In this document: positions 1-64,000 of the stretch, one piece after another
Position numbering within the stretch: the stretch's first letter is position 1
Layout of the letters: each line of letters starts with the position of its first letter
From: an uncultured Clostridia bacterium
GTDB taxonomy: Bacteria; Bacillota; Clostridia; Christensenellales; Borkfalkiaceae
Direction of reading: 5' to 3'
Assembly: GCA_947627065.1 (NCBI GenBank)
Contig: CANQUN010000001.1
Location: 1 to 64,000, forward strand
DNA: 64,000 bases
Program-made: the position numbers and the translations under genes
Notes under the pieces: model-generated
What the model was told of the DNA's origin: nothing
The model's input: the letters and a program-made list of their open reading frames with translations, nothing else
The model's database searches: none

Positions 1-100
1 GAGGAGGGGATTCAGGGGGTGGGCAACGTGTATTAAATGAAAATTGTGTCTCCACGCGCATTTGCCCGCATTGCCCACCTCAGTCTCACTCCGTTCGCCA

Positions 101-228
101 GCCCCTCCTCGGGAGGGGCCAAGGGGAAATAAATAACGCACCGCCTTGGGAGGGGTCATGGAAATAAATAGGCCCCTCTTCGTGAGGGGCAAGGGGAGAG
201 GAATCCGTCCTCGGGAGGGGCCGGAGTA
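101..228. repeat. Short hairpin-forming GAGGGG repeats
   Basis: Four degenerate units of about 30-35 bp built around CCTC(N)GGAGGGG or CCCCTC(N)GAGGGGC self-complementary cores, at about 102-119, 144-155, 172-190 and 208-221, separated by A-rich linkers such as GGAAATAAATA. No gene is visible here. They could fold as short RNA or DNA hairpins. Their function is unknown. Confidence 0.55.
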
Positions 229-286
229 TATCCTTATATAATATATACGCCACGCTCCTATACCTTATATAATACGCCGGCCACAT

Positions 287-456
287 ATCGGCACCGCCGC
301 ATTCAGCCACAACAAGCAACAATCCGCCACGTTGCATTCCGCACCGCAACAACCAACACCACCGCAGCACCGCAACAACCGACAACCCGCACAGAGCAAT
401 ACTCCGCATTCAACCGCGGCAGAGAACAACAAACGCAACACCGACATTTCAACCCG
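287..456. repeat. C/A-rich degenerate spacer
   Basis: Strongly strand-asymmetric stretch in which CCGCA, CAACAA and CCGCAACAACC words recur irregularly. No coding frame with a ribosome-binding site is seen on either strand. It resembles the spacers at 17311-17516, 19080-19265 and 34306-34560, so it looks like a recurrent class of intergenic filler in this genome. Confidence 0.4.
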
Positions 457-522
457 AAAGGCGTGCGTTACGTCCCCGATAAAAGAAAATTAAAAAATTT
501 TTAATAATCGGCGTAAAAACGT

Positions 523-551
523 TTGACACCGTTATCCGATTATGTTATACT
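523..551 (+). promoter_or_regulatory. S10 operon promoter
   Basis: TTGACA at 523-528 and TATACT at 546-551 with 17-bp spacing, a near-consensus vegetative sigma promoter. It is the only strong promoter seen upstream of the ribosomal operon, so it probably drives it. Transcription would start near 558. Confidence 0.85.
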
Positions 552-557
552 TCAAAG

Positions 558-814
558 GCTGTGTTTATATTGGGTTGAAATGGGAGGTTACTTAAACCCC
601 AGTCGGAAGAGGCCCCGGAACCTTGCCCGACGCTCCTATGGGGAAGATAACTCTCATGGACTATTGTGAGGGTGCGACCCTTGCGACTAACTACGGGCAA
701 AAGTAGTATTATGTCATTCGCAGCAAATAACACAGTGCGGATGATTTTTTTATTGCCATAGCCCGACACACACGGCATAGTTGATAAAAGTTAGCTGAAA
801 AAGGAGAATGAAAA
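558..814 (+). promoter_or_regulatory. Structured leader of the S10 operon
   Basis: About 257 nt of untranslated leader between the predicted start site and rpsJ. Visible pairings include CCCC (about 597-600) with GGGG (about 640-643) enclosing GTCGG/CCGAC, the small hairpin GGGT-GCG-ACCC (about 670-680) and CTAC/GTAG (about 691-706). A terminator hairpin follows at 714-751. The arrangement resembles ribosomal-protein leaders that control their operon by attenuation. I cannot match it to a named leader family by eye. Confidence 0.6.
714..751 (+). terminator. Intrinsic terminator inside the S10 leader
   Basis: TCATTCGCA (714-722) pairs with TGCGGATGA (736-744), nine pairs with one G-U, 13-nt loop, followed by seven T residues (745-751). 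It lies downstream of the operon promoter and 63 nt before the rpsJ start, so it must be conditional if that promoter serves the operon. Confidence 0.7.
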
Positions 815-1114
815 ATGTCAGGACAGAAAATCAGAATCAAGCTCGCCGCGTACGACCACAGAATGGTTGACCAGGCCACGGAGAGGATAGTGGAAACGAT
901 GAAGAAAGCGGGCGCCAAGATAAGCGGCCCCATTCCGCTGCCCACCGAAAAGGAGATTGTTACCATTCTCCGTTGCCCGCACAAGTACAAGGACAGCAGA
1001 GAGCAGTTTGAGATAAGGACTCACAAGAGACTCATCGACATCTACTCCACAAACGCCAGGATACTCGACTCCATACACCTTCCCGCAGGTGTGGACGTCA
1101 AGATTAAACTCTGA
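815..1114 (+). CDS. rpsJ: 30S ribosomal protein S10
   Basis: Component of the 30S head; the family also acts with NusB in antitermination. 99 aa, close to the usual 102. Typical N terminus [15 protein letters not shown], the SGPIPLPT loop and the [14 protein letters not shown] segment are present. The ATG at 815 follows AAGGAG at 801-806. First gene of the operon, directly after the leader with its internal terminator. Identification is certain. Confidence 0.98.
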
Positions 1115-1141
1115 AAATAACACAGGAGGTGAACTTTATCT

Positions 1142-1774
1142 ATGAATAAAGCAATCATTGGAAGAAAGCTCGGCATGACGCAGATCTTTTCCCCTGATGG
1201 AAAAGTAATCCCCGTCACCGTGGTGGAAGCGGGCCCCTGCCCGGTAGTGCAGCTCAAGACCCCCGAGAGGGACGGTTACAGCGCGGTTAAACTCGGTTTT
1301 ATCGAGGTTGACGAGAAAAAGTTGTCCAAACCGCAGGCAGGCCAGTTCAAAAAGATCAACGTGCCTTGCCAGAAAGTGCTCAAAGAGTTCCGCGTTGAGG
1401 ACGTGGGCGCTTACACGGTAGGCCAGACGGTGGACGTAACCGTATTTGCCGAAGGCGACAAGGTGGACGTTGTGGGCACCAGCAAAGGCCACGGCTTTAC
1501 GGGCGTCATCAAGAGATGGAACCAGCACAGGCTGAAAGAGACGCACGGCGTCGGCCCCGTCCACAGAGAAGTCGGTTCCATGGGTTCGATAAGCTCTCCG
1601 TCAAGGGTGTTCAAAAACAAGCACATGCCCGGCCAGTACGGCCACGAGAGAGTTACCGTCCAGAACCTTGAGATAGTCAAGGTGGACGCGGCGAGAAACG
1701 CGCTGCTCATAAAGGGCGCCGTTCCAGGACCCCGCGGCGGCGTGATTACCGTAGCGCAAAGCGTAAAGGCTTAA
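1142..1774 (+). CDS. rplC: 50S ribosomal protein L3
   Basis: Early-assembling 50S protein near the peptidyl transferase centre. 210 aa, normal length. It opens with the hallmark [10 protein letters not shown] and contains the [11 protein letters not shown] and [14 protein letters not shown] loop segments of the central extension that reaches into 23S rRNA. AGGAGGTGA at 1124-1132 sets the ATG at 1142. Second gene of the S10 operon. Confidence 0.98.
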
Positions 1775-1786
1775 GGAGAAAAGACA

Positions 1787-2434
1787 ATGCCAAGTGTTAA
1801 GATATATAATATGAACGGTAAGGAAACGGGGACCATGGAACTTCAGGCGGGTCTGTTTGACGTCGAGTTCAAAGAGGACCTCATCCATCAGGCCGTGGTA
1901 ACCCGTCTCGCCAACGAACGTCAGGGCACCAAGAGCACGCTCACCCGCAGCGAAGTGCGCGGGGGCGGCAAAAAGCCCTGGAGACAGAAAGGCACGGGCA
2001 ACGCCCGTCAGGGTTCCACCCGCGCTCCCCAATGGATAAAGGGCGGCGTTGTGTTCGCTCCCAAGTCGAGAGACTTTTCCAAAAAACTCAACGTTACGAT
2101 GAAGAGGGTGGCTCTGTTCAGCGCGCTCTCCCAGAAACTCCGTGATGAGGAGATAATCGTCATCGACAACCTTGCCGTCAAAGAAGGCAAGACAAAGGAG
2201 ATGGTGGCGTTTGCAAAGGCCCTCGGCCTCAGCGGAAGGACGCTCATCGTGTACGACGGAACGGACGATCTTCTGCGCAGGGCAACCGCCAACATCCAGA
2301 AGATGGACACCATGCCCGTTGCGCTGATCAACTGCTACGACGTGGTTAAAAACGCCAAAGTGGTATTTGCCAAGCAAGCGATAGAAAAACTGCAGGAGAC
2401 TTACGGCTCCGCGGAAGAGGAGGCAGCCGAATAA
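1787..2434 (+). CDS. rplD: 50S ribosomal protein L4
   Basis: Lines the peptide exit tunnel; in enterobacteria L4 also represses the S10 operon by attenuation and translation block. 215 aa. The tunnel loop is recognisable as [20 protein letters not shown] followed by APQW. Ribosome-binding site AAGGAGA lies just before the ATG. The conditional terminator in this operon's leader makes L4 an obvious candidate regulator, but that is inference. Confidence 0.98.
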
Positions 2435-2435
2435 T

Positions 2436-2726
2436 ATGAGAGAACATGATATCATAATCAGGCCTCTCTTGACCGAGAAGAGCTATTCGGGCACGTCCGT
2501 CAAGAAATACACCTTCGTGGTGGATAAAAAGGCCAACAAGACCGAGATAAAACTCGCCGTAGAAAAGCTGTTTGACGTTCAGGTCGCCAGCGTGAACACG
2601 GCAAACGTACGCGGCAAACTCAAGAGAATGGGCAGGACGGAAGGTTACACCCCGTCTTACAAGAAAGCCATCGTACAACTCAAGGCAGACAGCAAGCCGA
2701 TAGGCTTCTTCGAGTCCCTGTCCTAA
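2436..2726 (+). CDS. rplW: 50S ribosomal protein L23
   Basis: Surrounds the tunnel exit and docks SRP and trigger factor. 96 aa, normal. The N-terminal [12 protein letters not shown] motif is typical. The ATG comes one base after the rplD stop, with GAGGAGG at 2416-2422 inside the rplD 3' end, so the two are translationally coupled. Confidence 0.97.
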
Positions 2727-2739
2727 GGAGGTTAAGAAC

Positions 2740-3567
2740 ATGGGTATCAAGAGATATAAACCGACTTCGCCCGCCCGCCGTTTCATGACGGTCAGCACCT
2801 TCGAGGAGATAACGACTTCCAAACCTCACAGAGGGCTCCTCGAGGACCAGAGGCACACAGCGGGCCGCAACGCGCAGGGCAAGATAACCGTGCGCCATCA
2901 CGGCGGCGGAAACAAACGCAAGTACCGCATAATCGATTTCAAGAGGAATAAGGACGGCGTACCCGCAACGGTAAAGACCATCGAGTACGATCCCAACCGT
3001 TCGGCTAACATCGCTCTCCTCTTTTACGCCGATGGGGAAAAGAGGTACATCCTCGCTCCCGTGGGGCTTAACGTCGGGGACAAACTGCTCAGCGGTCCCG
3101 ACGCCGACATCAAGGCGGGCAACGCCCTGCCGATAGAAGCCATTCCCGTAGGCACCATGATACACAACATCGAACTGCAGCCCGGCAAGGGCGGCCAGAT
3201 AGCGAGGGCGGCGGGTATGAGCGCCCAGCTCATGGCTAAAGAAGGCAAGTATGCGCAGGTCAGAATGCCCAGCGGCGAGATGAGACTCATTTCCGTCAAG
3301 TGCAAGGCCACGATAGGCCTCGTCGGCAACGTGGAACACGAGATAGTGTCCATAGGCAAGGCCGGCAAGAAGAGGCACATGGGCGTCCGCCCGACCGTCC
3401 GCGGTTCGGTCATGAACCCGTGCGACCACCCGCACGGCGGCGGCGAGGGCAAATCCCCCGTCGGCAGACCCGGTCCTGTTACTCCTTGGGGCAAGCCCGC
3501 TCTCGGTTACAAGACGAGAAAGAAGAAGAACACGACCAACAAGTTTATACTCAAGAGAGTCAACTGA
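2740..3567 (+). CDS. rplB: 50S ribosomal protein L2
   Basis: Core 50S protein needed for subunit association and peptidyl transfer. 275 aa, normal. It has the [10 protein letters not shown] terminus, the [12 protein letters not shown] segment, and the conserved C-terminal [18 protein letters not shown] loop with the essential histidine. AAGGAGG precedes the ATG. Confidence 0.98.
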
Positions 3568-3588
3568 ATCGGAGGGTAATTTTAAGTT

Positions 3589-3867
3589 ATGAGTAGAAGT
3601 GTTAAAAAAGGGCCTTATGTAGAAGCAAGGCTGCTCGCGAGGATAGAGGCGCTCAACGCCGCTAACGAGAAAAAGGTACTCAAGACCTGGTCGAGATCTT
3701 CGACGATATTCCCTCAGATGGTCGGCCACACCATAGCCGTGCATGACGGAAGAAAGCACGTTCCCGTGTACATCACCGAAGACATGGTCGGCTGCAAACT
3801 CGGCGAGTTTGCGCCCACGAGGACGTTCAGGGGCCACGCAGGCGCCAAGACGACCGCGGGTAAATAA
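3589..3867 (+). CDS. rpsS: 30S ribosomal protein S19
   Basis: 30S head protein that pairs with S13 and contacts the A-site finger. 92 aa, normal. [12 protein letters not shown] start, the [20 protein letters not shown] core and the [14 protein letters not shown] end are all diagnostic. GGAGGG precedes the ATG by 13 nt. Confidence 0.98.
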
Positions 3868-3879
3868 GGAGGAATTCCA

Positions 3880-4266
3880 ATGGCTAAAAATATGAAGCTG
3901 AAAACCCAGCGTATACAGGAACATAAGGACAGAAGGCCCCGCGCGGTTGCAAGATACATCCGCATCAGCCCCTACAAGGTCCGCCTCGTGCTCGACCTCA
4001 TAAGGAACAAGAGCGTGGACGAAGCCGTGGCCATACTTTCCAACATAAGCAAGGTTGCGGCCGAGCCGATAAAGAAAGTTGTGCTTTCCGCGGCGGCCAA
4101 TGCCGAACACAATCTGCACATGGATCCCTCGGCCCTCAAGGTCGCGGCGTGCTACGCCGACCAGGGTCCCACCCTCAAGAGGGTGCAACCCGTTTCCAAG
4201 GGCAGAGCGTACAGAATTTTGAAGCGTACAAGCCACATCACCGTTGTGCTTGATACGATAGCGTAG
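3880..4266 (+). CDS. rplV: 50S ribosomal protein L22
   Basis: Binds all six domains of 23S rRNA and lines the exit tunnel with its beta-hairpin. 128 aa, longer than the usual 110-113 because of a basic N-terminal extension of about 16 residues before [15 protein letters not shown]. The C-terminal hairpin segment [20 protein letters not shown] is conserved. AAGGAGG ribosome-binding site. Confidence 0.97.
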
Positions 4267-4276
4267 GAGGGTCAGT

Positions 4277-4939
4277 ATGGGACAGAAAGTTAATCCGCAC
4301 GGGTTGCGCGTAGGCGTCATCAAGGCTTGGGATACCCAGTGGTATGCCGACAGCAAGAACTTCGGCGCCAACCTCAAGGAAGATCACGAAATAAGAAAAT
4401 TCATCAAAAACCAATACTATTCTTCCGCCATCTCCAAAATTATAATAGAGAGAGCCGCCAACAGAATCTCCATCACCATCAACACCGCCCGTCCCGGCGT
4501 AATCATCGGCAAACAGGGCGCTGAGATAGAAGTGATGAAGAAAAAGATTTCCAAAATAGCCCCCACAAGGCAGATTGCCGTCAACATCGTGGAGATCAAA
4601 AAGCCCGATGCGGACGCGCAACTCGTTGCGGAATCGGTCGCCGCGCAACTCGAAAAGCGCGCATCCTTCCGCCGCAGCATGAAGCAGGCCATAGGCAGGG
4701 CTATGAGGAGCGGCGTAAAGGGCGTAAAGCTCATGGTCAGCGGCCGTCTCGACGGTGCGGAAATAGCAAGGCGCGAGCATTATCACGAGGGTTCCATTCC
4801 TCTTCAGACCTTGCGTGCCGACATAGATTACGGCATTGCCGAAGCGCACACCACCTTCGGCGTAATAGGCGTCAAGTGCTGGATATACAAAGGTGAAGTG
4901 CTGGGCGCGCCGAGAAGAAAAGAAGGAGGCGAAGCTTAA
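4277..4939 (+). CDS. rpsC: 30S ribosomal protein S3
   Basis: 30S protein at the mRNA entry channel with helicase activity. 220 aa, normal. The KH domain motif [12 protein letters not shown] is at about residues 75-86 and the C-terminal [17 protein letters not shown] is diagnostic. TAGGAGGG precedes the ATG, overlapping the rplV stop. Confidence 0.98.
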
Positions 4940-4941
4940 TC

Positions 4942-5370
4942 ATGTTGATGCCCAAGAGAGTCAAGAGAAGAAAACAGCACCGCGGCAGAATGACGGGCAA
5001 GGCCAACAAGGGCAACGTAATAGCTTACGGCGATTACGGTCTCGTGGCCGAAACCCCGGCATGGGTTACCTCTAACCAGATAGAAGCCGCCCGTATCGCC
5101 ATGACGAGATTCATCAAGCGCGGCGGTCAGGTATGGATAAACATATTCCCCCACAAACCGGTCACCAAAAAGCCCGCCGAAACCCGCATGGGCAGCGGCA
5201 AGGGCGCAGTGGAATACTGGGTTGCGGTAGTTAAACCGGGCAGAGTTCTGTTCGAGATGGCGGGAGTTACCGAAGAAGTGGCGAGAGAGGCTATGCGTCT
5301 TGCGGGACACAAGCTGCCGCTCAAGGTCAAATTCGTCAAGAAAGAAAAAGCAGAAGGCGGTGAAGGTTGA
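4942..5370 (+). CDS. rplP: 50S ribosomal protein L16
   Basis: Binds near the A and P sites and orients tRNA. 142 aa, normal. Start [17 protein letters not shown] matches the family. The first ATG at 4942 is chosen over 4948 because homologues begin MLMPKRV. GAAGGAGG at 4921-4928 lies within the rpsC end. Its TGA overlaps the rpmC ATG by one base. Confidence 0.98.
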
Positions 5371-5567
5371 TGAAAGCACAGGAAATTCACAATATGACGA
5401 ACGAAGAGCTTGCCAAAAAGCTCGGCGACCTCAAAGAGGAGCTGTTTAACCTTCGTTTCCGTCATGCTACCGGCCAACTTGAAAATCCCAACGTCCTCCA
5501 TACCGTTAAGAAGGACATTGCACGCGTAAAGACCGTCATGCGTGAGAGAGAGCTTAAGAAGGCGTAA
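5370..5567 (+). CDS. rpmC: 50S ribosomal protein L29
   Basis: Small helical 50S protein at the tunnel exit. 65 aa from the ATG at 5370. A TTG one codon upstream is less likely because the ATG overlaps the rplP stop in a TGATG junction, which implies coupled translation. The [20 protein letters not shown] motif is diagnostic. Confidence 0.96.
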
Positions 5568-5583
5568 TCGGAGGATAAACGGA

Positions 5584-5838
5584 ATGGAAAGAAATCTTAG
5601 AAAAGAGAGAGTGGGCTTTGTAGTTTCCGACAAGATGGACAAGACGGTAGTCGTGGCCATCGAGGAGAGGAGCAAGCACCCCCTCTACAAAAAAACCATA
5701 ATAAAGACCAAAAAATTCAAGGCTCATGACGAGACCAACTCCTGCGGAGTGGGCGACAAGGTTCTCATAGTGGAAACCCGCAAACTCAGCAAGGACAAGA
5801 ATTGGCGCGTGGCCGAGATAATCGAAAAGGCTAAATAA
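5584..5838 (+). CDS. rpsQ: 30S ribosomal protein S17
   Basis: Primary 16S rRNA-binding protein. 84 aa from the ATG at 5584, set by GGAGGATAAAC just upstream. The frame is open further back to 5542, but that would overlap rpmC and lacks a site. The [19 protein letters not shown] start and the [10 protein letters not shown] motif are conserved. Confidence 0.97.
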
Positions 5839-5852
5839 GGAGGGGCCGATTC

Positions 5853-6221
5853 ATGATACAACCGCAGACAAGATTGAAGGCGGCAGACAATTCCGGCGCA
5901 AAGGAATTGATGTGCATAAGAGTGTTGGGCGGATCTTTCAGGAGATCGGGCAACATAGGCGACGTTATAGTTGCCAGCGTCAAGACGGCTACTCCGGGCG
6001 GAGCAGTCAAGAAGGGCGACGTCGTAAAAGCCGTTATAGTGAGAAGCAACAAAGGCCTTCGCAGGCCGGACGGAACGCATATCAGGTTTGACGATAACGC
6101 GGCCGTCATCATAGACAACCAGAAACAGCCCCGCGGCACCCGTATCTTCGGGCCTGTGGCGAGAGAACTCCGCGACAAGGATTACATGAAGATAATATCC
6201 CTTGCGCCCGAGGTTCTGTAA
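5853..6221 (+). CDS. rplN: 50S ribosomal protein L14
   Basis: Intersubunit-bridge protein. 122 aa, normal. [18 protein letters not shown] start, [13 protein letters not shown] and [13 protein letters not shown] segments are textbook. AAGGAGG site before the ATG. Confidence 0.98.
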
Positions 6222-6233
6222 GGAGGAGCGGAC

Positions 6234-6650
6234 ATGAAAGTCAAAAAGAACGATACCGTATATATCATAACCGGCAAGGACGCCGGCAAGACGGGCAAGG
6301 TCTTATCCGCCGATCCCGACAAGAACAGAGTGGTGGTTGACGGCGTAAACGTGCAGAAAAAGCATTACAAAGCGCGCAGACAAGGCGAAGTCAGTTCCAT
6401 CAAGCAGCAGTCCGGCCCGATAGACGCTTCCAACGTGATGGTGGTCTGCCCCAAGTGCAACAAGGGCGTGAGAGTACACTATCTCGTGGAGGGCGACGCA
6501 AAGCACAGGGTGTGCGCCAAGTGCGGAGCCAATCTGGACGAGGCTTATGCCGTTTCCAGATCCGCAAAAGCCGCCAAGGGAGACGACAAGGCTAAAAAAC
6601 CCGCCAGAAAGACCAAGAAGGCGGACGACAAGAAGGCCAAGGCCGAATAA
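6234..6650 (+). CDS. rplX: 50S ribosomal protein L24, zinc-ribbon type
   Basis: Assembly-initiating 50S protein with an N-terminal KOW domain (KNDTVYIITGKDAGKTGKV). 138 aa against the usual 100-105. The additional length is a C-terminal tail of about 35 residues rich in Lys, Ala and Asp (about 104-138). Four cysteines (C72, C75, C94, C97) form the CxxC pairs seen in zinc-binding clostridial L24. The basic tail is probably disordered and rRNA-binding. Confidence 0.96.
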   Translation: MKVKKNDTVYIITGKDAGKTGKVLSADPDKNRVVVDGVNVQKKHYKARRQGEVSSIKQQSGPIDASNVMVVCPKCNKGVRVHYLVEGDAKHRVCAKCGANLDEAYAVSRSAKAAKGDDKAKKPARKTKKADDKKAKAE

Positions 6651-6669
6651 CATGGAGGAATAACCAACA

Positions 6670-7272
6670 ATGGCTACTACAAAGAATCAGGTTGCTAAGG
6701 AACCTGCAACCGATCAGAGCAAAAAGTACGTCAGCAGGATAAAGAAGCGTTACGACGAAGAAGTCGTTCCTTACCTCATCAAACGCTTCAATTACACCAA
6801 CATCAACCAGGTACCCAAGCTCGTAAAAATAACCATAAACACCGGTCTCGGCGACGTCAAGGACAACGCGAAGAGCGTGCAGCTCGTGCAGGAAGAGATA
6901 AAGCAGATATCCGGACAGAAGCCCGTGCTCACCAAAGCCAAGAAGTCGGTTGCAAACTTCAAGGTAAGAGAAGGAATGACCGTAGGCATCAAGGTAACGC
7001 TCAGGAAGAACAAGATGTACGACTTTTTCGATAAACTCGTCTCCATAGCCCTTCCCAGAGTGCGCGACTTCAAGGGCGTGCCCACCAAGTCGTTTGACGG
7101 CAGAGGCAATTACGCCATGGGCGTTAAAGAACAGCTCATCTTCCCCGAAATATCTTACGACCAGGTCGAAAAGGTAAGAGGGTTTGACATCTGCTTTGTT
7201 ACGACGGCAAACACCGACGAGGAAGCGAGAGAACTGCTCAGGGCGCTCGGAATGCCCTTCAAGGCCAATTAA
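6670..7272 (+). CDS. rplE: 50S ribosomal protein L5
   Basis: Central protuberance protein that holds 5S rRNA. 200 aa; about 20 N-terminal residues precede the usual start of the fold at [46 protein letters not shown] and [17 protein letters not shown] are conserved. A GGAGGA site at about 6655-6660 supports the upstream ATG at 6670. Confidence 0.96.
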
Positions 7273-7287
7273 AGGAGAGTATGAATC

Positions 7288-7473
7288 ATGGCAAAGAAAG
7301 CGATGATAAACAAACAGCAGAAAACACCCAAATACTCTACCAGAGCGTATACGAGATGCAGTATCTGCGGCAGGCCGCACGCCGTCCTGCGCAAGTACGG
7401 GATTTGCAGAATATGCTTCAGGAACCTCGCCTACAAAGGGCAGATTCCCGGGGTAAAAAAGGCAAGCTGGTAA
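7288..7473 (+). CDS. rpsZ: 30S ribosomal protein S14, type Z (zinc)
   Basis: 30S head protein. 61 aa with the zinc ligands C24, C27, C40 and C43 (CSIC and CRIC), the short zinc-binding form typical of Gram-positives. The start is the ATG at 7288 ([11 protein letters not shown]), 11 nt after AAAGGAGAG; a closer ATG at 7281 is out of frame. Confidence 0.97.
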
Positions 7474-7489
7474 TAGGAGGTAAAGCAAT

Positions 7490-7882
7490 ATGACAGACGT
7501 AATAGCAGATATGCTTACGCGTGTGCGCAACGCGCTCATAGCAAAGCACGAAACGGTGGAAATTCCCGCTTCGGGCGAAAAGAAGGAAATTGCGAGAATA
7601 CTTCTCGAAGAAGGCTTTATTTCCGGTTACGACGTAGTGGAAGAGGGAGTTCAGGGCAAGATAGTCATCACCCTCAAGTACGGTCCCCATGGAGAAAAGG
7701 TAATAAACGGGCTTAAGAGGGTTTCCAAACCCGGCCTCAGGGTTTACTCGGCTTGTTCCGACCTTCCCAAGGTGCTCGGCGGACTCGGTATTGCCATCAT
7801 TTCCACGTCCAAGGGTATAATGACCGATAAACAGGCGAGGAACGCCGGCCACGGCGGAGAAGTTCTCGCCTATGTGTGGTAG
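7490..7882 (+). CDS. rpsH: 30S ribosomal protein S8
   Basis: 16S rRNA-binding protein and, in enterobacteria, repressor of the spc operon. 130 aa, normal. [15 protein letters not shown] start and the [18 protein letters not shown] end are diagnostic. AGGAGGT site. Confidence 0.98.
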
Positions 7883-7891
7883 GAGGTTAAT

Positions 7892-8431
7892 ATGTCGAGA
7901 ATAGGTAGAGCGCCGGTCCACATTCCGGCGGGCGTTGCCGTGAGCGTTGCCGAAAAGGAGTTTACGGTAAAAGGCCCCAAGGGAACGCTGACGCAGGATT
8001 ACGATCCCAAGATAACCATAAACGTCGAAGGCAACGTTGCCACCCTCACGAGAGCGGACGACGAAAAAGACACCAAAGCCAAGCACGGCCTTTACAGGGC
8101 GCTGCTGCAGAACATGGTAAAAGGCGTTACCGACGGTTACGAGAAAGTTCTCGTGATCAACGGCGTAGGCTGGAAGGTTCAAAAGCAGGGGACGGGCATA
8201 GTCCTCAGCGTAGGCCTCAGCCACACCGTTACCGTTCCCGCCCCCGCGGGCATAACCTTGGATTGCCCCTCCCAGACGGAAATAAGCGTCAAGGGCATAG
8301 ACAAGGTTGCCGTAGGGCAGGCCGCCGCTTCCATAAAAGCGCTGAGAAAGCCCGAACCTTATCACGGTTACGGAATCCGTTACAAGGACGAAGTCATCGA
8401 GCATAAGGAAGGCAAGACGGCAGGTAAGTAA
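7892..8431 (+). CDS. rplF: 50S ribosomal protein L6
   Basis: Binds near the sarcin-ricin loop and factor-binding site. 179 aa, normal. It has two repeats of the L6 fold; MSRIGRAPVHIPAGV at the start and KPEPYHGYGIRYKDE near the end. AGGAGG overlaps the rpsH stop. Confidence 0.98.
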   Translation: MSRIGRAPVHIPAGVAVSVAEKEFTVKGPKGTLTQDYDPKITINVEGNVATLTRADDEKDTKAKHGLYRALLQNMVKGVTDGYEKVLVINGVGWKVQKQGTGIVLSVGLSHTVTVPAPAGITLDCPSQTEISVKGIDKVAVGQAAASIKALRKPEPYHGYGIRYKDEVIEHKEGKTAGK

Positions 8432-8446
8432 AAGGAGTTTTGAGAT

Positions 8447-8815
8447 ATGATCGGCAAAATCGATAAGAATGCAGACAGAGTAAAAAGGCATGAAAGGGTC
8501 AGAGCCAAAATATCCGGCACTCCTCAGATGCCCAGGCTCTCCGTTTACAGGAGCCTCAAGCACATCTACGCCCAGGTAATAGACGACACGGTTGGCAACA
8601 CCCTCGTTGCCGCTTCTACGGTAGAAGGCGACATTGCCAAGGCCGTAAAGGGCAAAACCAAAAGAGAAGCCGCCAAGATAGTCGGGGCCGAAGTTGCAAA
8701 GCGCGCTTTGGCAAAAGGCATCGAAACCGTTGTGTTCGACAGGGGCGGTTACATCTATACGGGCAGGGTCTCGAGCCTTGCGGACGGCGCAAGAGAAGCC
8801 GGCCTTAAATTCTGA
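8447..8815 (+). CDS. rplR: 50S ribosomal protein L18
   Basis: 5S rRNA-binding protein. 122 aa, normal. [23 protein letters not shown] and the [20 protein letters not shown] end are conserved. AAGGAG site. Confidence 0.97.
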
Positions 8816-8830
8816 CAGGAGGAATAAAAA

Positions 8831-9349
8831 ATGGCAAGAGACAACAGGCCACCGAGAAAACCCGAAGAGAACGACGGGCTGAATAAAAAGCTGATAGCCG
8901 TCAACCGCATTACCAAGGTTGTCAAGGGCGGCCGTATCATGCGTTTCTCCGCGCTCGTAGTCATAGGCGACGAACACGGCAAGGTAGGATGCGGAATGGG
9001 CAAGGCCAAAGAAGTGCCCGAAGCGATTGAAAAGGCAACCGTTCAGGCCAAGAAGAACATGACCCAGATAGCCATGGTAGGCACGACTATACCCCACGAA
9101 ACACAGGGTAAGTTCGGCAGAGGCTGCGTGCTCATGATGCCCGCACAGGAAGGTACCGGCGTCATAGCGGGCGGTCCCGTCCGTTCGGTCATGGAAGCCT
9201 GCGGGATAAAGAACGTCAGGACAAAGTCGCACGGAACCAACAACCCCATCAACATGGTCAAGGCCGCTATAGCGGGGCTTAAATCCCTCCGCACGGCCGA
9301 GCAGGTTGCCGCTCTCCGCGGAAAGACCGTGGAAGAAGTTCAGGCTTAA
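8831..9349 (+). CDS. rpsE: 30S ribosomal protein S5
   Basis: 30S protein governing decoding accuracy and helicase action at mRNA entry. 172 aa. It has the dsRNA-binding half ([19 protein letters not shown]) and the [19 protein letters not shown] motif. AGGAGG site at 8817-8822. Confidence 0.98.
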
Positions 9350-9359
9350 GGAGGGTGTT

Positions 9360-9545
9360 ATGGCTGAAAACAAGATAAAGATAACGCTCGTCAAGAGTAC
9401 GATAGGCATCCTCAAGAGCCACAAGGACACGGTAGCGGCGCTGGGACTGAGAAAAATAGGCCAGTCCGTGGTAAAAGAGGACAACGAGGTTACCCGCGGC
9501 ATGATAGCCAAGGTTTCCTATCTCCTCAGCACGGAGAGAGTATAA
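9360..9545 (+). CDS. rpmD: 50S ribosomal protein L30
   Basis: Small 50S protein. 61 aa from the ATG at 9360, after AAGGAGGGTG. The frame is open upstream into rpsE, but the site and homologues support 9360. [20 protein letters not shown] is the family signature. Confidence 0.96.
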
Positions 9546-9558
9546 AGGAAGGTGTACC

Positions 9559-10020
9559 ATGAGGATTCATACAATACAACCCGCCGTAGGGGCTACAACT
9601 CCCAAGAAAAGGCTCGGCCGCGGTATAGGTTCGGGTCTCGGCAAGACATCCGGTAAGGGTCATAAAGGCCAGTGGGCACGCAGCGGCGGCGGCGTACGTC
9701 CCGGGTTTGAAGGCGGTCAGATGCCTTTGACGAGGCGCGTGCCGAAAAGAGGCTTCAACAATCACTTCAGAGTGGTTTATGCCGTAGTCAACGTGGACCG
9801 TCTCAACGTGTTTGAAGCGGGCGACACCGTGGATTACGAAACCCTCTGGGCCAACGGACTCATCAAGAGCGTTAAGGACGCCGCTGGGCTTAAGGTCCTC
9901 GGCGGCGGAGAGCTTAAAGTGGCTCTCACGGTTAAGGCTCACAAGTTCTCTGCTTCCGCCAAGGAAGCCATAGAGAAGGCCGGAGGTACCGTAGTAGAAC
10001 TCGCAAATCAACCTGAATAA
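9559..10020 (+). CDS. rplO: 50S ribosomal protein L15
   Basis: Late 50S assembly protein. 153 aa. The Gly/Arg/Lys-rich [21 protein letters not shown]-terminal arm and the [15 protein letters not shown] motif are diagnostic. AAGGAAGGTG site. Confidence 0.97.
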
Positions 10021-10031
10021 GGGGGGTTCCT

Positions 10032-11387
10032 ATGTTTGAAACATTAAAAAACGCATTTAAGGTCAAAGAGATCCGCGTTAAAATATGGATAACTCTCGCC
10101 TTTCTGTTCGTTTACAGGCTGGGCTGCTACATCCCCGTGCCGGGCGCTTTCGGAATTTGGGAAAACGCTCTCGGTGCGGACGGCGGGCTGTCCTACCTCA
10201 ATATAATGAGCATGATGACCGGCGGCGCGCTGCAATACGGCTCGCTGTTCGCAATGGGTATCGGACCTTACATCAACGCTTCCATTATATTGCAACTCCT
10301 GTGCGTGGCAATTCCTTACCTCGAAAACCTGTCCAAACAGGGTGAAGAGGGCAGAAAGAAGATAGCCCGCATAACGAGATACGTAACCGTCCTGCTCGCC
10401 ATAGTGCAGGCAGTGGGCATTCTTGTAAGTTACAGGGATTTCTTCTGCCCGACCACGCACGGCGAAGATTACCTGCCCCTCAATTTCATCTTCGGTTATG
10501 AAAAGATAGGCGGCTGGGCCAATGCCTTCGCTTACATATCCGTCATAATCATCTTTACCGCAGGCACCTGCATAACCATGTGGATAGGCGAGAGAATCAC
10601 CGATTACGGCGTTTCCAACGGCATATCCATGCTGATATTCGCGGGTATCATAGCCACCGCGGGCCAGGGCCTCATCGGCCTCATCCGCACGTGGATTGAC
10701 AGCGGTTTCGAAGCGAGCAACTTCTGGATCGTTTTCATCTACATCATAGCGATAATCCTCGTTTTCGGGGCCATCGTGTGGGTAGACCTCGCCGAGAGGA
10801 AGATTCCCGTCCAGTACGCCAAGCAGGTAAAGGGCAGGAAACTTTACGGCGGACAGTCCACTTCCATTCCCATCAAGATCAACGCCAACGGCGTAATGCC
10901 CCTCATCTTTGCGTTTTCCATCCTCAGTTTCCCGGAACTCATAATGAACCTGTTCTGGCGTAACAGCAACGCGTACGCGTGGTGGAGAACGTGGATGAGT
11001 TCGACTTCGCAATATCCCTTCTATTCGATAGTTCTGTGCCTGCTCATTCTCTTCTTCGCTTACTTCTACGCGCAGATACAGTTCAATCCGGACGACATAT
11101 CCAAGAGCATACAGCAGAACGGCGGCTTTATCCCGGGCATAAGACCGGGCAAGCCCACGGCCGATTATCTGAGGAAGATTTCCAACAGAATCACTCTGTT
11201 CGGCGCGATATTCCTCGCGATAATAGCCCTCATTCCGTCGGTGGTGTTCAACGCGATAGCGCCCGCGGCAGGGTCCGGCGTGTTCAGCGCGACGGGATTG
11301 CTCATAGTCGTATCCGTCGCTCTCGAGTTCAACCAGCAACTCGAAGCGCAGATCATGATGAAGAACTACAAGGGCTTTTTGAAATAA
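10032..11387 (+). CDS. secY: Preprotein translocase subunit SecY
   Basis: Channel-forming membrane subunit of the Sec translocon, working with SecE/SecG and SecA or ribosomes. 451 aa with about ten membrane segments. It opens as an amphipathic helix (LKNAFKVKEIRVKIW), and has the plug-proximal RLGCYIPVPG, the MGIGPYINASIILQLL segment and the GGFIPGIRPGKPT cytoplasmic loop. The GGGGGG site lies 7 nt after rplO, so it is co-transcribed with the ribosomal genes as in most bacteria. Confidence 0.98.
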   Translation: MFETLKNAFKVKEIRVKIWITLAFLFVYRLGCYIPVPGAFGIWENALGADGGLSYLNIMSMMTGGALQYGSLFAMGIGPYINASIILQLLCVAIPYLENLSKQGEEGRKKIARITRYVTVLLAIVQAVGILVSYRDFFCPTTHGEDYLPLNFIFGYEKIGGWANAFAYISVIIIFTAGTCITMWIGERITDYGVSNGISMLIFAGIIATAGQGLIGLIRTWIDSGFEASNFWIVFIYIIAIILVFGAIVWVDLAERKIPVQYAKQVKGRKLYGGQSTSIPIKINANGVMPLIFAFSILSFPELIMNLFWRNSNAYAWWRTWMSSTSQYPFYSIVLCLLILFFAYFYAQIQFNPDDISKSIQQNGGFIPGIRPGKPTADYLRKISNRITLFGAIFLAIIALIPSVVFNAIAPAAGSGVFSATGLLIVVSVALEFNQQLEAQIMMKNYKGFLK

Positions 11388-11398
11388 GCTAAAACGGG

Positions 11399-11417
11399 AG
11401 GGGAGCGCACGCTCCCC
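11399..11417 (+). other. Hairpin between secY and adk
   Basis: GGGGAGC (11401-11407 region) and GCTCCCC flank a GCAC loop, an eight-pair GC-rich stem without a T run. It sits in the 43-nt gap before adk, where no strong ribosome-binding site is seen. It could stabilise or process the mRNA or tune expression between the spc and adk blocks. Confidence 0.45.
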
Positions 11418-11430
11418 CGCCGAGGCAAGT

Positions 11431-12069
11431 ATGAACATCGTGATTTTAGGCGCGCCCGGTGCCGGCAAAGGCACGCAGGCGAAACGAATTGCCGAACATT
11501 ACGGAATACCGCACATCTCAACGGGCGACATATTCCGCAAACAGATAAGCGAGCGCACGCCGCTCGGCGTACTCGCCCAATCTTACATCGACCGGGGCAA
11601 TCTCGTCCCCGACGACGTTACTCTGGAAGTAGTCAGAAACAGGCTTGCGGAGCCTGACTGCAAGGAAGGTTACATCCTTGACGGGTTTCCCCGCAACGTG
11701 TTTCAGGCGGAGGCTCTCGGCGGCATAACCGCGCTGGATGCGGTTATCGACATACACGTTCCCGTTTCGCGTCTCATGGCGCGGCTGACGGGGCGGAGGG
11801 TGTGTCCCGGGTGCGGAGAGTCTTATCATGTCGACACATTAGAGGGCAAAAACACTTGCGCTAAATGCGGCGAGAACCTCTATCGCCGTGCCGACGACAA
11901 CGAGGCGACGGTTGCGGAAAGGCTTTCCGTCTACGCCTCGCAAACGGAGCCGCTAATCGGTTTTTACAACTCTCTGGGGCTGCTTAAAACCATTGACGGC
12001 GACAAGGACAAGGAGTCTGTATTCGCAAAGATACGCTCCGTTCTCGACGGCTTGTATGATAACCATTAA
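11431..12069 (+). CDS. adk: Adenylate kinase, zinc-lid type
   Basis: Converts ATP + AMP to 2 ADP in the cytosol. 212 aa. P-loop GAPGAGKGT at residues 7-15, the NMP-binding ISTGDIFR and DGFPRN motifs are present. The LID carries C125, C128, C143 and C146, the four-cysteine zinc form usual in Gram-positives. The 3' end overlaps map by 14 bp in another frame, implying coupling. Confidence 0.97.
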   Translation: MNIVILGAPGAGKGTQAKRIAEHYGIPHISTGDIFRKQISERTPLGVLAQSYIDRGNLVPDDVTLEVVRNRLAEPDCKEGYILDGFPRNVFQAEALGGITALDAVIDIHVPVSRLMARLTGRRVCPGCGESYHVDTLEGKNTCAKCGENLYRRADDNEATVAERLSVYASQTEPLIGFYNSLGLLKTIDGDKDKESVFAKIRSVLDGLYDNH

Positions 12070-12793
12070 GACTGAAGAAGATCTTAAACTCATGAGAGAG
12101 CCATGCCACGTGGTGAGAGACGTACTCGAACTTGTCGGTTCGCGCATAAAGGCGGGCATGACGACTAAAGAACTCGACCAAATCGCTCACGACTACATAG
12201 TCTCGAGAGGGGCAAAACCCTCCTTTCTGGGGCTTTACGGCTTTCCCGCAACCACCTGCATCTCCATCGACGACGAGGTGGTGCACGGTTTCCCTTCGGA
12301 CAGAATAATAAGGGAAAACGAGATTGTCTCCGTTGACGTGGGCGCGTACATGAACGGCTTTCACGGAGACGCCGCAAGGAGTTTTTACGTGGGAGAAATC
12401 TCCCCCGAAAAGAAAAAACTCATCGACGTTACGAGAGAATGCTTCTTCAAGGCTGTGGAAGGGCTGATGGTCGGTTCCACGATAGGCGACATAGGCTACA
12501 GCGTGCAACGCCATGCCGAAGCAAACGGCTTTTCGGTCGTGCGCGAAATGGTGGGGCACGGCGTGGGCAGACGCCTGCACGAGGACCCATCCGTTCCCAA
12601 CTTCGGCAAGCCCGGCACGGGTATCCGCATCAAGGCGGGCATGACGCTGGCCATAGAACCCATGATAAACATGGGCGGATACGAGGTTACGCTTGACGGG
12701 TGGAGTTGCAAGACCAAGGACGGCCTGCCCTCGGCGCATTACGAGAACACGGTTGCGATAACGGACGACGGAGTAGAGATACTCACGCTTTGA
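12056..12793 (+). CDS. map: Type I methionine aminopeptidase
   Basis: Removes the initiator methionine from new proteins. 245 aa from the ATG at 12056, beginning MITIKTEEDLKLM. Metal ligands D94, D105, H168, E201 and E230 are in the expected order, and the VSVDVGAY and GHGVGRRLHEDP motifs are intact. No SH3-type N-terminal extension. The start lies inside adk. An in-frame upstream ATG at 11993 is rejected because it would add a non-homologous 21-residue leader. Confidence 0.96.
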   Translation: MITIKTEEDLKLMREPCHVVRDVLELVGSRIKAGMTTKELDQIAHDYIVSRGAKPSFLGLYGFPATTCISIDDEVVHGFPSDRIIRENEIVSVDVGAYMNGFHGDAARSFYVGEISPEKKKLIDVTRECFFKAVEGLMVGSTIGDIGYSVQRHAEANGFSVVREMVGHGVGRRLHEDPSVPNFGKPGTGIRIKAGMTLAIEPMINMGGYEVTLDGWSCKTKDGLPSAHYENTVAITDDGVEILTL

Positions 12794-12797
12794 CAAA

Positions 12798-13070
12798 ATG
12801 AAATCGTTTGTAGCCGAACGCGGCGTTCTGGCGGTCAGCCTTGCGGGGCACGACAAGGGCAGGACGTTTGCGATAATCAAAGCAGACGGTGAATACGCGT
12901 TCATAGCCGACGGGGCCGCGCGCAGCGTGGATAAACCCAAACGCAAGAAGTTAAAACACCTGAAGCCGCTAAATATCACGCTGGACCTCGACAGGCTCAA
13001 CCCCGGCACGCTGACCGACGGCGACCTGAGGCGGGCAATAGAGGCCGAATTGAAGGAAATGGGAGGATAG
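12798..13070 (+). CDS. KOW-domain RNA-binding protein (L14e/L27e-like)
   Basis: 90 aa. The N-terminal half VSLAGHDKGRTFAII followed by EYAFIADGAARSVDKPKRKK is a KOW/SH3-like fold with a basic loop, seen in the small ribosomal-like protein encoded between map and infA in many Clostridia. It lies 4 nt after map and 3 nt before infA. Presumed RNA or ribosome binding; the exact role is not established. Confidence 0.8.
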   Translation: MKSFVAERGVLAVSLAGHDKGRTFAIIKADGEYAFIADGAARSVDKPKRKKLKHLKPLNITLDLDRLNPGTLTDGDLRRAIEAELKEMGG

Positions 13071-13073
13071 CAA

Positions 13074-13295
13074 GTGTCTAAGGATGAAGTTATCGAGGCC
13101 GAGGGCGTCATAGTAGAAGCCCTGCCCAACGCAACTTTCAAGGTCAAACTGAGCAACGGACACATGATCACCGCTTACATTTCGGGCAAACTCAGAATGA
13201 ATTACATCAAGATCATTCCGGGCGACACCGTGTCGATAGCGATGAGTCCGTACGACCTTACCAAAGGCAGAATAACCTGGCGCAGCAAAACCTGA
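13074..13295 (+). CDS. infA: Translation initiation factor IF-1
   Basis: Binds the 30S A site during initiation. 73 aa OB fold; [20 protein letters not shown] and the [11 protein letters not shown] end are conserved. The start is GTG at 13074, supported by GGGAGGA 8 nt upstream, so it is one of the rare non-ATG starts in this operon. Confidence 0.96.
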
Positions 13296-13337
13296 ACCGT
13301 TTCAATTCAAGACAAATAATCCCGGGAGGATACAACA

Positions 13338-13454
13338 ATGAAAGTAAGACCGTCTGTAAAACCCATGTGCGACAAATGCAGGGTAATCAAGAGAGAAGGC
13401 AAAGTGATGGTCATCTGTTCCAAGAACAAGAGCCACAAGCAGAGACAGGGCTAA
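13338..13454 (+). CDS. rpmJ: 50S ribosomal protein L36, zinc type
   Basis: 38 aa, one residue longer than the common 37. It reads [16 protein letters not shown] at the start. Zinc ligands are C11, C14, C27 and H33; the additional residue falls between the last Cys and the His. GGGAGGA at 13324-13330 sets the ATG at 13338; TAA at 13452. Usual place between infA and rpsM. Confidence 0.95.
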
Positions 13455-13545
13455 AAACACTTTTCCGTTTTCGGGCGGGGCATTCCAACCGTCCGCGGCG
13501 GAAACCTAATATACATCATCAGATATTTTGGAGGATCATTTATAA

Positions 13546-13923
13546 ATGGCACGTATTGCCGGTGTGGATTTACCGAGAGAAAAGCGTGTGGAAATAGGCA
13601 TAACCTACATTTACGGAATAGGCCTTTCCACCGCCAAGAAGATTCTTAAGGCAACGGGCGTCGACCCCGACACGAGGGTTAAAGACCTCACCGAGACCGA
13701 CGTTTCCAAACTCCGTGAGTACATCGACCACAACATCCGTGTGGAAGGCGAACTCAGGAGCGAGGTCAGCCTCAACGTCAAGAGGCTCATGGAAATAGGA
13801 TGCTACCGCGGCGTCAGACACAGAAAGGGGCTGCCCGTCAGGGGTCAGAGTTCCAAACGCAACGCGAGGACGAGGAAAGGCCCGCGCCGCACAGTCGCCA
13901 AAAAGAAGTCGGCGTCCAAGTAA
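13546..13923 (+). CDS. rpsM: 30S ribosomal protein S13
   Basis: 30S head protein contacting P-site tRNA and 50S bridges. 125 aa. [20 protein letters not shown] start and the [20 protein letters not shown] tail are diagnostic. TTGGAGGA site. The 91 nt before it carry no clear promoter. Confidence 0.98.
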
Positions 13924-13939
13924 GGAGGATAACGGATAA

Positions 13940-14335
13940 ATGGCAGCAACACCTAAAAAGGTCGTTAAAAGACGCAGAGAAATAAAAAAGATTGACAAGG
14001 GTCAGGTACACATCAAGTCGTCCTTCAACAACACGATAGTTACCGTAACCGATGTCAACGGCAACGCCATCTCCCAGTCGAGCGCAGGCGCTCTCGGCTA
14101 CAGGGGTTCGAGAAAGAGCACTCCGTTCGCGGCACAGCAGGCTTCCGAAACGGCGGCCCGCGCCGCCATGGACCACGGTCTGCGCAGCGTAGAGGTTTAC
14201 GTAAAGGGTCCCGGCCAAGGCAGAGAATCGGCCATAAGAGCATTGGCCAACGTCGGTCTGGAAGTTACGCTCATACAGGACGTTTCGCCCATTCCGCACA
14301 ACGGATGCCGCCCGCCCAAGCGCCGCAGAGTATAA
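13940..14335 (+). CDS. rpsK: 30S ribosomal protein S11
   Basis: Platform protein near the Shine-Dalgarno helix. 131 aa. [19 protein letters not shown] and the [20 protein letters not shown] end are conserved. AAGGAGGA overlaps the rpsM stop. Confidence 0.98.
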
Positions 14336-14350
14336 TGGAGGATAGAGGAA

Positions 14351-14974
14351 ATGGCAAGATATACTGAATCCAAATGCCGCCTTTGCAGAAGGGAAGGCGC
14401 AAAGTTGTTCCTTAAAGGCGACAAATGCTACAAGCACACCTGCCCGTTTGAAAAGAGGCCCACGCCTCCCGGCCAGCACGGCCAGGGCAGAAAGAAGGTT
14501 TCCGAATACGGCCTTCAGCTGAGAGAAAAACAAAAGACCAAGAGGATTTACGGCGTGCTCGAAGGGCAGTTCCACGAGTATTACGTAAAGGCCGACAGAA
14601 TGAAGGGTATAACCGGTGATAACATGCTTTCCCTGCTCGAACGCCGTCTTGACAACGTCGTTTACAGAATGGGCATAGCCGCTTCGAGAACGCAGGCCAG
14701 GCAACTCGTTACGCACGGACATTTCACCGTAAACGGCAAAAACGTCAACATACCTTCCTACACGGTTAAGGCGGGAGACGTCGTGGCCGTCAAGGAGAAC
14801 AGCAAGGATAACAAATACTTCGCTGAAATCAAACAGATGAAGAAGGGAACCATGCCCAAATGGGTGGATTTCGAACCCGAAACGCTTGAAGGCAAGGTCA
14901 TCGCCCTGCCTGCGAGAGAGGACATCGATTCCCAGATAGCCGAGCACATGATCGTCGAATTGTACTCGAAGTAA
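14351..14974 (+). CDS. rpsD: 30S ribosomal protein S4, zinc type
   Basis: Primary 16S-binding protein and mRNA-entry component; a translational repressor of the alpha operon in enterobacteria. 207 aa. Zinc ligands C9, C12, C26 and C31 match the Bacillus-type N-terminal knuckle. The S4 RNA-binding domain starts near [26 protein letters not shown] site. Confidence 0.97.
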
Positions 14975-15035
14975 TCGGTACTTTACGGCGTCTCGCTTTG
15001 CAAACTCATCATAAAAACAGGAGGTATGCACTTCT

Positions 15036-15986
15036 ATGATGAATATAGAAATGCCCACTATAAGCGTAGAGGAAAACGAGGAGAAGAATTACGCGAGAGT
15101 AACCGTTGAACCTTTGGAAAAGGGCTTTGGCCTCACTCTCGGCAACTGTCTCCGCCGCGCCCTTCTCTCCGCTCTGCCGGGCGTCGCCGCGCAGGGGATC
15201 AAGTTCGCTTCCGGCGTCAAGCACGAATTTTCAACAATTCCGTGCATAAAAGAGGATGTTACGGAAATCGTCCTCAACATCAAATCTCTCAACTTCAGGA
15301 CAAAAACGCACGATCAGGATTTCAAAAAGGTCGTCAGGCTTTACAAAGAAGGTCCCGCCGTCGTTTATGCTCATGACATAGAGAGCGACGCCGAAATCGA
15401 AATTCTCAACCCCGACCTTTACATCTGCACGATAGACGAAGGCGGCGTTCTCGACATGGAGATAACCATCGGCCGCGGCCGCGGTTACAAGGGTGCCGAA
15501 TACAACAAGACCGGCGTTATAGACTACATTCCCGTAGATTCCATCTACACGCCCGTCAAAAAAGTCAATTACGACGTTCAGAGCACGCGCGTCGGCCAGA
15601 ATACCGATTTTGACAAACTCATCCTCGAAGTTTGGACCAACGGCGCCTTTTCGGGCTGCGAGATCATCAGTCTTGCCGCCAAGATAATCGAAGAACACAT
15701 TCACCTGTTCGTCAAGCTTTCCGGCAGCATGGGCGGCATCGAGATACTCACGTCTCCCCAGCCCGACAGTATGCAGTCCATACTTACCATGAACATAGAG
15801 GATATGGACCTTTCCGTCCGTTCCTACAACTGCCTCAAGAGGGCTAATATCCACACCGTTGAGGACCTTACCAAAAAGACCGAGGACGACATGCTCAAAG
15901 TCCGCAACCTCGGCAGAAAATCTCTGGACGAGGTCATCAACAAAATGACGAGCTACGGCTTAAAACTCAAGGACAAGGAGGACTAA
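15036..15986 (+). CDS. rpoA: RNA polymerase alpha subunit
   Basis: Dimerises to scaffold beta and beta-prime; the C-terminal domain contacts UP elements and activators. 316 aa. The N-terminal domain contains EPLEKGFGLTLGNCLRRALL; the C-terminal domain at about 245-310 has the helix-hairpin-helix region LSVRSYNCLKRANIHTVEDL. ACAGGAGGT site. The first of two adjacent ATGs is used. Confidence 0.98.
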   Translation: MMNIEMPTISVEENEEKNYARVTVEPLEKGFGLTLGNCLRRALLSALPGVAAQGIKFASGVKHEFSTIPCIKEDVTEIVLNIKSLNFRTKTHDQDFKKVVRLYKEGPAVVYAHDIESDAEIEILNPDLYICTIDEGGVLDMEITIGRGRGYKGAEYNKTGVIDYIPVDSIYTPVKKVNYDVQSTRVGQNTDFDKLILEVWTNGAFSGCEIISLAAKIIEEHIHLFVKLSGSMGGIEILTSPQPDSMQSILTMNIEDMDLSVRSYNCLKRANIHTVEDLTKKTEDDMLKVRNLGRKSLDEVINKMTSYGLKLKDKED

Positions 15987-15989
15987 ACA

Positions 15990-16496
15990 ATGCCCGGAAA
16001 ACTGGGAATGACTGCCACGCAAAGACAGGCGCTGCTCCGTAATCAGGCGGCCAACCTTCTGTGGTACGGAAGAATAGAAACAACCAAAGGCAGAGCAAAA
16101 CAACTTCAGCCCTACGTGGAGAAGATCATAACTCTCGCCATCAACACTTATGAGGACACGGTTGAAGAAACCGTTACCGTTACAAACGCCAAGGGCAAAG
16201 AGGTCAAACAGAAAATCGTCAAGGACGGTGCCAAAAAACTCTCCGCAAGGAGAAGAATAATGACCAAGGTCTACTCCCTGCCCGAGGTTAAAGGCCCCAA
16301 GGAAACCAAAAAGGAATTCAAGGCCAGAACCAAAAACATCAAGCACCCCCTCATCGAAAAGATCTTCAACGAGGTGGCGCCCAAGTATGCCGAAAGAGCC
16401 AAGGAAGTCGGTCAGGGCGGCGGTTACACTCGCATCTACATGACCGGCCAGCGCAAGGGCGACGCGGCGGAAACCGCCATTATCGAACTTATCTGA
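15990..16496 (+). CDS. rplQ: 50S ribosomal protein L17 with internal insertion
   Basis: Last gene of the operon. 168 aa against the usual 115-130. The N-terminal half (RKLG-like MPGKLGMTATQRQALLR, RIETTKGRAKQL) and the GGGYTRIYMTGQRKGDAAET end are normal. The additional 40 or so residues lie between ITLAINTYEDT and SARRRIMTKVY (about residues 50-88), a charged segment, and a smaller one lies near PEVKGPKETKKEFKAR. Still clearly L17. Confidence 0.96.
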   Translation: MPGKLGMTATQRQALLRNQAANLLWYGRIETTKGRAKQLQPYVEKIITLAINTYEDTVEETVTVTNAKGKEVKQKIVKDGAKKLSARRRIMTKVYSLPEVKGPKETKKEFKARTKNIKHPLIEKIFNEVAPKYAERAKEVGQGGGYTRIYMTGQRKGDAAETAIIELI

Positions 16497-16504
16497 CGCC
16501 TGAC

Positions 16505-16830
16505 GCAGGGCGCCGCGTTTGTTCCAAACGCGCGTCTCGTGCATGGCATAAGCGGGGTTTGTTTCGTTAGTCTTGTGTTTAGGACGGAACGAGGAAGTCT
16601 CGTTAGTTTCAAACCTGTCTCGTACAGAGCATAAGCGGGGTTTTTACCCCGCTTGTCTTGTGTACAGGAGAATCAAGGCCTGTCTCGTTTATCTTGTGCA
16701 TAGGAGAGTAAGGCCTGTCCTGCTTGTCCTGTCTATGGCGTAACGCTCAGGTTTGTCTTGTTTACAGGGCATGACGCAAGTCCGCGCTGTTAGTTTCAAA
16801 CCTATCTCGTACAGGTGAGAAGTGAGGTTT
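16505..16830 (+). repeat. Degenerate TCTCGT/CTTGT spacer repeats
   Basis: Loosely periodic units of about 27-36 nt based on GTCTCGTACAG(A/G)...GCATAAGCGGGG and TGTCTTGTTTACAGGGCATGACGC. At least six units follow rplQ. No coding frame with a start site. Their G/T bias is the mirror image of the C/A-rich spacers elsewhere in the window. Confidence 0.5.
16633..16660 (+). terminator. Possible terminator after rplQ
   Basis: AAGCGGGG (16633-16640) and CCCCGCTT (16647-16654) form an eight-pair perfect stem with a six-nt loop, followed by the weak T tract GTCTTGTGT. It could be a first, leaky stop for the ribosomal operon. Confidence 0.45.
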
Positions 16831-16880
16831 GTGTCCCGAACGCCGACGCGATTCTCTCGCTCCAACGAACTTAAAAATCC

Positions 16881-16922
16881 AAAAAGTCCCCTGAATCTCA
16901 CAAATTCGGGGGATTTTGCTTA
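16881..16922 (+). terminator. Terminator of the ribosomal operon
   Basis: TCCCCTGAAT pairs with ATTCGGGGGA around a CTCACAA loop, with an A run before and TTTTGCTT after. Probable main transcriptional end of the rpsJ-rplQ operon. Its loop and flanks resemble the dispersed palindromes elsewhere in the window. Confidence 0.7.
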
Positions 16923-17147
16923 TTTGTCAAGCCAATTGCTTGGGCGAGTTTGTTTGTCCTCCCTTTTGCTTTCGTCCCTCCGAAAGGGGAACAGTTTTCC
17001 CGTTCGGCTGCGTTTTTGCGCCATCGCTGCTCTGCCTGCTGCCGTCGCGGCCAAGTTTTTTCGTTGGGTGCGGCAATTTTTACCCGCAGAGGCGGAGCAC
17101 GGGTTGTACAAACATTTTAATTTTCTGAAAATAGATTAAAAAATCGC

Positions 17148-17176
17148 TTGACTTTTGTTTGAAAATATTGTATGAT
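17148..17176 (+). promoter_or_regulatory. Promoter of a candidate small RNA
   Basis: TTGACT at 17148-17153 and TATGAT at 17171-17176, 17-bp spacing. No gene follows on this strand; a terminator lies 75 nt downstream. Confidence 0.6.
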
Positions 17177-17182
17177 ATAGCC

Positions 17183-17286
17183 GTACCAAAGAGTTTACAG
17201 ACGGAAACGAGAGATGAAAAAGCGGCATGAGTCAGGCGTGAATGAAATAAAAAAGTCCCCGTTAACGCGTGTTTTCGGGGACTTTT
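17183..17286 (+). ncRNA. Candidate small RNA of about 100 nt
   Basis: Region between the promoter at 17148-17176 and the terminator hairpin at 17251-17286. A frame opening at ATG 17214 runs through the terminator without a stop until 17333, so a short peptide is unlikely. The convergent MATE gene ends downstream. The RNA could act in trans or be antisense to readthrough from the MATE gene. Unnamed and not recognised. Confidence 0.4.
17251..17286. terminator. Bidirectional terminator
   Basis: AAAAGTCCCCG (17251-17261) pairs with CGGGGACTTTT (17276-17286) around a 14-nt loop. A run on one side and T run on the other let it work on both strands, ending the candidate small RNA and possibly the MATE transcript. 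Confidence 0.7.
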
Positions 17287-17310
17287 GCTCGTTTCAGCCG
17301 TTCGTCTGCC

Positions 17311-17516
17311 GAGGCGCAACCGCCCGCCAGCCGTAACATTTTCAAGACAAACCGCTCAGCAGCAATATCGCAAGACAAAACGCCAACGGTCGCGGCACCC
17401 CAAAACAAACCGCTCGCCAGCCGCAGGATTCCAAAACAAACCGCCCAACAGCAATATCCCAAAACAAACCGTCCGACAGCAGTACCATTTCCAAAACAAT
17501 ACTCTCAATAGCCGTA
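17311..17516. repeat. Seven degenerate tandem units of about 30 bp
   Basis: Units beginning near 17311, 17344, 17372, 17402, 17433, 17461 and 17493 share AAAACAAACCG followed by CAGC and a short variable end. The last unit runs into the 3' end of the MATE gene. Units vary in length (24-33 bp) and sequence, so this is a decayed minisatellite and not a CRISPR. Confidence 0.6.
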
Positions 17517-18836
17517 GCGCTTACGCAGGGCGAGCGTGAACGAGGCTGAGATGAACAGGGACACGAGTTCGGAAGCGACGACGGCCAGCCACACGCCGTC
17601 TATTGCAGGGACGACGACTTCGGGCAGGATGGCGAGGGCGGCGACGGGCAGGACGAGCGCCCGCGAAAAGGAGAGCAGGGCGGACACAAGCCCGTTGTTA
17701 AGCGCGGTGAACAGCGCCGACGCGTAGATGTTCAGCCCGAAGAAGAGGAAGGAGACCGAGTAAATCATCATTCCGTGGGCGGTCATGTCCGTCAAAACCG
17801 CGTCGCCGTGGGCAAACAGCATGGCGAGCGGGCGGCTGAGGGCAACGGAAAGGACGGTTATCACAACGCCCGTTATCCCCACGGCGGAAACGCTCTTGCG
17901 GACGAGGCTCTTGAGTTCGCGGCGGTTGCCCGCACCGAAGTTGTAACTGACGACGGGCGAACTTCCCAGCGAAAAACCGAAGAATATGGCCGCAAATATA
18001 AAGTTGACGTACATTATTATGCCGTAAGCGTCAATCCCGTCAACGCCCGCGAGCGCTATGAGCCGCGCATTGTACAGCATGCCGACGACTGAGGCGGCAA
18101 GGTTGCTCATCAGTTCGGACGAACCGTTGGCGACCGTCTTGCCAAGGGCCTTGAAGTCGAGCCGCGGGCGGGAGAAATGCAGTTGCCCGCACCGCCTTCC
18201 CGCAAACAGAAACAGTGGAATCACGCCGCCCACGGCCTGCCCGACGGCAGAAGCGAGCGCCGCGCCGAGAAGCCCCAGCCCGCACAGCCCCACGAGGATT
18301 CCGTCCCCCAAAATGTTGGTAAGTCCCGCGAGAATTATCACCGCAAGGCCGATTTTAGGCCGCGCCGTTACAAAGAATCTCTGAAACATGTTCTGCAGCA
18401 TGAACATCGGCATGGCCGAAATCATCACCGTTCCGTAAAGGACGCACCCGTCCAGCAGTTCGCCTTGGGCGCCGAACAGAACGGCCACGGGCCGCAGACA
18501 CAGCAGTCCCGCCGCGGTTAGCGCAAGGCCGAGCACGGCGCAGAAGCAGACGATGAGCGTAAACGTCCTGCGTGCCTTTACCACGTCGCCCTCGCCGAGT
18601 TGCTTGCCCACGAGCGCGCTGCCGCCCGCCCCGAGCATGAAGCCGAACGCCCCGAGCACGGTCAGAAAGGGGAAGATGAGGTTGAGGGCGGCAAAGTCCA
18701 CCTTGCCCGCGAAATTGGACACGAAAAACCCGTCCACCACCGTGTAAACGGAGGTGAAGATCATCATCACTATTGACGGCGCGACGAACTTCAGCAGCCT
18801 GCCGAGCGTGAAATGGTCGGATAGTTTTATGGGCAT
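17505..18836 (-). CDS. MATE-family multidrug exporter
   Basis: 443-aa cation-coupled multidrug and toxin exporter. About 12 membrane segments in two six-helix halves, with start MPIKLSDHFTLGRLL and the first-half motif FAALNLIFPFLTVLGAFGF. The start is the ATG at 18836, preceded on this strand by AAGAGGAC; 35 codons of open frame upstream have no site. A TTGACT/TATAAT promoter lies 73 nt upstream. Substrate cannot be told from sequence. The stop falls within a decayed minisatellite. Confidence 0.9.
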   Translation of the reverse strand: MPIKLSDHFTLGRLLKFVAPSIVMMIFTSVYTVVDGFFVSNFAGKVDFAALNLIFPFLTVLGAFGFMLGAGGSALVGKQLGEGDVVKARRTFTLIVCFCAVLGLALTAAGLLCLRPVAVLFGAQGELLDGCVLYGTVMISAMPMFMLQNMFQRFFVTARPKIGLAVIILAGLTNILGDGILVGLCGLGLLGAALASAVGQAVGGVIPLFLFAGRRCGQLHFSRPRLDFKALGKTVANGSSELMSNLAASVVGMLYNARLIALAGVDGIDAYGIIMYVNFIFAAIFFGFSLGSSPVVSYNFGAGNRRELKSLVRKSVSAVGITGVVITVLSVALSRPLAMLFAHGDAVLTDMTAHGMMIYSVSFLFFGLNIYASALFTALNNGLVSALLSFSRALVLPVAALAILPEVVVPAIDGVWLAVVASELVSLFISASFTLALRKRYGY

Positions 18837-18908
18837 AAGTCCTCTTTTTCGCACATTATCGGCGTTTTTTGTCCCCGAACGCGAAAGCCGCGACGCGGCA
18901 ACTCTATA

Positions 18909-18937
18909 ATTATAAACGAATAAAAATTTTAAGTCAA
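18909..18937 (-). promoter_or_regulatory. Promoter of the MATE gene
   Basis: On the minus strand TTGACT (18937-18932) and TATAAT (18914-18909), 17-bp spacing. The predicted start gives a leader of about 65 nt. Confidence 0.75.
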
Positions 18938-19079
18938 GCATAAAGAAGAAGGGAGATAAAATAGCCTCGCCTTATCGGTCGGAATTTTTCCCGCACGTCG
19001 GTAAAAATAATGGGCTTGTCTCCGCCGGCAAAACAAAAAAAGGGTTGTCCCCGCCGGCCGATGACGGCGGCCGACGTCC

Positions 19080-19265
19080 CCGCAAATCCCGCAAGGCGGT
19101 CGCCGCCAAATAAATCCGCCGCTCATCTACAAACAGAAAAAGCGGCACCCGCCAACAGAACAAAACAACCAGTCGCAGCCCTTCCGACGGCCACGCAACA
19201 ATGCAGCCCGCCAACCTGACAAATCAACAATACATAACGCTCCACCAACCCGATAAAACCGGCAA
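19080..19265. repeat. C/A-rich spacer between the MATE and deacetylase genes
   Basis: Irregular words such as CCGCC, AACAGAACAAAACAACC and CCCGCCAACCTGAC. Same compositional class as 287-456 and 17311-17516. No coding potential seen in 18940-19360 apart from the deacetylase ribosome-binding site. Confidence 0.35.
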
Positions 19266-19360
19266 AACACAAAAGCCCGCAAGTCGAAAACCTTTTCGAC
19301 AAACAAGCCCAAAAAGCGATAAATATTCCGTTATTACACTAAAAACGGAGGTGTAGAATA

Positions 19361-20143
19361 GTGAAAAGAAGATTTTGTGCGGCGGTTCTGCGCGGCAACG
19401 CGCTTGTGTACGCCGCGCTGGTTCTGGCGGTTGCGGTAATGGCGGCCGCCGCGCGGCAGACGGGCGCATATTCGGTATATTACAACGCGCCCGCGAGAAA
19501 ACTGCCCGTGTATTCGGTGGAGCGCAGCGACAGGAAAATTTCCATTTCCTTCGACTGCGCGTGGGGTGCCGACAAGACCGAAGCCCTGCTCTCTTGCATG
19601 GAGGAGTACGGCGTGAAGTGCACCTTTTTCATGACCGAGTTCTGGGTGGAAAAGTACCCCGACCTCGTTGCCGAAATTCACGCCGCGGGGCACGACACGG
19701 CAAGCCACAGCGCAACCCACCCGTACATGAGCCGCATGAGCGCCGAGGACGTTGACAGAGAACTTGAAAGTTCCTGCCGTGCCATAGAAAAGATAACGGG
19801 GGAAAGGGTGCTGCTCTTCCGCCCGCCGTACGGCGATTACAACGACAGACTTATAGAAATGTGCGAAAAACGGGGTTTATTTGCCATTCAGTGGGATGTG
19901 GACAGCCTCGATTGGAAAAATCTGTCCGCCGCCGAGATAACCGAAAGGGTGATAACGAGGGTCAAGGACGGCTCTATAATCCTTTGCCACAACAACGGCG
20001 AACATACGGCCGAAGCGCTGCCGCACATCCTTTCCGACCTGCAGGGCAGGGGTTACGCATTCGTGCCCATATCGCAGCTCATCTACAGAGAAAACTACAC
20101 CGTCGCCCCCGACGGGAGGCAGAAACCAAACGAAAATTCATAA
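19361..20143 (+). CDS. Sporulation-type polysaccharide deacetylase (PdaB-like)
   Basis: 260 aa. N-terminal membrane anchor at about residues 14-31, then a NodB homology domain. Motif 1 reads SFDCAWGADKT, the variant form of the PdaB/YlxY group (usual SFDAAWG). The metal-binding HSATHP, the RPPYGDYNDR motif and the ILCHNN end are intact. The family removes acetyl groups from peptidoglycan or spore cortex sugars outside the membrane. GTG start at 19361 with ACGGAGGTG at 19345-19353. Confidence 0.88.
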   Translation: MKRRFCAAVLRGNALVYAALVLAVAVMAAAARQTGAYSVYYNAPARKLPVYSVERSDRKISISFDCAWGADKTEALLSCMEEYGVKCTFFMTEFWVEKYPDLVAEIHAAGHDTASHSATHPYMSRMSAEDVDRELESSCRAIEKITGERVLLFRPPYGDYNDRLIEMCEKRGLFAIQWDVDSLDWKNLSAAEITERVITRVKDGSIILCHNNGEHTAEALPHILSDLQGRGYAFVPISQLIYRENYTVAPDGRQKPNENS

Positions 20144-20153
20144 CGGAGGAATT

Positions 20154-20885
20154 ATGGAATACGTCAACGAAAGGAACAACAGGGTATACATCAACGGAGA
20201 AATTGTTACGCCCGCGGTGTATTCGCACGAGGTGTACGGCGAGGGCTTTTACGAATTTCACGTAAGCGTAAAGCGGCTGTCTGGGCAGGCGGACGTTTTG
20301 CCCGTAACGGTCAGCGAGAGGCTGGTGGAAGAAGGCGGGCTTGACGTCGGCGCCCGCATCACGGCCGTCGGGCAGTTCCGCAGTTACAACAAACTTGTGG
20401 AGGGCAAGAGCAAACTGATGCTAACCGTCTTTGTGCGCGAACTGCTCAAACAGCCCCTCGGTCCCAACCCCAACAACGTGGTGCTCTCGGGCTACGTCTG
20501 CAAGCCGCCGGTGTACCGTACCACGCCGTTTAACCGCGAAATAGCCGACTTATTGATCGCCGTCAACCGTGCGTACAACAAGTCGGACTACATTCCCGCA
20601 ATCACGTGGGGCAGGAACGCGCGGTTCGTGCGTAACCTCGGCGTGGGCGAACGCATAGTCGTGTGCGGCCGCATACAGAGCAGGGAATACCAGAAGAAAC
20701 TGTCCGAAACGGACGTCCGCACCCTCACCGCGTACGAAGTGTCCGTTTCCAAACTCGCCGCTTACGACAACGCGGCCGCCTTTGACATGGACGCCGAGTT
20801 CTTCGGCGAAAACCCGCTGCCCGCAGCCCGTCCCGCAGACAGGCCGCTGCCCGAAGCGCGCCCCTACGATGGCGGGGACTTTTAG
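20154..20885 (+). CDS. Two-domain OB-fold single-stranded DNA-binding protein
   Basis: 243 aa, 10 nt after the deacetylase and with a GGAGGA site, so probably co-transcribed. It has two OB-like halves: NRVYINGEIVTPAVYSHEV at about 9-100 and NNVVLSGYVCKPPVYRTTPF at about 107-200, the second with the SSB-type DLLIAVNRAYNKSDYIPAITWG signature. The acidic and proline-rich tail lacks a clear SSB-Ct tip. Likely an accessory SSB paralogue of Clostridia. Confidence 0.8.
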   Translation: MEYVNERNNRVYINGEIVTPAVYSHEVYGEGFYEFHVSVKRLSGQADVLPVTVSERLVEEGGLDVGARITAVGQFRSYNKLVEGKSKLMLTVFVRELLKQPLGPNPNNVVLSGYVCKPPVYRTTPFNREIADLLIAVNRAYNKSDYIPAITWGRNARFVRNLGVGERIVVCGRIQSREYQKKLSETDVRTLTAYEVSVSKLAAYDNAAAFDMDAEFFGENPLPAARPADRPLPEARPYDGGDF

Positions 20886-20940
20886 AACCGCCCGCGTTTT
20901 AAGCTCGCCGTCTCCCTCGGCGGGCAGACGGATAGTCGGG

Positions 20941-20979
20941 CAAAAAGTGCCGTTTTTGTGAGAAAAAGGCGGCTTTTTG
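20941..20979 (-). repeat. Dispersed palindromic element, copy 1
   Basis: Imperfect palindrome from CAAAAAGTGCCG to GGCTTTTTG with the core CGTTTTTGTG at 20951-20960 (CACAAAAACG on the other strand). It sits 56 nt after the SSB-like gene in a 610-nt intergenic region that otherwise holds two terminators and the next promoter. Confidence 0.7.
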
Positions 20980-21163
20980 GTCTTGTCGGCCGTTTTATCT
21001 GCCGCCCCGCCTTGTTTCGCCTGTCGTCCGTTGTCTTGTTCGCGTCCCGTCATCGTTGCGTTTGCCCGCCCGCGCCGCGCGTATAAAAGAGGATATTTGA
21101 CCGCACACGCCGCGCATTAGTAAATTACGCGCGGTCATTATAAAGAGACGGCGGAAATTTTGA

Positions 21164-21186
21164 GGAGAGCCTGCGCTCTCCTTTTT
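21164..21186 (+). terminator. Terminator after the SSB-like gene
   Basis: GGAGAGC and GCTCTCC with a four-nt loop (CTGC), followed by TTTTT at 21182-21186. Confidence 0.75.
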
Positions 21187-21280
21187 AGTTTCCGAAAACC
21201 CGTCGTATAAAAGGACGGCCGTTCCGCCCGAGCCGCAAAGCGGCGGCCCCAACCGAAAGAGCCGCGAAAAGCGGCCGTTT

Positions 21281-21306
21281 CTCCCGCAGAATCGGGAGAT
21301 TTTTTA
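21281..21306 (+). terminator. Second terminator upstream of the LRR lipoprotein
   Basis: CTCCCG and CGGGAG with a short loop, followed by ATTTTTTAT. It insulates the lipoprotein promoter at 21422 from upstream reads. Confidence 0.65.
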
Positions 21307-21421
21307 TATTTACGCATTTTGCCGAATAGCCGCCCCGAGAATAGATTTTATGCAAGAATGTATAAAAATTCATAGCAAAATCAAATATATTCAAAAAAAT
21401 CGCAAATCGGATGAAATATGT

Positions 21422-21451
21422 TTGACATTTATGCGGTCAATATTATATAAT
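21422..21451 (+). promoter_or_regulatory. Promoter of the LRR lipoprotein gene
   Basis: TTGACA at 21422-21427 and TATAAT at 21446-21451, 18-bp spacing. Confidence 0.8.
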
Positions 21452-21496
21452 AGAAAAGACAATCATCCGCAAGACGCGGAAAAAAGGAGAATTTTT

Positions 21497-24400
21497 ATGA
21501 AGAAAGTTAAATGCTTGTCAGCGGCGATTCTCGGACTCGTTGCGGCGTTAGTGTTCGCCGTGGGATGTTCGGGACTTATGCAGCCCGCTTCACGCACGAT
21601 GACCTTCGAGACCTTCGGCGGCACGTCTATCGACCCGATAGAAGCCGTTGGCGGGGAAACCATAACCCCTCCCGCCGACCCCGAAAAAGAAGGCTTTGTG
21701 TTTGACGGGTGGTATCTTGACGCCGATTGTACGGGAGAGAGACAGGAGATTCCCGACGTGATGCCCGACAAGGACACCGAGTATTACGCAAAGTGGCTGG
21801 ACTGGAACGATGCGCACAGCCTTTCCTTTGACGCCAACGCCCCCGACGGAACGGCCGCTTCGGGCGAGATGGCCGCGGTTTACACGTGGGACGAAACCGT
21901 CGTTCCCGACAGTGAATTCCACGTTGACGGCTACCGCTTTGCGGGCTGGGCGACTTCGCCCGACGGCAACGCCGATTTGACGCAGGGCGATTACATGGTA
22001 GGCAAGACCGTTGCCGTGCCCGAGGACATAACCCTTTACGCAGTGTGGGCAAAGGGATATTACGACATTAACGGTTCCACCGACGTGGTGTACATAACCG
22101 GCCACGTCATCGGCTTCGGTTCCGCCGCGCTCTGCCGCGAAGGGCAGCCCGACAAACTCGGCTTTGCCGACGCTAATGCCGACGGCGAGATAGTGGGCTT
22201 TACCTTTATGTTTGACGAAGGCGACGTGGAGGGCAGACTTATCGAAAACGAATCGTCCTTTGTCTACCGCGACAATACCGTGGGTATGTACGCGGGCTAC
22301 GACTACATTACGGGCGAACCCATTCCCACCGTTCTCAACCTTGACGGTTACGGCAAGGGCACGGTTGTCAGTATTGTCGGCAGCGAAATCCGCACCGATT
22401 ATTACGGCGAATATACCTACGACGAAGAGTACAACGACTACACGTTCATAGCCCTCGACCCCGCAACCCAAGGCCCCATAATAGAGGGCGATCAGGTTGT
22501 CGGCTTCCACTTTGCGCTTGAAATTACCGACATCGGTCAGGAGAACTTCAACGGTTACTTCAGCGTTCAGGGCGGCGAGAGCGGCAGTTACATCAAGTAT
22601 GAAAACGGCTATATGGACACTATCCGCCTCGACCTCAACGGTTACGGCGGAGCCAGAATCTACTCCTTCGACCCCGATAGTGAGGCCGTTACCCTCCTTG
22701 CCCAAGGCACCTACCATGGCACCGACGATTACATCGACGAGTTTGGCGAATACGAATTTACGCCCGAGGACGGCGCACCTTTCAAGTTCGTGCTCAACTA
22801 CGTCATGTACGACCTTGAAACCTACATTCCCGTTTACATCGAGTTCAACTCCGATTACGCGGGCACGATCAACGAGGCCGACGGCACGGGCGTCATCACC
22901 CTTGACGGTTACGGCGGAATGACCTACTCGGGTCCCGCGGGTTCGTTTGAAGGGCTTGCAAGTTTCGGCCAGACGCTCATAACATTCCACATCTACTCGG
23001 ACGAAGGGGCAACCGACGTCATGTACTTCAACGTTGACTGGACCGAACGCACCTTTACCATGAGTACGGACGGTTACGTTGTGGACAACGGCGTTCTCGT
23101 GGCGTACACGGGCACGTCCAAGGTGATAACCATACCCGACGGCGTTGTGGAAATAGCGGACGAGGTGTTCTCGGGCATGGGCGTAACGAACGTTACCATT
23201 CCCGCCTCGGTCAAAAAGATAGGCATACGCGCCTTCCAGAACGACTACAAACTGGTGCGCGTAACCTTCCTCGGCGAATCCCCCGACATAGACATCGACT
23301 GGTCGGCCGCCAACAGCCCCTTCAGATGGCCTGCGGGCGAATTTGTAATCGTCGTTCCCGAAGAGCACAAGGCCGAGTTCGTGGCTGCTTGGACGGGAGC
23401 GGCCGAGCGCGGCTACAAGATAAAAGGTTCGGTAGAAGTTGACCTTCTCCCCGAGTTTTTGGTTGACGCTTCGGGCGTTCTCATCGCTTACAACCGCCCC
23501 GCGGGCAGCGAAACCACGGACATAACCATCTCCGTCGGCCGGACCGAGTACAACGGAGAGGACGTTGCCATAACGGGCGTGGCGGATGGCGTGTTCAACG
23601 GCTCGTCGTGGCTCACCTCGGTAACCTTCGGCTCCTCCGTTACATCCATAGGCAGCAACGCCTTCTACGGCTGCACCGCGCTTGAAAAGATAACCTTTAC
23701 CGCAACGGGCATAACCGTCGGAGAAGCGGCGTTTGCAATGTGCACCGCCCTCGGCAGCGAAAACGGCGAACTTGACCTTGCGGGCGTAACTGTCGTTGAA
23801 GACGGCGCCTTCCAGGGCTGCACGTCCGTTCACAAGATATTTGCGGGCAGCGGGCTTGAATCCGTCGGCTCCATGGCGTTCGGCGAGATTCGGGTTGAAT
23901 ACTCCGAGGACGAAGCCGAAAACATCCTCTGGTTCGTCATTCCCGACGGAGACACCAAACCCGCCCTCGAATCGGCCGCCGCGGCAATAGGCAGCAGAGA
24001 CCCGTTCTCGGGCAACATAGCCATAAGGATAATCATACCCAATCTGGATTACGCGCTTAACTTTGTGTACACCGAATCGGGCTGGTCCACCCTTTGCAAG
24101 AGGGGACTGTACCTTGAAAGCGGAGACGAAGCGGGCACCTATTACGGCACGGCGGGTACCCTCGTGCTCGAGGGCAGGGCCATAATCCTCTCGTCCGAAA
24201 GTTGCCTCTACAAGATAGACGGCACTTCCATCACCTTCTATTCGCCCGACGCCGAAAGCGACGACTTCATCGCTTACACGGGCACTTATGAGGACGGAAC
24301 CATCACCGTGGAAATCGGCGGGCAGCAGTACGTGTTCTCCAAGTTGGCGGACGGCGCGGTCGTGTACACCTCCACCGACGGGCTTTACACCCTCGTAGTC

Positions 24401-24916
24401 GACGACGTCAGGGAACTCAGCCCCGACACGTGGAGCGGTTCGGACTTCACCAACCACAGCATAACCGTAACCTTCAACGGAACCGAAGCAACCCTCGTCA
24501 TGAAGGGCTACAACACCAAGACCATACAAGAATTCGTTGACTCCGACGGTAAAACCTACAACTTTGAACTCACTCTGAGTACGAGCGATTTGACCTTCAC
24601 TTATGTGAAGAAGCAGGTTATGGTCTCCAAAGACCTCGTATTCGATCCGACGACCAACAAGATTGAGGGCTTCACCGCTTCCGACGGCAGTGTGCTCAAC
24701 CTGCACAAACTCGACTCGTCCGTCTGTGTTTACGGAGAATTGAAGAACGTTGACGGAATCAGTCTGCCGTCCTTCAGCGACTACGGAACAACTGTTCTCA
24801 GTCTCGAAGGAAACGTTGCGACTTTCATAAGACCGTATCAATCGGCTAATTATCTCATAACCGCTACCTTCAATCAGGACGACATGACCTTCACCTACAC
24901 TTGGGTAAAGCAGTAA
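21497..24916 (+). CDS. BspA-like leucine-rich-repeat surface lipoprotein
   Basis: 1139 aa. Lipobox FAVGC near residue 25 after a 20-residue hydrophobic stretch. Two Listeria-Bacteroides (InlB B-type) repeats follow: one ends GFVFDGWYLDADC...YYAKW and the next GYRFAGWATSPDG...LYAVW. A long beta-rich middle has recurrent LDGYG motifs, then BspA-type LRR_5 repeats (VITIPDGVVEIADEVFSG, SVTSIGSNAFYGCTALEKI) at about 530-800. No sortase signal. The start is the ATG at 21497 after AAAAGGAGA; 49 upstream codons are untranslated. Expected on the outer face of the membrane as an adhesin or binding protein. Confidence 0.88.
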   Translation: MKKVKCLSAAILGLVAALVFAVGCSGLMQPASRTMTFETFGGTSIDPIEAVGGETITPPADPEKEGFVFDGWYLDADCTGERQEIPDVMPDKDTEYYAKWLDWNDAHSLSFDANAPDGTAASGEMAAVYTWDETVVPDSEFHVDGYRFAGWATSPDGNADLTQGDYMVGKTVAVPEDITLYAVWAKGYYDINGSTDVVYITGHVIGFGSAALCREGQPDKLGFADANADGEIVGFTFMFDEGDVEGRLIENESSFVYRDNTVGMYAGYDYITGEPIPTVLNLDGYGKGTVVSIVGSEIRTDYYGEYTYDEEYNDYTFIALDPATQGPIIEGDQVVGFHFALEITDIGQENFNGYFSVQGGESGSYIKYENGYMDTIRLDLNGYGGARIYSFDPDSEAVTLLAQGTYHGTDDYIDEFGEYEFTPEDGAPFKFVLNYVMYDLETYIPVYIEFNSDYAGTINEADGTGVITLDGYGGMTYSGPAGSFEGLASFGQTLITFHIYSDEGATDVMYFNVDWTERTFTMSTDGYVVDNGVLVAYTGTSKVITIPDGVVEIADEVFSGMGVTNVTIPASVKKIGIRAFQNDYKLVRVTFLGESPDIDIDWSAANSPFRWPAGEFVIVVPEEHKAEFVAAWTGAAERGYKIKGSVEVDLLPEFLVDASGVLIAYNRPAGSETTDITISVGRTEYNGEDVAITGVADGVFNGSSWLTSVTFGSSVTSIGSNAFYGCTALEKITFTATGITVGEAAFAMCTALGSENGELDLAGVTVVEDGAFQGCTSVHKIFAGSGLESVGSMAFGEIRVEYSEDEAENILWFVIPDGDTKPALESAAAAIGSRDPFSGNIAIRIIIPNLDYALNFVYTESGWSTLCKRGLYLESGDEAGTYYGTAGTLVLEGRAIILSSESCLYKIDGTSITFYSPDAESDDFIAYTGTYEDGTITVEIGGQQYVFSKLADGAVVYTSTDGLYTLVVDDVRELSPDTWSGSDFTNHSITVTFNGTEATLVMKGYNTKTIQEFVDSDGKTYNFELTLSTSDLTFTYVKKQVMVSKDLVFDPTTNKIEGFTASDGSVLNLHKLDSSVCVYGELKNVDGISLPSFSDYGTTVLSLEGNVATFIRPYQSANYLITATFNQDDMTFTYTWVKQ

Positions 24917-24960
24917 GAGCCTCGGAGCCTTTCGGCTCCCGCATAACCCAACGATAAAAA

Positions 24961-24990
24961 CGCGCCCGAACTTCCGTTTGGGCGCGTTTT
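24961..24990. terminator. Terminator between convergent genes
   Basis: CGCGCCCGAAC pairs with GTTTGGGCGCG around a TTCC loop, followed by TTTTGCG. A smaller GGAGCC/GGCTCC hairpin lies at 24925-24941. Confidence 0.8.
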
Positions 24991-25021
24991 GCGTCGCGTT
25001 GTTTTTATTTGCGGATTTTCC

Positions 25022-25058
25022 CAAAAGCCGCCTTTTTCACACGGGAATCGGTTTTTTT
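25022..25058 (+). repeat. Dispersed palindromic element, degenerate copy
   Basis: CAAAAGCCGCCTTTTTCACAC followed by GGGAATCGGTTTTTTT. It keeps the outer arms and spacing of the family but not the CACAAAAACG core. It abuts the 3' end of the chloride transporter gene. Confidence 0.35.
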
Positions 25059-26904
25059 ACCCTTGCCCGCCGTCCTTGCCGTCGGGCTTTTCACCGCCCG
25101 TATCCGTCGGTTTTTCACCGCTTGCGGGAGGTTCTTTGGCGAGGTGCGCCGTATCATCTGTTGCCGTTTTCCCTTCACCGTCCACAACCTGCACGGCGGC
25201 GGAGGGGAGGGCGTGAACCCCGTTCTTGGCGTCGGCAAGGGCTTCGGCCGCCTCGGCGTCGCCGAAAAATTCGGCGTAACCCGGCCGCTTGACTATGTAC
25301 GCCAGCTGGCGGTAGGTGTCCGCCGCGTCGTACGTTTCGGCTTGTATAACAAACTTGTCGCCCGCGTGAATCTTGCGTTCGCCGTCCTTGTCCATGCGGT
25401 AGATTATGTTGCCGTCCGCGTCCGTCTTTTTAACCTTAATCACAAGGGTGTTGGCGGGCCAGAGTATGTCCCTCACGCTCCTGTCCACGGCAAAAGACCC
25501 CGCTTCAATCTCCACTTCGTACTCCACGAGTTTGCGCTTTTTGCCCGCCATACGCTTGCCTACGAGGGCGCCGAGCGAGTTGTCGTATATCGGTTCTATG
25601 TTGAACAGTTCTATTATGAAGTACGACAGAAGTATCACGAGGCAGGCCGCCCACAGGTTTTCGGCAAGTCTGCCCGTCATTTCCACAACCAGCACTATGG
25701 CGGTTATTGGCGAGCGCATAACGCCCCCGAGAAAGGCGCACATGCTTATTATTACAATCATGTTCTCGCAGGAAGCGTCCATGCCCATCAGCGTCATCAG
25801 TTTGGCAATCAGCCCGCCGAACAGCGCGCCCGTGGAGAGAATGGGGATGAACAGGCCGCCCGTAACCCCGCCCGCAGACGAAAAGACGATGAGCACCAGC
25901 CTTACCGCAAGCAGCAGAAGGAGCGTCTTCCACCCGTAAGACGCGCTTGCAATCTTGTTTATAACAAGCGCGCCGCCGCCCGTGGCGTCCGCTATCAAAA
26001 GCCCCGCGATTCCCGTCAGCAAAAACACGGCGAGAATCTTGAAAAAGCCGTTTATCTTAAGCCTGCGCACGGCGTTTGTGGCAAAGTTCAAGGTGATGCT
26101 GAACAGCACCGAAAACGCGCCCATCATAAGCCCCAAGAGGAGAAGGTAACCTATCTGTCTCAGGTTTGGCTCGGCCGCCGAGGCGAAAGCCGCAGAGAAT
26201 ATCTCCGTCTGAATGCCGTGCCCCGTCCACGCGGTCAGCCCGTTTGCCGTGAGCGTTGCCACTATTACCGAGGCGGAGGCGGGCAGCAGTATCATGGGAG
26301 AAAACCGCTTGTGCCCTTCTTCCAAGGCGAATATTATGCCCGCGAGCGGGGCGTTGAACGCCACCGCAAAGCCCGCGGCTGCGCCGCCCGTAACCGACTG
26401 TCTCCGCCACGCATAGCGGGATTTGTTCTGTTTTCCGCCCACGGCGTTCACCCCGCCGCCTATGCACGAACCGATGAGAACGCTGGGTCCTTCGCTGCCG
26501 AGCGGCAGCCCCGAAATGAAGGAGATCATGCTGCCGAAAGTCATGGAAACCAGCGTTTTAAGCCACTTTAAGGGCAGCAGACCCCGCATGACCCCTTCCG
26601 AATAAGGCACGCCGCTGCCCGACACTTCGGGCGTGAATCTGGCGTTGAGGTACGAGAGACCCGCCATGGCCGCCAGCCCCGCAAACAGCAAGGGGAGGAA
26701 GGCCGGGTGCTCCGCCGTGTACGCGTAAATCTCGCGGCTCTTTTCGCCGAGGAATTCCACCGCCAGCGAATACGCCCAGATGAACGCGCCCGTGATGAGG
26801 CCGATGGCGGTTCCGTACACCACTATCGGCACCAGCGTGTGCTTGAAGTAGGAGTTGAAACTGTCAATGTTTCTGTTAAGTTTGTCGTTTATCCCGCTTT
26901 TCAT
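25057..26904 (-). CDS. CLC-family chloride channel or H+/Cl- exchanger with RCK_C domain
   Basis: 615 aa. The membrane domain at about residues 20-430 has the three anion-selectivity motifs: GSGVPYSEGV, GLPLGSEGPSV and GGVTGGLFIP. The gating glutamate in GSEGP is present (the usual Arg of GREGP is Ser). ALEEGHKRF carries the glutamate pair linked to proton coupling, which favours an exchanger. A TrkA/RCK_C-like cytoplasmic domain at about 470-545 and a Pro/Glu/Gly-rich tail follow. No partner gene adjacent; 214 nt separate it from its upstream neighbour. Confidence 0.9.
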   Translation of the reverse strand: MKSGINDKLNRNIDSFNSYFKHTLVPIVVYGTAIGLITGAFIWAYSLAVEFLGEKSREIYAYTAEHPAFLPLLFAGLAAMAGLSYLNARFTPEVSGSGVPYSEGVMRGLLPLKWLKTLVSMTFGSMISFISGLPLGSEGPSVLIGSCIGGGVNAVGGKQNKSRYAWRRQSVTGGAAAGFAVAFNAPLAGIIFALEEGHKRFSPMILLPASASVIVATLTANGLTAWTGHGIQTEIFSAAFASAAEPNLRQIGYLLLLGLMMGAFSVLFSITLNFATNAVRRLKINGFFKILAVFLLTGIAGLLIADATGGGALVINKIASASYGWKTLLLLLAVRLVLIVFSSAGGVTGGLFIPILSTGALFGGLIAKLMTLMGMDASCENMIVIISMCAFLGGVMRSPITAIVLVVEMTGRLAENLWAACLVILLSYFIIELFNIEPIYDNSLGALVGKRMAGKKRKLVEYEVEIEAGSFAVDRSVRDILWPANTLVIKVKKTDADGNIIYRMDKDGERKIHAGDKFVIQAETYDAADTYRQLAYIVKRPGYAEFFGDAEAAEALADAKNGVHALPSAAVQVVDGEGKTATDDTAHLAKEPPASGEKPTDTGGEKPDGKDGGQG

Positions 26905-27118
26905 CCGTTATCCGTTTTAATGTCGTCCGTTTTGTTTTGTATAGTTCGCTTTATCCCCGCCGCCCGCGGGTATCATTTTTATATTGTACCGCCCGATTTG
27001 GGCGTTGTTTTATATTGAACGCCGCACGGGTTGCTTTTTATGTTTTATGTCAGCCGCCCGCCTTGGATATAAATTTTTATATTACGCCGCCCGACGTTTT
27101 CCTCGTCGGGCGTTTGTC
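26905..27118. repeat. AT/CCGCCCG spacer
   Basis: Three or four irregular copies of TATATTGTACCGCCCG-like or ATATTACGCCGCCCG words at about 26977, 27010 and 27078, and the inverted pair GCCCGACG/CGTCGGGC at about 27090-27113, which may be the terminator of the TraX-like gene. No coding region. Confidence 0.4.
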
Positions 27119-27856
27119 TCATTGAATGAGATAAAAAATTCCGTACAGCATCACGATGTGCAGAGGGTAGAATACGTAAAAGAAATACTTCATGGGATAC
27201 CTGCCCCGTTCGCCGTTGTACAGCGCGAGCAGCGCGACCGACACGAGCGAGAACCATTCGAGGTGGATTTCGGGATATCCGCCTTCCTGAAGCAGGCAGG
27301 ATAAGGCCAGCAGCGCAGCGAACGGCAGCAGCCGCAAAAAGCGGTGCTTTTTGAAAATGTACGCCGAAAGGGGCAGCAGCACGCCCGTTATTCCGTATTC
27401 GAGCAAACCGCCGTTGCGCTCGGCAAACATGTCGAGAGCGACGGCCGAAACAACCACCGCAACAAGCAGTAAAATGTGCGAAAAACGGGACTTCTTGTCC
27501 CCGACAATGCCGTCGTAAGCGTAAATCGCAAGCACGCCGAGTGAGAACGTCGTGAATATGCTCAGCTGCACGGTGTTGTCCATCACCACGTACATGACGG
27601 AGGTGCAGATTACTCCGAGGAGAAACAGGTTTGCAAAGTAACGCCTGCGGTCGGAAGTGTAACGGCACCCTTCGGCAATCATAAAGGCGAACACGGGCAT
27701 GGACACCCGCCCGATGGCGCGCAGAACGAGGAAGGACGTTCTGTTCATCATCGGCTCAAAGATAAGCCCCGCGTGGTCTATAATCATCAGCGCGGCGGCT
27801 ATCAGTTTGAGGGCGGTTCCGCTCAGCCCGAATTTAGTTGCTCTTACACCATTCAT
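27119..27856 (-). CDS. TraX-like membrane protein
   Basis: 245 aa with about eight hydrophobic segments. The LKLIAAALMIIDHAGLIF start and the IGRVSMPVFAFMIAEGCRYTSDRRRY segment match the TraX family, whose founder acetylates F-pilin; chromosomal Clostridia copies have no known substrate. The C-terminal FFYVFYPLHIVMLYGIFY is family-typical. The start is the ATG at 27856 with a weak purine-rich site. Confidence 0.82.
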   Translation of the reverse strand: MNGVRATKFGLSGTALKLIAAALMIIDHAGLIFEPMMNRTSFLVLRAIGRVSMPVFAFMIAEGCRYTSDRRRYFANLFLLGVICTSVMYVVMDNTVQLSIFTTFSLGVLAIYAYDGIVGDKKSRFSHILLLVAVVVSAVALDMFAERNGGLLEYGITGVLLPLSAYIFKKHRFLRLLPFAALLALSCLLQEGGYPEIHLEWFSLVSVALLALYNGERGRYPMKYFFYVFYPLHIVMLYGIFYLIQ

Positions 27857-27974
27857 CGTTAAACTCTTTCTCCGTCCCGTGTCTCTTTTTCGGTAACGGT
27901 TCGTTTTCTCCCGTTCTACTCCCGCGGCGTTTTTTCTGCCTTGCTATGTCTTGCGCCTCGGCGGTCGGTCATTG

Positions 27975-28010
27975 CAAAAGGCCGTATTTCTCGCGAAAAA
28001 GGGCATTTTT
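27975..28010 (-). repeat. Dispersed palindromic element, degenerate copy
   Basis: CAAAAGGCCGTATTTC, TCGCGA centre, AAAAAGGGCATTTTT. It keeps the arms and spacing but has lost the core word. It lies in the 267-nt gap between the TraX-like and XRE genes, which otherwise holds no gene. Confidence 0.4.
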
Positions 28011-28123
28011 ACCTCGCAGAAGGGGCAGAGGGGACAAGTTGGCAACTTGCCGCTCGCCCGCCTTGCAACGGACGGTTCAGCCCCGCACGGTGCGCATACC
28101 TTCGCTGCCCGAAGGGCAAAGTT

Positions 28124-28714
28124 TTATTTTTTCTTTCCTTTCTTCTTCATCAAAAACCACAGCACGGTAAGCACCTGCAGGGGGATTCCCACCATGAAGA
28201 TCAGCCAGATATCCGTTTCGGCAAAGGTAAGCCGCACGCAGAGGGCGAGCGTCCATATCAGCACCGAAACGAGCACGGCGGTAATGGGGCGCATGCCCCA
28301 GATTGCGTTGAACACTATGGCGACAATTGCCGAAACGGGCAGCGCGTATATGAACGCCAGCCACAGTTCGCCCTTGACGCCCGCCCAGCGCAGCAGAACG
28401 TACAGCACGGTTGCAATCAGCCACACCAGCCCCACCGACAGCAGGGATATTATGGTGCGGTTGCGCACGTTTACGCCGCGTTCCCGCTTTGGGGGCGCGG
28501 GCGGCTCGGCGCTTATCAGCTCGTCTATCGTTATCCCGAACATTTCCGCAAGTTCGTGCAGAATATACACGTCGGGCACGGCCTCTCCGCGTTCCCACTT
28601 GGAGACCGCCTTGTCCGAATAGTTGAGCTTTTCCGCCAGCTGCAATTGCGTGAGATTCAGTTTTTTACGGTGCGCGGCGATATTTTTGGCCACGTTGCTC
28701 TTCAATTCTTCCAT
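28124..28714 (-). CDS. XRE-family regulator with membrane domain
   Basis: 196 aa. N-terminal helix-turn-helix (residues about 8-62: KLNLTQLQLAEKLNYSDKAV, SKWERGEAVPDV) followed by four membrane segments (about 85-190) and a Lys tail. This architecture suggests a membrane-tethered transcription regulator. The start is the ATG at 28714; a -10 box ends exactly 6 nt upstream and there is no Shine-Dalgarno, so the mRNA is predicted to be leaderless. Divergent from the SGNH hydrolase across the 21-bp array. Confidence 0.85.
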   Translation of the reverse strand: MEELKSNVAKNIAAHRKKLNLTQLQLAEKLNYSDKAVSKWERGEAVPDVYILHELAEMFGITIDELISAEPPAPPKRERGVNVRNRTIISLLSVGLVWLIATVLYVLLRWAGVKGELWLAFIYALPVSAIVAIVFNAIWGMRPITAVLVSVLIWTLALCVRLTFAETDIWLIFMVGIPLQVLTVLWFLMKKKGKKK

Positions 28715-28720
28715 GCCCGT

Positions 28721-28749
28721 ATTATACCACACAAAGTGCGCGAAAGCAA
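28721..28749 (-). promoter_or_regulatory. Promoter of the XRE gene (predicted leaderless)
   Basis: Minus strand TTGCTT (28749-28744), 17 bp, TATAAT (28726-28721), then six bases to the ATG at 28714. The transcript should start on or next to the A of the ATG. Confidence 0.7.
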
Positions 28750-28774
28750 GCGATTTACGGGGGTTCTACCGTGG

Positions 28775-28883
28775 GTAGAGTTGAGTTTTAACGCGGTAGA
28801 GCGGCTTTTTTTGTCCGTAGAGGGCGAAAATCCTATCGTAGAGACCCAAACCCGTATCGTAGAGGCCGCACACCCGAAAGTAG
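28775..28883 (+). repeat. Phased array of GTAGAG boxes, 21-bp period
   Basis: GTAGAG begins at 28775, 28796, 28817, 28838 and 28859, with a sixth partial copy (GTAG) at 28880; every step is exactly 21 bp. The intervening 15 bp differ between units. The first box is also half of a TCTACC-GTG-GGTAGA inverted repeat. Spacing equals two helical turns, so all boxes face the same side of the DNA, and the last abuts a -35 box. Likely tandem binding sites for an activator. Confidence 0.75.
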
Positions 28884-28884
28884 G

Positions 28885-28913
28885 TTGATTTTTCCGCCCC
28901 GCGCGTGTATATT
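28885..28913 (+). promoter_or_regulatory. Promoter of the SGNH hydrolase gene
   Basis: TTGATT at 28885-28890 and TATATT at 28908-28913, 17-bp spacing, immediately downstream of the GTAGAG array. Confidence 0.6.
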
Positions 28914-28943
28914 GATATTACCGCAAAACGGAGGAGAAAGTTC

Positions 28944-29663
28944 ATGCAAGGCAAGATAGCGGTGTTCGGCGACTCAATACCCAAGGGTATAGTTACGGAC
29001 GGAGAAAAATACGAAAAACTCGACGCAGGCGTCGTGAACATAATAGAATCGGAATACGGCTACGAGATAGAAAACTATTCGCAATACGGCCAGACCCTGT
29101 CGCGCCTTGACGCAAAGGGCACCATGGAACGCTTCGGCCGCGGCGTGGACCCCGCGCTTGACAATTACGCCGTCATAAGCATAGGCGGCAACGACGCCGA
29201 CTACGATTGGAAGGAAGTCGCTTCTTCTCCCCGTGCCGAACACAAGCCCAAGACCCCCGTGGACGTGTTTGAAAAACTGCTCGGCAAAAACGTGGAGATG
29301 CTGAAAGCGCACGGCGTAAGGGTGATACTCACCACCATTCCGCCCGTGGACGCGGGGCGTTACTTTTCCAACGTAATCTCCAAAACCTGCGACGGCAGCC
29401 GCGTGCTCGAATTTTTCGAAGGGGACATTACCAACGTCTACCGCGGGCAGGAAGTTTACAATTACGTCATTCTCAAGGCGGCGGGCAGGTTCGGCTGTCC
29501 CGTGATAGACCTGCGCACGGGCTTTCTGCTCGACCGCAACTACCTTGACAACTATTGTCAGGACGGCATTCATCCAAACGCGGGCGGCCACAGGTTCATG
29601 GCCGAAGAAGTGGTAAAATCCCTCGCCTCTCAGGGCGTGATTCTCAAAAAGCAGACCAACTGA
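28944..29663 (+). CDS. SGNH/GDSL-family hydrolase
   Basis: 239 aa. Block I nucleophile in VFGDSIPKG, block III GGND in ISIGGNDADY, and block V DGIHPN with the catalytic Asp-His pair. No signal peptide, so it is cytoplasmic. The start is the ATG at 28944 with GGAGGAGA at 28930-28937; an upstream in-frame TTG-type extension is rejected. Substrate (ester, thioester or sugar acetyl) unknown. Expression is presumably controlled by the upstream 21-bp array. Confidence 0.87.
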   Translation: MQGKIAVFGDSIPKGIVTDGEKYEKLDAGVVNIIESEYGYEIENYSQYGQTLSRLDAKGTMERFGRGVDPALDNYAVISIGGNDADYDWKEVASSPRAEHKPKTPVDVFEKLLGKNVEMLKAHGVRVILTTIPPVDAGRYFSNVISKTCDGSRVLEFFEGDITNVYRGQEVYNYVILKAAGRFGCPVIDLRTGFLLDRNYLDNYCQDGIHPNAGGHRFMAEEVVKSLASQGVILKKQTN

Positions 29664-29677
29664 CCCGTGCGCTGTCG

Positions 29678-29707
29678 TTAACATTATAACGCGCGTGCGT
29701 TTATAAC
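29678..29707 (+). promoter_or_regulatory. Possible promoter of the DegV pair
   Basis: TTAACA at 29678-29683 and TATAAC at 29702-29707, 18-bp spacing. The surrounding 29664-29839 has repeated TTATAACATTATAA and GTTTATAAAAC words and no gene. Confidence 0.35.
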
Positions 29708-29839
29708 ATTATAAAATACCCCCCATGCAAACCGACCGCCGCGGACAATATTATAAGCCCGTTTATAAAACCCGCGGCTGCGTTTACAAAACCAACCCCG
29801 CATGTGCGCGGGTCTCAAAAACCAAACAGGAGTAACATT

Positions 29840-30700
29840 ATGGACGACATTATAATTTCGGTCGAATCTACCTGCGACCTGCCCGAGGAGATTTCTTCTC
29901 CCCTCGGCATAAGGATAATAAACATGGAATACAGCGTGGACGGCGAACGCCACCTCATGGGCGACGGCGCCTACACCATGCACGAATTTTACGACAAGAT
30001 GAGGGCGGGCGCGGTTACCAAGACGGCGCAGGTCAACGAGTACGACGCCGAGGCGCACCTCGAATCTCTTCTCAAAGAGGGGAAGGACGTAATTCACCTT
30101 GCCTTTTCAAGTTCGCTCTCGGGCACGGCGGGCAGTTTTATCACCGCCGCCGAAAATCTTAAACCCAAGTATCCCGATAGAAAACTTGCCGTTGTGGACA
30201 CGCTGTGCGCGTGCGGCGGGCAGGGTTTTCTGGCGGTTGCCGTGGCCGAATATTCCAAGACGCACGGGTTTGACGAAACCGTCGCTTATGCCGAAGCGCT
30301 CAAGCACAGGATAGTCCATTACTTCGTGGTGGACGATCTCAAGTACCTTGCCCGCGGCGGCCGCATTTCCAAGGCGACGGCGCTGCTCGGCAACGCCATT
30401 CACATGAAACCCGTAATGCACATGGACAAGGAGGGCAAACTCGTGCCTTACAGAAAGGTGCTTTCGAGAAAGAAGTCCGTGCTTGCCCTTGCCGACTACA
30501 CGGCCGACAAGTTCGACAGGAGCATCGAGAGGATATACATCGCCCACGCCGACTGTCCCGAAGAGGCCGACCTTCTGTCCCGCCACGTCGAAAAGGCAAC
30601 GGGGATAAAGCCCGTGGTTTTCGACCTCGGCATGGTGATAGGCAGCCATTCGGGACCGGGCACGCTCAGCGTTTATTTTACCGCCGAAGCGAGAGAATAA
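29840..30700 (+). CDS. DegV-family fatty-acid-binding protein, copy 1
   Basis: 286 aa. DegV/FakB proteins hold a fatty acid for phosphorylation by the kinase FakA. ISVESTCDLPEE at the start, IHLAFSSSLSGTAGSF around the lipid-binding site, DTLCACGGQGFLAV, and the GMVIGSHSGPGTLSVYF end are family motifs. The start is the ATG at 29840 after CAGGAG. Nine nt separate it from a paralogue. No fakA gene is in the window. Confidence 0.93.
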   Translation: MDDIIISVESTCDLPEEISSPLGIRIINMEYSVDGERHLMGDGAYTMHEFYDKMRAGAVTKTAQVNEYDAEAHLESLLKEGKDVIHLAFSSSLSGTAGSFITAAENLKPKYPDRKLAVVDTLCACGGQGFLAVAVAEYSKTHGFDETVAYAEALKHRIVHYFVVDDLKYLARGGRISKATALLGNAIHMKPVMHMDKEGKLVPYRKVLSRKKSVLALADYTADKFDRSIERIYIAHADCPEEADLLSRHVEKATGIKPVVFDLGMVIGSHSGPGTLSVYFTAEARE

Positions 30701-30709
30701 TATGGAGGA

Positions 30710-31573
30710 ATGATGAACATTGTTATTTCTGCCGAGGCGACCTGCGACCTCGACGCCGCAACGGCAAAAAAATACGGCATAAGCGTTGCCCCCATGAGTT
30801 ATTGCGTGGGCAACGACTGTTACGACACGGTTACGGGGCTTGCCCCTTCCGAATGTTACAAACGGATGCGTGCGGGCGCGCTGACTTCCACCGCCCTCAT
30901 CAACGAGACCAACGCCGCCGAATATTTTGAAAACCTGCTTAAACAGGGTGCGGACGTCGTGCATCTCGGCTTTTCATCCACGCTGTCGGGCACCTACCTC
31001 AACATGGCGGCTGCCGCCGAGTCGCTTCGGAAAAAGTACCCCTCGCAAAAACTCGCGGTCATAGACACCGCGTGCGGAAGTTTCGGGCAGGGGCTTCTCG
31101 CAATCATGGCGGCGGAACTTGCCGCAAGGGGCGCAACTTTTGAAGAAGTGGCCTTTTTCGCAGAAAATCACAGGATGGACATCTGCCATTTCTTCATCGC
31201 AGAGGATCTCACTTACCTTTCCCGCAGCGGCAGAATCCCCAAGATACTCGCCGCCATCGGTAACGCCATCCGCATAAAGCCGCTGATGTTTCTGGATAAA
31301 GACGGGCGGTTTTCGGTGGCAAAAAAGGTGCTTACCCGCAAGAAATCGGTGTACGAACTTGCCGATTCCGTAATCGAAAATTATTCGGGAGAGCACGGCC
31401 TCATAATCGTCGGCCACGCCGACTGCCTTGAAGAAGCGCAGGAGACGGCCGACAGGATAGAACGCGGCCTGCACGTCAAGCCCGTGATCATGGAATTCGG
31501 CATGATGATAGGCGGCCACTGCGGCCCGGGCACGGTCGGCGCGTTCTACACGGGCAAAAAACGCGGCAAATAA
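30710..31573 (+). CDS. DegV-family fatty-acid-binding protein, copy 2
   Basis: 287 aa, tandem paralogue of the preceding gene, with VVHLGFSSTLSGTYLN, DTACGSFGQGLLAI and MMIGGHCGPGTVGAF. Two adjacent ATGs occur; GGAGGA ends at 30709, so the second ATG at 30713 may be the true start because it has better spacing. FakB paralogues in other Firmicutes prefer different fatty acids; that could hold here but is inference. Confidence 0.93.
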   Translation: MMNIVISAEATCDLDAATAKKYGISVAPMSYCVGNDCYDTVTGLAPSECYKRMRAGALTSTALINETNAAEYFENLLKQGADVVHLGFSSTLSGTYLNMAAAAESLRKKYPSQKLAVIDTACGSFGQGLLAIMAAELAARGATFEEVAFFAENHRMDICHFFIAEDLTYLSRSGRIPKILAAIGNAIRIKPLMFLDKDGRFSVAKKVLTRKKSVYELADSVIENYSGEHGLIIVGHADCLEEAQETADRIERGLHVKPVIMEFGMMIGGHCGPGTVGAFYTGKKRGK

Positions 31574-31731
31574 CCCCGCTGTCCGTAAAATGCCCTCCAT
31601 GGGTAACGTAAAAAACTCAAAACCTTAATCTTCCTTATAAAAGGTAAAAAATCCAAACTGCACTCTTCCTTATAAAAGGGAGATGAAATCCAACCTCACT
31701 CACTCTTCCTTCCTCAAAGGGATATATAAAG

Positions 31732-31777
31732 GGCGGCGGAGGCGGGACAAAAGTCCCGCCTCCGCCGTCTTTGTTTT
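31732..31777 (+). terminator. Strong terminator after the DegV pair
   Basis: GGCGGCGGAGGCGGGAC pairs with GTCCCGCCTCCGCCGTC (17 pairs, one mismatch) around AAAA, then TTTGTTTT. Before it, 31600-31715 holds three imperfect copies of CTTCCTTATAAAAGG-like words with no gene. Confidence 0.88.
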
Positions 31778-31835
31778 ATCTTTTTGTCCGCCCGCCGCGT
31801 TCATGGCTTGGCGTCGTTCCTTTCCGTCGCAAAAT

Positions 31836-31869
31836 AAAAATGCCGTTTTTGTGAGAAAAAGGGGGCTTA
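31836..31869 (-). repeat. Dispersed palindromic element, copy 2
   Basis: AAAAATGCCG, core CGTTTTTGTG at 31844-31853, then AGAAAAAGGGGGCTT. It lies between the DegV terminator and spoVT, in a 522-nt stretch with no gene. Confidence 0.65.
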
Positions 31870-32095
31870 TTGCCTCCGTGTTGCCTTTTTGCTCACGCGG
31901 TGGTCTGCTTTGTCCGTTGCCTTGTTTCTTTATGCCCGCCGCGTTTCGTTTAGTGCCGTGCTTTGCTCTTTTGCCGCGCCCGTGTTTGCCGCCTCGCTCC
32001 GTTCTTCCGTCGTCGCCCCCACGCGGACTTTTGCGCATATTTTTCGACAGGTTAAAAAAACTATATTCAAGAGGAAAACCTCAAAGGAGAAAACG

Positions 32096-32641
32096 ATGAA
32101 AGCAACAGGTATTGTGCGAAGAATAGACGACCTCGGCAGGGTGGTCATCCCCAAGGAAATACGAAAGACGCTCAGGCTCTCCTCGGGCGACCCGCTGGAG
32201 ATATTCACCGAATGCGACGAACTTCTGCTAAAAAAATATTCTCCCATCAAAAGTCTCGACGGGTTTGCAAAGCGGTTTGCCGAATGCCTCGCCTCGGCGG
32301 GCGGGTGCGCGGCGGCCGTTTGCGACACCGACTCCGTGATCGCCTGTTCGGGCGGCGGCAGGGAAATGGCGGGCAAGCGGATTTCCAAGGACCTCGAGCG
32401 GGTCATGCGCAACGGGCGGGTGCTCGTAGTCAACGTTCTCGAAGGCGGCACGGCCGTAAGCCTTACGAACGAGGAAGAAAAACCCTGTCTTTCGCAGGTT
32501 ATCGCGCCCGTTTCGGTGGACGGCGACTGCATAGGCGCGTGCATTCTGTTTTCGTTTGACGAGCAATCGCGCATGAGGGAGACCGACGTTAAAATTGCAA
32601 AACTCGGCGCCGAACTGCTCGCCCGCAGTTTTTGCGAATGA
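32096..32641 (+). CDS. spoVT: Stage V sporulation protein T
   Basis: 181 aa, the length of Bacillus SpoVT (178). AbrB-type swapped-hairpin DNA-binding domain at 1-50 (MKATGIVRRIDDLGRVVIPK, EIRKTLRLSSGDPLEIF) and a GAF-like C-terminal domain. It regulates late forespore genes. The start is the ATG at 32096 after CAAAGGAG; an open frame upstream is not homologous. The TGA overlaps the next ATG (ATGA), as spoVT is followed by a flippase-family gene in Bacillus. Confidence 0.93.
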   Translation: MKATGIVRRIDDLGRVVIPKEIRKTLRLSSGDPLEIFTECDELLLKKYSPIKSLDGFAKRFAECLASAGGCAAAVCDTDSVIACSGGGREMAGKRISKDLERVMRNGRVLVVNVLEGGTAVSLTNEEEKPCLSQVIAPVSVDGDCIGACILFSFDEQSRMRETDVKIAKLGAELLARSFCE

Positions 32642-34305
32642 GTAAATCCGATATTCCGCAGCCTTCCCAAGGCCTCGCCCAACAACCCGACAACCGCTCT
32701 CAATATATAGAAGGCAACCCGCAGCAACCCGACTGCCCGCTTTCCCGAGAAAGCGCGCCGATTGCCACAGACGGCCAGCCCGCCAAAGCCCGCACGTTTG
32801 CCAAAAGCCCGCGTTTTAAGATGAACGTCGCCGCGCGGGGTGCGGCGGTCATAGCCGTCGGCGGGCTGATTTCAAAGATTATAGGGGCGGTTTACCGCAT
32901 TCCGCTCACCCGAACCATCGGTCCCGAAGGCATCGGCCTTTACCAGACGGTGTTCCCCGTTTACCTCGCCCTGCTCACCCTTTCGTCCACGGGCATCCCC
33001 GCCGCGCTCAGCGCGCTCATCGCGGGTAAAGAGGAGGGGCGGGCGATGGGAATGCTCTGCCGTTCTCTCTTGCTGTTCGGCGGAATCGGCCTTGCCTGCA
33101 GCGTGATAATGTGCGTTTTAGGGGGTTTTTTGGCTCGGCTGCAGGGTTGTCCAGAAGCGGGAACGGTTTACGCCGCGCTGTCCCCGTCCGTGTTTGCCGT
33201 GGCCGTAATCTCGTGTATCCGCGGGTACTTTCAGAGCAAGGGCAACATGTACCCGACGGCCGTTTCCCAGATAGTCGAACAGGTGGTAAAGGCCGCTTTC
33301 GGCCTTCTGATGTGCGCGAGGTTTGCCCACGACACGCCGCTTGCGGCCTGCATGGCGGCCCTTGCGGTAACCGTTTCCGAAGCCGCCGCCGTTCTCTACC
33401 TGTACATCCGCCTGAAATTCGACGGATTTTCGGCAACGCGGCCGTCGGGGAGCGCGGCGGACATACTCAAAACCACCTTTCCCGTCGCCCTCGCCTCGCT
33501 CTTTCTGCCCCTCGGCCACCTTGCCGACAGTTTTATCGTGATTAACGTCATGAATGGTTACGCCGACAACGCGGCCGCCATCTACGGCGTGTACTCGGGC
33601 AGCGTTGCGGCCATAACGGGCGTGCCCATCGCCCTCGCTTACGGCGCGGCCGTCAGCGTAATTCCCGCGCTCAAAACGGGGGAGAGCGACGCAAAAATTG
33701 CAGATTCTCTGCGTTTTACGGGGTTTATTGCCGTTCCGTCGGCGGTTTTCCTCGCGGTGTTTTCGCCCCGTGTCATAAACTTTTTGTACTCGGGCATGAA
33801 CACCGCGCTTGCCAAAACTGCCGCCGCCGTCCTCGTGCTCGACTCGCTGTCCGTCGTGCTGCTGTCTTATTTGCAGACGGTAAACGCCGTGCTCATCGCC
33901 AGAGGGAAGCAAAAAATTGCGGTAATATCTGCATTTTCGGCGCTTGCCGTAAGGGCGGCGCTGTGCGCGCTGTTCACGTCCGATCCCAAAACGGGCGTGC
34001 TCGGCGCGGTGATCGCGGCGGACATATCTTACGCCGTCGCGCTTGCCGTAAACGCCCGTTTCGCCCTTTCGCCGCGGGTTGCGGCCGCCTCCGCCACCGA
34101 TCTGTCGCTGTTTGCAATATGCGGGATTTTGTGCGTTTTAGGGGGGTTTGCCGTCTGCCGCGTCATTTCGGGAAGGGCTTGGTTCGTCTTTTCCTCGCTG
34201 CTGTGCGCGGGCTGTTACGTCGCCGCCGTGCCCCTTGCCGAAAGGCTACTCTGCCGAGAGGGCGAACGCGCCGTCCTCGGCCGAACGTCCGCGGGCAAGG
34301 GATAG
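32638..34305 (+). CDS. MOP-family lipid flippase (SpoVB/YabM-like)
   Basis: 555 aa with about 14 membrane segments. AVGGLISKIIGAVYRIPLTR, TIGPEGIGLYQTVFPVY and RGYFQSKGNMYPTAVSQ are typical of the SpoVB/Wzx branch of the MOP superfamily, which flips lipid-linked precursors for cell wall or cortex. About 60 residues of polar, Gln/Pro-rich N terminus precede the first helix. The start at 32638 is chosen for its ATGA overlap with spoVT; the ATG at 32821 would give a conventional shorter N terminus. Confidence 0.85.
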   Translation: MSKSDIPQPSQGLAQQPDNRSQYIEGNPQQPDCPLSRESAPIATDGQPAKARTFAKSPRFKMNVAARGAAVIAVGGLISKIIGAVYRIPLTRTIGPEGIGLYQTVFPVYLALLTLSSTGIPAALSALIAGKEEGRAMGMLCRSLLLFGGIGLACSVIMCVLGGFLARLQGCPEAGTVYAALSPSVFAVAVISCIRGYFQSKGNMYPTAVSQIVEQVVKAAFGLLMCARFAHDTPLAACMAALAVTVSEAAAVLYLYIRLKFDGFSATRPSGSAADILKTTFPVALASLFLPLGHLADSFIVINVMNGYADNAAAIYGVYSGSVAAITGVPIALAYGAAVSVIPALKTGESDAKIADSLRFTGFIAVPSAVFLAVFSPRVINFLYSGMNTALAKTAAAVLVLDSLSVVLLSYLQTVNAVLIARGKQKIAVISAFSALAVRAALCALFTSDPKTGVLGAVIAADISYAVALAVNARFALSPRVAAASATDLSLFAICGILCVLGGFAVCRVISGRAWFVFSSLLCAGCYVAAVPLAERLLCREGERAVLGRTSAGKG

Positions 34306-34700
34306 CCATCCGCCCGCAACCCGCCACATCATTCGCATCGTCTCATAACCCTCCATACGCACGCACCCAGATTAAAGATAGCATACGGCAAATTGAAAAC
34401 GCCAAACCAAACAGCCTCGCCGCCTCGCCGTTTGTCTATGTTTTCCGCCCGCCGCCAACCCCGCCGCCAACATGCCGTCAACATGCCGCCGCAACTTCGA
34501 CAACCCACCCCAAACTCCTCCCAAAACTCCCGCCAATGACCCGCCGAAACCCCTTGTCTGCACCCCGTCCGTGCAGATTTTTTGCGTCCCCGCACTGCTC
34601 CCGTTGCCCTTTTGTGTAAAAAAACAGTCTTTTTATCATCATTAACGCCGAAAATACGCATTGAACGAGCGGACGGACAAATTGCGTCAACGTGTGTTAA
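34306..34700. other. C-rich spacer upstream of ppdK
   Basis: About 390 nt with irregular CCGCC, CCAACCCCGCC and ACATGCCG(T/C)CA words (ACATGCCG at about 34469 and 34481 is a direct repeat). Same class as the other C/A-rich spacers. No gene or hairpin with a T run seen. Confidence 0.35.
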
Positions 34701-34705
34701 AACAC

Positions 34706-34734
34706 TTGTCAAATCAAGAAAAAAACATTATAAT
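34706..34734 (+). promoter_or_regulatory. ppdK promoter
   Basis: TTGTCA at 34706-34711 and TATAAT at 34729-34734, 17-bp spacing. A GTGTT-AA-AACAC inverted repeat at about 34694-34705 lies just upstream of the -35 and could be an operator. Confidence 0.75.
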
Positions 34735-34785
34735 AGTATAAGGTTTGAAAACAAATTCTTTTGGAGTAAAACAGGAGGCAATTTT

Positions 34786-37458
34786 ATGAAATACGTTTAT
34801 CTTTTCACCGAAGGGAACGCTCAGATGAGGAATCTCCTCGGCGGAAAGGGCGCCAACCTCGCAGAAATGACCAACATCGGTCTACCCGTCCCGCAGGGCT
34901 TTACCATCACCACCGAAGCCTGCACCCGTTATTACGAGGACGGCAGGCAGATAGGGCCCGACATTCAGGCGGAAATAATGGAGTACATAGACAAACTCGA
35001 GCACATCACCGGCAAGAAGTTCGGCGATCTCGAAAATCCTCTGCTCGTTTCCGTCCGTTCGGGCGCGCGCGCTTCGATGCCCGGCATGATGGACACCATC
35101 CTCAACCTCGGTCTCAACGAGCAGGTCGTCAAAGTCATGGCGGAAAAATCCGGCAATCCCCGCTGGGCGTGGGACTGCTATCGCCGTTTCATCCAGATGT
35201 TCTCGGACGTCGTCATGGAAGTCGGCAAGTCTTATTTTGAAAAACTCATCGACGCGATGAAGAAGGACAAGGGTGTGGAAAACGACATCGACCTTACGGC
35301 CGACGATCTCAAAGCCCTTGCCGAACAGTTCAAGACCGAATACAAAAACCAGATAGGGTCGGACTTCCCCAGCGACCCCAAAGAGCAGCTGTTTGCCGCG
35401 ATAAAGGCCGTTTTCCGTTCTTGGGACAACGAACGCGCCAACGTTTACAGGAGGGACCACGACATTCCTTATTCGTGGGGCACGGCCGTAAACGTCCAGA
35501 TGATGGCGTTTGGCAACATGGGCAACAACTGCGGCACGGGCGTTGCGTTCACCCGCAATCCCGCCACGGGAGAAAAGGGGCTGATGGGCGAATTCCTCAT
35601 CAACGCACAGGGCGAGGACGTCGTTGCAGGCGTGCGCACCCCCATGCACATTGACGAAATGGCCCGCGTGTTCCCCAAGGTTTACGAGCAGTTCCGTGAA
35701 GTCTGCAAGATTCTCGAGGACCATTACAGAGACATGCAGGACATGGAATTCACCGTGGAAAACGAAAAACTGTACATGCTCCAGACGAGAAACGGCAAGC
35801 GCACGGCCGCTGCCGCCATCAAGATTGCGTGCGACCTCATAGACGAGGGCATGATAGACGAAAAGGAAGCCCTTCTCCAGATAGACGCTTCCACCTTCGA
35901 CATGCTCCTGCACCCGCAGTTCGACCCCAACGCCCTCAAGCAGGCCGAGAAGAACGTGGTGGGGAAGGGCATCGCCGCTTCTCCCGGCGCCGCCGCGGGA
36001 ACCATAGTGTTCACCGCAGAGGACGCCGTAAGGCTCGGCAAACCTTCCAAAGACGAAAACGGCAAGACCGTACCCGGCAAAAAGGTCATTCTCGTCCGTC
36101 TCGAAACTTCGCCCGAGGACATAGAGGGCATGAAGTACGCACAGGGCATTCTCACCGTCCGCGGCGGCCAGACTTCGCACGCGGCAGTCGTCGCCCGAGG
36201 CATGGGCACCTGCTGCGTTTCGGGCTGCGGCGACATCAAGATGGATGAAGAAAACAAGTCCTTCACCCTCGGCGGAAAGACTTACCGCGAAGGCGACGGC
36301 ATATCCCTTGACGGTTCCACCGGTAAGATTTACGACTGCGTGCTGCCCACCGTCCCCGCCGACCCCAACAGCGGTTACTTCAAACGCATAATGGATCTGG
36401 CGGACAAGTACAAGGCCCTCGGCGTACGCACCAATGCGGACACCCCCAAGGACGCCCGTCAGGCGGCCTTGTTCGGCGCGCAGGGTATAGGCCTGTGCCG
36501 TACCGAGCACATGTTCTTTGACCCCGACAGAATCGGCGCCTTCCGCGAGATGATCTGTTCGGACAACGCGGAGGAGAGGGAAAAGGCCCTTGCCAAGATA
36601 GAGCCTATGCAGCAGGCCGACTTTGAAGGTCTGTTTGAAGCCCTCGGCGGCAAGCCCGTTACCATCCGCTTCCTCGACCCGCCGCTGCACGAATTTGTAC
36701 CCACCGAGGAGGCGGACATCGCCGCCCTCGCCAAGGTTCAAAAGAAAACCGTTGAAGATATAAAGCAGATAATCTCCGACCTGCACGAGTTCAACCCCAT
36801 GATGGGGCACCGCGGCTGCCGCCTTGCGGTTACTTATCCCGAAATCGCAGTCATGCAGACCAAGGCCGTCATCAAGGCCGCCATCGCCGTGCAGACAAGA
36901 CACCCCGATTGGAACGTCGTTCCCGAAATCATGATTCCTCTGACGGGTGAAGTCAAGGAGATGAAGTACGTCAAGGACATCGTCGTCCGCACTGCCGAAG
37001 AGGTCATTGCAAGCAAAAACACCCGCATAAAGTACGAGGTCGGCACCATGATAGAAATTCCGCGCGCCGCCCTCACCGCCGATAAGATTGCCCAGCAGGC
37101 AGACTTCTTCTGCTTTGGCACCAACGACCTCACGCAGATGACTTTCGGCTTCAGCCGTGACGACGCGGGCAAGTTCCTCGGCGCTTACTTGAACAACAGA
37201 ATTTACGAAAACGACCCCTTCTCCAAACTGGATACCGAAGGCGTGGGCAAACTCATGGAAATGGCCGTCAAACTCGGCAAACAGGCCAACGGCAACCTGC
37301 ACGTCGGCATCTGCGGCGAACACGGCGGTGATCCTTCGTCCATTGAGTTCTGCCACAACATCGGCCTCAATTACGTTTCCTGCTCGCCTTACCGCGTGCC
37401 TACGGCCCGCCTCGCCGCCGCTCAGGCGAATATACGACATCCGAGGGCGACTAAATAG
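34786..37458 (+). CDS. ppdK: Pyruvate, phosphate dikinase
   Basis: 890 aa. Interconverts pyruvate + ATP + Pi and PEP + AMP + PPi; in anaerobes it often serves PPi-linked glycolysis. N-terminal nucleotide domain (YLFTEGNAQMRNLLGGKGAN), central phosphohistidine H465 in GGQTSHAAVVARGMG, and C-terminal PEP/pyruvate barrel with C843 in GICGEHGGDPSSIEF. The start is the ATG at 34786 after ACAGGAGG. Single-gene unit between its own promoter and terminator. Codon use is strongly biased, suggesting high expression. Confidence 0.98.
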   Translation: MKYVYLFTEGNAQMRNLLGGKGANLAEMTNIGLPVPQGFTITTEACTRYYEDGRQIGPDIQAEIMEYIDKLEHITGKKFGDLENPLLVSVRSGARASMPGMMDTILNLGLNEQVVKVMAEKSGNPRWAWDCYRRFIQMFSDVVMEVGKSYFEKLIDAMKKDKGVENDIDLTADDLKALAEQFKTEYKNQIGSDFPSDPKEQLFAAIKAVFRSWDNERANVYRRDHDIPYSWGTAVNVQMMAFGNMGNNCGTGVAFTRNPATGEKGLMGEFLINAQGEDVVAGVRTPMHIDEMARVFPKVYEQFREVCKILEDHYRDMQDMEFTVENEKLYMLQTRNGKRTAAAAIKIACDLIDEGMIDEKEALLQIDASTFDMLLHPQFDPNALKQAEKNVVGKGIAASPGAAAGTIVFTAEDAVRLGKPSKDENGKTVPGKKVILVRLETSPEDIEGMKYAQGILTVRGGQTSHAAVVARGMGTCCVSGCGDIKMDEENKSFTLGGKTYREGDGISLDGSTGKIYDCVLPTVPADPNSGYFKRIMDLADKYKALGVRTNADTPKDARQAALFGAQGIGLCRTEHMFFDPDRIGAFREMICSDNAEEREKALAKIEPMQQADFEGLFEALGGKPVTIRFLDPPLHEFVPTEEADIAALAKVQKKTVEDIKQIISDLHEFNPMMGHRGCRLAVTYPEIAVMQTKAVIKAAIAVQTRHPDWNVVPEIMIPLTGEVKEMKYVKDIVVRTAEEVIASKNTRIKYEVGTMIEIPRAALTADKIAQQADFFCFGTNDLTQMTFGFSRDDAGKFLGAYLNNRIYENDPFSKLDTEGVGKLMEMAVKLGKQANGNLHVGICGEHGGDPSSIEFCHNIGLNYVSCSPYRVPTARLAAAQANIRHPRATK

Positions 37459-37496
37459 CGGTCGATAAAAATTAAAACACAATATATTGTGGTTTA

Positions 37497-37530
37497 GGGC
37501 TTATTTCTCAACGAGATAAGCCCTTTTCTT
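37497..37530 (+). terminator. ppdK terminator
   Basis: GGGCTTAT pairs with ATAAGCCC around TTCTCAACGAG, followed by TTTTCTTTTG. It marks the edge of the AT-rich island that follows. Confidence 0.8.
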
Positions 37531-37652
37531 TTGCTTCTAAAAGGGTAAAAAAACGAAAAAATATTTCTTTCCACACAAGTTGAACACTTGATTTATCTAA
37601 AAAAGTGCTAAAATATAGATATTAGGAAGAGAGCGAAACTGCAATATGTGAA

Positions 37653-37733
37653 ATGATAAAAAACAATACTGTTTTGGATTTGGCATTAAAGGACTATATT
37701 GCGGTTTCGGCTATATATGAGCAAGGACTTTAG
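37653..37733 (+). CDS. Possible 26-residue peptide or gene remnant
   Basis: ATG at 37653 to TAG at 37731, MIKNNTVLDLALKDYIAV at the start. AGGAAGAGAG lies about 20 nt upstream, too far to be convincing, and TGCTAAAAT at 37606-37614 could be an extended -10. Not recognised. It may be a leftover of a mobile-element gene in this AT-rich stretch; the rest of 37531-37759 shows nothing else. Confidence 0.2.
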   Translation: MIKNNTVLDLALKDYIAVSAIYEQGL

Positions 37734-37759
37734 TAAGGCATAAAAATGACAAAAGGAAA

Positions 37760-37784
37760 GCGGCTATCCGCTATGGATAGCCGC
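37760..37784 (-). terminator. Terminator of the XRE remnant
   Basis: GCGGCTATCC and GGATAGCCGC, ten perfect pairs with a five-nt loop. On the minus strand it is followed by TTTCCTTTTGTC, eight nt beyond the XRE stop. Confidence 0.75.
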
Positions 37785-37792
37785 AGGGAATG

Positions 37793-38092
37793 TTAAAGGA
37801 GTAAATCTTCTATCGTGCAATTCAATGTCTTTGAAAGAGCATATAAGGTTTCGGCTTGCGCCTTGCTTATGTCGATTTTGCCTTGTTCATACGCTTTTAT
37901 ATTGCGCAGAGGGATGCCACTTAAAATGGAGAGTTGCGATTGGGATATGTGCTTTGCCGTCCGCAAACGCTTTAAGGACGATTCGATTTTCAATCTCGAA
38001 GCGAACAAATCTACCGACTGCCGTATGTCCATTTCGTGATAGGGAAAGTAGTGAGAGAGCAGTTCACTGCACGGGAAAGCGGCAATCAGCAC
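37793..38092 (-). CDS. XRE-family HTH protein, probably 5'-truncated
   Basis: 99 aa from GTG 38092, or 79 aa from ATG 38032. The C-terminal half is a Cro/C1-type helix-turn-helix (SSLKRLRTAKHISQSQLSIL, YEQGKIDISKAQAETLYAL). Residues 5-22 (AFPCSELLSHYFPYHEMD) look like a conserved preceding domain, cut off by an in-frame stop just upstream of 38092. Neither start has a ribosome-binding site. AT-rich relative to the chromosome. Probably a decayed regulator of a lost mobile element. Confidence 0.5.
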   Translation of the reverse strand: MLIAAFPCSELLSHYFPYHEMDIRQSVDLFASRLKIESSLKRLRTAKHISQSQLSILSGIPLRNIKAYEQGKIDISKAQAETLYALSKTLNCTIEDLLL

Positions 38093-38126
38093 TTTATGTT
38101 ATCGTTCGCCGCAAAAACATTTAGAA

Positions 38127-38825
38127 TTGTCGAATTTATTAGCACCTATGAATGAGAGACAATTCGCCGATGCTACAAACAATAGCGGAAGCATAACAAT
38201 CGTTTTTGAATCGGAAATTCACGATGTTGTGGAATACATAAATTCCGATAATTTTGGACTTAAATTTATAAGCAAGAAAGACGATGCGTTTGATACGCAC
38301 CAAGATAAAAAAGATACAAGACTTGAACATTTGTATGATGAAGTATATCGTGTCTTGAACAAAAAATATAAAACAGTAAAAAGTGAACTGCAAATCAAAA
38401 GAGATGCGTTTTATGTTTCTGAGTGTATGCTAAAAGATTTTAGTATATCAAGGAATGAATCTAATGTGGTTAGAAAATATGTTAATAACCATACATTAGA
38501 TGTACTTTCTAATAAGGAGTTTGCTTCATTGTGTTCGGCAATTTCAGATTCAATTGTAACGTATAAAAATGGAGTTATAACTATCAAATCAATTGAGATT
38601 GTAAAGGGGCAAGAAGATAATAATTGTCTTTTTGTTTTAACAACGGACTTGGCGCCTTATTTATTTGGGGAAAGAAAGGATGACAATAAGACCAAACATT
38701 TGCTATATGTTGCATTAACACGGTCTTTGGACAATTTGACTATTTTCATAGAAAAGAAAGTAGAGGACAAGTACAGCAAGGAAGTCATACAAAATTTTTT
38801 TAGACAGCATGAAGTTATAGAATGA
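38127..38825 (+). pseudogene. C-terminal remnant of a UvrD-like helicase
   Basis: Up to 232 codons in a distinctly AT-rich, non-native codon style. Near the C terminus SIEIVKGQEDNNCLFVL and HLLYVALTRSLDNLTIFI correspond to helicase motifs V and VI of UvrD/PcrA-type superfamily 1 enzymes. The Walker A and B motifs and the whole N-terminal part are absent, and neither TTG 38127 nor ATG 38148 has a ribosome-binding site. Such helicases occur in repair and in defence systems (for example GajB), but the fragment is too short to assign. Confidence 0.6.
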
Positions 38826-39105
38826 CAACAAAGCTGTTGGAATTACTTGGCATATGAGAGAAGCATATAGAATTTACTCTTAATCCTACCGAGTAAACTT
38901 CGGTCGGAAAACTTACTTTGAACAACTCATTGCGCTTTTGTTTGTAAAAGTGCAGGTGATTGGGTAAGAGAAGTAAAGAGATTTGTAGTTTGACGATAGA
39001 ATTTGAGTAGGCAAAAGAACTTACAGAAAGGAAGTTAAAGGAATGTTGAGGAACAACCAATGGCGGGAGTATTAGTACTATTTACGCCTAAAATTAGTTA
39101 AAAAA

Positions 39106-39128
39106 GACCGAGTGAATCGGTCTCTTTT
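39106..39128 (+). terminator. Terminator at the end of the AT-rich island
   Basis: GACCGA and TCGGTC with a five-nt loop, followed by TCTTTTGTTG. Between 38826 and 39105 no gene is seen. Confidence 0.7.
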
Positions 39129-39129
39129 G

Positions 39130-39159
39130 TTGACTTAAAAGAGTCCAATATGTTATAAT
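39130..39159 (+). promoter_or_regulatory. Promoter of the 31-codon frame
   Basis: TTGACT at 39130-39135 and TATAAT at 39154-39159, 18-bp spacing, overlapping the T run of the previous terminator. Confidence 0.75.
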
Positions 39160-39181
39160 AAACTGTCCAGAGGAGGATAAA

Positions 39182-39277
39182 ATGGCAATTAGATACCAAA
39201 ACACTGTAATTAAACTTACATCGCCCCTTGTAAGTAGTACAGCGGCTCAGGCAAACATCAAAAATCCCCGCAAGTAA
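39182..39277 (+). CDS. 31-residue peptide with strong promoter and ribosome-binding site
   Basis: ATG 39182 to TAA 39275-39277; starts MAIRYQNTVIKLTSPLV and ends KNPRK. AGAGGAGGA lies 8 nt upstream and a near-consensus promoter 23 nt upstream, far better signals than chance. Not recognised. Its stop codon falls inside the first of several competing hairpins (39267-39283), with a terminator at 39334, so it could be a leader peptide. It could also be the truncated head of a mobile-element gene. Confidence 0.55.
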   Translation: MAIRYQNTVIKLTSPLVSSTAAQANIKNPRK

Positions 39278-39370
39278 GTCGGGTTTCCCGCAATAAAGTT
39301 TGCGGGTAAAACTTAATCTGTTAGATTTTACCCAAAGGGCTTGTTCCTCCTCGGAACAAGCCCTTTCCTT
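39267..39370 (+). promoter_or_regulatory. Competing hairpins and terminator before spoIIR
   Basis: CCCG (39267-39270) can pair with CGGG (39280-39283). CCCGCA (39287-39292) can pair with TGCGGG (39301-39306). GGGTAAAA (39304-39311) can pair with TTTTACCC (39326-39333). The last two share 39304-39306 and so exclude each other. They are followed at 39334-39366 by AAAGGGCTTGTTC/GAACAAGCCCTTT, a 13-pair terminator-like stem with a weak T tail (CCTT). Confidence 0.5.
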
Positions 39371-39483
39371 ATGCCGTTGCAGTACAAGCCCTTTGCTTAT
39401 GCCGTGAAACGGACGGACGGATTTTGCAATGTGAAAGTATAAATTCCTTCCCATGCGTCAATAATCGGTGTGAGGTGAAAGGC

Positions 39484-40005
39484 ATGAAAAATTTTTGCAT
39501 AAGTTTGGCTTGTTTATCCATAATAACTTTGACGGCCGTGCTCGCGTGCGGCGAGAGCGCGCCACAGACCGAATATCTGCGCATACACATCAGGGCGGAC
39601 TCCAACGACGCCGACGATCAGGACGTAAAGTATCTCGTCAAGGACGCAGTCGTCGAGTATCTCACGCCCCTCGTCGCCGAAGCGGAGAGCAAAGAAGCCC
39701 TGCAAAACACGCTTAAAACGCACATTTGCGGGATAGAAGCGGCGGCGAACGCCGTTCTTTGCGAGCAAGGGTTCGGTTACACTTCCAAGGCCCGGGTCGC
39801 TTGCGAAGAGTTCCCCACCCGTGTGTACGGGGACCTCACCCTCGAGGCGGGTTATTACGACGCTCTCATCGTAAACCTCGGCAGCGGCAAGGGCGACAAT
39901 TGGTGGTGCGTGGTTTACCCGCCGCTGTGCTTTACGGGCGGGGACAACGTGGTTTACAGGTCGAAGATAGCCGAAATCATACAAAAGTGGAAGGACGGGC
40001 GCTGA
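39484..40005 (+). CDS. spoIIR: Stage II sporulation protein R
   Basis: 173 aa. Forespore signal protein secreted to activate SpoIIGA, which processes pro-sigma-E in the mother cell. N-terminal signal or anchor at about 1-22, then YLRIHIRADSNDADDQDVKY, the family hallmark, and VYGDLTLEAGYYDALIVNLG, WWCVVYPPLCF. The start is the ATG at 39484 with GAGGTGAAAGG; the frame is open to 39424 without a better site. It follows the attenuator-like region. Confidence 0.93.
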   Translation: MKNFCISLACLSIITLTAVLACGESAPQTEYLRIHIRADSNDADDQDVKYLVKDAVVEYLTPLVAEAESKEALQNTLKTHICGIEAAANAVLCEQGFGYTSKARVACEEFPTRVYGDLTLEAGYYDALIVNLGSGKGDNWWCVVYPPLCFTGGDNVVYRSKIAEIIQKWKDGR

Positions 40006-40074
40006 CCCTTTATCGCCAAGCCGCAACGGGCGGCGGACAAAGAGAGGGGAAGGAACCGACGGAGGTCATAAACC

Positions 40075-40112
40075 AAAAAAGTCCCCTGAATCGCACAAAA
40101 ACCGCCATTTCT
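40075..40112 (+). repeat. Dispersed palindromic element, degenerate copy
   Basis: AAAAAAGTCCCCTGAAT, CGCACAAAAACCG, CCATTTCTG. It differs from the core by one inserted C. It lies 70 nt after spoIIR and shares its 5' half with the rplQ terminator at 16881. The remaining spacer to sleB has a GTGCC/GGCAC hairpin and no gene. Confidence 0.5.
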
Positions 40113-40257
40113 GCGGAGGCCGCGCGCCGTCGGGACAGTTCAAATCCAACGGCGTGGCCAAAGCCCCGACAACACGCAACGCGCAATTTACAAAAATCAA
40201 AACGCTCAACAAAACCAAGTCAACAACGTGCCGAGGCACGAAGGAGGAAATATATAA

Positions 40258-40956
40258 ATGATAAAAAAGAGGATATTCGCCGTGGTGGCGCTCGTTCTTG
40301 CCCTCTCGGGCATGGCGGCGGCCGCTACGACGGCATCGGCCGGATTTCAAGCCGACGTGCCCGCCGCAATAAGGCAGGGCAGCACAGGCGAAGAGGTCAG
40401 GACCATGCAGCGCAAACTTAAAAATTGGGGATATTACGACGGCGCGGTGGACGGAATTTTCGGTTCCGCAACACGTAAGGCCGTCGTATATTTCCAAAAG
40501 AAAAACGGGCTTACCGCCGACGGAATAGTCGGCCCCAAAACGCTTGCCGCGCTCGGAATGGCCGCGTCGTCGGGTTCGGGCGGTGCGCAGAGCAACGCCT
40601 ATTCCAACTCCGACACCTACCTGCTCGCCAGGCTCATCCATTCCGAAGCCCGCGGCGAAAGTTACACCGGGCAGGTTGCCGTAGGTGCGGTGGTGCTCAA
40701 CAGGGTCAAAAGTTCGTCGTTTCCCAACACTATATCCGGTGTAATCTATCAAGCAAACGCCTTTACGGCGGTGTCCGATGGGCAGATTAATCTCCAGCCT
40801 TCGGCAACGGCCATACGCGCCGCCAAGGACGCCATGAACGGCTGGGACCCCACCTACGGTTGCCTTTACTATTACAACCCCGCAATCGCCACGAGCAAGT
40901 GGATTCTGTCGAGGAAGGTAGTCGTTACCATAGGAAACCATGTTTTTGCAATTTAG
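40258..40956 (+). CDS. sleB: Spore cortex-lytic enzyme SleB
   Basis: 232 aa. Lytic transglycosylase that degrades muramic-delta-lactam cortex during germination. Signal peptide (about 1-28), peptidoglycan-binding domain at about 35-100 (IRQGSTGEEVRTMQRKLKNW, YFQKKNGLTADGIVGPKTL), and the Hydrolase_2 catalytic domain at about 120-232 with the glutamate in RLIHSEARGESYTGQ. The start is the ATG at 40258 after AAGGAGGAAAT. It precedes ypeB by 11 nt, the conserved sleB-ypeB arrangement. Confidence 0.95.
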   Translation: MIKKRIFAVVALVLALSGMAAAATTASAGFQADVPAAIRQGSTGEEVRTMQRKLKNWGYYDGAVDGIFGSATRKAVVYFQKKNGLTADGIVGPKTLAALGMAASSGSGGAQSNAYSNSDTYLLARLIHSEARGESYTGQVAVGAVVLNRVKSSSFPNTISGVIYQANAFTAVSDGQINLQPSATAIRAAKDAMNGWDPTYGCLYYYNPAIATSKWILSRKVVVTIGNHVFAI

Positions 40957-40967
40957 GAGGATGAAAG

Positions 40968-42968
40968 ATGGAAGATAAAATGAACAGCGCGGTTGAAAAA
41001 GTGGAAACTTCTGCCGCGGACGCCGCTGAAAACCGCACCCAAAACGCCGCGCAAAGCGGCGGACAGAGCACCGCAAAAACCCGCAAAACGGGCACCCGCA
41101 AGAACATTTCAAACGGAACCAAAAAGACAAAAAGTGGCCTAAAACGCACAAAAACGGCCACTTCCAAGAAAATTGCCGCCCAAAAAAGCGCAGGGCACGA
41201 GACAGGCGCAAACACGCCCCGCGGCGTGCGTGCAGAGCAGATACGCGTTAAAAAAGACGAACTTAAAGCCGAGCGCAAGGCCGCCGCTGCAAAGGCCCGC
41301 GCCGCAGCCAAGGAGCAGCGCAGAATAGCTGCCGAAAACAGAAAAGAACAGCGCCGCCTCGCCGCGGAGAACAAAAAGGAGCAGCGCAGAGAGCGCAAGG
41401 CCTCGCTTGCCGAAAAGCGGCTTGCCAAGCGTGAGGAGCGCATCAGGCGCAGGGATATGTTAAAGAGCGAATCCAAGGCAGACAGGCGCGACCGCCTCGC
41501 CCGCGAAAGGGAGGAAAAGATTCGCCTCCGCCGAGAAAAGGCCGAGATACGGGCGCGGCTCATCTCCCAAAAGCGGGAGAACAAGCGCATTCTCAAACAG
41601 CAAAAGAGGGAGCAGCGCGCCGCCGACAGGACGCAGAAGCGTTCCCGCGGGATAGGCGGCTGGCTTGCCGCGGTCATATCGCTGGGCTGCTCAACCCTGC
41701 TGCTCGCAACGCTGTTCACCTTCAACGCGCTGTACATGTCGGGCAGTAAAAATCTGCTTAACGGCACTTACGAGCGGGCATATTACGAACTTGCGGGCTG
41801 CGTGGACAACATAGACGTAAACCTCGGCAAGTTGGCCGTTTCCGCCACGCCCCGCCAGCAGCAGAAGATTCTCACCGACATAATCGTCCAGAGCGAACTT
41901 GCCGAAAGCGAGTTGCAGACCCTTCCGCTCGAAGATTCTTCCAAATACTCCACGGGCAAGTATATAAACCAGCTCGGGGACTTCAGCAAGAGCCTGTCTT
42001 ACAAACTTGCGGACGGCGGGGAGATAACCGCCGAGGACCGCGAGATTCTCGCCGAACTTTCCCGCCGCAACTCTAACCTTCAGCAGGCGCTCACCAAAAT
42101 CTCTGCCGAGATGGGCAAGAATTTCAAGTTCACGTCCCTGTTGAAGCCCGAGGAGGACAACGTTATCACAACCAACATGAACGAACTTGAAAACAACTCC
42201 CTGCAATACCCCAAGATGATATACGACGGGCCGTTTTCGGACGGGCTGGAGCGGCGCACCCCGCGCGGGCTTGAGGGCACCGAACTTACCCGTAAGGAAG
42301 CGCTTGAGAGTTTCAAATCCATCTTCTCCGAATACGCCGTCAAGGACGCCGAAGTCGTCAACGAAAGCGACGGCGACATCCCCACCTACAACATCGAGGC
42401 CAAAAACGAGGACGGTTCGCTCATGTACGCGCAGATTTCCAAACAGGGCGGCAGGCCCGTCATGTTCCACTGCTACGAGCCGTGCGACAAGGACGTTTTC
42501 ACCCTTGAAGAATGCCGCGAAGTGGCCGAAGTTTTCGTGAAAAAGGCGGGATTTGAAGGGATGAAGCCCGTCTGGCAAACCGCGTCCCGCGCCGTCGCGC
42601 AGTTCAATTTTGCCTACGAGCAGAACGGCGTCGTCTGCTATCCGGACCTCGTTAAAGTCAACGTTTGCATGGAGAGGGGAATAGTCTCCGCCGTAGAGGC
42701 CGAGTCCTACTTCCTCAACCACGCCGAGCGTACCCTTCCCGCCGCCGCCATCTCGCCCGAAGCCGCCCGCCAAAAGGCCGAGGGTCTCATCGAAGTAAGG
42801 TCCGTGCGCACCGCGCTCGTCCCCGTCGGCAGCGGCGAAAAACTCGCCTACGAAATCTTCGGCACCTCGGGCGGAAGCCAGTACTTCGTGTACGTGGACG
42901 CCCAGACCGGCCGCGAAATCGAAATTTTCAAAGTCATCGAATCGACCGAAGGCATGCTCCTCATCTGA
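40968..42968 (+). CDS. ypeB: Germination protein YpeB with long basic N-terminal extension
   Basis: 666 aa, about 220 longer than Bacillus YpeB (450). The conserved part starts at a membrane segment at about residue 229 (GWLAAVISLGCSTLLLATLF), followed by the coiled N-terminal region and three PepSY-like repeats (EALESFKSIF, REVAEVFVKKAGF, FVYVDAQTGREIEIF). YpeB stabilises SleB in the spore. Residues 1-228 are Lys/Arg/Ala/Glu-rich, probably a helical cytoplasmic arm. A copy of the dispersed palindrome encodes residues about 54-66. The start is the ATG at 40968 after TTAGGAGG. Confidence 0.93.
   Translation: MEDKMNSAVEKVETSAADAAENRTQNAAQSGGQSTAKTRKTGTRKNISNGTKKTKSGLKRTKTATSKKIAAQKSAGHETGANTPRGVRAEQIRVKKDELKAERKAAAAKARAAAKEQRRIAAENRKEQRRLAAENKKEQRRERKASLAEKRLAKREERIRRRDMLKSESKADRRDRLAREREEKIRLRREKAEIRARLISQKRENKRILKQQKREQRAADRTQKRSRGIGGWLAAVISLGCSTLLLATLFTFNALYMSGSKNLLNGTYERAYYELAGCVDNIDVNLGKLAVSATPRQQQKILTDIIVQSELAESELQTLPLEDSSKYSTGKYINQLGDFSKSLSYKLADGGEITAEDREILAELSRRNSNLQQALTKISAEMGKNFKFTSLLKPEEDNVITTNMNELENNSLQYPKMIYDGPFSDGLERRTPRGLEGTELTRKEALESFKSIFSEYAVKDAEVVNESDGDIPTYNIEAKNEDGSLMYAQISKQGGRPVMFHCYEPCDKDVFTLEECREVAEVFVKKAGFEGMKPVWQTASRAVAQFNFAYEQNGVVCYPDLVKVNVCMERGIVSAVEAESYFLNHAERTLPAAAISPEAARQKAEGLIEVRSVRTALVPVGSGEKLAYEIFGTSGGSQYFVYVDAQTGREIEIFKVIESTEGMLLI
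41128..41165 (+). repeat. Dispersed palindromic element, copy 3, inside ypeB
   Basis: CAAAAAGTGGCCTAAAACG, core CACAAAAACG at 41147-41156, GCCACTT. Arms AAGTGGCC and GGCCACTT are perfect inverted repeats. It is translated in the basic arm as KSGLKRTKT. The same frame is used by the copy in the CPBP protease gene. Confidence 0.7.
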
Positions 42969-43063
42969 CTTTACTCCTTGCGCCAACTTCTTCGTTTCCG
43001 TTGCCATGCCTTTGCGGCGGCGACTTGACCGTTTTTAGGTAACTGTGTCGCCCCGATACAACC

Positions 43064-43101
43064 AAAAAGCCCCGTAAATGTGAGATTTACGGGGCTTTTG
43101 A
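43064..43101. terminator. Bidirectional terminator of ypeB and the LRR gene
   Basis: AAAAAGCCCCGTAAAT pairs with ATTTACGGGGCTTTT around GTGAG, then GAGATTTTTG. A and T runs on both sides serve both converging genes. The GTGAG loop matches the centre of the dispersed palindromes. Confidence 0.9.
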
Positions 43102-43113
43102 GATTTTTGTTAC

Positions 43114-45672
43114 TTATTCCGCCCAAACTTCGGGTTCATTGGTGTCGGGGTTATAATGCCAATGTTGTCCATCGTAGATTGGATCATCGGAATAATAATA
43201 GCGTTTGGCGTTTTTGAGGTAGTCGTTATCATCGCCTATTGAAATACTGTTCCATTCAGCCTCATTTGCGCCTTTGTAGTAGACCGTTTGAAGTCCGTAG
43301 CAACTACGGAACGCCCAATCTTCTATACTCGCAACACCGGAGCCTATTACCACACTCGTCAGCCAGCGGCCACCAGAGAACGCACCAATTCCTATACTCG
43401 TAACACTGTCAGGTATTTTCAGGTCTCCTGTCAATCCGTCGCAATTATAGAAAGCATTATTTCCTATACTCGTAACAGTGTTCGGAATAGTTACTTTTGT
43501 TATACTTGTGCAACCACAAAAGGCACAATCTTTTATCTTGTTTATAGTTTCGGGTATATCTGCTTCAGTCAGCAACTCATCTCCTATATATAATTCATGA
43601 GCACAAGATAACGGATTTGACCAATAATCTGCAAACTCTATCTTGCACCAGTCTTCGAGAGTACCCATGTATTTAACGCTCGTCAGTCCGCTGCAAAGCT
43701 CGAACGCACCACCTCCTATACTCGTAACGCCGTCGGGGATCTTTAATTCTCCTGTCAGGCTACTATTATAGAATGCCATATATCCTATATTTTCTATATT
43801 TTTACCGATTATTACATAAGTAATATTTTCGTTGTCTCTAAATGCATTTTCGCCTATTTCTTTTACCGGTAAATTTGAATATGTAGCAGGAATAACAATT
43901 CCTTTGTCCGTGCCATTATAGCCTGTTACCACATAATATGAGCCATCGCTTTCGGAATTTTTCAACTCAAAGGTTAACCCTGACGTATAGAAGTCATCTT
44001 CGACTTCCCGGTACATCCATACTGTGGGTTTATCGTTATCATAGTGCCAATGTTCACCATCGTAATTTGGAGTATCGGAATAATAGAAACGAGTGGTGTT
44101 TTTGAGTTCGTCGTTTTCAATGCCTATTGAAATACTGTTCCATTCAGCCTCATTTGCGCCTTTGTAGTAGACCGTTTGAAGTCCGTAGCAACTACCGAAC
44201 GCCCAATCTTCTATACTCGCAACACCGGAGCCTATTACCACACTCGTCAGCCAGCGGCCACCAGAGAACGCACCAATTCCTATACTCGTAACACTGTCAG
44301 GTATTTTCAGGTCTCCTGTCAATCCGTCGCAATTATAGAAAGCATTATTTCCTATACTCGTAACAGTGTTCGGAATAGTTACTTTTGTTATACTTGTGCA
44401 ACCACAAAAGGCACAATCTTTTATCTTGTTTATAGTTTCGGGTATATCTGCTTCAGTCAGCAACTCATCTCCTATATATAATTCATGAGCACAAGATAAC
44501 GGATTTGACCAATAATCTGCAAACTCTATCTTGCACCAGTCTTCGAGAGTACCCATGTATTTAACGCTCGTCAGTCCGCTGCAAAGCTCGAACGCACCAC
44601 CTCCTATACTCGTAACGCCGTCAGGTATCTTTAATTCTCCCGTCAAGCCGCTACAATCCATGAACGCAGCACCTCCTATGCTCGTAACACTGTCGGGTAT
44701 CTTTAATTCTCCCGTAAGACCGCTGCAACCATAGAACGCATAACTTTCTATACTCGTAATGCTGTCGGGGATCTCTAATCCTCCTGTCAGGTTGATGCAA
44801 CCATAGAACGCATAACTTCCTATACTCGTAACAGTGCTCGGAATAGTTACCTTCGTTATACTTGTGTAACCATAAAAGGCATAATCTTTTATCTCTGTTA
44901 TAGTTTTAGGTATATCGGCTTCAGCCAGCAACTCTTCTCCTATATATAATTCATGAGCATAATATAACGGATTTGAAGTAGAACTTGCAAAATCTATCTT
45001 GCACCAACCCTCAAGAGTGCCCATATATTTAATGCTCGTCAGACCTTTGCAATCAGAGAACGCCCAATCTTCTATACTCGTAACACCGTCGCCTATCACT
45101 ACACTCGTAGGACCGCTACAACCATAGAACGCAGAATTTCCAATACTCGTAACACTGTCGGGTATCTTTAATTCTCCTGTTAAACCAATGCAACCAGAGA
45201 ACGCATACTCTCCTATACTCGTAACGTTTGCGCCAATGGTGATGTGAGTAATATTGTTATTTTGAGAAAACGCCCTATATCCGATTTCCTTGACTGGTTT
45301 ACCGAGATAAATGTTGGGGATTACAACCTCTTGCGAATCACCGTTGTAGCCAGTAACGGCGTAATATTCGTCCCCGTCGTCGTCCGTGCGCAATTCAAAC
45401 GTCAAACCTTCGGTGTAATAATCGTCGGGATATTCTTCACCGGGAGTGGTCTGCCCGCCCGATGAATCGCCACCGGGCATAGTCTGTCCGCCCGATGAAT
45501 CGCCACCGGGCATAGTCTGTCCGCCCGATGAACCGCCCGTGGACTGTTCGGATTGACTGTTTCCACCCAACGAACCGTTGTTTTCCCACTGAAACCCGCC
45601 GCAGGATGTGAGCAGGGCAAGACAAGAAACCAGCAAAACGGCGGAGAGGAACAGAAAAATTGCTTTTTTCAT
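43114..45672 (-). CDS. BspA-like leucine-rich-repeat lipoprotein with internal duplication
   Basis: 852 aa. Lipobox LTSCGG near residue 20, then a linker with three near-identical GGDSSGGQTMP units, then two modules each consisting of a YTEGLTFEL-type strand domain and LRR_5 repeats (LKIPDSVTSIG, AFYGCSGLTG). Module ends are nearly identical because 43234-43734 and 44122-44622 are duplicated. The start is the ATG at 45672 after GGAGGT. More AT-rich than its neighbours. Probably a surface adhesin. A TTTACT/TATACT promoter and a long leader lie upstream. Confidence 0.88.
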   Translation of the reverse strand: MKKAIFLFLSAVLLVSCLALLTSCGGFQWENNGSLGGNSQSEQSTGGSSGGQTMPGGDSSGGQTMPGGDSSGGQTTPGEEYPDDYYTEGLTFELRTDDDGDEYYAVTGYNGDSQEVVIPNIYLGKPVKEIGYRAFSQNNNITHITIGANVTSIGEYAFSGCIGLTGELKIPDSVTSIGNSAFYGCSGPTSVVIGDGVTSIEDWAFSDCKGLTSIKYMGTLEGWCKIDFASSTSNPLYYAHELYIGEELLAEADIPKTITEIKDYAFYGYTSITKVTIPSTVTSIGSYAFYGCINLTGGLEIPDSITSIESYAFYGCSGLTGELKIPDSVTSIGGAAFMDCSGLTGELKIPDGVTSIGGGAFELCSGLTSVKYMGTLEDWCKIEFADYWSNPLSCAHELYIGDELLTEADIPETINKIKDCAFCGCTSITKVTIPNTVTSIGNNAFYNCDGLTGDLKIPDSVTSIGIGAFSGGRWLTSVVIGSGVASIEDWAFGSCYGLQTVYYKGANEAEWNSISIGIENDELKNTTRFYYSDTPNYDGEHWHYDNDKPTVWMYREVEDDFYTSGLTFELKNSESDGSYYVVTGYNGTDKGIVIPATYSNLPVKEIGENAFRDNENITYVIIGKNIENIGYMAFYNSSLTGELKIPDGVTSIGGGAFELCSGLTSVKYMGTLEDWCKIEFADYWSNPLSCAHELYIGDELLTEADIPETINKIKDCAFCGCTSITKVTIPNTVTSIGNNAFYNCDGLTGDLKIPDSVTSIGIGAFSGGRWLTSVVIGSGVASIEDWAFRSCYGLQTVYYKGANEAEWNSISIGDDNDYLKNAKRYYYSDDPIYDGQHWHYNPDTNEPEVWAE
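43234..43734 (-). repeat. Internal duplication, copy A
   Basis: 501 bp matching 44122-44622 with one substitution that I can see (about 43309 against 44197), offset 888 bp. It encodes the LRR stretch from about GAFELCSGLTSVKYMG to the WNSIS segment. Confidence 0.9.
44122..44622 (-). repeat. Internal duplication, copy B
   Basis: Partner of 43234-43734. Divergence rises sharply outside both ends, so the match reflects recent duplication or gene conversion and not just LRR similarity. Confidence 0.9.
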
Positions 45673-45739
45673 AAGTAACCTCCATAAATAAAAAAGTATG
45701 CCTCGTGAGAGACACACGAAAAATGCACCTCTCAATGTT

Positions 45740-45824
45740 GCTATACATTTTCCTCAAACAAAGGGCGAGAGAATACATTTTTGCCAAAAGTATTCCCCTT
45801 GTTGAGCCTGTGAAAATGTATAGC
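45740..45824 (-). promoter_or_regulatory. Long-range inverted repeat in the LRR gene leader
   Basis: GCTATACATTTTC (45740-45752) and GAAAATGTATAGC (45812-45824) are perfect 13-bp inverted arms, 59 bp apart. The second arm coincides with the predicted transcription start, so the mRNA 5' end could pair with a site 68 nt before the start codon. Confidence 0.6.
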
Positions 45825-45830
45825 ATTGTT

Positions 45831-45859
45831 AGTATAGCATAAAATATTGAAAAAGTAAA
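45831..45859 (-). promoter_or_regulatory. Promoter of the LRR lipoprotein gene
   Basis: Minus strand TTTACT (45859-45854), 17 bp, TGC-TATACT (-10 at 45836-45831, extended by TG). The ATGCTATAC word recurs 15 bp downstream. Confidence 0.7.
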
Positions 45860-46006
45860 CGCCCGATACGTCAAAAAGCAAAAAATTTTTGAGTTTTTTG
45901 GGTATTTGTCCCCAAAACCTGCGGTAAGCAAGGCGGCGGGACAGATCGCCGTTACCCAAGCGCCGTTACACAAAGCCGTTACCCGAGGCCGCAAAGCCGC
46001 GGGCGG

Positions 46007-46480
46007 CTACTTGTGGTACTTGCCGCCGGAGTCTATCATGAAAGCACGGTAGAGTTGTTCGAGCAGCATTATGCGGGCAAAGGAGTGGGGGAAGGTCATG
46101 TCGGAAAAGGAGACGCGCGCGGCGGCCCTGCGCTTGACGGCCGCGTCGATTCCCTGCGAACCGCCGATTACAAACACGATGTCGCCGCCCCTGTCCCGCG
46201 CGGCGGCAATTTTGGCGGCAAACGCCTCGGAAGAGAGTTTTTCGCCCTCGATCGCAAGGCAAACGTAACCGTCGCCCGCCTCTTTGGCAATGCGTTCGCC
46301 CTCGGCGGCAAGCGCGCCCGACACCTGCGCGGCCGAAGGGTTGGGCGGAAGCGGCTCTTCCTTGACCTCCGCAATCTCCACGCGCGCGAACCGCGACAGA
46401 CGCTTGAGGTACTCCGCCGCCGCTTCCGAATAGTATTTTTCCTTTATTCTGCCCGCGCAGATTATCTTTATCTTGACCAT
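46007..46480 (-). CDS. rlmH: 23S rRNA (pseudouridine1915-N3)-methyltransferase RlmH
   Basis: 157 aa SPOUT methyltransferase that modifies helix 69 in the 70S ribosome. VKIKIICAGRIKEKYY start, VFVIGGSQGID (SAM-binding knot) and the C-terminal MTFPHSFARIMLLEQLYRAF are diagnostic. The ATG at 46480 has no clear Shine-Dalgarno. The neighbouring 45875-46006 and 46481-46684 stretches hold C/T-rich spacer words only. Confidence 0.96.
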   Translation of the reverse strand: MVKIKIICAGRIKEKYYSEAAAEYLKRLSRFARVEIAEVKEEPLPPNPSAAQVSGALAAEGERIAKEAGDGYVCLAIEGEKLSSEAFAAKIAAARDRGGDIVFVIGGSQGIDAAVKRRAAARVSFSDMTFPHSFARIMLLEQLYRAFMIDSGGKYHK

Positions 46481-46684
46481 TTCAGTCTTTTGCCTTTGTT
46501 TTGCTTAACTTGCCTTAATCTTGTCCGCGACAAGCGCATTTATCGCTTTTGTCTTGTCTTGTTTAACTTGTCTCGCCCCGCGCGCAACATTATATAATGG
46601 AAGTGCGCCATCGTTATATATTGTGCGTGCGTCGTCGTTGCGCCCTGCAATTGTCTCGGTTTTGTGATTTCGTCCGAGGTACGG

Positions 46685-47656
46685 TTACCATTTTATATAG
46701 GCGAGCAGGTCGGCAATCCACAGCGCCGCACAGATGCCAATGCCCAGCGCCGCCGTGATGAAAAACCGCGTTTTTTCGCGTTTTAGGCCACTTTTGTCCA
46801 TTGCGGCGTCCCGTTCTGCCCCGTGTCCCGCGCCGTCGTCCGCGTTGTTATCCGCCGCTACGGCCGCGTTGTTGACGGCGCGGCTTTCGCCTTTGTCCAC
46901 GAGCAGGCAGGCGACTGAAGCCGCGAGACTTACCAGCCCCAGCCCGATGATCGCGGCGGCCGCCCCGTCCGAAATTTGCATTTTGAAAAAGTCCGCCGTT
47001 ATTATGTAAAGGTTGTTTGCAAGGTGCATGAACAGCCCCGGCAGGATGGAGCCGCTCTTGACGGCGATGAGGCAGAACAGCATTCCGCAGATGAGTTGGT
47101 ATGGTGTCTGTTGCGGGTTCTGGTGGAATATGCAAAACAGCGTTCCGCCCACAACCACGGCAAACGCGCCGCCCAGCCCCTTGATGCCCGACAGAACGTA
47201 CCCGCGAAAGAAGCATTCCTCGGTGATAGCGGGTATGATTGCAACGACAAACACCCACACGGCGTACTGCCACGCCTCGTCGTTGGGGATGTACATCGGC
47301 TCCTTGGCGTAACCGATTTTTTCGAGCAGGGAGACGAACAGGTCGTTGATTCCCGAAAGGCCGAACACCACCCCGAACAGGGCGAACGCCGCCATGACGT
47401 AATACCTTGGTTTTGCCTTTTTCAGCCCGATACCGCCTAAAAACGGTCTTTTTTTGACCGCGCTCCAAACCGCCATTACCGCGACGAGGCACAGGCTCGT
47501 CAGCAGAAACGACAGCAGATAGTAGGCAAAGGTCTTTTCCGCATTGGCAAAGATAAGCGAAAACACGAGCGACGCGGCGAAGATTGCAAGCGTGCCCGCC
47601 GTGAATATCTTGCCCGACTCCTCGGGCGTCGGCGGAGGTGTGATTTTTCTGTCCAT
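46685..47656 (-). CDS. CPBP-family (CAAX-like) intramembrane metalloprotease
   Basis: 323 aa with about eight membrane segments. Motif 1 EECFFRG at about residue 143, motif 2 FCIFHQNPQQ and motif 3 LFMHLANN supply the glutamate and histidine ligands. Substrate unknown; many relatives act in peptide or bacteriocin processing or immunity. A low-complexity Ala/Asn/Asp linker precedes the last helix; a dispersed palindrome copy encodes KSGLKREKT there. The ATG at 47656 lies 6 nt after a TATAAT box with no ribosome-binding site, so the mRNA is predicted to be leaderless. Confidence 0.88.
   Translation of the reverse strand: MDRKITPPPTPEESGKIFTAGTLAIFAASLVFSLIFANAEKTFAYYLLSFLLTSLCLVAVMAVWSAVKKRPFLGGIGLKKAKPRYYVMAAFALFGVVFGLSGINDLFVSLLEKIGYAKEPMYIPNDEAWQYAVWVFVVAIIPAITEECFFRGYVLSGIKGLGGAFAVVVGGTLFCIFHQNPQQTPYQLICGMLFCLIAVKSGSILPGLFMHLANNLYIITADFFKMQISDGAAAAIIGLGLVSLAASVACLLVDKGESRAVNNAAVAADNNADDGAGHGAERDAAMDKSGLKREKTRFFITAALGIGICAALWIADLLAYIKW
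46761..46797 (-). repeat. Dispersed palindromic element, variant inside the CPBP gene
   Basis: On the minus strand ACAAAAGTGGCCTAAAACG, CGAAAAAACG, CGGTTTTT. It shares AAAAGTGGCCTAAAACGC exactly with the ypeB copy and is read in the same frame. It sits in the linker before the last transmembrane helix. Confidence 0.6.
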
Positions 47657-47662
47657 GATTCA

Positions 47663-47691
47663 ATTATACAACGAAACGCCCTTTCAAGTAA
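47663..47691 (-). promoter_or_regulatory. CPBP gene promoter (predicted leaderless)
   Basis: Minus strand TTACTT (47691-47686), 17 bp, TATAAT (47668-47663), six bases, ATG at 47656. Confidence 0.6.
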
Positions 47692-47801
47692 AGCAAAAGT
47701 CAACGCAAAGAACAATCTCCCAAAATTTTTCGCCCTCCCGCGCCTCGTCCGTGTTTTTCGTCGGTGCTTTTCGCGCGGCTCGGGCGGGCGCTCCCGAGAC
47801 C

Positions 47802-47839
47802 CAAAAGTGCCCTTTTTCTCACAAAAACGGGTGTTTTTG
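47802..47839 (+). repeat. Dispersed palindromic element, copy 4
   Basis: CAAAAGTGCCCTTTTTCT, core CACAAAAACG at 47820-47829, GGTGTTTTTG. It lies between the divergent CPBP and Na/Pi genes, upstream of both, so it cannot be a simple terminator for either. Confidence 0.7.
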
Positions 47840-47937
47840 ACTTTTTCGGCAACCGAACAGACAGGCTTGAAAGCAACGAAAAAAGCCGCCCGCAACAAAA
47901 TCTACATTAAAGAGGACGGGGCGGCATAGATATAAAT

Positions 47938-48984
47938 ATGCTTTTCAAAAGTTTTACGGAAAATATACTGATTCTGCTTGGCGGGATAACCGTCTTTCTC
48001 AACGCGCTTAAACTCATGAGCGACAACATGCAGGCGGTGGCGGGCGAGAGGATGAAGCGGCTGCTCGTCGGGGCGACGGGTTCGCGCCTGCGGGGCGTGG
48101 CGGTGGGCGCGGCTGCAACGGCGGTGATTCAGAGCAGCACGGCCACGAGCATGATGCTCGTCGGCTTTGTCAACGCGGGCATTCTCGGCCTCGGTCAGGC
48201 GATAACCGTGGTCATGGGCGCAAACATCGGCACCACGATAACGGCGCAACTCGTTTCCCTTTCGGGCACTAACGCCTTCAACGTTACCGCCGTCGCGTCG
48301 CTCGTGGCTTTCGTCGGGTTTTTTCTGGGATTTTCGCACCGCGAAACCGCCCGCAGGGTGGGTAACATCCTGTTCGGCTTCGGCACGCTGTTCATCGGTC
48401 TTGAAATCATGAACGGTGCGATTTACGCCTTCCGCGACCTCGCCTTTTTCCGCAGGCTGTTCATGGCGGACAACCCGCTGATACTCGTTTTCAACGGAAT
48501 ACTGATAACGGGAATCGTGCAGAGTTCGTCGGCGGTGAGTTCGGTGATGATAATCCTTGCCTCCAACGGGCTGATCACCTTTGAAAACAGCATGTTCCTC
48601 ATCCTCGGCACCAACATCGGCGCGGGGATCGCCGTGCTGTTGGTAAGCACCGCCATGTCGCCCGAAGCCCGCCGCGTGGCCGTTGCAAACATACTGTTCA
48701 ACGTGGTTGGCGCGCTGCTGTGTTTTGGCCCGCTCGTGCTGTTTAGCTGCGAAATAGGCCACTTTTTCGCTTTGATAAGCGGCGGAACCGAACGGCAGAT
48801 AGCCAACTTTCACACGGTGTTCAACCTGCTTGTAACCGCCGTGCTGCTGCCGTTTGCGGGCCCGTTTGAACGGCTGGTCGTCCTGCTGACCCCCGTCAGG
48901 AAGGGCGGGAGAGGGAAGCGCGCACGATTCTTTGGGCGATCTTCGCGTTCGCGTCCCTGTCGAACCTCTGCGCGGCGAGGATGA
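47938..48984 (+). CDS. Na+/Pi cotransporter family protein
   Basis: 348 aa with about eight membrane segments. The two inverted QSS signatures are AAATAVIQSSTATSMM and GILITGIVQSSSAVSSVM; MGANIGTTITAQL and LGTNIGAGIAVLL are the paired repeats. The usual C-terminal PhoU-like domain is missing, and the protein ends in a basic tail (about residues 318-348) encoded antisense to the murG 3' end. The ATG at 47938 has only a distant GAGG. Confidence 0.87.
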   Translation: MLFKSFTENILILLGGITVFLNALKLMSDNMQAVAGERMKRLLVGATGSRLRGVAVGAAATAVIQSSTATSMMLVGFVNAGILGLGQAITVVMGANIGTTITAQLVSLSGTNAFNVTAVASLVAFVGFFLGFSHRETARRVGNILFGFGTLFIGLEIMNGAIYAFRDLAFFRRLFMADNPLILVFNGILITGIVQSSSAVSSVMIILASNGLITFENSMFLILGTNIGAGIAVLLVSTAMSPEARRVAVANILFNVVGALLCFGPLVLFSCEIGHFFALISGGTERQIANFHTVFNLLVTAVLLPFAGPFERLVVLLTPVRKGGRGKRARFFGRSSRSRPCRTSARRG

Positions 48985-49948
48985 ACGACAGCCTGCCGTC
49001 GTACAGCCCGCAAAGTTCATCGTACAGTTTGTCGGGGACGATCTCGTCCTGCATCATCACGCGGAAAGCCCCTTTTTCCTCAAAAAAACGGGCATTTTCA
49101 ATCTGGTCGCCGCGAGACTCATCCTTTGGCAGAGGAACGATGAGGGCGGGAATCTTCATGGCGAGCAGTTCGAAAAGGCAGTTGCTGCCTCCGCGGGTCA
49201 GGGCGACGTCGGCGGCGGCGTAAGCGTACTTCATCTCGTTTTCGTAAGGGACGGGAAAGTAGCCCGCCGTGGGAGCGAGCGGAGAATTTTTCTTTCCGTA
49301 AAGGTGCAGCACGTTGAATTTCTTGACGAGTTTATCGAGAATGTGGCCTATTTCGCGGTTTATCGCAAGGCTTCCGCTGCTTCCGCCCATTACGAGCAGC
49401 ACGGGTTTTGTGCCCGTAATTCCGTAATGCGCCCGTCCTTCCCCGCGCGAGACGCCAAACAGCGCGCCGTTTATGGGCGCGCCCGTCCAGACGCTGCCCG
49501 CCCCGAACGACACGGGAAACGAGGTGAGTATTTCGGTTGCGTAACGCGCCGCCAGCCTGTTGGCAAGCCCCATCGAAAGGTCGGACTCGTGTATGACGAG
49601 CGGAATGCCCAGCCGCCCCGCCGCCACCGCCACGGGCAGCGAAACGTAACCGCCTTTTGAAAACACGGCCGAAATTTTCTGTTCTTTCAAAATTTTCTCC
49701 GCACGCCGCACGCCGCGCACGAGCACGAAGGGAATCTTCAGATTGGACAGCGAAAGGCTCCGTCTCAGTTTCGCCGCGGGCACGGCGAAGTAGTCAAGGC
49801 CGTACTGCCCCGCAAGGGCGCGTTCGGGCCCGTTTTCGGAACCGACGTATATTATTCTGTCAAAGTGTTTTTCAAGATAGGGCAGCAGGGCGAGGCAGGG
49901 AATGCAGTGCCCCGCCGTACCGCCGCCGGTCAGCGCAAGATTTCTCAT
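48896..49948 (-). CDS. murG: UDP-GlcNAc:lipid I N-acetylglucosaminyltransferase MurG
   Basis: 350 aa GT28 enzyme that makes lipid II on the inner face of the membrane. LTGGGTAGHCIPCLAL N-terminal loop, FSKGGYVSLPVAVAA, LLVMGGSSGSLAINRE and DVALTRGGSNCLFELLA are the family G-loops. The 3' end overlaps the convergent Na/Pi gene by 89 bp. TATACT ends 6 nt before the ATG and no ribosome-binding site is seen, so it is predicted leaderless. A dispersed-palindrome-like sequence at 49065-49101 falls in the conserved segment NARFFEEKGAF without changing its length. Confidence 0.95.
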   Translation of the reverse strand: MRNLALTGGGTAGHCIPCLALLPYLEKHFDRIIYVGSENGPERALAGQYGLDYFAVPAAKLRRSLSLSNLKIPFVLVRGVRRAEKILKEQKISAVFSKGGYVSLPVAVAAGRLGIPLVIHESDLSMGLANRLAARYATEILTSFPVSFGAGSVWTGAPINGALFGVSRGEGRAHYGITGTKPVLLVMGGSSGSLAINREIGHILDKLVKKFNVLHLYGKKNSPLAPTAGYFPVPYENEMKYAYAAADVALTRGGSNCLFELLAMKIPALIVPLPKDESRGDQIENARFFEEKGAFRVMMQDEIVPDKLYDELCGLYDGRLSFILAAQRFDRDANAKIAQRIVRASLSRPS

Positions 49949-49954
49949 ATTTTC

Positions 49955-49985
49955 AGTATATTCATTATGCCCTTTTTAGTTGTAA
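49955..49985 (-). promoter_or_regulatory. murG promoter (predicted leaderless)
   Basis: Minus strand TTACAA (49985-49980) and TATACT (49960-49955), 19-bp spacing, then six bases to the ATG at 49948. The -35 overlaps the divergent glpK promoter. Confidence 0.5.
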
Positions 49986-50008
49986 TAATATCTTTTTTGT
50001 TATATAAT
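49980..50008 (+). promoter_or_regulatory. glpK promoter
   Basis: TTGTAA at 49980-49985 and TATAAT at 50003-50008, 17-bp spacing. It leaves a leader of about 215 nt containing the AAAAGT/ACTTTT inverted repeat near 50094-50107 and GC-rich repeats (CCGCGGC, CCCCGC), which may be regulatory. Confidence 0.6.
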
Positions 50009-50232
50009 TGAAAAAAGGACTCTCCGCCGCGGCTGTCCGTCTGCTGCGGATTGCCCCGCGGCGTGAAAATAAAACCGCCACACCGCGGCAAAAAGTAAAC
50101 ACTTTTACGATAACCGCAGGGGGGTGTACTTGCGGCGGAACAAAACAAACACCATTAAAGAAAAGACAAACGCCCCGCAGCGCATGACAAAAAAGCACAC
50201 TGCGGGCAAAAACAAACGATGAGGAGGAAGAG

Positions 50233-51714
50233 ATGAAGGGATATATTCTTGCGGTCGACTGCGGCACGACGAGCACGCGCGCCATGTTGTACGATGTGGA
50301 GAAGGGAGCGTTTGCGGGCGGAACTTCCCGTCCCGTAACGCAGAGTTTTCCGCATCACGGCTGGGTGGAGGAGAGTGCGGAAGAGATTTACGCCAACACC
50401 CTCGCCTGCATGATAGAGCAACTTGACAACGCGCCCTCGCCTTCGATGGTGGCGGGCATAGGAATTGCCAACCAGCGCGAGACCGTGGTTGCGTGGGAGC
50501 GCAAGAGCGGCAAGCCCGTAGGCCCCGCCATAGTGTGGCAGTGCCGCCGCACGTCGGACTTTTGCAAAGAACTTGCCCCGCACGCCCGTCTCATTAAAGA
50601 AAAGACGGGGCTTGTGCCCGACCCGTACTTTTCGGCTTCCAAGATGCGGTGGATACTTAAAAACAACAAGCAGGCGGCCGCCCTTGCCGCGCGGGGCGAA
50701 CTTTGCATGGGCACGGTGGAGAGTTATCTCATCATGAGGCTGACGGGCGGCAGTTTTGTAACCGACTACACCAACGCCTCGAGAACCATGCTCTTCAACA
50801 TAAACACCTTCGGGTGGGATGAGGAGTTGCTTGCCCTGTTCGGTGTGCCCGCCTCGGTGCTGGCCCGCCCCGTCGAATGTGCGGGCCGTGTGGGTTATTT
50901 TGAATACCGCGGCGCCAAGATACCCGTTGCGGGCATTGCGGGCGACCAGCAGGCCTCCCTCGTGGGGCAGGCGTGTTTCGACGCGGGAGACGGAAAGATA
51001 ACATACGGAACGGGCATGTTCATGCTGATGAACACGGGTGAAAAACCCTGCTTTTCGGACAGCGGTCTGATAACCACAATCGGCTATTCCTTCGCGAAAA
51101 AGGCGGCTTATGCGCTTGAAGGCAGCGTTTTCAACGCGGGCAGTTCAGTGCAGTGGCTGCGCGACGGGCTGGGCATAATTTCTTCCACTTCCGAGAGCGA
51201 ACAGCAGGCTGTTGCCGCGGGCGACAACGGCGGCGTGTACTTCGTGCCTGCCTTCACGGGGCTGGGCGCGCCCTATTGGAACAGCGAGGCGAGGGCGGCC
51301 TTTACGGGAATTTCGCGCGCCACAAAAAAACAGCACATAATCCGCGCCGTGCTCGAGTCCATTGCCTATTCCGCACGCGATCTTGCCGACTGCATGTGCT
51401 TAGAAAGCGGGATCCGCCTTGCCGAAACGGGGTGCGACGGCGGTTCCTCCGCCAACGATTTTCTCATGCAGTTTCAATCCGACGTACTCGGCGTGCCCCT
51501 CGTCCGTCCCGCGGAGAGGGAAAGCACCGCCCTCGGCGCGGCCTACCTTGCGGCCGTGGCGTTGGGTATCATGGACGAAACGGAGATAAAGCGGCTTAAA
51601 AAGATTGACAGAGTGTTTGTGCCAAGCCCCGACAGGGACAAGTACGAACGGCTGTTTTCCGAATACAGAAAAGCGGTAAAATGCGTGTTAATGCGCGAAA
51701 AAGGAGACTTATGA
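50233..51714 (+). CDS. glpK: Glycerol kinase
   Basis: 493 aa FGGY kinase, glycerol + ATP to glycerol-3-phosphate. Phosphate-1 loop DCGTTSTRAMLYD, NQRETVVAWERKSGKPVGPA (glycerol site and RE motif), ADP-binding GSVFNAGSSVQWLRDGL and FVPAFTGLGAPYWN. The start is the ATG at 50233 after GAGGAGGAAG. The stop overlaps the next ATG by four bases (ATGA), so the lipase-like gene is translationally coupled. Confidence 0.96.
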   Translation: MKGYILAVDCGTTSTRAMLYDVEKGAFAGGTSRPVTQSFPHHGWVEESAEEIYANTLACMIEQLDNAPSPSMVAGIGIANQRETVVAWERKSGKPVGPAIVWQCRRTSDFCKELAPHARLIKEKTGLVPDPYFSASKMRWILKNNKQAAALAARGELCMGTVESYLIMRLTGGSFVTDYTNASRTMLFNINTFGWDEELLALFGVPASVLARPVECAGRVGYFEYRGAKIPVAGIAGDQQASLVGQACFDAGDGKITYGTGMFMLMNTGEKPCFSDSGLITTIGYSFAKKAAYALEGSVFNAGSSVQWLRDGLGIISSTSESEQQAVAAGDNGGVYFVPAFTGLGAPYWNSEARAAFTGISRATKKQHIIRAVLESIAYSARDLADCMCLESGIRLAETGCDGGSSANDFLMQFQSDVLGVPLVRPAERESTALGAAYLAAVALGIMDETEIKRLKKIDRVFVPSPDRDKYERLFSEYRKAVKCVLMREKGDL

Positions 51715-52604
51715 GGATAATCGACTTCAACTCTCCCGTGGACGGCAAGCGGATAAGCGTCCGCGTGTGGGACGGGGCGAAAGACCCCAAAGGGGTGATA
51801 CAGATAGTTCACGGCATGGCCGAACACGGCGGCCGTTACGATGCGTTTGCCCAATTTTTGCAATCCGACGGCTACGTGGTGTTTGCCGACGACCACCGCG
51901 CGCACGGCCTGACCGACCCCGACACGCCGGGCTATTGCGGCGGCGACATATTTTGGGACACCGTGCGGGACGAAACCGCCCTTACCGACCGTTTCTCTTC
52001 CGAATACCGCTTGCCCGTGGCAATGTTTTCGCACAGTTACGGGTCGTTTATAGCCCAGCGTTACATTCAGCGTTACGGCGGAAAACTATGCGCCGCGGTG
52101 ATAGGCGGCAGCGACCGTCTCAGCGGTTTTCTCGTGCGTACGGGCGCGCTGGTGGCGGGTGCCGCGTGCCTCTTCGGCCGAAGCAAAAAGCCCGCGAATC
52201 TCATAAAAACGCTCACTTTTGACTCTTACGACAGGAAGGTCGGCGGCTCGTTCATCTCCTCGCTGAAAGAGGAGACCGACCGCTACTTTGCCGACGGCGG
52301 GTGCGGCTTTGTGCTGTCAAACGCCTTTTACCGTAGTTTCTTCAAAGGCATGGCGGGCGCTTACGGCAAGGGCGTTTTGGCGGGCATTCCCAAGAATCTG
52401 CCCATTCTCATAGTGTCGGGAGAAAACGACCCCGTGGGCAGAATGGGCAAAGGCCCCGTTCAACTTGCCGAACTCTACCGCAAGAACGGCATTGAGGCGG
52501 ACGTCGCGGTCTACAATGGCGCGCGGCACGAATATCTCAACGACGTCTCCCGCGAACAGGCCCGCGCCGACATCCTCGCCTTCTTCAACGCCAACGTCGG
52601 GTAA
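51711..52604 (+). CDS. Monoacylglycerol lipase-like alpha/beta hydrolase
   Basis: 297 aa serine hydrolase of the monoacylglycerol lipase/lysophospholipase type. VHGMAEHGGRYDAFAQFL is the oxyanion-hole region and FADDHRAHG follows. The nucleophile elbow reads S-H-S-Y-G, with Ser in place of the first Gly of GxSxG. Asp in SGENDPVG and His in NGARHEYLND complete the triad. No signal peptide, so it is cytoplasmic. Coupling with glpK suggests that it frees glycerol for phosphorylation. The frame opens at 51681 but the ATGA overlap at 51711 decides the start. Confidence 0.88.
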   Translation: MRIIDFNSPVDGKRISVRVWDGAKDPKGVIQIVHGMAEHGGRYDAFAQFLQSDGYVVFADDHRAHGLTDPDTPGYCGGDIFWDTVRDETALTDRFSSEYRLPVAMFSHSYGSFIAQRYIQRYGGKLCAAVIGGSDRLSGFLVRTGALVAGAACLFGRSKKPANLIKTLTFDSYDRKVGGSFISSLKEETDRYFADGGCGFVLSNAFYRSFFKGMAGAYGKGVLAGIPKNLPILIVSGENDPVGRMGKGPVQLAELYRKNGIEADVAVYNGARHEYLNDVSREQARADILAFFNANVG

Positions 52605-52691
52605 TCCGCAAGCCCCGTCGCCAAATATGCGGCTATGTATCAATCGTCAAAGCGGCATTATATAGTAAGTCTGCGGTTCTGCGTAAAACGT

Positions 52692-52728
52692 CAAAAGTGC
52701 CCTTTTACGCACAAAAACGGCGGTTTTC
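52692..52728 (+). repeat. Dispersed palindromic element, copy 5
   Basis: CAAAAGTGCCCTTTTACG, core CACAAAAACG at 52710-52719, GCGGTTTTCG. It lies 88 nt after the lipase-like gene and 80 nt before a conventional terminator. The remaining 52605-52908 has no gene. Confidence 0.7.
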
Positions 52729-52809
52729 GCCGTCCTGACCGTTGGCTTTGGCAAGCCAACCGCAAGGCGTCTGTTATCGTCCGATACGCCGCCAACCCAA
52801 AACCAAAAC

Positions 52810-52838
52810 AAAAAGGCTCCCCGCAGGGAGCCTTTTGT
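52810..52838 (+). terminator. Terminator of the glpK-lipase unit
   Basis: AAAAAGGCTCCC pairs with GGGAGCCTTTT around CGCA, with T run. Confidence 0.85.
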
Positions 52839-52877
52839 CATGTTAAAATGTTAAGGCGGAGTTGTAATGTTAAAATG

Positions 52878-52904
52878 TTAAGGGCGGGGGAACCCCGCCC
52901 TTAA
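52878..52904 (-). terminator. Terminator of the large surface protein gene
   Basis: TTAAGGGCGGGG and CCCCGCCCTTAA, 12 perfect pairs with a three-nt loop, directly after the minus-strand stop. On that strand it is followed by CATTTTAACATT. The ATGTTAAAATGTTAAGG word occurs twice just beyond (52839 and 52868). Confidence 0.75.
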
Positions 52905-52908
52905 AGCG

Positions 52909-55900
52909 TCAGTCTTTGTGCTCGTCGTCGGCCGTGCCTTCGGCAGGTTCGGACGGAGTTTCTTCCGCGGGAGTTTCCGCGGGAGTTTCGGCAGGAGTTT
53001 CAGCCGTGGTTTCAACAGGAGTCTCAACGGGAGTTTCCTCGGGGCTTGCTTCGGCCGCGTCGGCTTCTTCAGCCGTTTCCTTGGTCGGTTCTTCCTCGGC
53101 GGTTTCTTCGGTTTCCTCGGCCGTTTCCTCGGTCTCCTCGTCCTCGGTTTCTTCTATGCTGCTCGCCTCGTCGTAGTCGTAAGGCGTAGCTTCGTCGTCC
53201 TCGGTCTCGGTATCCGCGTCGGCATTTTCGGCCTGCTGTTCACGCAGGGCCTTGTTGCGCATGGCCTTGTTGTGCGTTCTCTCTCTCGCGCTCGTGTCGT
53301 AGAAGGCCGTCGTGCGGGTGCGTTTAGCCTTAATCTTCTTATAGAAGTAACGGACTATCACGCCGATGAGGGCAACGAGGAGGGCGGCCGCTATGACGAT
53401 GGAGGAGATGTACAGCCATTCCACGCTGTCGTTACCGCTGTTCTCGGTCTCCTCGGTTTCGGTGTCGGAAGCGCTCGTGTCGTCGGAAGAAGTATCGTCG
53501 GTGTCGGTTTCGGCGGCGACGTAGGTCTTGGTCTCGTAGTTGGTGGCCAAAAAGTCGGCGTAACGCACGTAAGTGGTTTCACCATCGACGGTGTAGTCGT
53601 AATCGAGAGCCACGCCGAGCGTGTACGTTCCGTCTGGGTTGACGCCCACGGTGTCGTATTCAGGCTCGGTCTTGTCGTCGTCAACGTACTTGCGGTCCTC
53701 GGTTCCTTCGATGTAGTGGTCCACCGTGTAGGCGAAGGGAACGTCCGTGCCTACCTTGGCAGCGTCCTCGGGGAAGTTCTCGGAATTTTTAAGCGTGGAG
53801 TAAGTCGTCGAGTCCGAAGTGGAAACGGAGAAGGATTCCACAACGACGAGGCCGGCGCCGTCCGAAATGAGCGTTTCGCCCTTGGGGTTGCGCACGCCGT
53901 TGGTGATGTCAACGCCGAATTTAACGGCTTCGGTTCCCGCCCTTATGTAGAGCCTTACGGTAACCCATTCGCCCTTGGTGTCCAATTCGGTAACGGCAAG
54001 GGCGTAGTCTGCCGCAAGTTCGACGGTGCCCAGTTTGTTCGTGGTCTTAACGGCATTTTTGGCAAGGACGAGGTTGGCGTAACCTTTATCCTGTATGTCG
54101 TCTCTGTTGTAAGCGTTTACGTAAGCCTTGGCTCCGCCGAGCGTGGCGAGCCTTACCGTTATGGCCGCGGTGGTGTTGGCGGCAACGGTGTATTGCGTGC
54201 TGTAATAACCTTCGTTTGCGGCTATGGCAAGCGCCTGAACGTACGTGTTGTCCTTGTTGGGTTTAAGCCCGCTGACGTCCGTGCCGTCGATTTCGGTTAT
54301 GTATTGGCTGTTGAATATGCCCGACTTGCCGTTTGCCGTGTAGAGCATGAGGTTGCTGAGGGGCTGGGTTATTACGCCCGATTCTATATCGCTCTGCCTT
54401 GCGGAGAAGGAATAGGTGTCGTTCTCGTCGGCCTTGACGTTCACTCTCTCTGCGCTGAGCGTGAGGTTGGAACCCGAGGGGAACAGCGACAGGCTGTCCT
54501 CATCGACAAGCCTCTTGTCAAAGTCGCCTACAAGGGCGTAACCTTCGGGGAGGAGGGTCTTGTCGTTTATGTGCTTGTCGGTGGGGCCGAAGGTTATCTG
54601 TATGTCAAAATACCTCGTGGTGGCGTCGTCCTGTTCGACGGCGGTGGCGGGGTCTACAAACTTGGTAGTGTTGTCTATGAGAGCGGTGTATCTCGTCCAG
54701 CCGTTGTTGTCCGTACCCGTGGAGAGGGTGGAAGAAATAACCGTGGTCTCCGCGTAATATTCCTCGTCAAGTCCCTCGGTGCCGCGGTCGCGTACCTTTA
54801 CGGTAAGGCCCGTAGCGCCGTTGTACTTGGCGTTGGTCTTTACTTTGGCCCAGAAGGTAACCAGCACTCTGTCGCCCGCAGCCACTTCTATGGGAGCGGA
54901 AGTGGATGTGTAGGAAGCGCCCTGACCCGCGGGGTAGTAGAAGTAGAAGAAGTCGTCCGTATCGGCAAAGTACCTGAAGTTGTCGGTCTTTTCCTTGTCG
55001 CCCGAAAACGCCTTGTCGTCATATTCGGCAAGTTTGGTCTTTATTTCGGAAAGGGCGGCCTTGCCCACGTTGGTGCCCGCAAACCCGCTTACGCTTTCGT
55101 TATAATCGGCGTCGTTACTTACATTTTCGTTGAATTCGGAAGTAACCTCGCCGTAATCGAGCGCGTCCGTAGTCTGGCTGTAAGAGACGGCGGCGGTAAC
55201 CGTGGAGTAAGTCTCCGGGTTTTCCTTATTGTTTTCGGTGTAAGTCTTGCCGTTCTCGTCAACGTCCTTGCCGTTGTCTTTTTCAAGCGCGTAAACGCCG
55301 TTTTCATCTTCGGTAAGCGGGGTGTAGAGGTTGTCCGCGTTCTGCTTGGCCTCTTCGAGTTTGGCGGTATCGTCGGCGTAAGTCTCGTCCTCTTCGTCAA
55401 ACACGGTGAACGTTACGTCGTCAAAGAAGGCGAAACCTTCCACGTATTCGGTAACCACCTTGTCCGAGCCGAAGCCGAGGCCGAGTTGGACAACGAACGT
55501 AGAATCCGAAAGTTCGTTGGCTTCGAGATACACGTCAACCTTGACCCACTGTCCGTCGGTGTTTATGTTCTTTACGGTGAGAGGGGCGGCTTCTACCGCG
55601 TTGATGCGGTTGACCACTCTCACGTACGCGCCGTAAGCGTCAAATTTGGAAGTAAGCCCGTAAGTGTTGACCCACGCCGTGATTCTGCCCGCCTTGCCCT
55701 TGGGCAGGGAGAGGGTGGAATAGGTGGAAGTGGAGAAATACTGCGCCGTGCCCACGCCTTCGTTGTTGGTGCGGTTGTGTATCATCAGCACGCGGTTGCC
55801 CGAAAAACCTGCGGGCAGGCCGTCGTTTTCGGTAAAGCCGTAATAGGACGGGCTGTGAGGATTGAAGTATTCGGGATTTTCCTCGTCGTCGTTGGTCTTG

Positions 55901-56289
55901 AGGAAGTCGCCCACCTTCTTGTCTCCGCTGAACACGGCTTCAAGCAGGGTCTTGTACTTCTCGTCGGAAGTGTCGATTATGCCGGAAGAAGCGGTGGAAT
56001 TATCCGCCGAGTCCGAACCCCAGATTGTACCGCGTGAGTTTGTCCACTTGATATTCGTCTTGTAGGGGAATACTTCGGTCGTTTCGGCGTAGTATTCAAA
56101 GCTGCCGTTGAGCAGCGTGTGCGCGTCCTGCGTGGTCTCCGTAGAAGAAGAGGAAGAGCTGGACGAACTGCTGTTTGTCGAACCGGTGTCGGTGCAACCG
56201 GTGTAGAGGGCCAGCGCCGCCGTCATGAGCATGACGGCTACAAGCGCAATGAGCGATCTTACTCCGTTGCGGTTTGTTTTTTTAGACAT
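52909..56289 (-). CDS. Large lipoprotein with C-terminal membrane anchor and acidic tail
   Basis: 1126 aa. Signal with lipobox-like ALYTGC near residue 32 and a run of ten serines, then at least two repeated beta-rich modules, each with a carbohydrate-binding-like pattern (GRITAWVNTYG, WVKVDVYLEANE; VLVTFWAKVKTN, WTRYTALIDN; ITVRLATLGGAKAYVNAYNR, WVTVRLYIRAG). A single helix at about 955-982 (WLYISSIVIAAALLVALIGV) and a basic stop-transfer follow. The last 140 residues are Glu/Thr/Pro repeats (ETPVETPVETTAETPAETP), predicted cytoplasmic. The ATG at 56289 follows AAGGTGG. No enzyme motif recognised; a binding or sensing role is inference. Confidence 0.8.
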   Translation of the reverse strand: MSKKTNRNGVRSLIALVAVMLMTAALALYTGCTDTGSTNSSSSSSSSSSTETTQDAHTLLNGSFEYYAETTEVFPYKTNIKWTNSRGTIWGSDSADNSTASSGIIDTSDEKYKTLLEAVFSGDKKVGDFLKTNDDEENPEYFNPHSPSYYGFTENDGLPAGFSGNRVLMIHNRTNNEGVGTAQYFSTSTYSTLSLPKGKAGRITAWVNTYGLTSKFDAYGAYVRVVNRINAVEAAPLTVKNINTDGQWVKVDVYLEANELSDSTFVVQLGLGFGSDKVVTEYVEGFAFFDDVTFTVFDEEDETYADDTAKLEEAKQNADNLYTPLTEDENGVYALEKDNGKDVDENGKTYTENNKENPETYSTVTAAVSYSQTTDALDYGEVTSEFNENVSNDADYNESVSGFAGTNVGKAALSEIKTKLAEYDDKAFSGDKEKTDNFRYFADTDDFFYFYYPAGQGASYTSTSAPIEVAAGDRVLVTFWAKVKTNAKYNGATGLTVKVRDRGTEGLDEEYYAETTVISSTLSTGTDNNGWTRYTALIDNTTKFVDPATAVEQDDATTRYFDIQITFGPTDKHINDKTLLPEGYALVGDFDKRLVDEDSLSLFPSGSNLTLSAERVNVKADENDTYSFSARQSDIESGVITQPLSNLMLYTANGKSGIFNSQYITEIDGTDVSGLKPNKDNTYVQALAIAANEGYYSTQYTVAANTTAAITVRLATLGGAKAYVNAYNRDDIQDKGYANLVLAKNAVKTTNKLGTVELAADYALAVTELDTKGEWVTVRLYIRAGTEAVKFGVDITNGVRNPKGETLISDGAGLVVVESFSVSTSDSTTYSTLKNSENFPEDAAKVGTDVPFAYTVDHYIEGTEDRKYVDDDKTEPEYDTVGVNPDGTYTLGVALDYDYTVDGETTYVRYADFLATNYETKTYVAAETDTDDTSSDDTSASDTETEETENSGNDSVEWLYISSIVIAAALLVALIGVIVRYFYKKIKAKRTRTTAFYDTSARERTHNKAMRNKALREQQAENADADTETEDDEATPYDYDEASSIEETEDEETEETAEETEETAEEEPTKETAEEADAAEASPEETPVETPVETTAETPAETPAETPAEETPSEPAEGTADDEHKD

Positions 56290-56321
56290 ACAAAGCCACC
56301 TTAATTTTTTTGGTAGTTTAT

Positions 56322-56350
56322 ATTATACAGTATTTCAACATCAAATGCAA
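56322..56350 (-). promoter_or_regulatory. Promoter of the large surface protein gene
   Basis: Minus strand TTGCAT (56350-56345), 17 bp, TATAAT (56327-56322). Confidence 0.7.
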
Positions 56351-56385
56351 ATTTATTGCGGGCTTAAACCGAATTTTTTTGAGTT

Positions 56386-56416
56386 TTGCCATAAATTTCT
56401 CGCGGTTGCTTATAAT
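56386..56416 (+). promoter_or_regulatory. Promoter of the first TauE/SafE gene (predicted leaderless)
   Basis: TTGCCA at 56386-56391 and TATAAT at 56411-56416, 19-bp spacing, then six bases to the GTG start at 56423. Confidence 0.55.
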
Positions 56417-56422
56417 CATAGT

Positions 56423-56788
56423 GTGAAAAATCCCGTTTTAAGGTCCTTTGCCATTGCCGCGGCGGGCGTTCTGGCGGGTGCGGTCAACGGCTTTTTCGGC
56501 GGAGGCGGAGGAATGATAGTGGTGCCCGCCCTCGTCGCGGCGGGGCTGGAACAGAAAAGGGCGCAGGCCACGGCCATCGCGGTAATGCTTCCGCTCACCG
56601 CCGTCAGCGCGGTTATGTACATCGCGGGCGGCAACTTCCCCGCAGGCTGCGGAATCCCCGCCGCGCTCGGCGTTTGCGCCGGCGGGGCGGCGGGCGCCGC
56701 CCTGCTCAAAAGAACGGGCAACTCCGTCCTCGGCTTCATCTTTGCCGCCGTCGTGCTCGCCGCGGGCGTAAGAATGCTGTTCTTTTAA
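56423..56788 (+). CDS. TauE/SafE-family half transporter, first of a pair
   Basis: 121 aa, about four membrane segments. FAIAAAGVLAGAVNGFFGGG and GMIVVPALVAAGL form the family N-repeat motif; ordinary TauE/SafE proteins are about 250 aa with two such repeats. The start is GTG at 56423, directly after a -10 box and with no ribosome-binding site; the open frame upstream to 56225 lies across the promoter of the divergent gene and is rejected. The partner half follows at 57058. Presumed anion (sulfite or organosulfonate) exporter. Confidence 0.8.
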   Translation: MKNPVLRSFAIAAAGVLAGAVNGFFGGGGGMIVVPALVAAGLEQKRAQATAIAVMLPLTAVSAVMYIAGGNFPAGCGIPAALGVCAGGAAGAALLKRTGNSVLGFIFAAVVLAAGVRMLFF

Positions 56789-57005
56789 CTTGGTTTCGGC
56801 TCATTGCCGGCGTAAGAACGCCGTTTCATAAGCCGCCGCAAGCCGGCAACCGCCGTTCTCTTTATTCGCCGTCGGCTTGTCTTGCCTTTTGGTCTTGCCG
56901 TGGGCGGCTGCTGTGTTTCCCATCGGTCGGACGGGCGGCGGGTGTGCTGTATTTGGACTTGCGACGGCGTATTTTCTCGGTCTTACGGAGGGGCGGATTT
57001 TACCT

Positions 57006-57043
57006 CAAAAGCCGCCTTTTTCCCACAAAAACGCCTGTTTTTG
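57006..57043 (+). repeat. Dispersed palindromic element, copy 6
   Basis: CAAAAGCCGCCTTTTTCC, core CACAAAAACG at 57024-57033, CCTGTTTTTG. It lies between the two TauE/SafE halves, ending 15 nt before the second ATG, so it could affect readthrough or ribosome access. The rest of 56789-57005 has no gene. Confidence 0.7.
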
Positions 57044-57057
57044 AAGGTCTTACATAT

Positions 57058-57444
57058 ATGAAATACGTTGTTTATGCCCTTGCGGGCGCGGCGGCGGGGA
57101 TACTCGGCGGAATGGGCATGGGCGGCGGCACCCTTCTCATACCGCTGCTGCTCGCCGCGGGCGGCGTCGGCCAGCACGGGGCGCAGGCCGTAAACCTCGT
57201 CGCCTTCGTGCCCATGGCGGCAGTCGCCCTCGTTTTCCACATAAAGAACAAACTCGTTGACTTCCGTTCGCTTCCCTTGCTCGTCCTGCCCGGGGCGGCT
57301 TTTTCGGCCGCCTTCTCGTACATCGCGGCAAACGTCGGCGGCAAACTCCTCGGCAGAATATTCGGCGGCTTTCTCATCGCCGTGGCCCTCGCGCAGGCGG
57401 CCGCGGCCTTCCGCACCGCCCGCAACAAGAAAAAAGAGGATTGA
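57058..57444 (+). CDS. TauE/SafE-family half transporter, second of a pair
   Basis: 128 aa, about four membrane segments. GAAAGILGGMGMGGGTLLIP and GAQAVNLVAFVPMA are the family repeat motif. Basic C-terminal tail. The start is the ATG at 57058 with GAAGGT about 10 nt upstream. It probably assembles with the first half as a heterodimer equal to one full transporter. Separation of 269 nt with a palindromic element raises the question of equal expression. Confidence 0.8.
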   Translation: MKYVVYALAGAAAGILGGMGMGGGTLLIPLLLAAGGVGQHGAQAVNLVAFVPMAAVALVFHIKNKLVDFRSLPLLVLPGAAFSAAFSYIAANVGGKLLGRIFGGFLIAVALAQAAAAFRTARNKKKED

Positions 57445-57631
57445 GGGGCGAAAACGGAAATTTCTTGCCAAAAACTGAAAAATTTTCACAATTTTACCCG
57501 TGTCAACGCAAAAACGCCCCTTGCGGTTGTGCATTTTGTATATTTTTAACAGAGGGAATTATATTGACAAAAAGGCCTTCAAACGCGCGGAAAACGTCGC
57601 GGAAAATAAACGGCGCGCCCGCTTTGCCGCA

Positions 57632-57649
57632 CGGCAAAAATTTTTGCCG
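57632..57649. promoter_or_regulatory. Perfect 18-bp palindrome upstream of the Ppx/GppA gene
   Basis: CGGCAAAAATTTTTGCCG with no loop, followed by AAAAAA. It could be an operator or a weak bidirectional terminator. It sits 50 nt before the -10 box; the rest of 57445-57698 has no convincing gene. Confidence 0.45.
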
Positions 57650-57698
57650 AAAAAATGCACAAATTTTGCGATTCCGTCTACCAAAATCCCGCGGATTA

Positions 57699-57707
57699 TG
57701 TTATAAT
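57699..57707 (+). promoter_or_regulatory. Extended -10 promoter of the Ppx/GppA gene
   Basis: TGT-TATAAT (57699-57707), an extended -10 with no good -35 at the usual distance. Confidence 0.5.
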
Positions 57708-57742
57708 ACTGCCGATAACAACATTACAAGAGGTAACCTAAT

Positions 57743-59257
57743 TTGGAAAGGATAGCAATTATAGACCTCGGCTCCAATTCCGCAAGGCTCGTTATTGTCG
57801 AAATGCTGGGCGACGGTCATTTCATGGTCATAGATCAACTCAAAGAAAGCGTGCGTCTCGGCAGAGACATGGAGAGGGACGGGCTGCTTAAACCCGCCCG
57901 CATAGCCGAAACCATAAAGACGCTCAAGATGTTCCGCAAACTGTGCGACGCTTATCAGATAGAGCGGATAATAGCCGTTGCCACGGCGGCCGTGCGCAGG
58001 GCCAAAAACCAGCGCAGTTTCCTTGACGAAGTTGCCGCCAGCACGGGCATAAAACTCCGCGTTCTCAGCGCGGAGGAAGAGGCGACTTCTGTCTACAAAG
58101 GCGTTATCAACACCATGGACATACCCAAGGGTGTGATAATAGAAATAGGCGGCGGCAGCACCAAGATAGTCTACTACAACCGCCGCAACCTCCTCGCTTA
58201 CGAAACTCTGCCCTTCGGCAGCGTAACCTTAACCGAACTTTTCGGCAGCGACGGGCTGACCCCCACCGAGCAGACCGAAAAGATTGAGGAGTTCTTTACC
58301 GAACAGTTAAAGCAGCTCGACTGGCTTGTCAACATCGACCCCGAAACGCAGGTGATAGGCGTGGGCGGCTCCTGCCGCACGCTTGCAAAAATCAGCAAGA
58401 TGCTGCGCAAATGCCCGCTCAACATCGTGCACAACTACGTCATCACGGGCGAAGAGTTTACGGGAATATACGAAAAGATACGTTCCATGGACCTCGACGG
58501 TAAAAAGAGGATAAGGGGAATATCTTCCTCCCGTGCGGACATACTGCCCGCCGCCCTCGCCCTCGTAAACGCGTTTTTGAAGTTCGTCTCGGCAGATAAG
58601 CTCACCGTTTCGGGCTGCGGTCTCAGAGAAGGCATAATGTTCAACTACGCCGTGCCCACCACCATAGAAAAGCCTATAACCGACGTTTTGGGTTATTCTC
58701 TCAAAACGCTGGTAACCTATTATAAATGCAACGTAAAACACGTGGAACAGGTGGTCAACCTCTCCATTCAGCTGTTCAAGCAACTCAGGGTTCTGCACAA
58801 GTTCCCCCGCCAATACCTCAAGATATTGAAGGTTGCCGCCACCCTGCACGACGCGGGCGAAACGGTAAAGTATTACGATTATCACAAGCACAGCGCATAT
58901 ATAATCCTCAATTCACACCTTTACGGAATAACCCACAGGGAGATAGTCATGGCCGCCCTCGTGTGCGTGGCTTACAAGAGCGACGATTTCAACATGAGCG
59001 AGTGGACGAGATATAAGGATTACGTAACCGAGGACGATGCCGAAGCCATCCGCAAACTCGGCGTCATGCTGAGAATTGCCGAAAGTCTCGACCGCAGCAT
59101 GTCGGGCTGCGTCACGGGCATAAACTGCGACGTTTTGGGAGATTCCGTCATCATGAAGACGGAAGTGGAGGGAGACGCTTCGCTCGAAATCAAAAACGCC
59201 CTCAACACCAGCGCAGACTTCAAGCGCATCTTCCACAAGAACCTCGAGATACTCTGA
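57743..59257 (+). CDS. Ppx/GppA-family phosphatase with C-terminal HD domain
   Basis: 504 aa. N-terminal ASKHA-type fold with IIDLGSNSARLVI (residues 5-17), the conserved glutamate region RVLSAEEEATSVYKG, and EIGGGSTKIVYY. The C-terminal HD-like domain has H369-D370 in ATLHDAGETVKYYDYHKHS. The family hydrolyses polyphosphate or pppGpp in stress responses; which one cannot be told here. The start is TTG at 57743 with AGAGGTAA 8 nt upstream. Confidence 0.92.
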   Translation: MERIAIIDLGSNSARLVIVEMLGDGHFMVIDQLKESVRLGRDMERDGLLKPARIAETIKTLKMFRKLCDAYQIERIIAVATAAVRRAKNQRSFLDEVAASTGIKLRVLSAEEEATSVYKGVINTMDIPKGVIIEIGGGSTKIVYYNRRNLLAYETLPFGSVTLTELFGSDGLTPTEQTEKIEEFFTEQLKQLDWLVNIDPETQVIGVGGSCRTLAKISKMLRKCPLNIVHNYVITGEEFTGIYEKIRSMDLDGKKRIRGISSSRADILPAALALVNAFLKFVSADKLTVSGCGLREGIMFNYAVPTTIEKPITDVLGYSLKTLVTYYKCNVKHVEQVVNLSIQLFKQLRVLHKFPRQYLKILKVAATLHDAGETVKYYDYHKHSAYIILNSHLYGITHREIVMAALVCVAYKSDDFNMSEWTRYKDYVTEDDAEAIRKLGVMLRIAESLDRSMSGCVTGINCDVLGDSVIMKTEVEGDASLEIKNALNTSADFKRIFHKNLEIL

Positions 59258-59326
59258 AGACTGCCCCGAGGATTTTATAATTGGGAGATACTCCGAGGTC
59301 TCACGCTCCGCGTTCGTTTCAACTGT

Positions 59327-59369
59327 AAAAGCCCCGTATTTCGCGCGAAATACGGGGCTTTTGATATTT
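59327..59369. terminator. Bidirectional terminator after the Ppx/GppA gene
   Basis: AAAAGCCCCGTATTTC pairs with GAAATACGGGGCTTTT around a GCGC centre (16 pairs), then GATATTTTT. Nearly the same stem recurs at 61532 and 43064. Nothing else is seen in 59258-59500. Confidence 0.9.
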
Positions 59370-59500
59370 TTGTCCCGCCGTCCGCACCGTCCCGCACATC
59401 GGCCGTATCTCTCTTTCTCCCGCGGGGTGTTTTTGCGGACGGAATCTTCTGCTGAAAAATTCATCAAAGTTTATAAAAATTCAAAAATACGTAAAAATGC

Positions 59501-59528
59501 TTGACTAAACGGTGAAATATGTTATAAT
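59501..59528 (+). promoter_or_regulatory. Promoter of the beta-helix lipoprotein gene
   Basis: TTGACT at 59501-59506 and TGT-TATAAT (-10 at 59523-59528), 16-bp spacing with extended -10. Confidence 0.75.
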
Positions 59529-59562
59529 ATTACATTATAAAATAATTTCAAAGGAGACGACC

Positions 59563-61434
59563 ATGAAACGAATAATATTTCTGACGGCGCTCGTCCTGTC
59601 CGTGTGCGTTTTTGCAAGTTGCGGAAACCAACCACCCAAGGGTTTTGTCAACCCCGGCGACTACCTCGGCGGTGGCGGCACGGGCGAAGTTGCCGACAGT
59701 GCCGACGACGTTACGGGCGGCGTTAAGGACGATTTCTCGGACGAAGATTTCGGCGGGCTGTCGGGCAACACTTCGGCGAGCGGGGCGACCGCGGCGCAGC
59801 CGACCGACGGCGCGTACGGCATTTCCGAGAGCGGAACTTACCGCTTCAGCGGCAACTACGGCGGCATCGTGCTGGAAGCGGCCAATCTCGATTTGCACCT
59901 CATATTCGACGGCGCGCACGTCGAGCGGGCCGACGGCATCGCCCTTGACGGATCTGCAAAGAAGGGCGCGACGGTGGTCGTAACCCTCATCGGCGACAAC
60001 TCTATCGTATGCACCGCAGACGGACAAAACGCCGTTCACGTCAAGGGAACGCTCTCCTTCAACGGCAGCGGCAGCCTGTCCGTGCAAAGCGGCGGCAAGA
60101 ACGCCGTAAAGGTCAGCAAGGGACTCACTGTCGTGGATTGTTCGCTCACGCTGTCAGCCGCAAACCACGCGATCTCCGCGCTGTCGGTCTCGGCTTCCAA
60201 CTGCAAAATAAACGTCGAATCCGCGGGTAAGGACGGAATAAACGCCGAATGCGACGACGAGACGACGGCCTTCACCACCGAAGAAGGTTACGTTTACCTG
60301 AAAAACGTCGAATACTCCTGTCAAACCGAGGGCGACGGCATACAGGCCGACACCGTGGTTTACATAGACGGCGGCAACTACAACATAAAGACGGCGGGCA
60401 CCTTCGTCCCCAAAACCCAGATGACCCAGTACGGAATCGACGCCGACGACTTCAAATACATAAAATCGGGCACCGACTACAAGAGAATCGCAAGCGACGA
60501 GGCGGGGCGTTACGGCGCAAGTTCCATTTACGGTCTCGTGCAGGGCTGCAAGGGAATTAAAGTCGGGGAGATAGAATATCCCGTGGACGGCTCGGACGAG
60601 GAGATAACCGTTTACGAGGGGAACTATTCCATAATAATAGACGGCGGAACCTTTGTCATCGACAGCACGGACGACGCCGTCCACGCAAACAGCGGCAACC
60701 TTTCGGTGCGCGGCGGCACGTTTACCATATCCACTTACGACGACGCGCTGACCAGCGACGTCCTCACCAAGATAACGGACGGTGAAATAACCGTTACGTC
60801 GAGTTACGAGGGGATAGAGGGCGGCTACGTTGAAATAACGGGCGGTAAGATAGACGTTACGTCAAGCGACGACGGCATAAACGCCGCAAGCGACGACGTG
60901 GCCGTTACAGAACACATCATCATCTCGGGCGGCGATATAACCGTGAATGCCGAGGGCGACGGCGTGGACTCCAACGGTTCCATAAACATGACGGGCGGCA
61001 GGCTCACCGTGTTCGGCCCCACCTCGGGCGCAAACGCCGCGCTGGACGCTGACAGGGGAATCCTCGTCGACGGCGGCTACCTCTTTGCCGCAGGCCCGCT
61101 CGGCATGGTGGAAACGCCCGCGGGCAATTCCAAGCAAAATGTCCTCTCTTTCGCACAAAATCAGGCCATAACCGCGGGCACCGTCCTGTCTCTTTCGGGT
61201 GCTGACGGCACGCCCTTCATCTCCGTAACCGTAAAGAAGAACTGCCAGTCGGTCATCGTCTCCTGCCCCGAACTCGTCACGGGCAGCAGTTTCACCCTCT
61301 ACGGCGGCAGCACGCAACTCTGCACCTTCACGGTGTCGTCGGTAATCACGTCGGTCGGCTCTTCGGGCGGCATGGGTGGCGGCATGGGCGGCCCCGGCGG
61401 AACGCGCCCCGGCGGCCCCGGCGGAAGGTGGTAA
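59563..61434 (+). CDS. Cthe_2159-type carbohydrate-binding beta-helix lipoprotein
   Basis: 623 aa. Lipobox VFASC with C20. Residues about 90-560 form repeated strand turns such as GISESGTYRFSGNYGGIVLE, NAVHVKGTLSFNGSGSLSV and GNLSVRGGTFTISTYDDALT, typical of the Cthe_2159/DUF4353 family, whose founder binds cellulose and acidic sugars. The Gly-rich tail GGMGGGMGGPGGTRPGGPGG is also usual. The start is the ATG at 59563 after AAAGGAGA. Likely outer-surface polysaccharide binding. Confidence 0.87.
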   Translation: MKRIIFLTALVLSVCVFASCGNQPPKGFVNPGDYLGGGGTGEVADSADDVTGGVKDDFSDEDFGGLSGNTSASGATAAQPTDGAYGISESGTYRFSGNYGGIVLEAANLDLHLIFDGAHVERADGIALDGSAKKGATVVVTLIGDNSIVCTADGQNAVHVKGTLSFNGSGSLSVQSGGKNAVKVSKGLTVVDCSLTLSAANHAISALSVSASNCKINVESAGKDGINAECDDETTAFTTEEGYVYLKNVEYSCQTEGDGIQADTVVYIDGGNYNIKTAGTFVPKTQMTQYGIDADDFKYIKSGTDYKRIASDEAGRYGASSIYGLVQGCKGIKVGEIEYPVDGSDEEITVYEGNYSIIIDGGTFVIDSTDDAVHANSGNLSVRGGTFTISTYDDALTSDVLTKITDGEITVTSSYEGIEGGYVEITGGKIDVTSSDDGINAASDDVAVTEHIIISGGDITVNAEGDGVDSNGSINMTGGRLTVFGPTSGANAALDADRGILVDGGYLFAAGPLGMVETPAGNSKQNVLSFAQNQAITAGTVLSLSGADGTPFISVTVKKNCQSVIVSCPELVTGSSFTLYGGSTQLCTFTVSSVITSVGSSGGMGGGMGGPGGTRPGGPGGRW

Positions 61435-61531
61435 CCGATCCGTCGCGGTATGCGGAAGCATTTTTGCTGTAACGCTTGCGGCGGCAGCGCCGCGGCGTAA
61501 ATTTCACAATGCTCCGTGATTGTTTAACGGC

Positions 61532-61575
61532 AAAAGTCCCGTATTTCGTGTGAAATACGGGGCTTTTATATTTTT
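61532..61575. terminator. Bidirectional terminator
   Basis: AAAAGTCCCGTATTTC pairs with GAAATACGGGGCTTTT around GTGT, then ATATTTTTA. It is a near copy of the terminator at 59327, flanking the same gene on its other side. The remaining 61435-61700 has no gene. Confidence 0.9.
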
Positions 61576-61709
61576 AGACCCCTCACAGACAAAGGCCGTG
61601 TCGGCGGATTTTTTACCTTTGCGGTCGGATTGCGGGCAGGCGGGCGGTTGCGCGGCGGTTTATTATTGTCTCGGATAAGGGACTTTTTTGTTCGGCCGCG
61701 TCATTTTTC

Positions 61710-61738
61710 TTGCGAAGGAGCCGCGGTTGTGTTAAAAT
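61710..61738 (+). promoter_or_regulatory. Possible promoter of the epimerase-like gene
   Basis: TTGCGA at 61710-61715 and TAAAAT at 61733-61738, 17-bp spacing. Confidence 0.5.
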
Positions 61739-61774
61739 ATAAAGGCGATAACCACAAATATAAAAGGTGATTTC

Positions 61775-62722
61775 ATGATAGATTATGTTTCGGACATGTC
61801 CTTTTTGTGCGGCGCCGAACGCGTGGTGTTTGACGACGGCAAGTCGAGGGGCGTGCGCGCCGTGCGCGTGTTCAACGGCAAGTTGGACTTTTACATAATT
61901 CCCGACAGGGGAATGGACATCTGGCGGCTGACGTACAAGGGAGAAAACGTCTCCTACGTTTCGGTCAACGGCATGGTGTCGCCCCGTCTGGCGCTCAGCG
62001 GCGGTTACGACTACAAAAACAGTTTTCCCGGCGGGTTTCTGTACACCTGCGGGCCGGACAACATCAGCGCACCCGCCGAGGTCGGCGGCCGGACGCGCCC
62101 CATGCACGGCAGCGGTTCGTTCTATCCTGCCGAAAACCTGTCTGTGCGCGGCGAATACGAGGGGAGCGGCTACCGCCTTTCGGTTACGGGCGAGATCGGC
62201 CTTACGGCGCTGTTTGGCGAAAAACTTACAATAAGGCGCACCGTGTCGGTAACCTACCTTGGCAACGACATAGAAATTAAGGACGAATATATCAACCGTT
62301 CGTATGAAAACGGCGGTTACATGGTGATGTATCACACAAATTTCGGTTATCCCTTCCTCGCCGAAAACGCCCGCCTTTCCGTGAATGCGGCGTCCACCGT
62401 CGGCTATTCGGGCGAGGACGCGGCGGGTGCCTTCGTCTTTGCTCCGCCCAAGGCGGGTGCGGGGGAGGAGTGCTACCTTCACACCCTCAAGGAGGGCTGC
62501 GGCCCGCACGCCGCCGTGGAAAACGAGCGGCTCAGGGTGGAGATGACCTTCGATTCGGCAAAACTGCCGTACTTGCTCGAGTGGAAGTACCTCTCCGCGG
62601 GGGACTACGCGCTGGGTCTCGAACCACTGTCTACAAAACTTCCCCAAAAGACCTTCCGCCCGCTCCCGCCAAAATCCTCGGAGACCACGGGCGTAAAGTA
62701 CACCTTCATAGACAAGAAGTAA
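61775..62722 (+). CDS. DUF4432 / aldose 1-epimerase-like protein
   Basis: 315 aa with the galactose-mutarotase beta-sandwich pattern. FYIIPDRGMDIWRLTYKG and GGFLYTCGPDNISAP, then RPMHGSGSFYPAENL (His in the position of a substrate or catalytic His), MVMYHTNFGYPFL with a second His, and GLEPLSTKLPQ with the terminal Glu. It probably acts on sugars; the exact substrate is unknown. The start is the ATG at 61775 after AAAAGGTGA. It sits next to a sugar-binding lipoprotein gene, which fits a saccharide theme. Confidence 0.82.
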   Translation: MIDYVSDMSFLCGAERVVFDDGKSRGVRAVRVFNGKLDFYIIPDRGMDIWRLTYKGENVSYVSVNGMVSPRLALSGGYDYKNSFPGGFLYTCGPDNISAPAEVGGRTRPMHGSGSFYPAENLSVRGEYEGSGYRLSVTGEIGLTALFGEKLTIRRTVSVTYLGNDIEIKDEYINRSYENGGYMVMYHTNFGYPFLAENARLSVNAASTVGYSGEDAAGAFVFAPPKAGAGEECYLHTLKEGCGPHAAVENERLRVEMTFDSAKLPYLLEWKYLSAGDYALGLEPLSTKLPQKTFRPLPPKSSETTGVKYTFIDKK

Positions 62723-62870
62723 ACAAACGGTTTATTGATAAAACCTTGGTTAAAAACCGTTTACGAGTTGTTTTGTAATAATCGCGCCCGACCCGCGGGC
62801 TTTGCAAAAACCCCGTAAACCGATTGACAAACCCGATGACAAGAAACAATGACAAACAAGGAGGTTTGAC

Positions 62871-63332
62871 ATGAAAAAATTATTAACACTTTTACTCACA
62901 GCCGCGCTCGCGGTTGGGGCTGCCTGCCTCGTCGGCTGCCAGAACAACACGGTCAAGTCGCAGAAGGACGTGCACCTTATCGTCGCCGCCGAAGACGTGG
63001 AAAAATCCTTTACCGCAAGCGGAGAAATCGGCACCCTTGAGGACGCCATGAAACTGCTTGCCGAGACCGACGAGACCTTCACCTATTCGGGCACTTATTC
63101 CAGCCAATACGGCCTTATGGTAACCGAAATGCTCGGCATAACGCCCGCGGCGAATTCTTATTGGATGATTTACACCGACACTATCAAGAGAGAGGACGGC
63201 GAAGTGTACAACGCGTCCGAAGAGTACACATACGAATACTCGGGCACGACCTATTATTCCACCATGCTCGGCGCGTCGAGTTACGAGGTTGACGACGGCG
63301 AAACCATGCTGTTCGTCTTACTATCCTTCTGA
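62871..63332 (+). CDS. DUF4430 lipoprotein, likely substrate-capture partner of the ECF S component
   Basis: 153 aa. Lipobox CLVGC with Cys near residue 23. The rest is one DUF4430 domain (LEDAMKLLAETDETFTYSGT, YGLMVTEMLGITPAANSYWM, YEVDDGETMLFVLLSF), related to the C-terminal domain of transcobalamin-like proteins. The start is the ATG at 62871 with a strong AAGGAGGT. The TGA overlaps the next ATG (TGATG). Vitamin binding is inference from family and neighbour. Confidence 0.85.
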   Translation: MKKLLTLLLTAALAVGAACLVGCQNNTVKSQKDVHLIVAAEDVEKSFTASGEIGTLEDAMKLLAETDETFTYSGTYSSQYGLMVTEMLGITPAANSYWMIYTDTIKREDGEVYNASEEYTYEYSGTTYYSTMLGASSYEVDDGETMLFVLLSF

Positions 63333-63901
63333 TGTCTGCGCGGGAAATAACCGCTTGCGCCGTCTGCGCCGCCATGCTCATCGCGGTGCAGGCGGTGTTG
63401 TCCGCCGTGGTCGGCGTAGAACTCGTAACCCTGCTTTTTTGTGCGTTTTGCGCGGCTTTCGGCGTAAAATGCGGCGTCGTAACGGGTGTGGGTTTCTCGC
63501 TTTTAAGGTGCATAATTTTCGGCTTTTTCCCCTCGGTCGTCGTGCTTTACCTCGTTTATTACCCGATTTTTGCCGTGGCGTTCGGCTTTTACGGCAGGCT
63601 GGCGGAAGGCGTTTTTTCCAAAAAGTGCCCTAAATCTCACAAAAACGCCCGAATCTTGGGCGTGTGCGTCGGCGCGGCCGCGCTCGCGGTGGCGCTCACC
63701 GTGTCGTTCACGCTGATGGACGACGTTATCTCTCCTCTCATGCTCGGCATGAACAGGGCGCTCATGAAACGTTACTTTTACGCGTCGCTGCCCGCCATGG
63801 CAACGGGTGCGGTCTGCTCGGCGGTAACGGTGGGCTTCGGCTTTGCCCCGCTGTACGCCGTCCTTTCAAGGCTCGTCCGCCTACGGGATAAAAACGCTTG
63901 A
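63332..63901 (+). CDS. ECF transporter substrate-binding (S) component
   Basis: 189 aa with about six membrane segments. REITACAVCAAMLIAVQAVL start and VVTGVGFSLLRCIIFGFFPS match S components of energy-coupling factor vitamin importers; the shared A and T subunits must be encoded elsewhere. Coupled to the DUF4430 lipoprotein. A dispersed palindrome copy encodes the loop SKKCPKSHKNAR (about residues 97-108) between membrane segments. The substrate may be a corrinoid or related vitamin, not proven. Confidence 0.83.
   Translation: MSAREITACAVCAAMLIAVQAVLSAVVGVELVTLLFCAFCAAFGVKCGVVTGVGFSLLRCIIFGFFPSVVVLYLVYYPIFAVAFGFYGRLAEGVFSKKCPKSHKNARILGVCVGAAALAVALTVSFTLMDDVISPLMLGMNRALMKRYFYASLPAMATGAVCSAVTVGFGFAPLYAVLSRLVRLRDKNA
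63619..63657 (+). repeat. Dispersed palindromic element, copy 7, inside the ECF gene
   Basis: CAAAAAGTGCCCTAAATCT, core CACAAAAACG at 63638-63647, CCCGAATCTTG. It is translated in a basic cytoplasmic loop, in a different frame from the ypeB and CPBP copies. Confidence 0.65.
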
Positions 63902-63926
63902 TATACTTTTTACAATGTGATATAAT
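63898..63926 (+). promoter_or_regulatory. Promoter of the gene entering at 63981
   Basis: TTGATA at 63898-63903 and TATAAT at 63921-63926, 17-bp spacing; a second TATAAT overlaps at 63927-63932. The -35 overlaps the ECF stop codon. Confidence 0.65.
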
Positions 63927-63935
63927 TATAATTTA

Positions 63936-63954
63936 GATATACTCAGAGTATATC
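63936..63954 (+). promoter_or_regulatory. 19-bp inverted repeat at the predicted start site
   Basis: GATATACTC-A-GAGTATATC, nine perfect pairs with a single central base, starting about ten nt after the -10 and followed by CTTTTT. It reads as a repressor operator. As RNA, the one-base loop makes it a poor terminator for the ECF gene. Confidence 0.55.
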
Positions 63955-63980
63955 CTTTTTAATAAATACGGAGATTCATT

Positions 63981-64000
63981 ATGGCAGAGGACAGAAAATT
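63981..64000 (+). CDS. Start of a gene cut by the window end
   Basis: ATG at 63981 (MAEDRK...) with ACGGAGA about 9 nt upstream, promoter and operator-like palindrome just before. Six codons are visible, too few to identify. Confidence 0.6.

Follow-up and report, generated by a model that had tools for sequence, protein, structure and literature searches.

A GTAGAG box array on a 21-bp lattice as the probable operator of a membrane XRE regulator of lipid-related genes in Clostridia

The array of GTAGAG boxes analysed here is, in our judgement, quite probably the operator of the adjacent membrane XRE regulator, through which genes for fatty-acid scavenging and membrane lipids would be controlled. 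It lies in a 64,000-nucleotide stretch of DNA from an uncultured Clostridia bacterium (contig CANQUN010000001.1, positions 1 to 64,000), referred to below as the window, between the XRE gene (28124-28714, minus strand) and an SGNH/GDSL hydrolase gene (28944-29663, plus strand), the first gene of a divergent operon. Comparison across genomes shows that the operator exists, that it is conserved and built on a lattice, that it goes with this family of XRE proteins and that it recurs, away from XRE genes, in front of lipid-related genes. Most likely, it represents a single case of a widely distributed operator that belongs to a family of membrane XRE proteins tied to lipid genes.

Five perfect GTAGAG boxes are found on the plus strand at 28775-28780, 28796-28801, 28817-28822, 28838-28843 and 28859-28864, a spacing of 28775 + 21k, and a sixth, imperfect box, GTAGG(T), at 28880-28884, immediately before the -35 element that begins at 28885. 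These positions and the 21-bp period had been given in the initial annotation and are confirmed. That reading overlooked an inverted half-site, TCTAC at 28765-28769, which makes box 1 the right arm of a palindrome, TCTAC-CGTGG-GTAGA (28765-28779, assigned to no strand). This core palindrome would anchor the operator; TCTAC-N5-GTAGA has its sole copy in the 1.95-Mb genome here, and on its lattice boxes 1 to 5 lie at +10, +31, +52, +73 and +94. GTAGAG alone, among the hexamers of the 64-kb window, occurs at least four times with one constant spacing in the range 8-60 bp. When up to two mismatches are allowed, GTAGAG-N15-GTAGAG yields 12 matches against 1.7 expected, a number reached in none of 100 shuffles; the array is non-random and real. 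The genome-wide search for the exact pair, proposed in the initial annotation, returned one further match outside the array, an isolated pair on contig C12. The spacers between the boxes are unrelated, as had been claimed, with a mean pairwise identity of 24% within the array, those of units 3-5 being somewhat similar (40-60% identity). The window also contains two stronger tandem arrays, at 44569-44832 (72-bp units) and 45438-45537 (33-bp units).

Close relatives carry the array as well. In three congeners (G003, G004 and G005) it adjoins the orthologous XRE gene (61-69% identity), and between these and the genome of the window (G000) the orthologous boxes are 100% identical, compared with about 29% identity for the spacers. 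Box steps in the four congeneric genomes measure 21 bp, with single exceptions of 20 and 22 bp. Period and boxes are thus conserved and the spacers are not, which bears out the earlier proposal of a regulatory element in cis whose boxes recur every two helical turns. Of the two findings named in the initial annotation as refuting it, absence of the array from close relatives and spacers as conserved as the boxes, neither is seen. The divergent operon has the order SGNH-DegV in G000, G003 and G004, with a second DegV gene in G000 and G003; in G005 it is DegV-HlyIII, HlyIII being the second gene behind the array.

The XRE protein combines an N-terminal HTH_3 domain (PF01381, E 7e-14, 52 bits against a cut-off of 23) with a C-terminal domain that has no Pfam name, in which four hydrophobic segments, predicted to be transmembrane (TM) helices, are separated by short loops. 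HTH_3 was matched in 21 of 21 aligned homologues. The AlphaFold2 model (mean pLDDT 86) shows five HTH helices and four long helices, and the protein is accordingly predicted to be a membrane one-component regulator with HTH and TM helices in one chain. Searches of the TM domain in Pfam, NCBIfam, PHROGs and by PDB fold matched the HTH only. So little of the protein would protrude from the bilayer that its signal likely arises inside the membrane. Beyond the XRE gene lie genes for a TraX-family membrane protein (27119-27856, minus strand) and a ClC-type chloride channel (25057-26904, minus strand).

To place the array in a wider context, 80 further loci with XRE homologues were gathered from Clostridia (Christensenellaceae, Oscillospiraceae, Gallimonas, Coproplasma and others). 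Upstream of the XRE gene, 65 of 102 non-duplicate loci have a perfect palindrome, eight have one with one mismatch and five one with two, and 24 have none. Since palindrome carriers are scattered throughout a tree of 103 XRE proteins, the palindrome operator is probably ancestral and was lost repeatedly. The divergent gene at the 65 palindrome loci encodes a DegV protein in 28 cases, an SGNH hydrolase in nine, an HlyIII protein in four, an AMP-binding ligase in three, a GT8 glycosyltransferase in two, and GT2, MscS and EamA proteins in one each; at the remaining 16, among them a clade with a putative small RNA, none of these families is divergent. Acyltransferase and GT4 genes are divergent at loci with one or two palindrome mismatches. 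DegV or SGNH neighbours occur at 37 of the 65 loci with the palindrome versus 0 of the 24 without it, and none of the divergent target families adjoins these 24. The boxes track the XRE gene across the clade, and the adjacent membrane XRE protein, named as a candidate in the initial annotation, is the likely reader of the array.

The putative small RNA is faced by the operator, in place of a protein gene, in one well-supported clade of XRE loci (L040, L042, L100, L107, L110, L111, L112, L117, L123, L154 and L164). Its layout comprises a hairpin with the loop UCCCAG, a free ACUCUCC and a strong terminator. Seven of the ten predicted pairs have changed on both sides, and an Rfam search of the window and of this clade gave no match. 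Within the same genus, a paralogous membrane XRE gene faces a GT4 glycosyltransferase gene on contig C34 of G000 (locus L170, 1440-1700) and at loci L172 and L174. The operator of the C34 paralogue, TCTACTCTCGCGAGAG, has diverged and its boxes read GTAGAAT, which suggests that XRE paralogues use separate operator codes.

Promoters are tightly coupled to the lattice. The target promoter in the window is TTGATT, 17 bp, TATATT (28885-28913, plus strand; -35 at 28885-28890, -10 at 28908-28913), and box 6 adjoins TTGATT, so that the array does abut the -35 of the hydrolase gene as originally noted and the promoter is locked to it. The XRE promoter, assigned from its sequence and from the same spacing in relatives, is TTGCTT (28749-28744), 17 bp, TATAAT (28726-28721) on the minus strand. 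Its -10 lies 6 bp from the ATG (28714) in the window, and about 37 of 65 relatives likewise have it 6-7 bp from the start codon; at so short a distance the XRE mRNA is probably leaderless. From the inferred XRE start site the palindrome is about 58 bp away, on the upstream side, a geometry from which autoregulation is not evident.

When the 65 loci are aligned on the palindrome, forward boxes accumulate at +31 (12 loci within 1 bp), +52 (22), +73 (27) and +94 (5). About 40 loci have an inverted box at +30/31; the maximum at any offset in 500 shuffles was 3. The purely direct array of the window represents one form of a broader operator that has a leading palindrome and a second box in either orientation. 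Because relatives share the lattice with box 2 either way, the 21-bp lattice predates the all-direct array of this genus. The TTG of the divergent -35 is placed at +78 in 27 loci (within 1 bp), at +98/99 in eight and at +120 in two, the window included, and the offsets +78, +99 and +120 differ by whole lattice steps. A box directly precedes a TTG-type -35 in 28 of 50 promoters of relatives, against a background of 1.6%. The lattice is also present at 20 palindrome sites away from XRE genes.

Palindromes are rare, usually with one to three copies per genome (61 genomes), and many copies lie within genes and resemble chance occurrences. Intergenic palindromes away from XRE genes precede DegV genes in 13 cases, GT8 genes in four (three confirmed by Pfam) and HlyIII genes in three (confirmed by Pfam). 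In a test on 37 genomes, for which the positions were transferred manually and which included DegV genes and controls from shared contigs only, seven of 33 non-XRE palindromes fell within 166 bp upstream of a DegV gene (binomial p about 3e-15); reversed-pattern control sites in the same test gave 0 matches near DegV. HlyIII genes are scarce, with ten in the 37 genomes, and two tested genomes have the palindrome directly before one. None of the other three DegV promoters of G000 carries the palindrome, so the regulon in this genome may be a single operon.

Behind the hydrolase gene, this operon encodes a DegV family protein related to the fatty-acid-binding FakB1 (29840-30700, plus strand) and a second DegV family protein (30710-31573, plus strand), both recognised by profile matches. 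PF02645 and TIGR00762 exceed their cut-offs, and the FakB1 model scores 105 bits against an equivalog cut-off of 350, which assigns the protein to the DegV family and leaves it a mere candidate for FakB1 proper. Proteins of the DegV/FakB type present bound fatty acids to the FakA kinase, by which exogenous fatty acids enter phospholipids (PMC12288450, PMC9136124). A FakA kinase gene (PF13684 over cut-off) was found in 11 of 11 genomes, in G000 outside this operon. The Escherichia coli trhA gene, of the HlyIII family, is a member of the FabR unsaturated fatty-acid regulon (PMC9017321). As far as sequence can tell, the shared theme of the targets is membrane lipid supply, and these membrane lipid and fatty-acid functions replace the 'secretion-linked' control suggested previously. 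Against this reading, EamA, M24 peptidase, MscS and the putative small RNA are divergent genes without an obvious lipid role, and about a quarter of the XRE homologues (24 of 102) have no palindrome beside their own gene.

In the mechanism that we propose, an XRE dimer would occupy the palindrome TCTAC-N5-GTAGA, whose half-sites are one helical turn apart, and further XRE subunits would fill the GTAGA boxes every 21 bp up to the divergent -35. At these distances, one turn within the palindrome and two turns between the boxes that follow it, all boxes would lie on the same face of the helix. The regulator would probably monitor the membrane, either its state or its lipid content, and then tune fatty-acid scavenging and membrane lipid genes, here an operon of an SGNH acylhydrolase and two DegV/FakB-type proteins. 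What we infer is that the XRE protein binds and does so cooperatively, that its signal comes from the membrane, and whether control is positive or negative; such control may be 'switch-like', as the initial annotation suggested.

As to this sign, promoter phasing leads us to favour activation mildly over repression: the exact phase of the -35 with the lattice and a core promoter free of boxes would suit a contact with RNA polymerase. Nearly as plausible is that the same regulator is a repressor that coats the array and obstructs RNA polymerase through the box next to the -35 until fatty acids or membrane stress change the TM domain. XRE proteins are frequently repressors, and the last box is in direct contact with the -35. 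CoxC, a membrane regulator too, acts as a repressor at three two-turn direct repeats that overlap the -35 (PMC11347149). However, the array is confined to the region upstream and leaves both core promoter and start site free of boxes, and the -35 stands in the exact phase expected for polymerase contact; we consider repression a serious contender, at somewhat under an even chance. A different reader of the array, a LytTR or other response regulator to which the XRE gene would be a mere neighbour, appears very improbable. LytTR regulators do bind direct repeats with a comparable period (PMC11347149), and palindromes also occur away from XRE genes. Nevertheless, the LytTR profile (PF04397) found no match in G000 (about 91% complete) or in the array-bearing G003 (about 79%), and the palindrome stays with the XRE proteins throughout a deep tree in which the divergent gene changes (DegV, SGNH, glycosyltransferase, HlyIII, ligase). 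As far as these incomplete assemblies can show, the earlier suggestion of LytTR regulators is consequently not borne out.

Hardly any credence is left for the period as a remnant of duplicated tandem units or of a protein-coding stretch (seven codons, with LYxxxxx repeats on the minus strand). The period is a multiple of three and the spacers of units 3-5 are partly alike, but spacer identity is near chance within and between genomes, the 20- and 22-bp steps of the congeners break the reading frame, and distant relatives have the lattice with inverted boxes. Spacer identity and the 20- and 22-bp steps lead us to reject this origin, in agreement with the initial annotation, which had seen in the period more than a leftover of simple tandem duplication.

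Taken together with the operator role of the array that we prefer, the data allow a broader speculation, offered tentatively and as rather less than probable. A Clostridia-wide family of membrane XRE proteins might sense the bilayer, assemble on the 21-bp lattice, draw the promoter to the membrane and contact RNA polymerase in phase, the array gaining or losing length in full 21-bp units and moving the promoter along. Fatty-acid scavenging and membrane lipids would come under a master circuit of this kind, which in one clade would act through an undescribed small RNA. For the question of how gut Clostridia may control the uptake of external fatty acids and their membrane composition, the system supplies a regulator, an operator code and a set of targets that can be put to the test. 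A promoter on a fixed lattice beside a membrane protein, with array length in whole periods, makes helical phasing and tethering directly testable.

In the open-access literature searched, neither the palindrome nor an XRE protein that regulates DegV/FakB genes was found to have been described before. The fusion of a DNA-binding domain to TM helices recalls regulators of the CadC/ToxR type and CoxC (MHYT-LytTR); the latter acts through direct repeats two turns apart by the -35, like the array described here (PMC11347149). In contrast to these regulators, an XRE/HTH_3 domain here stands N-terminal to a four-TM domain nameless in Pfam, and the operator consists of an anchor palindrome with up to five further boxes. 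SinR of Bacillus subtilis has an XRE-type HTH and short boxes in several copies and mixed orientation, its box, GTTCTYT, being bound most strongly as inverted repeats (PMC3163267). SinR differs in being soluble, in controlling biofilm genes and in lacking a 21-bp lattice, and the array consists of GTAGAG/CTCTAC rather than GTTCTYT, its left arm reading GTTCTAC. Control of fatty-acid and membrane genes, as proposed here, is the task of the FabT and FabR regulons. FabT is a MarR protein and FabR a TetR protein, both soluble, whereas the present regulator is a membrane XRE protein with DegV/FakB, SGNH, HlyIII and glycosyltransferase targets. At PRM, the HTH protein lambda CI adjoins the -35 in fixed phase, as the boxes do here; CI uses three operators with another spacing and is not a membrane protein.
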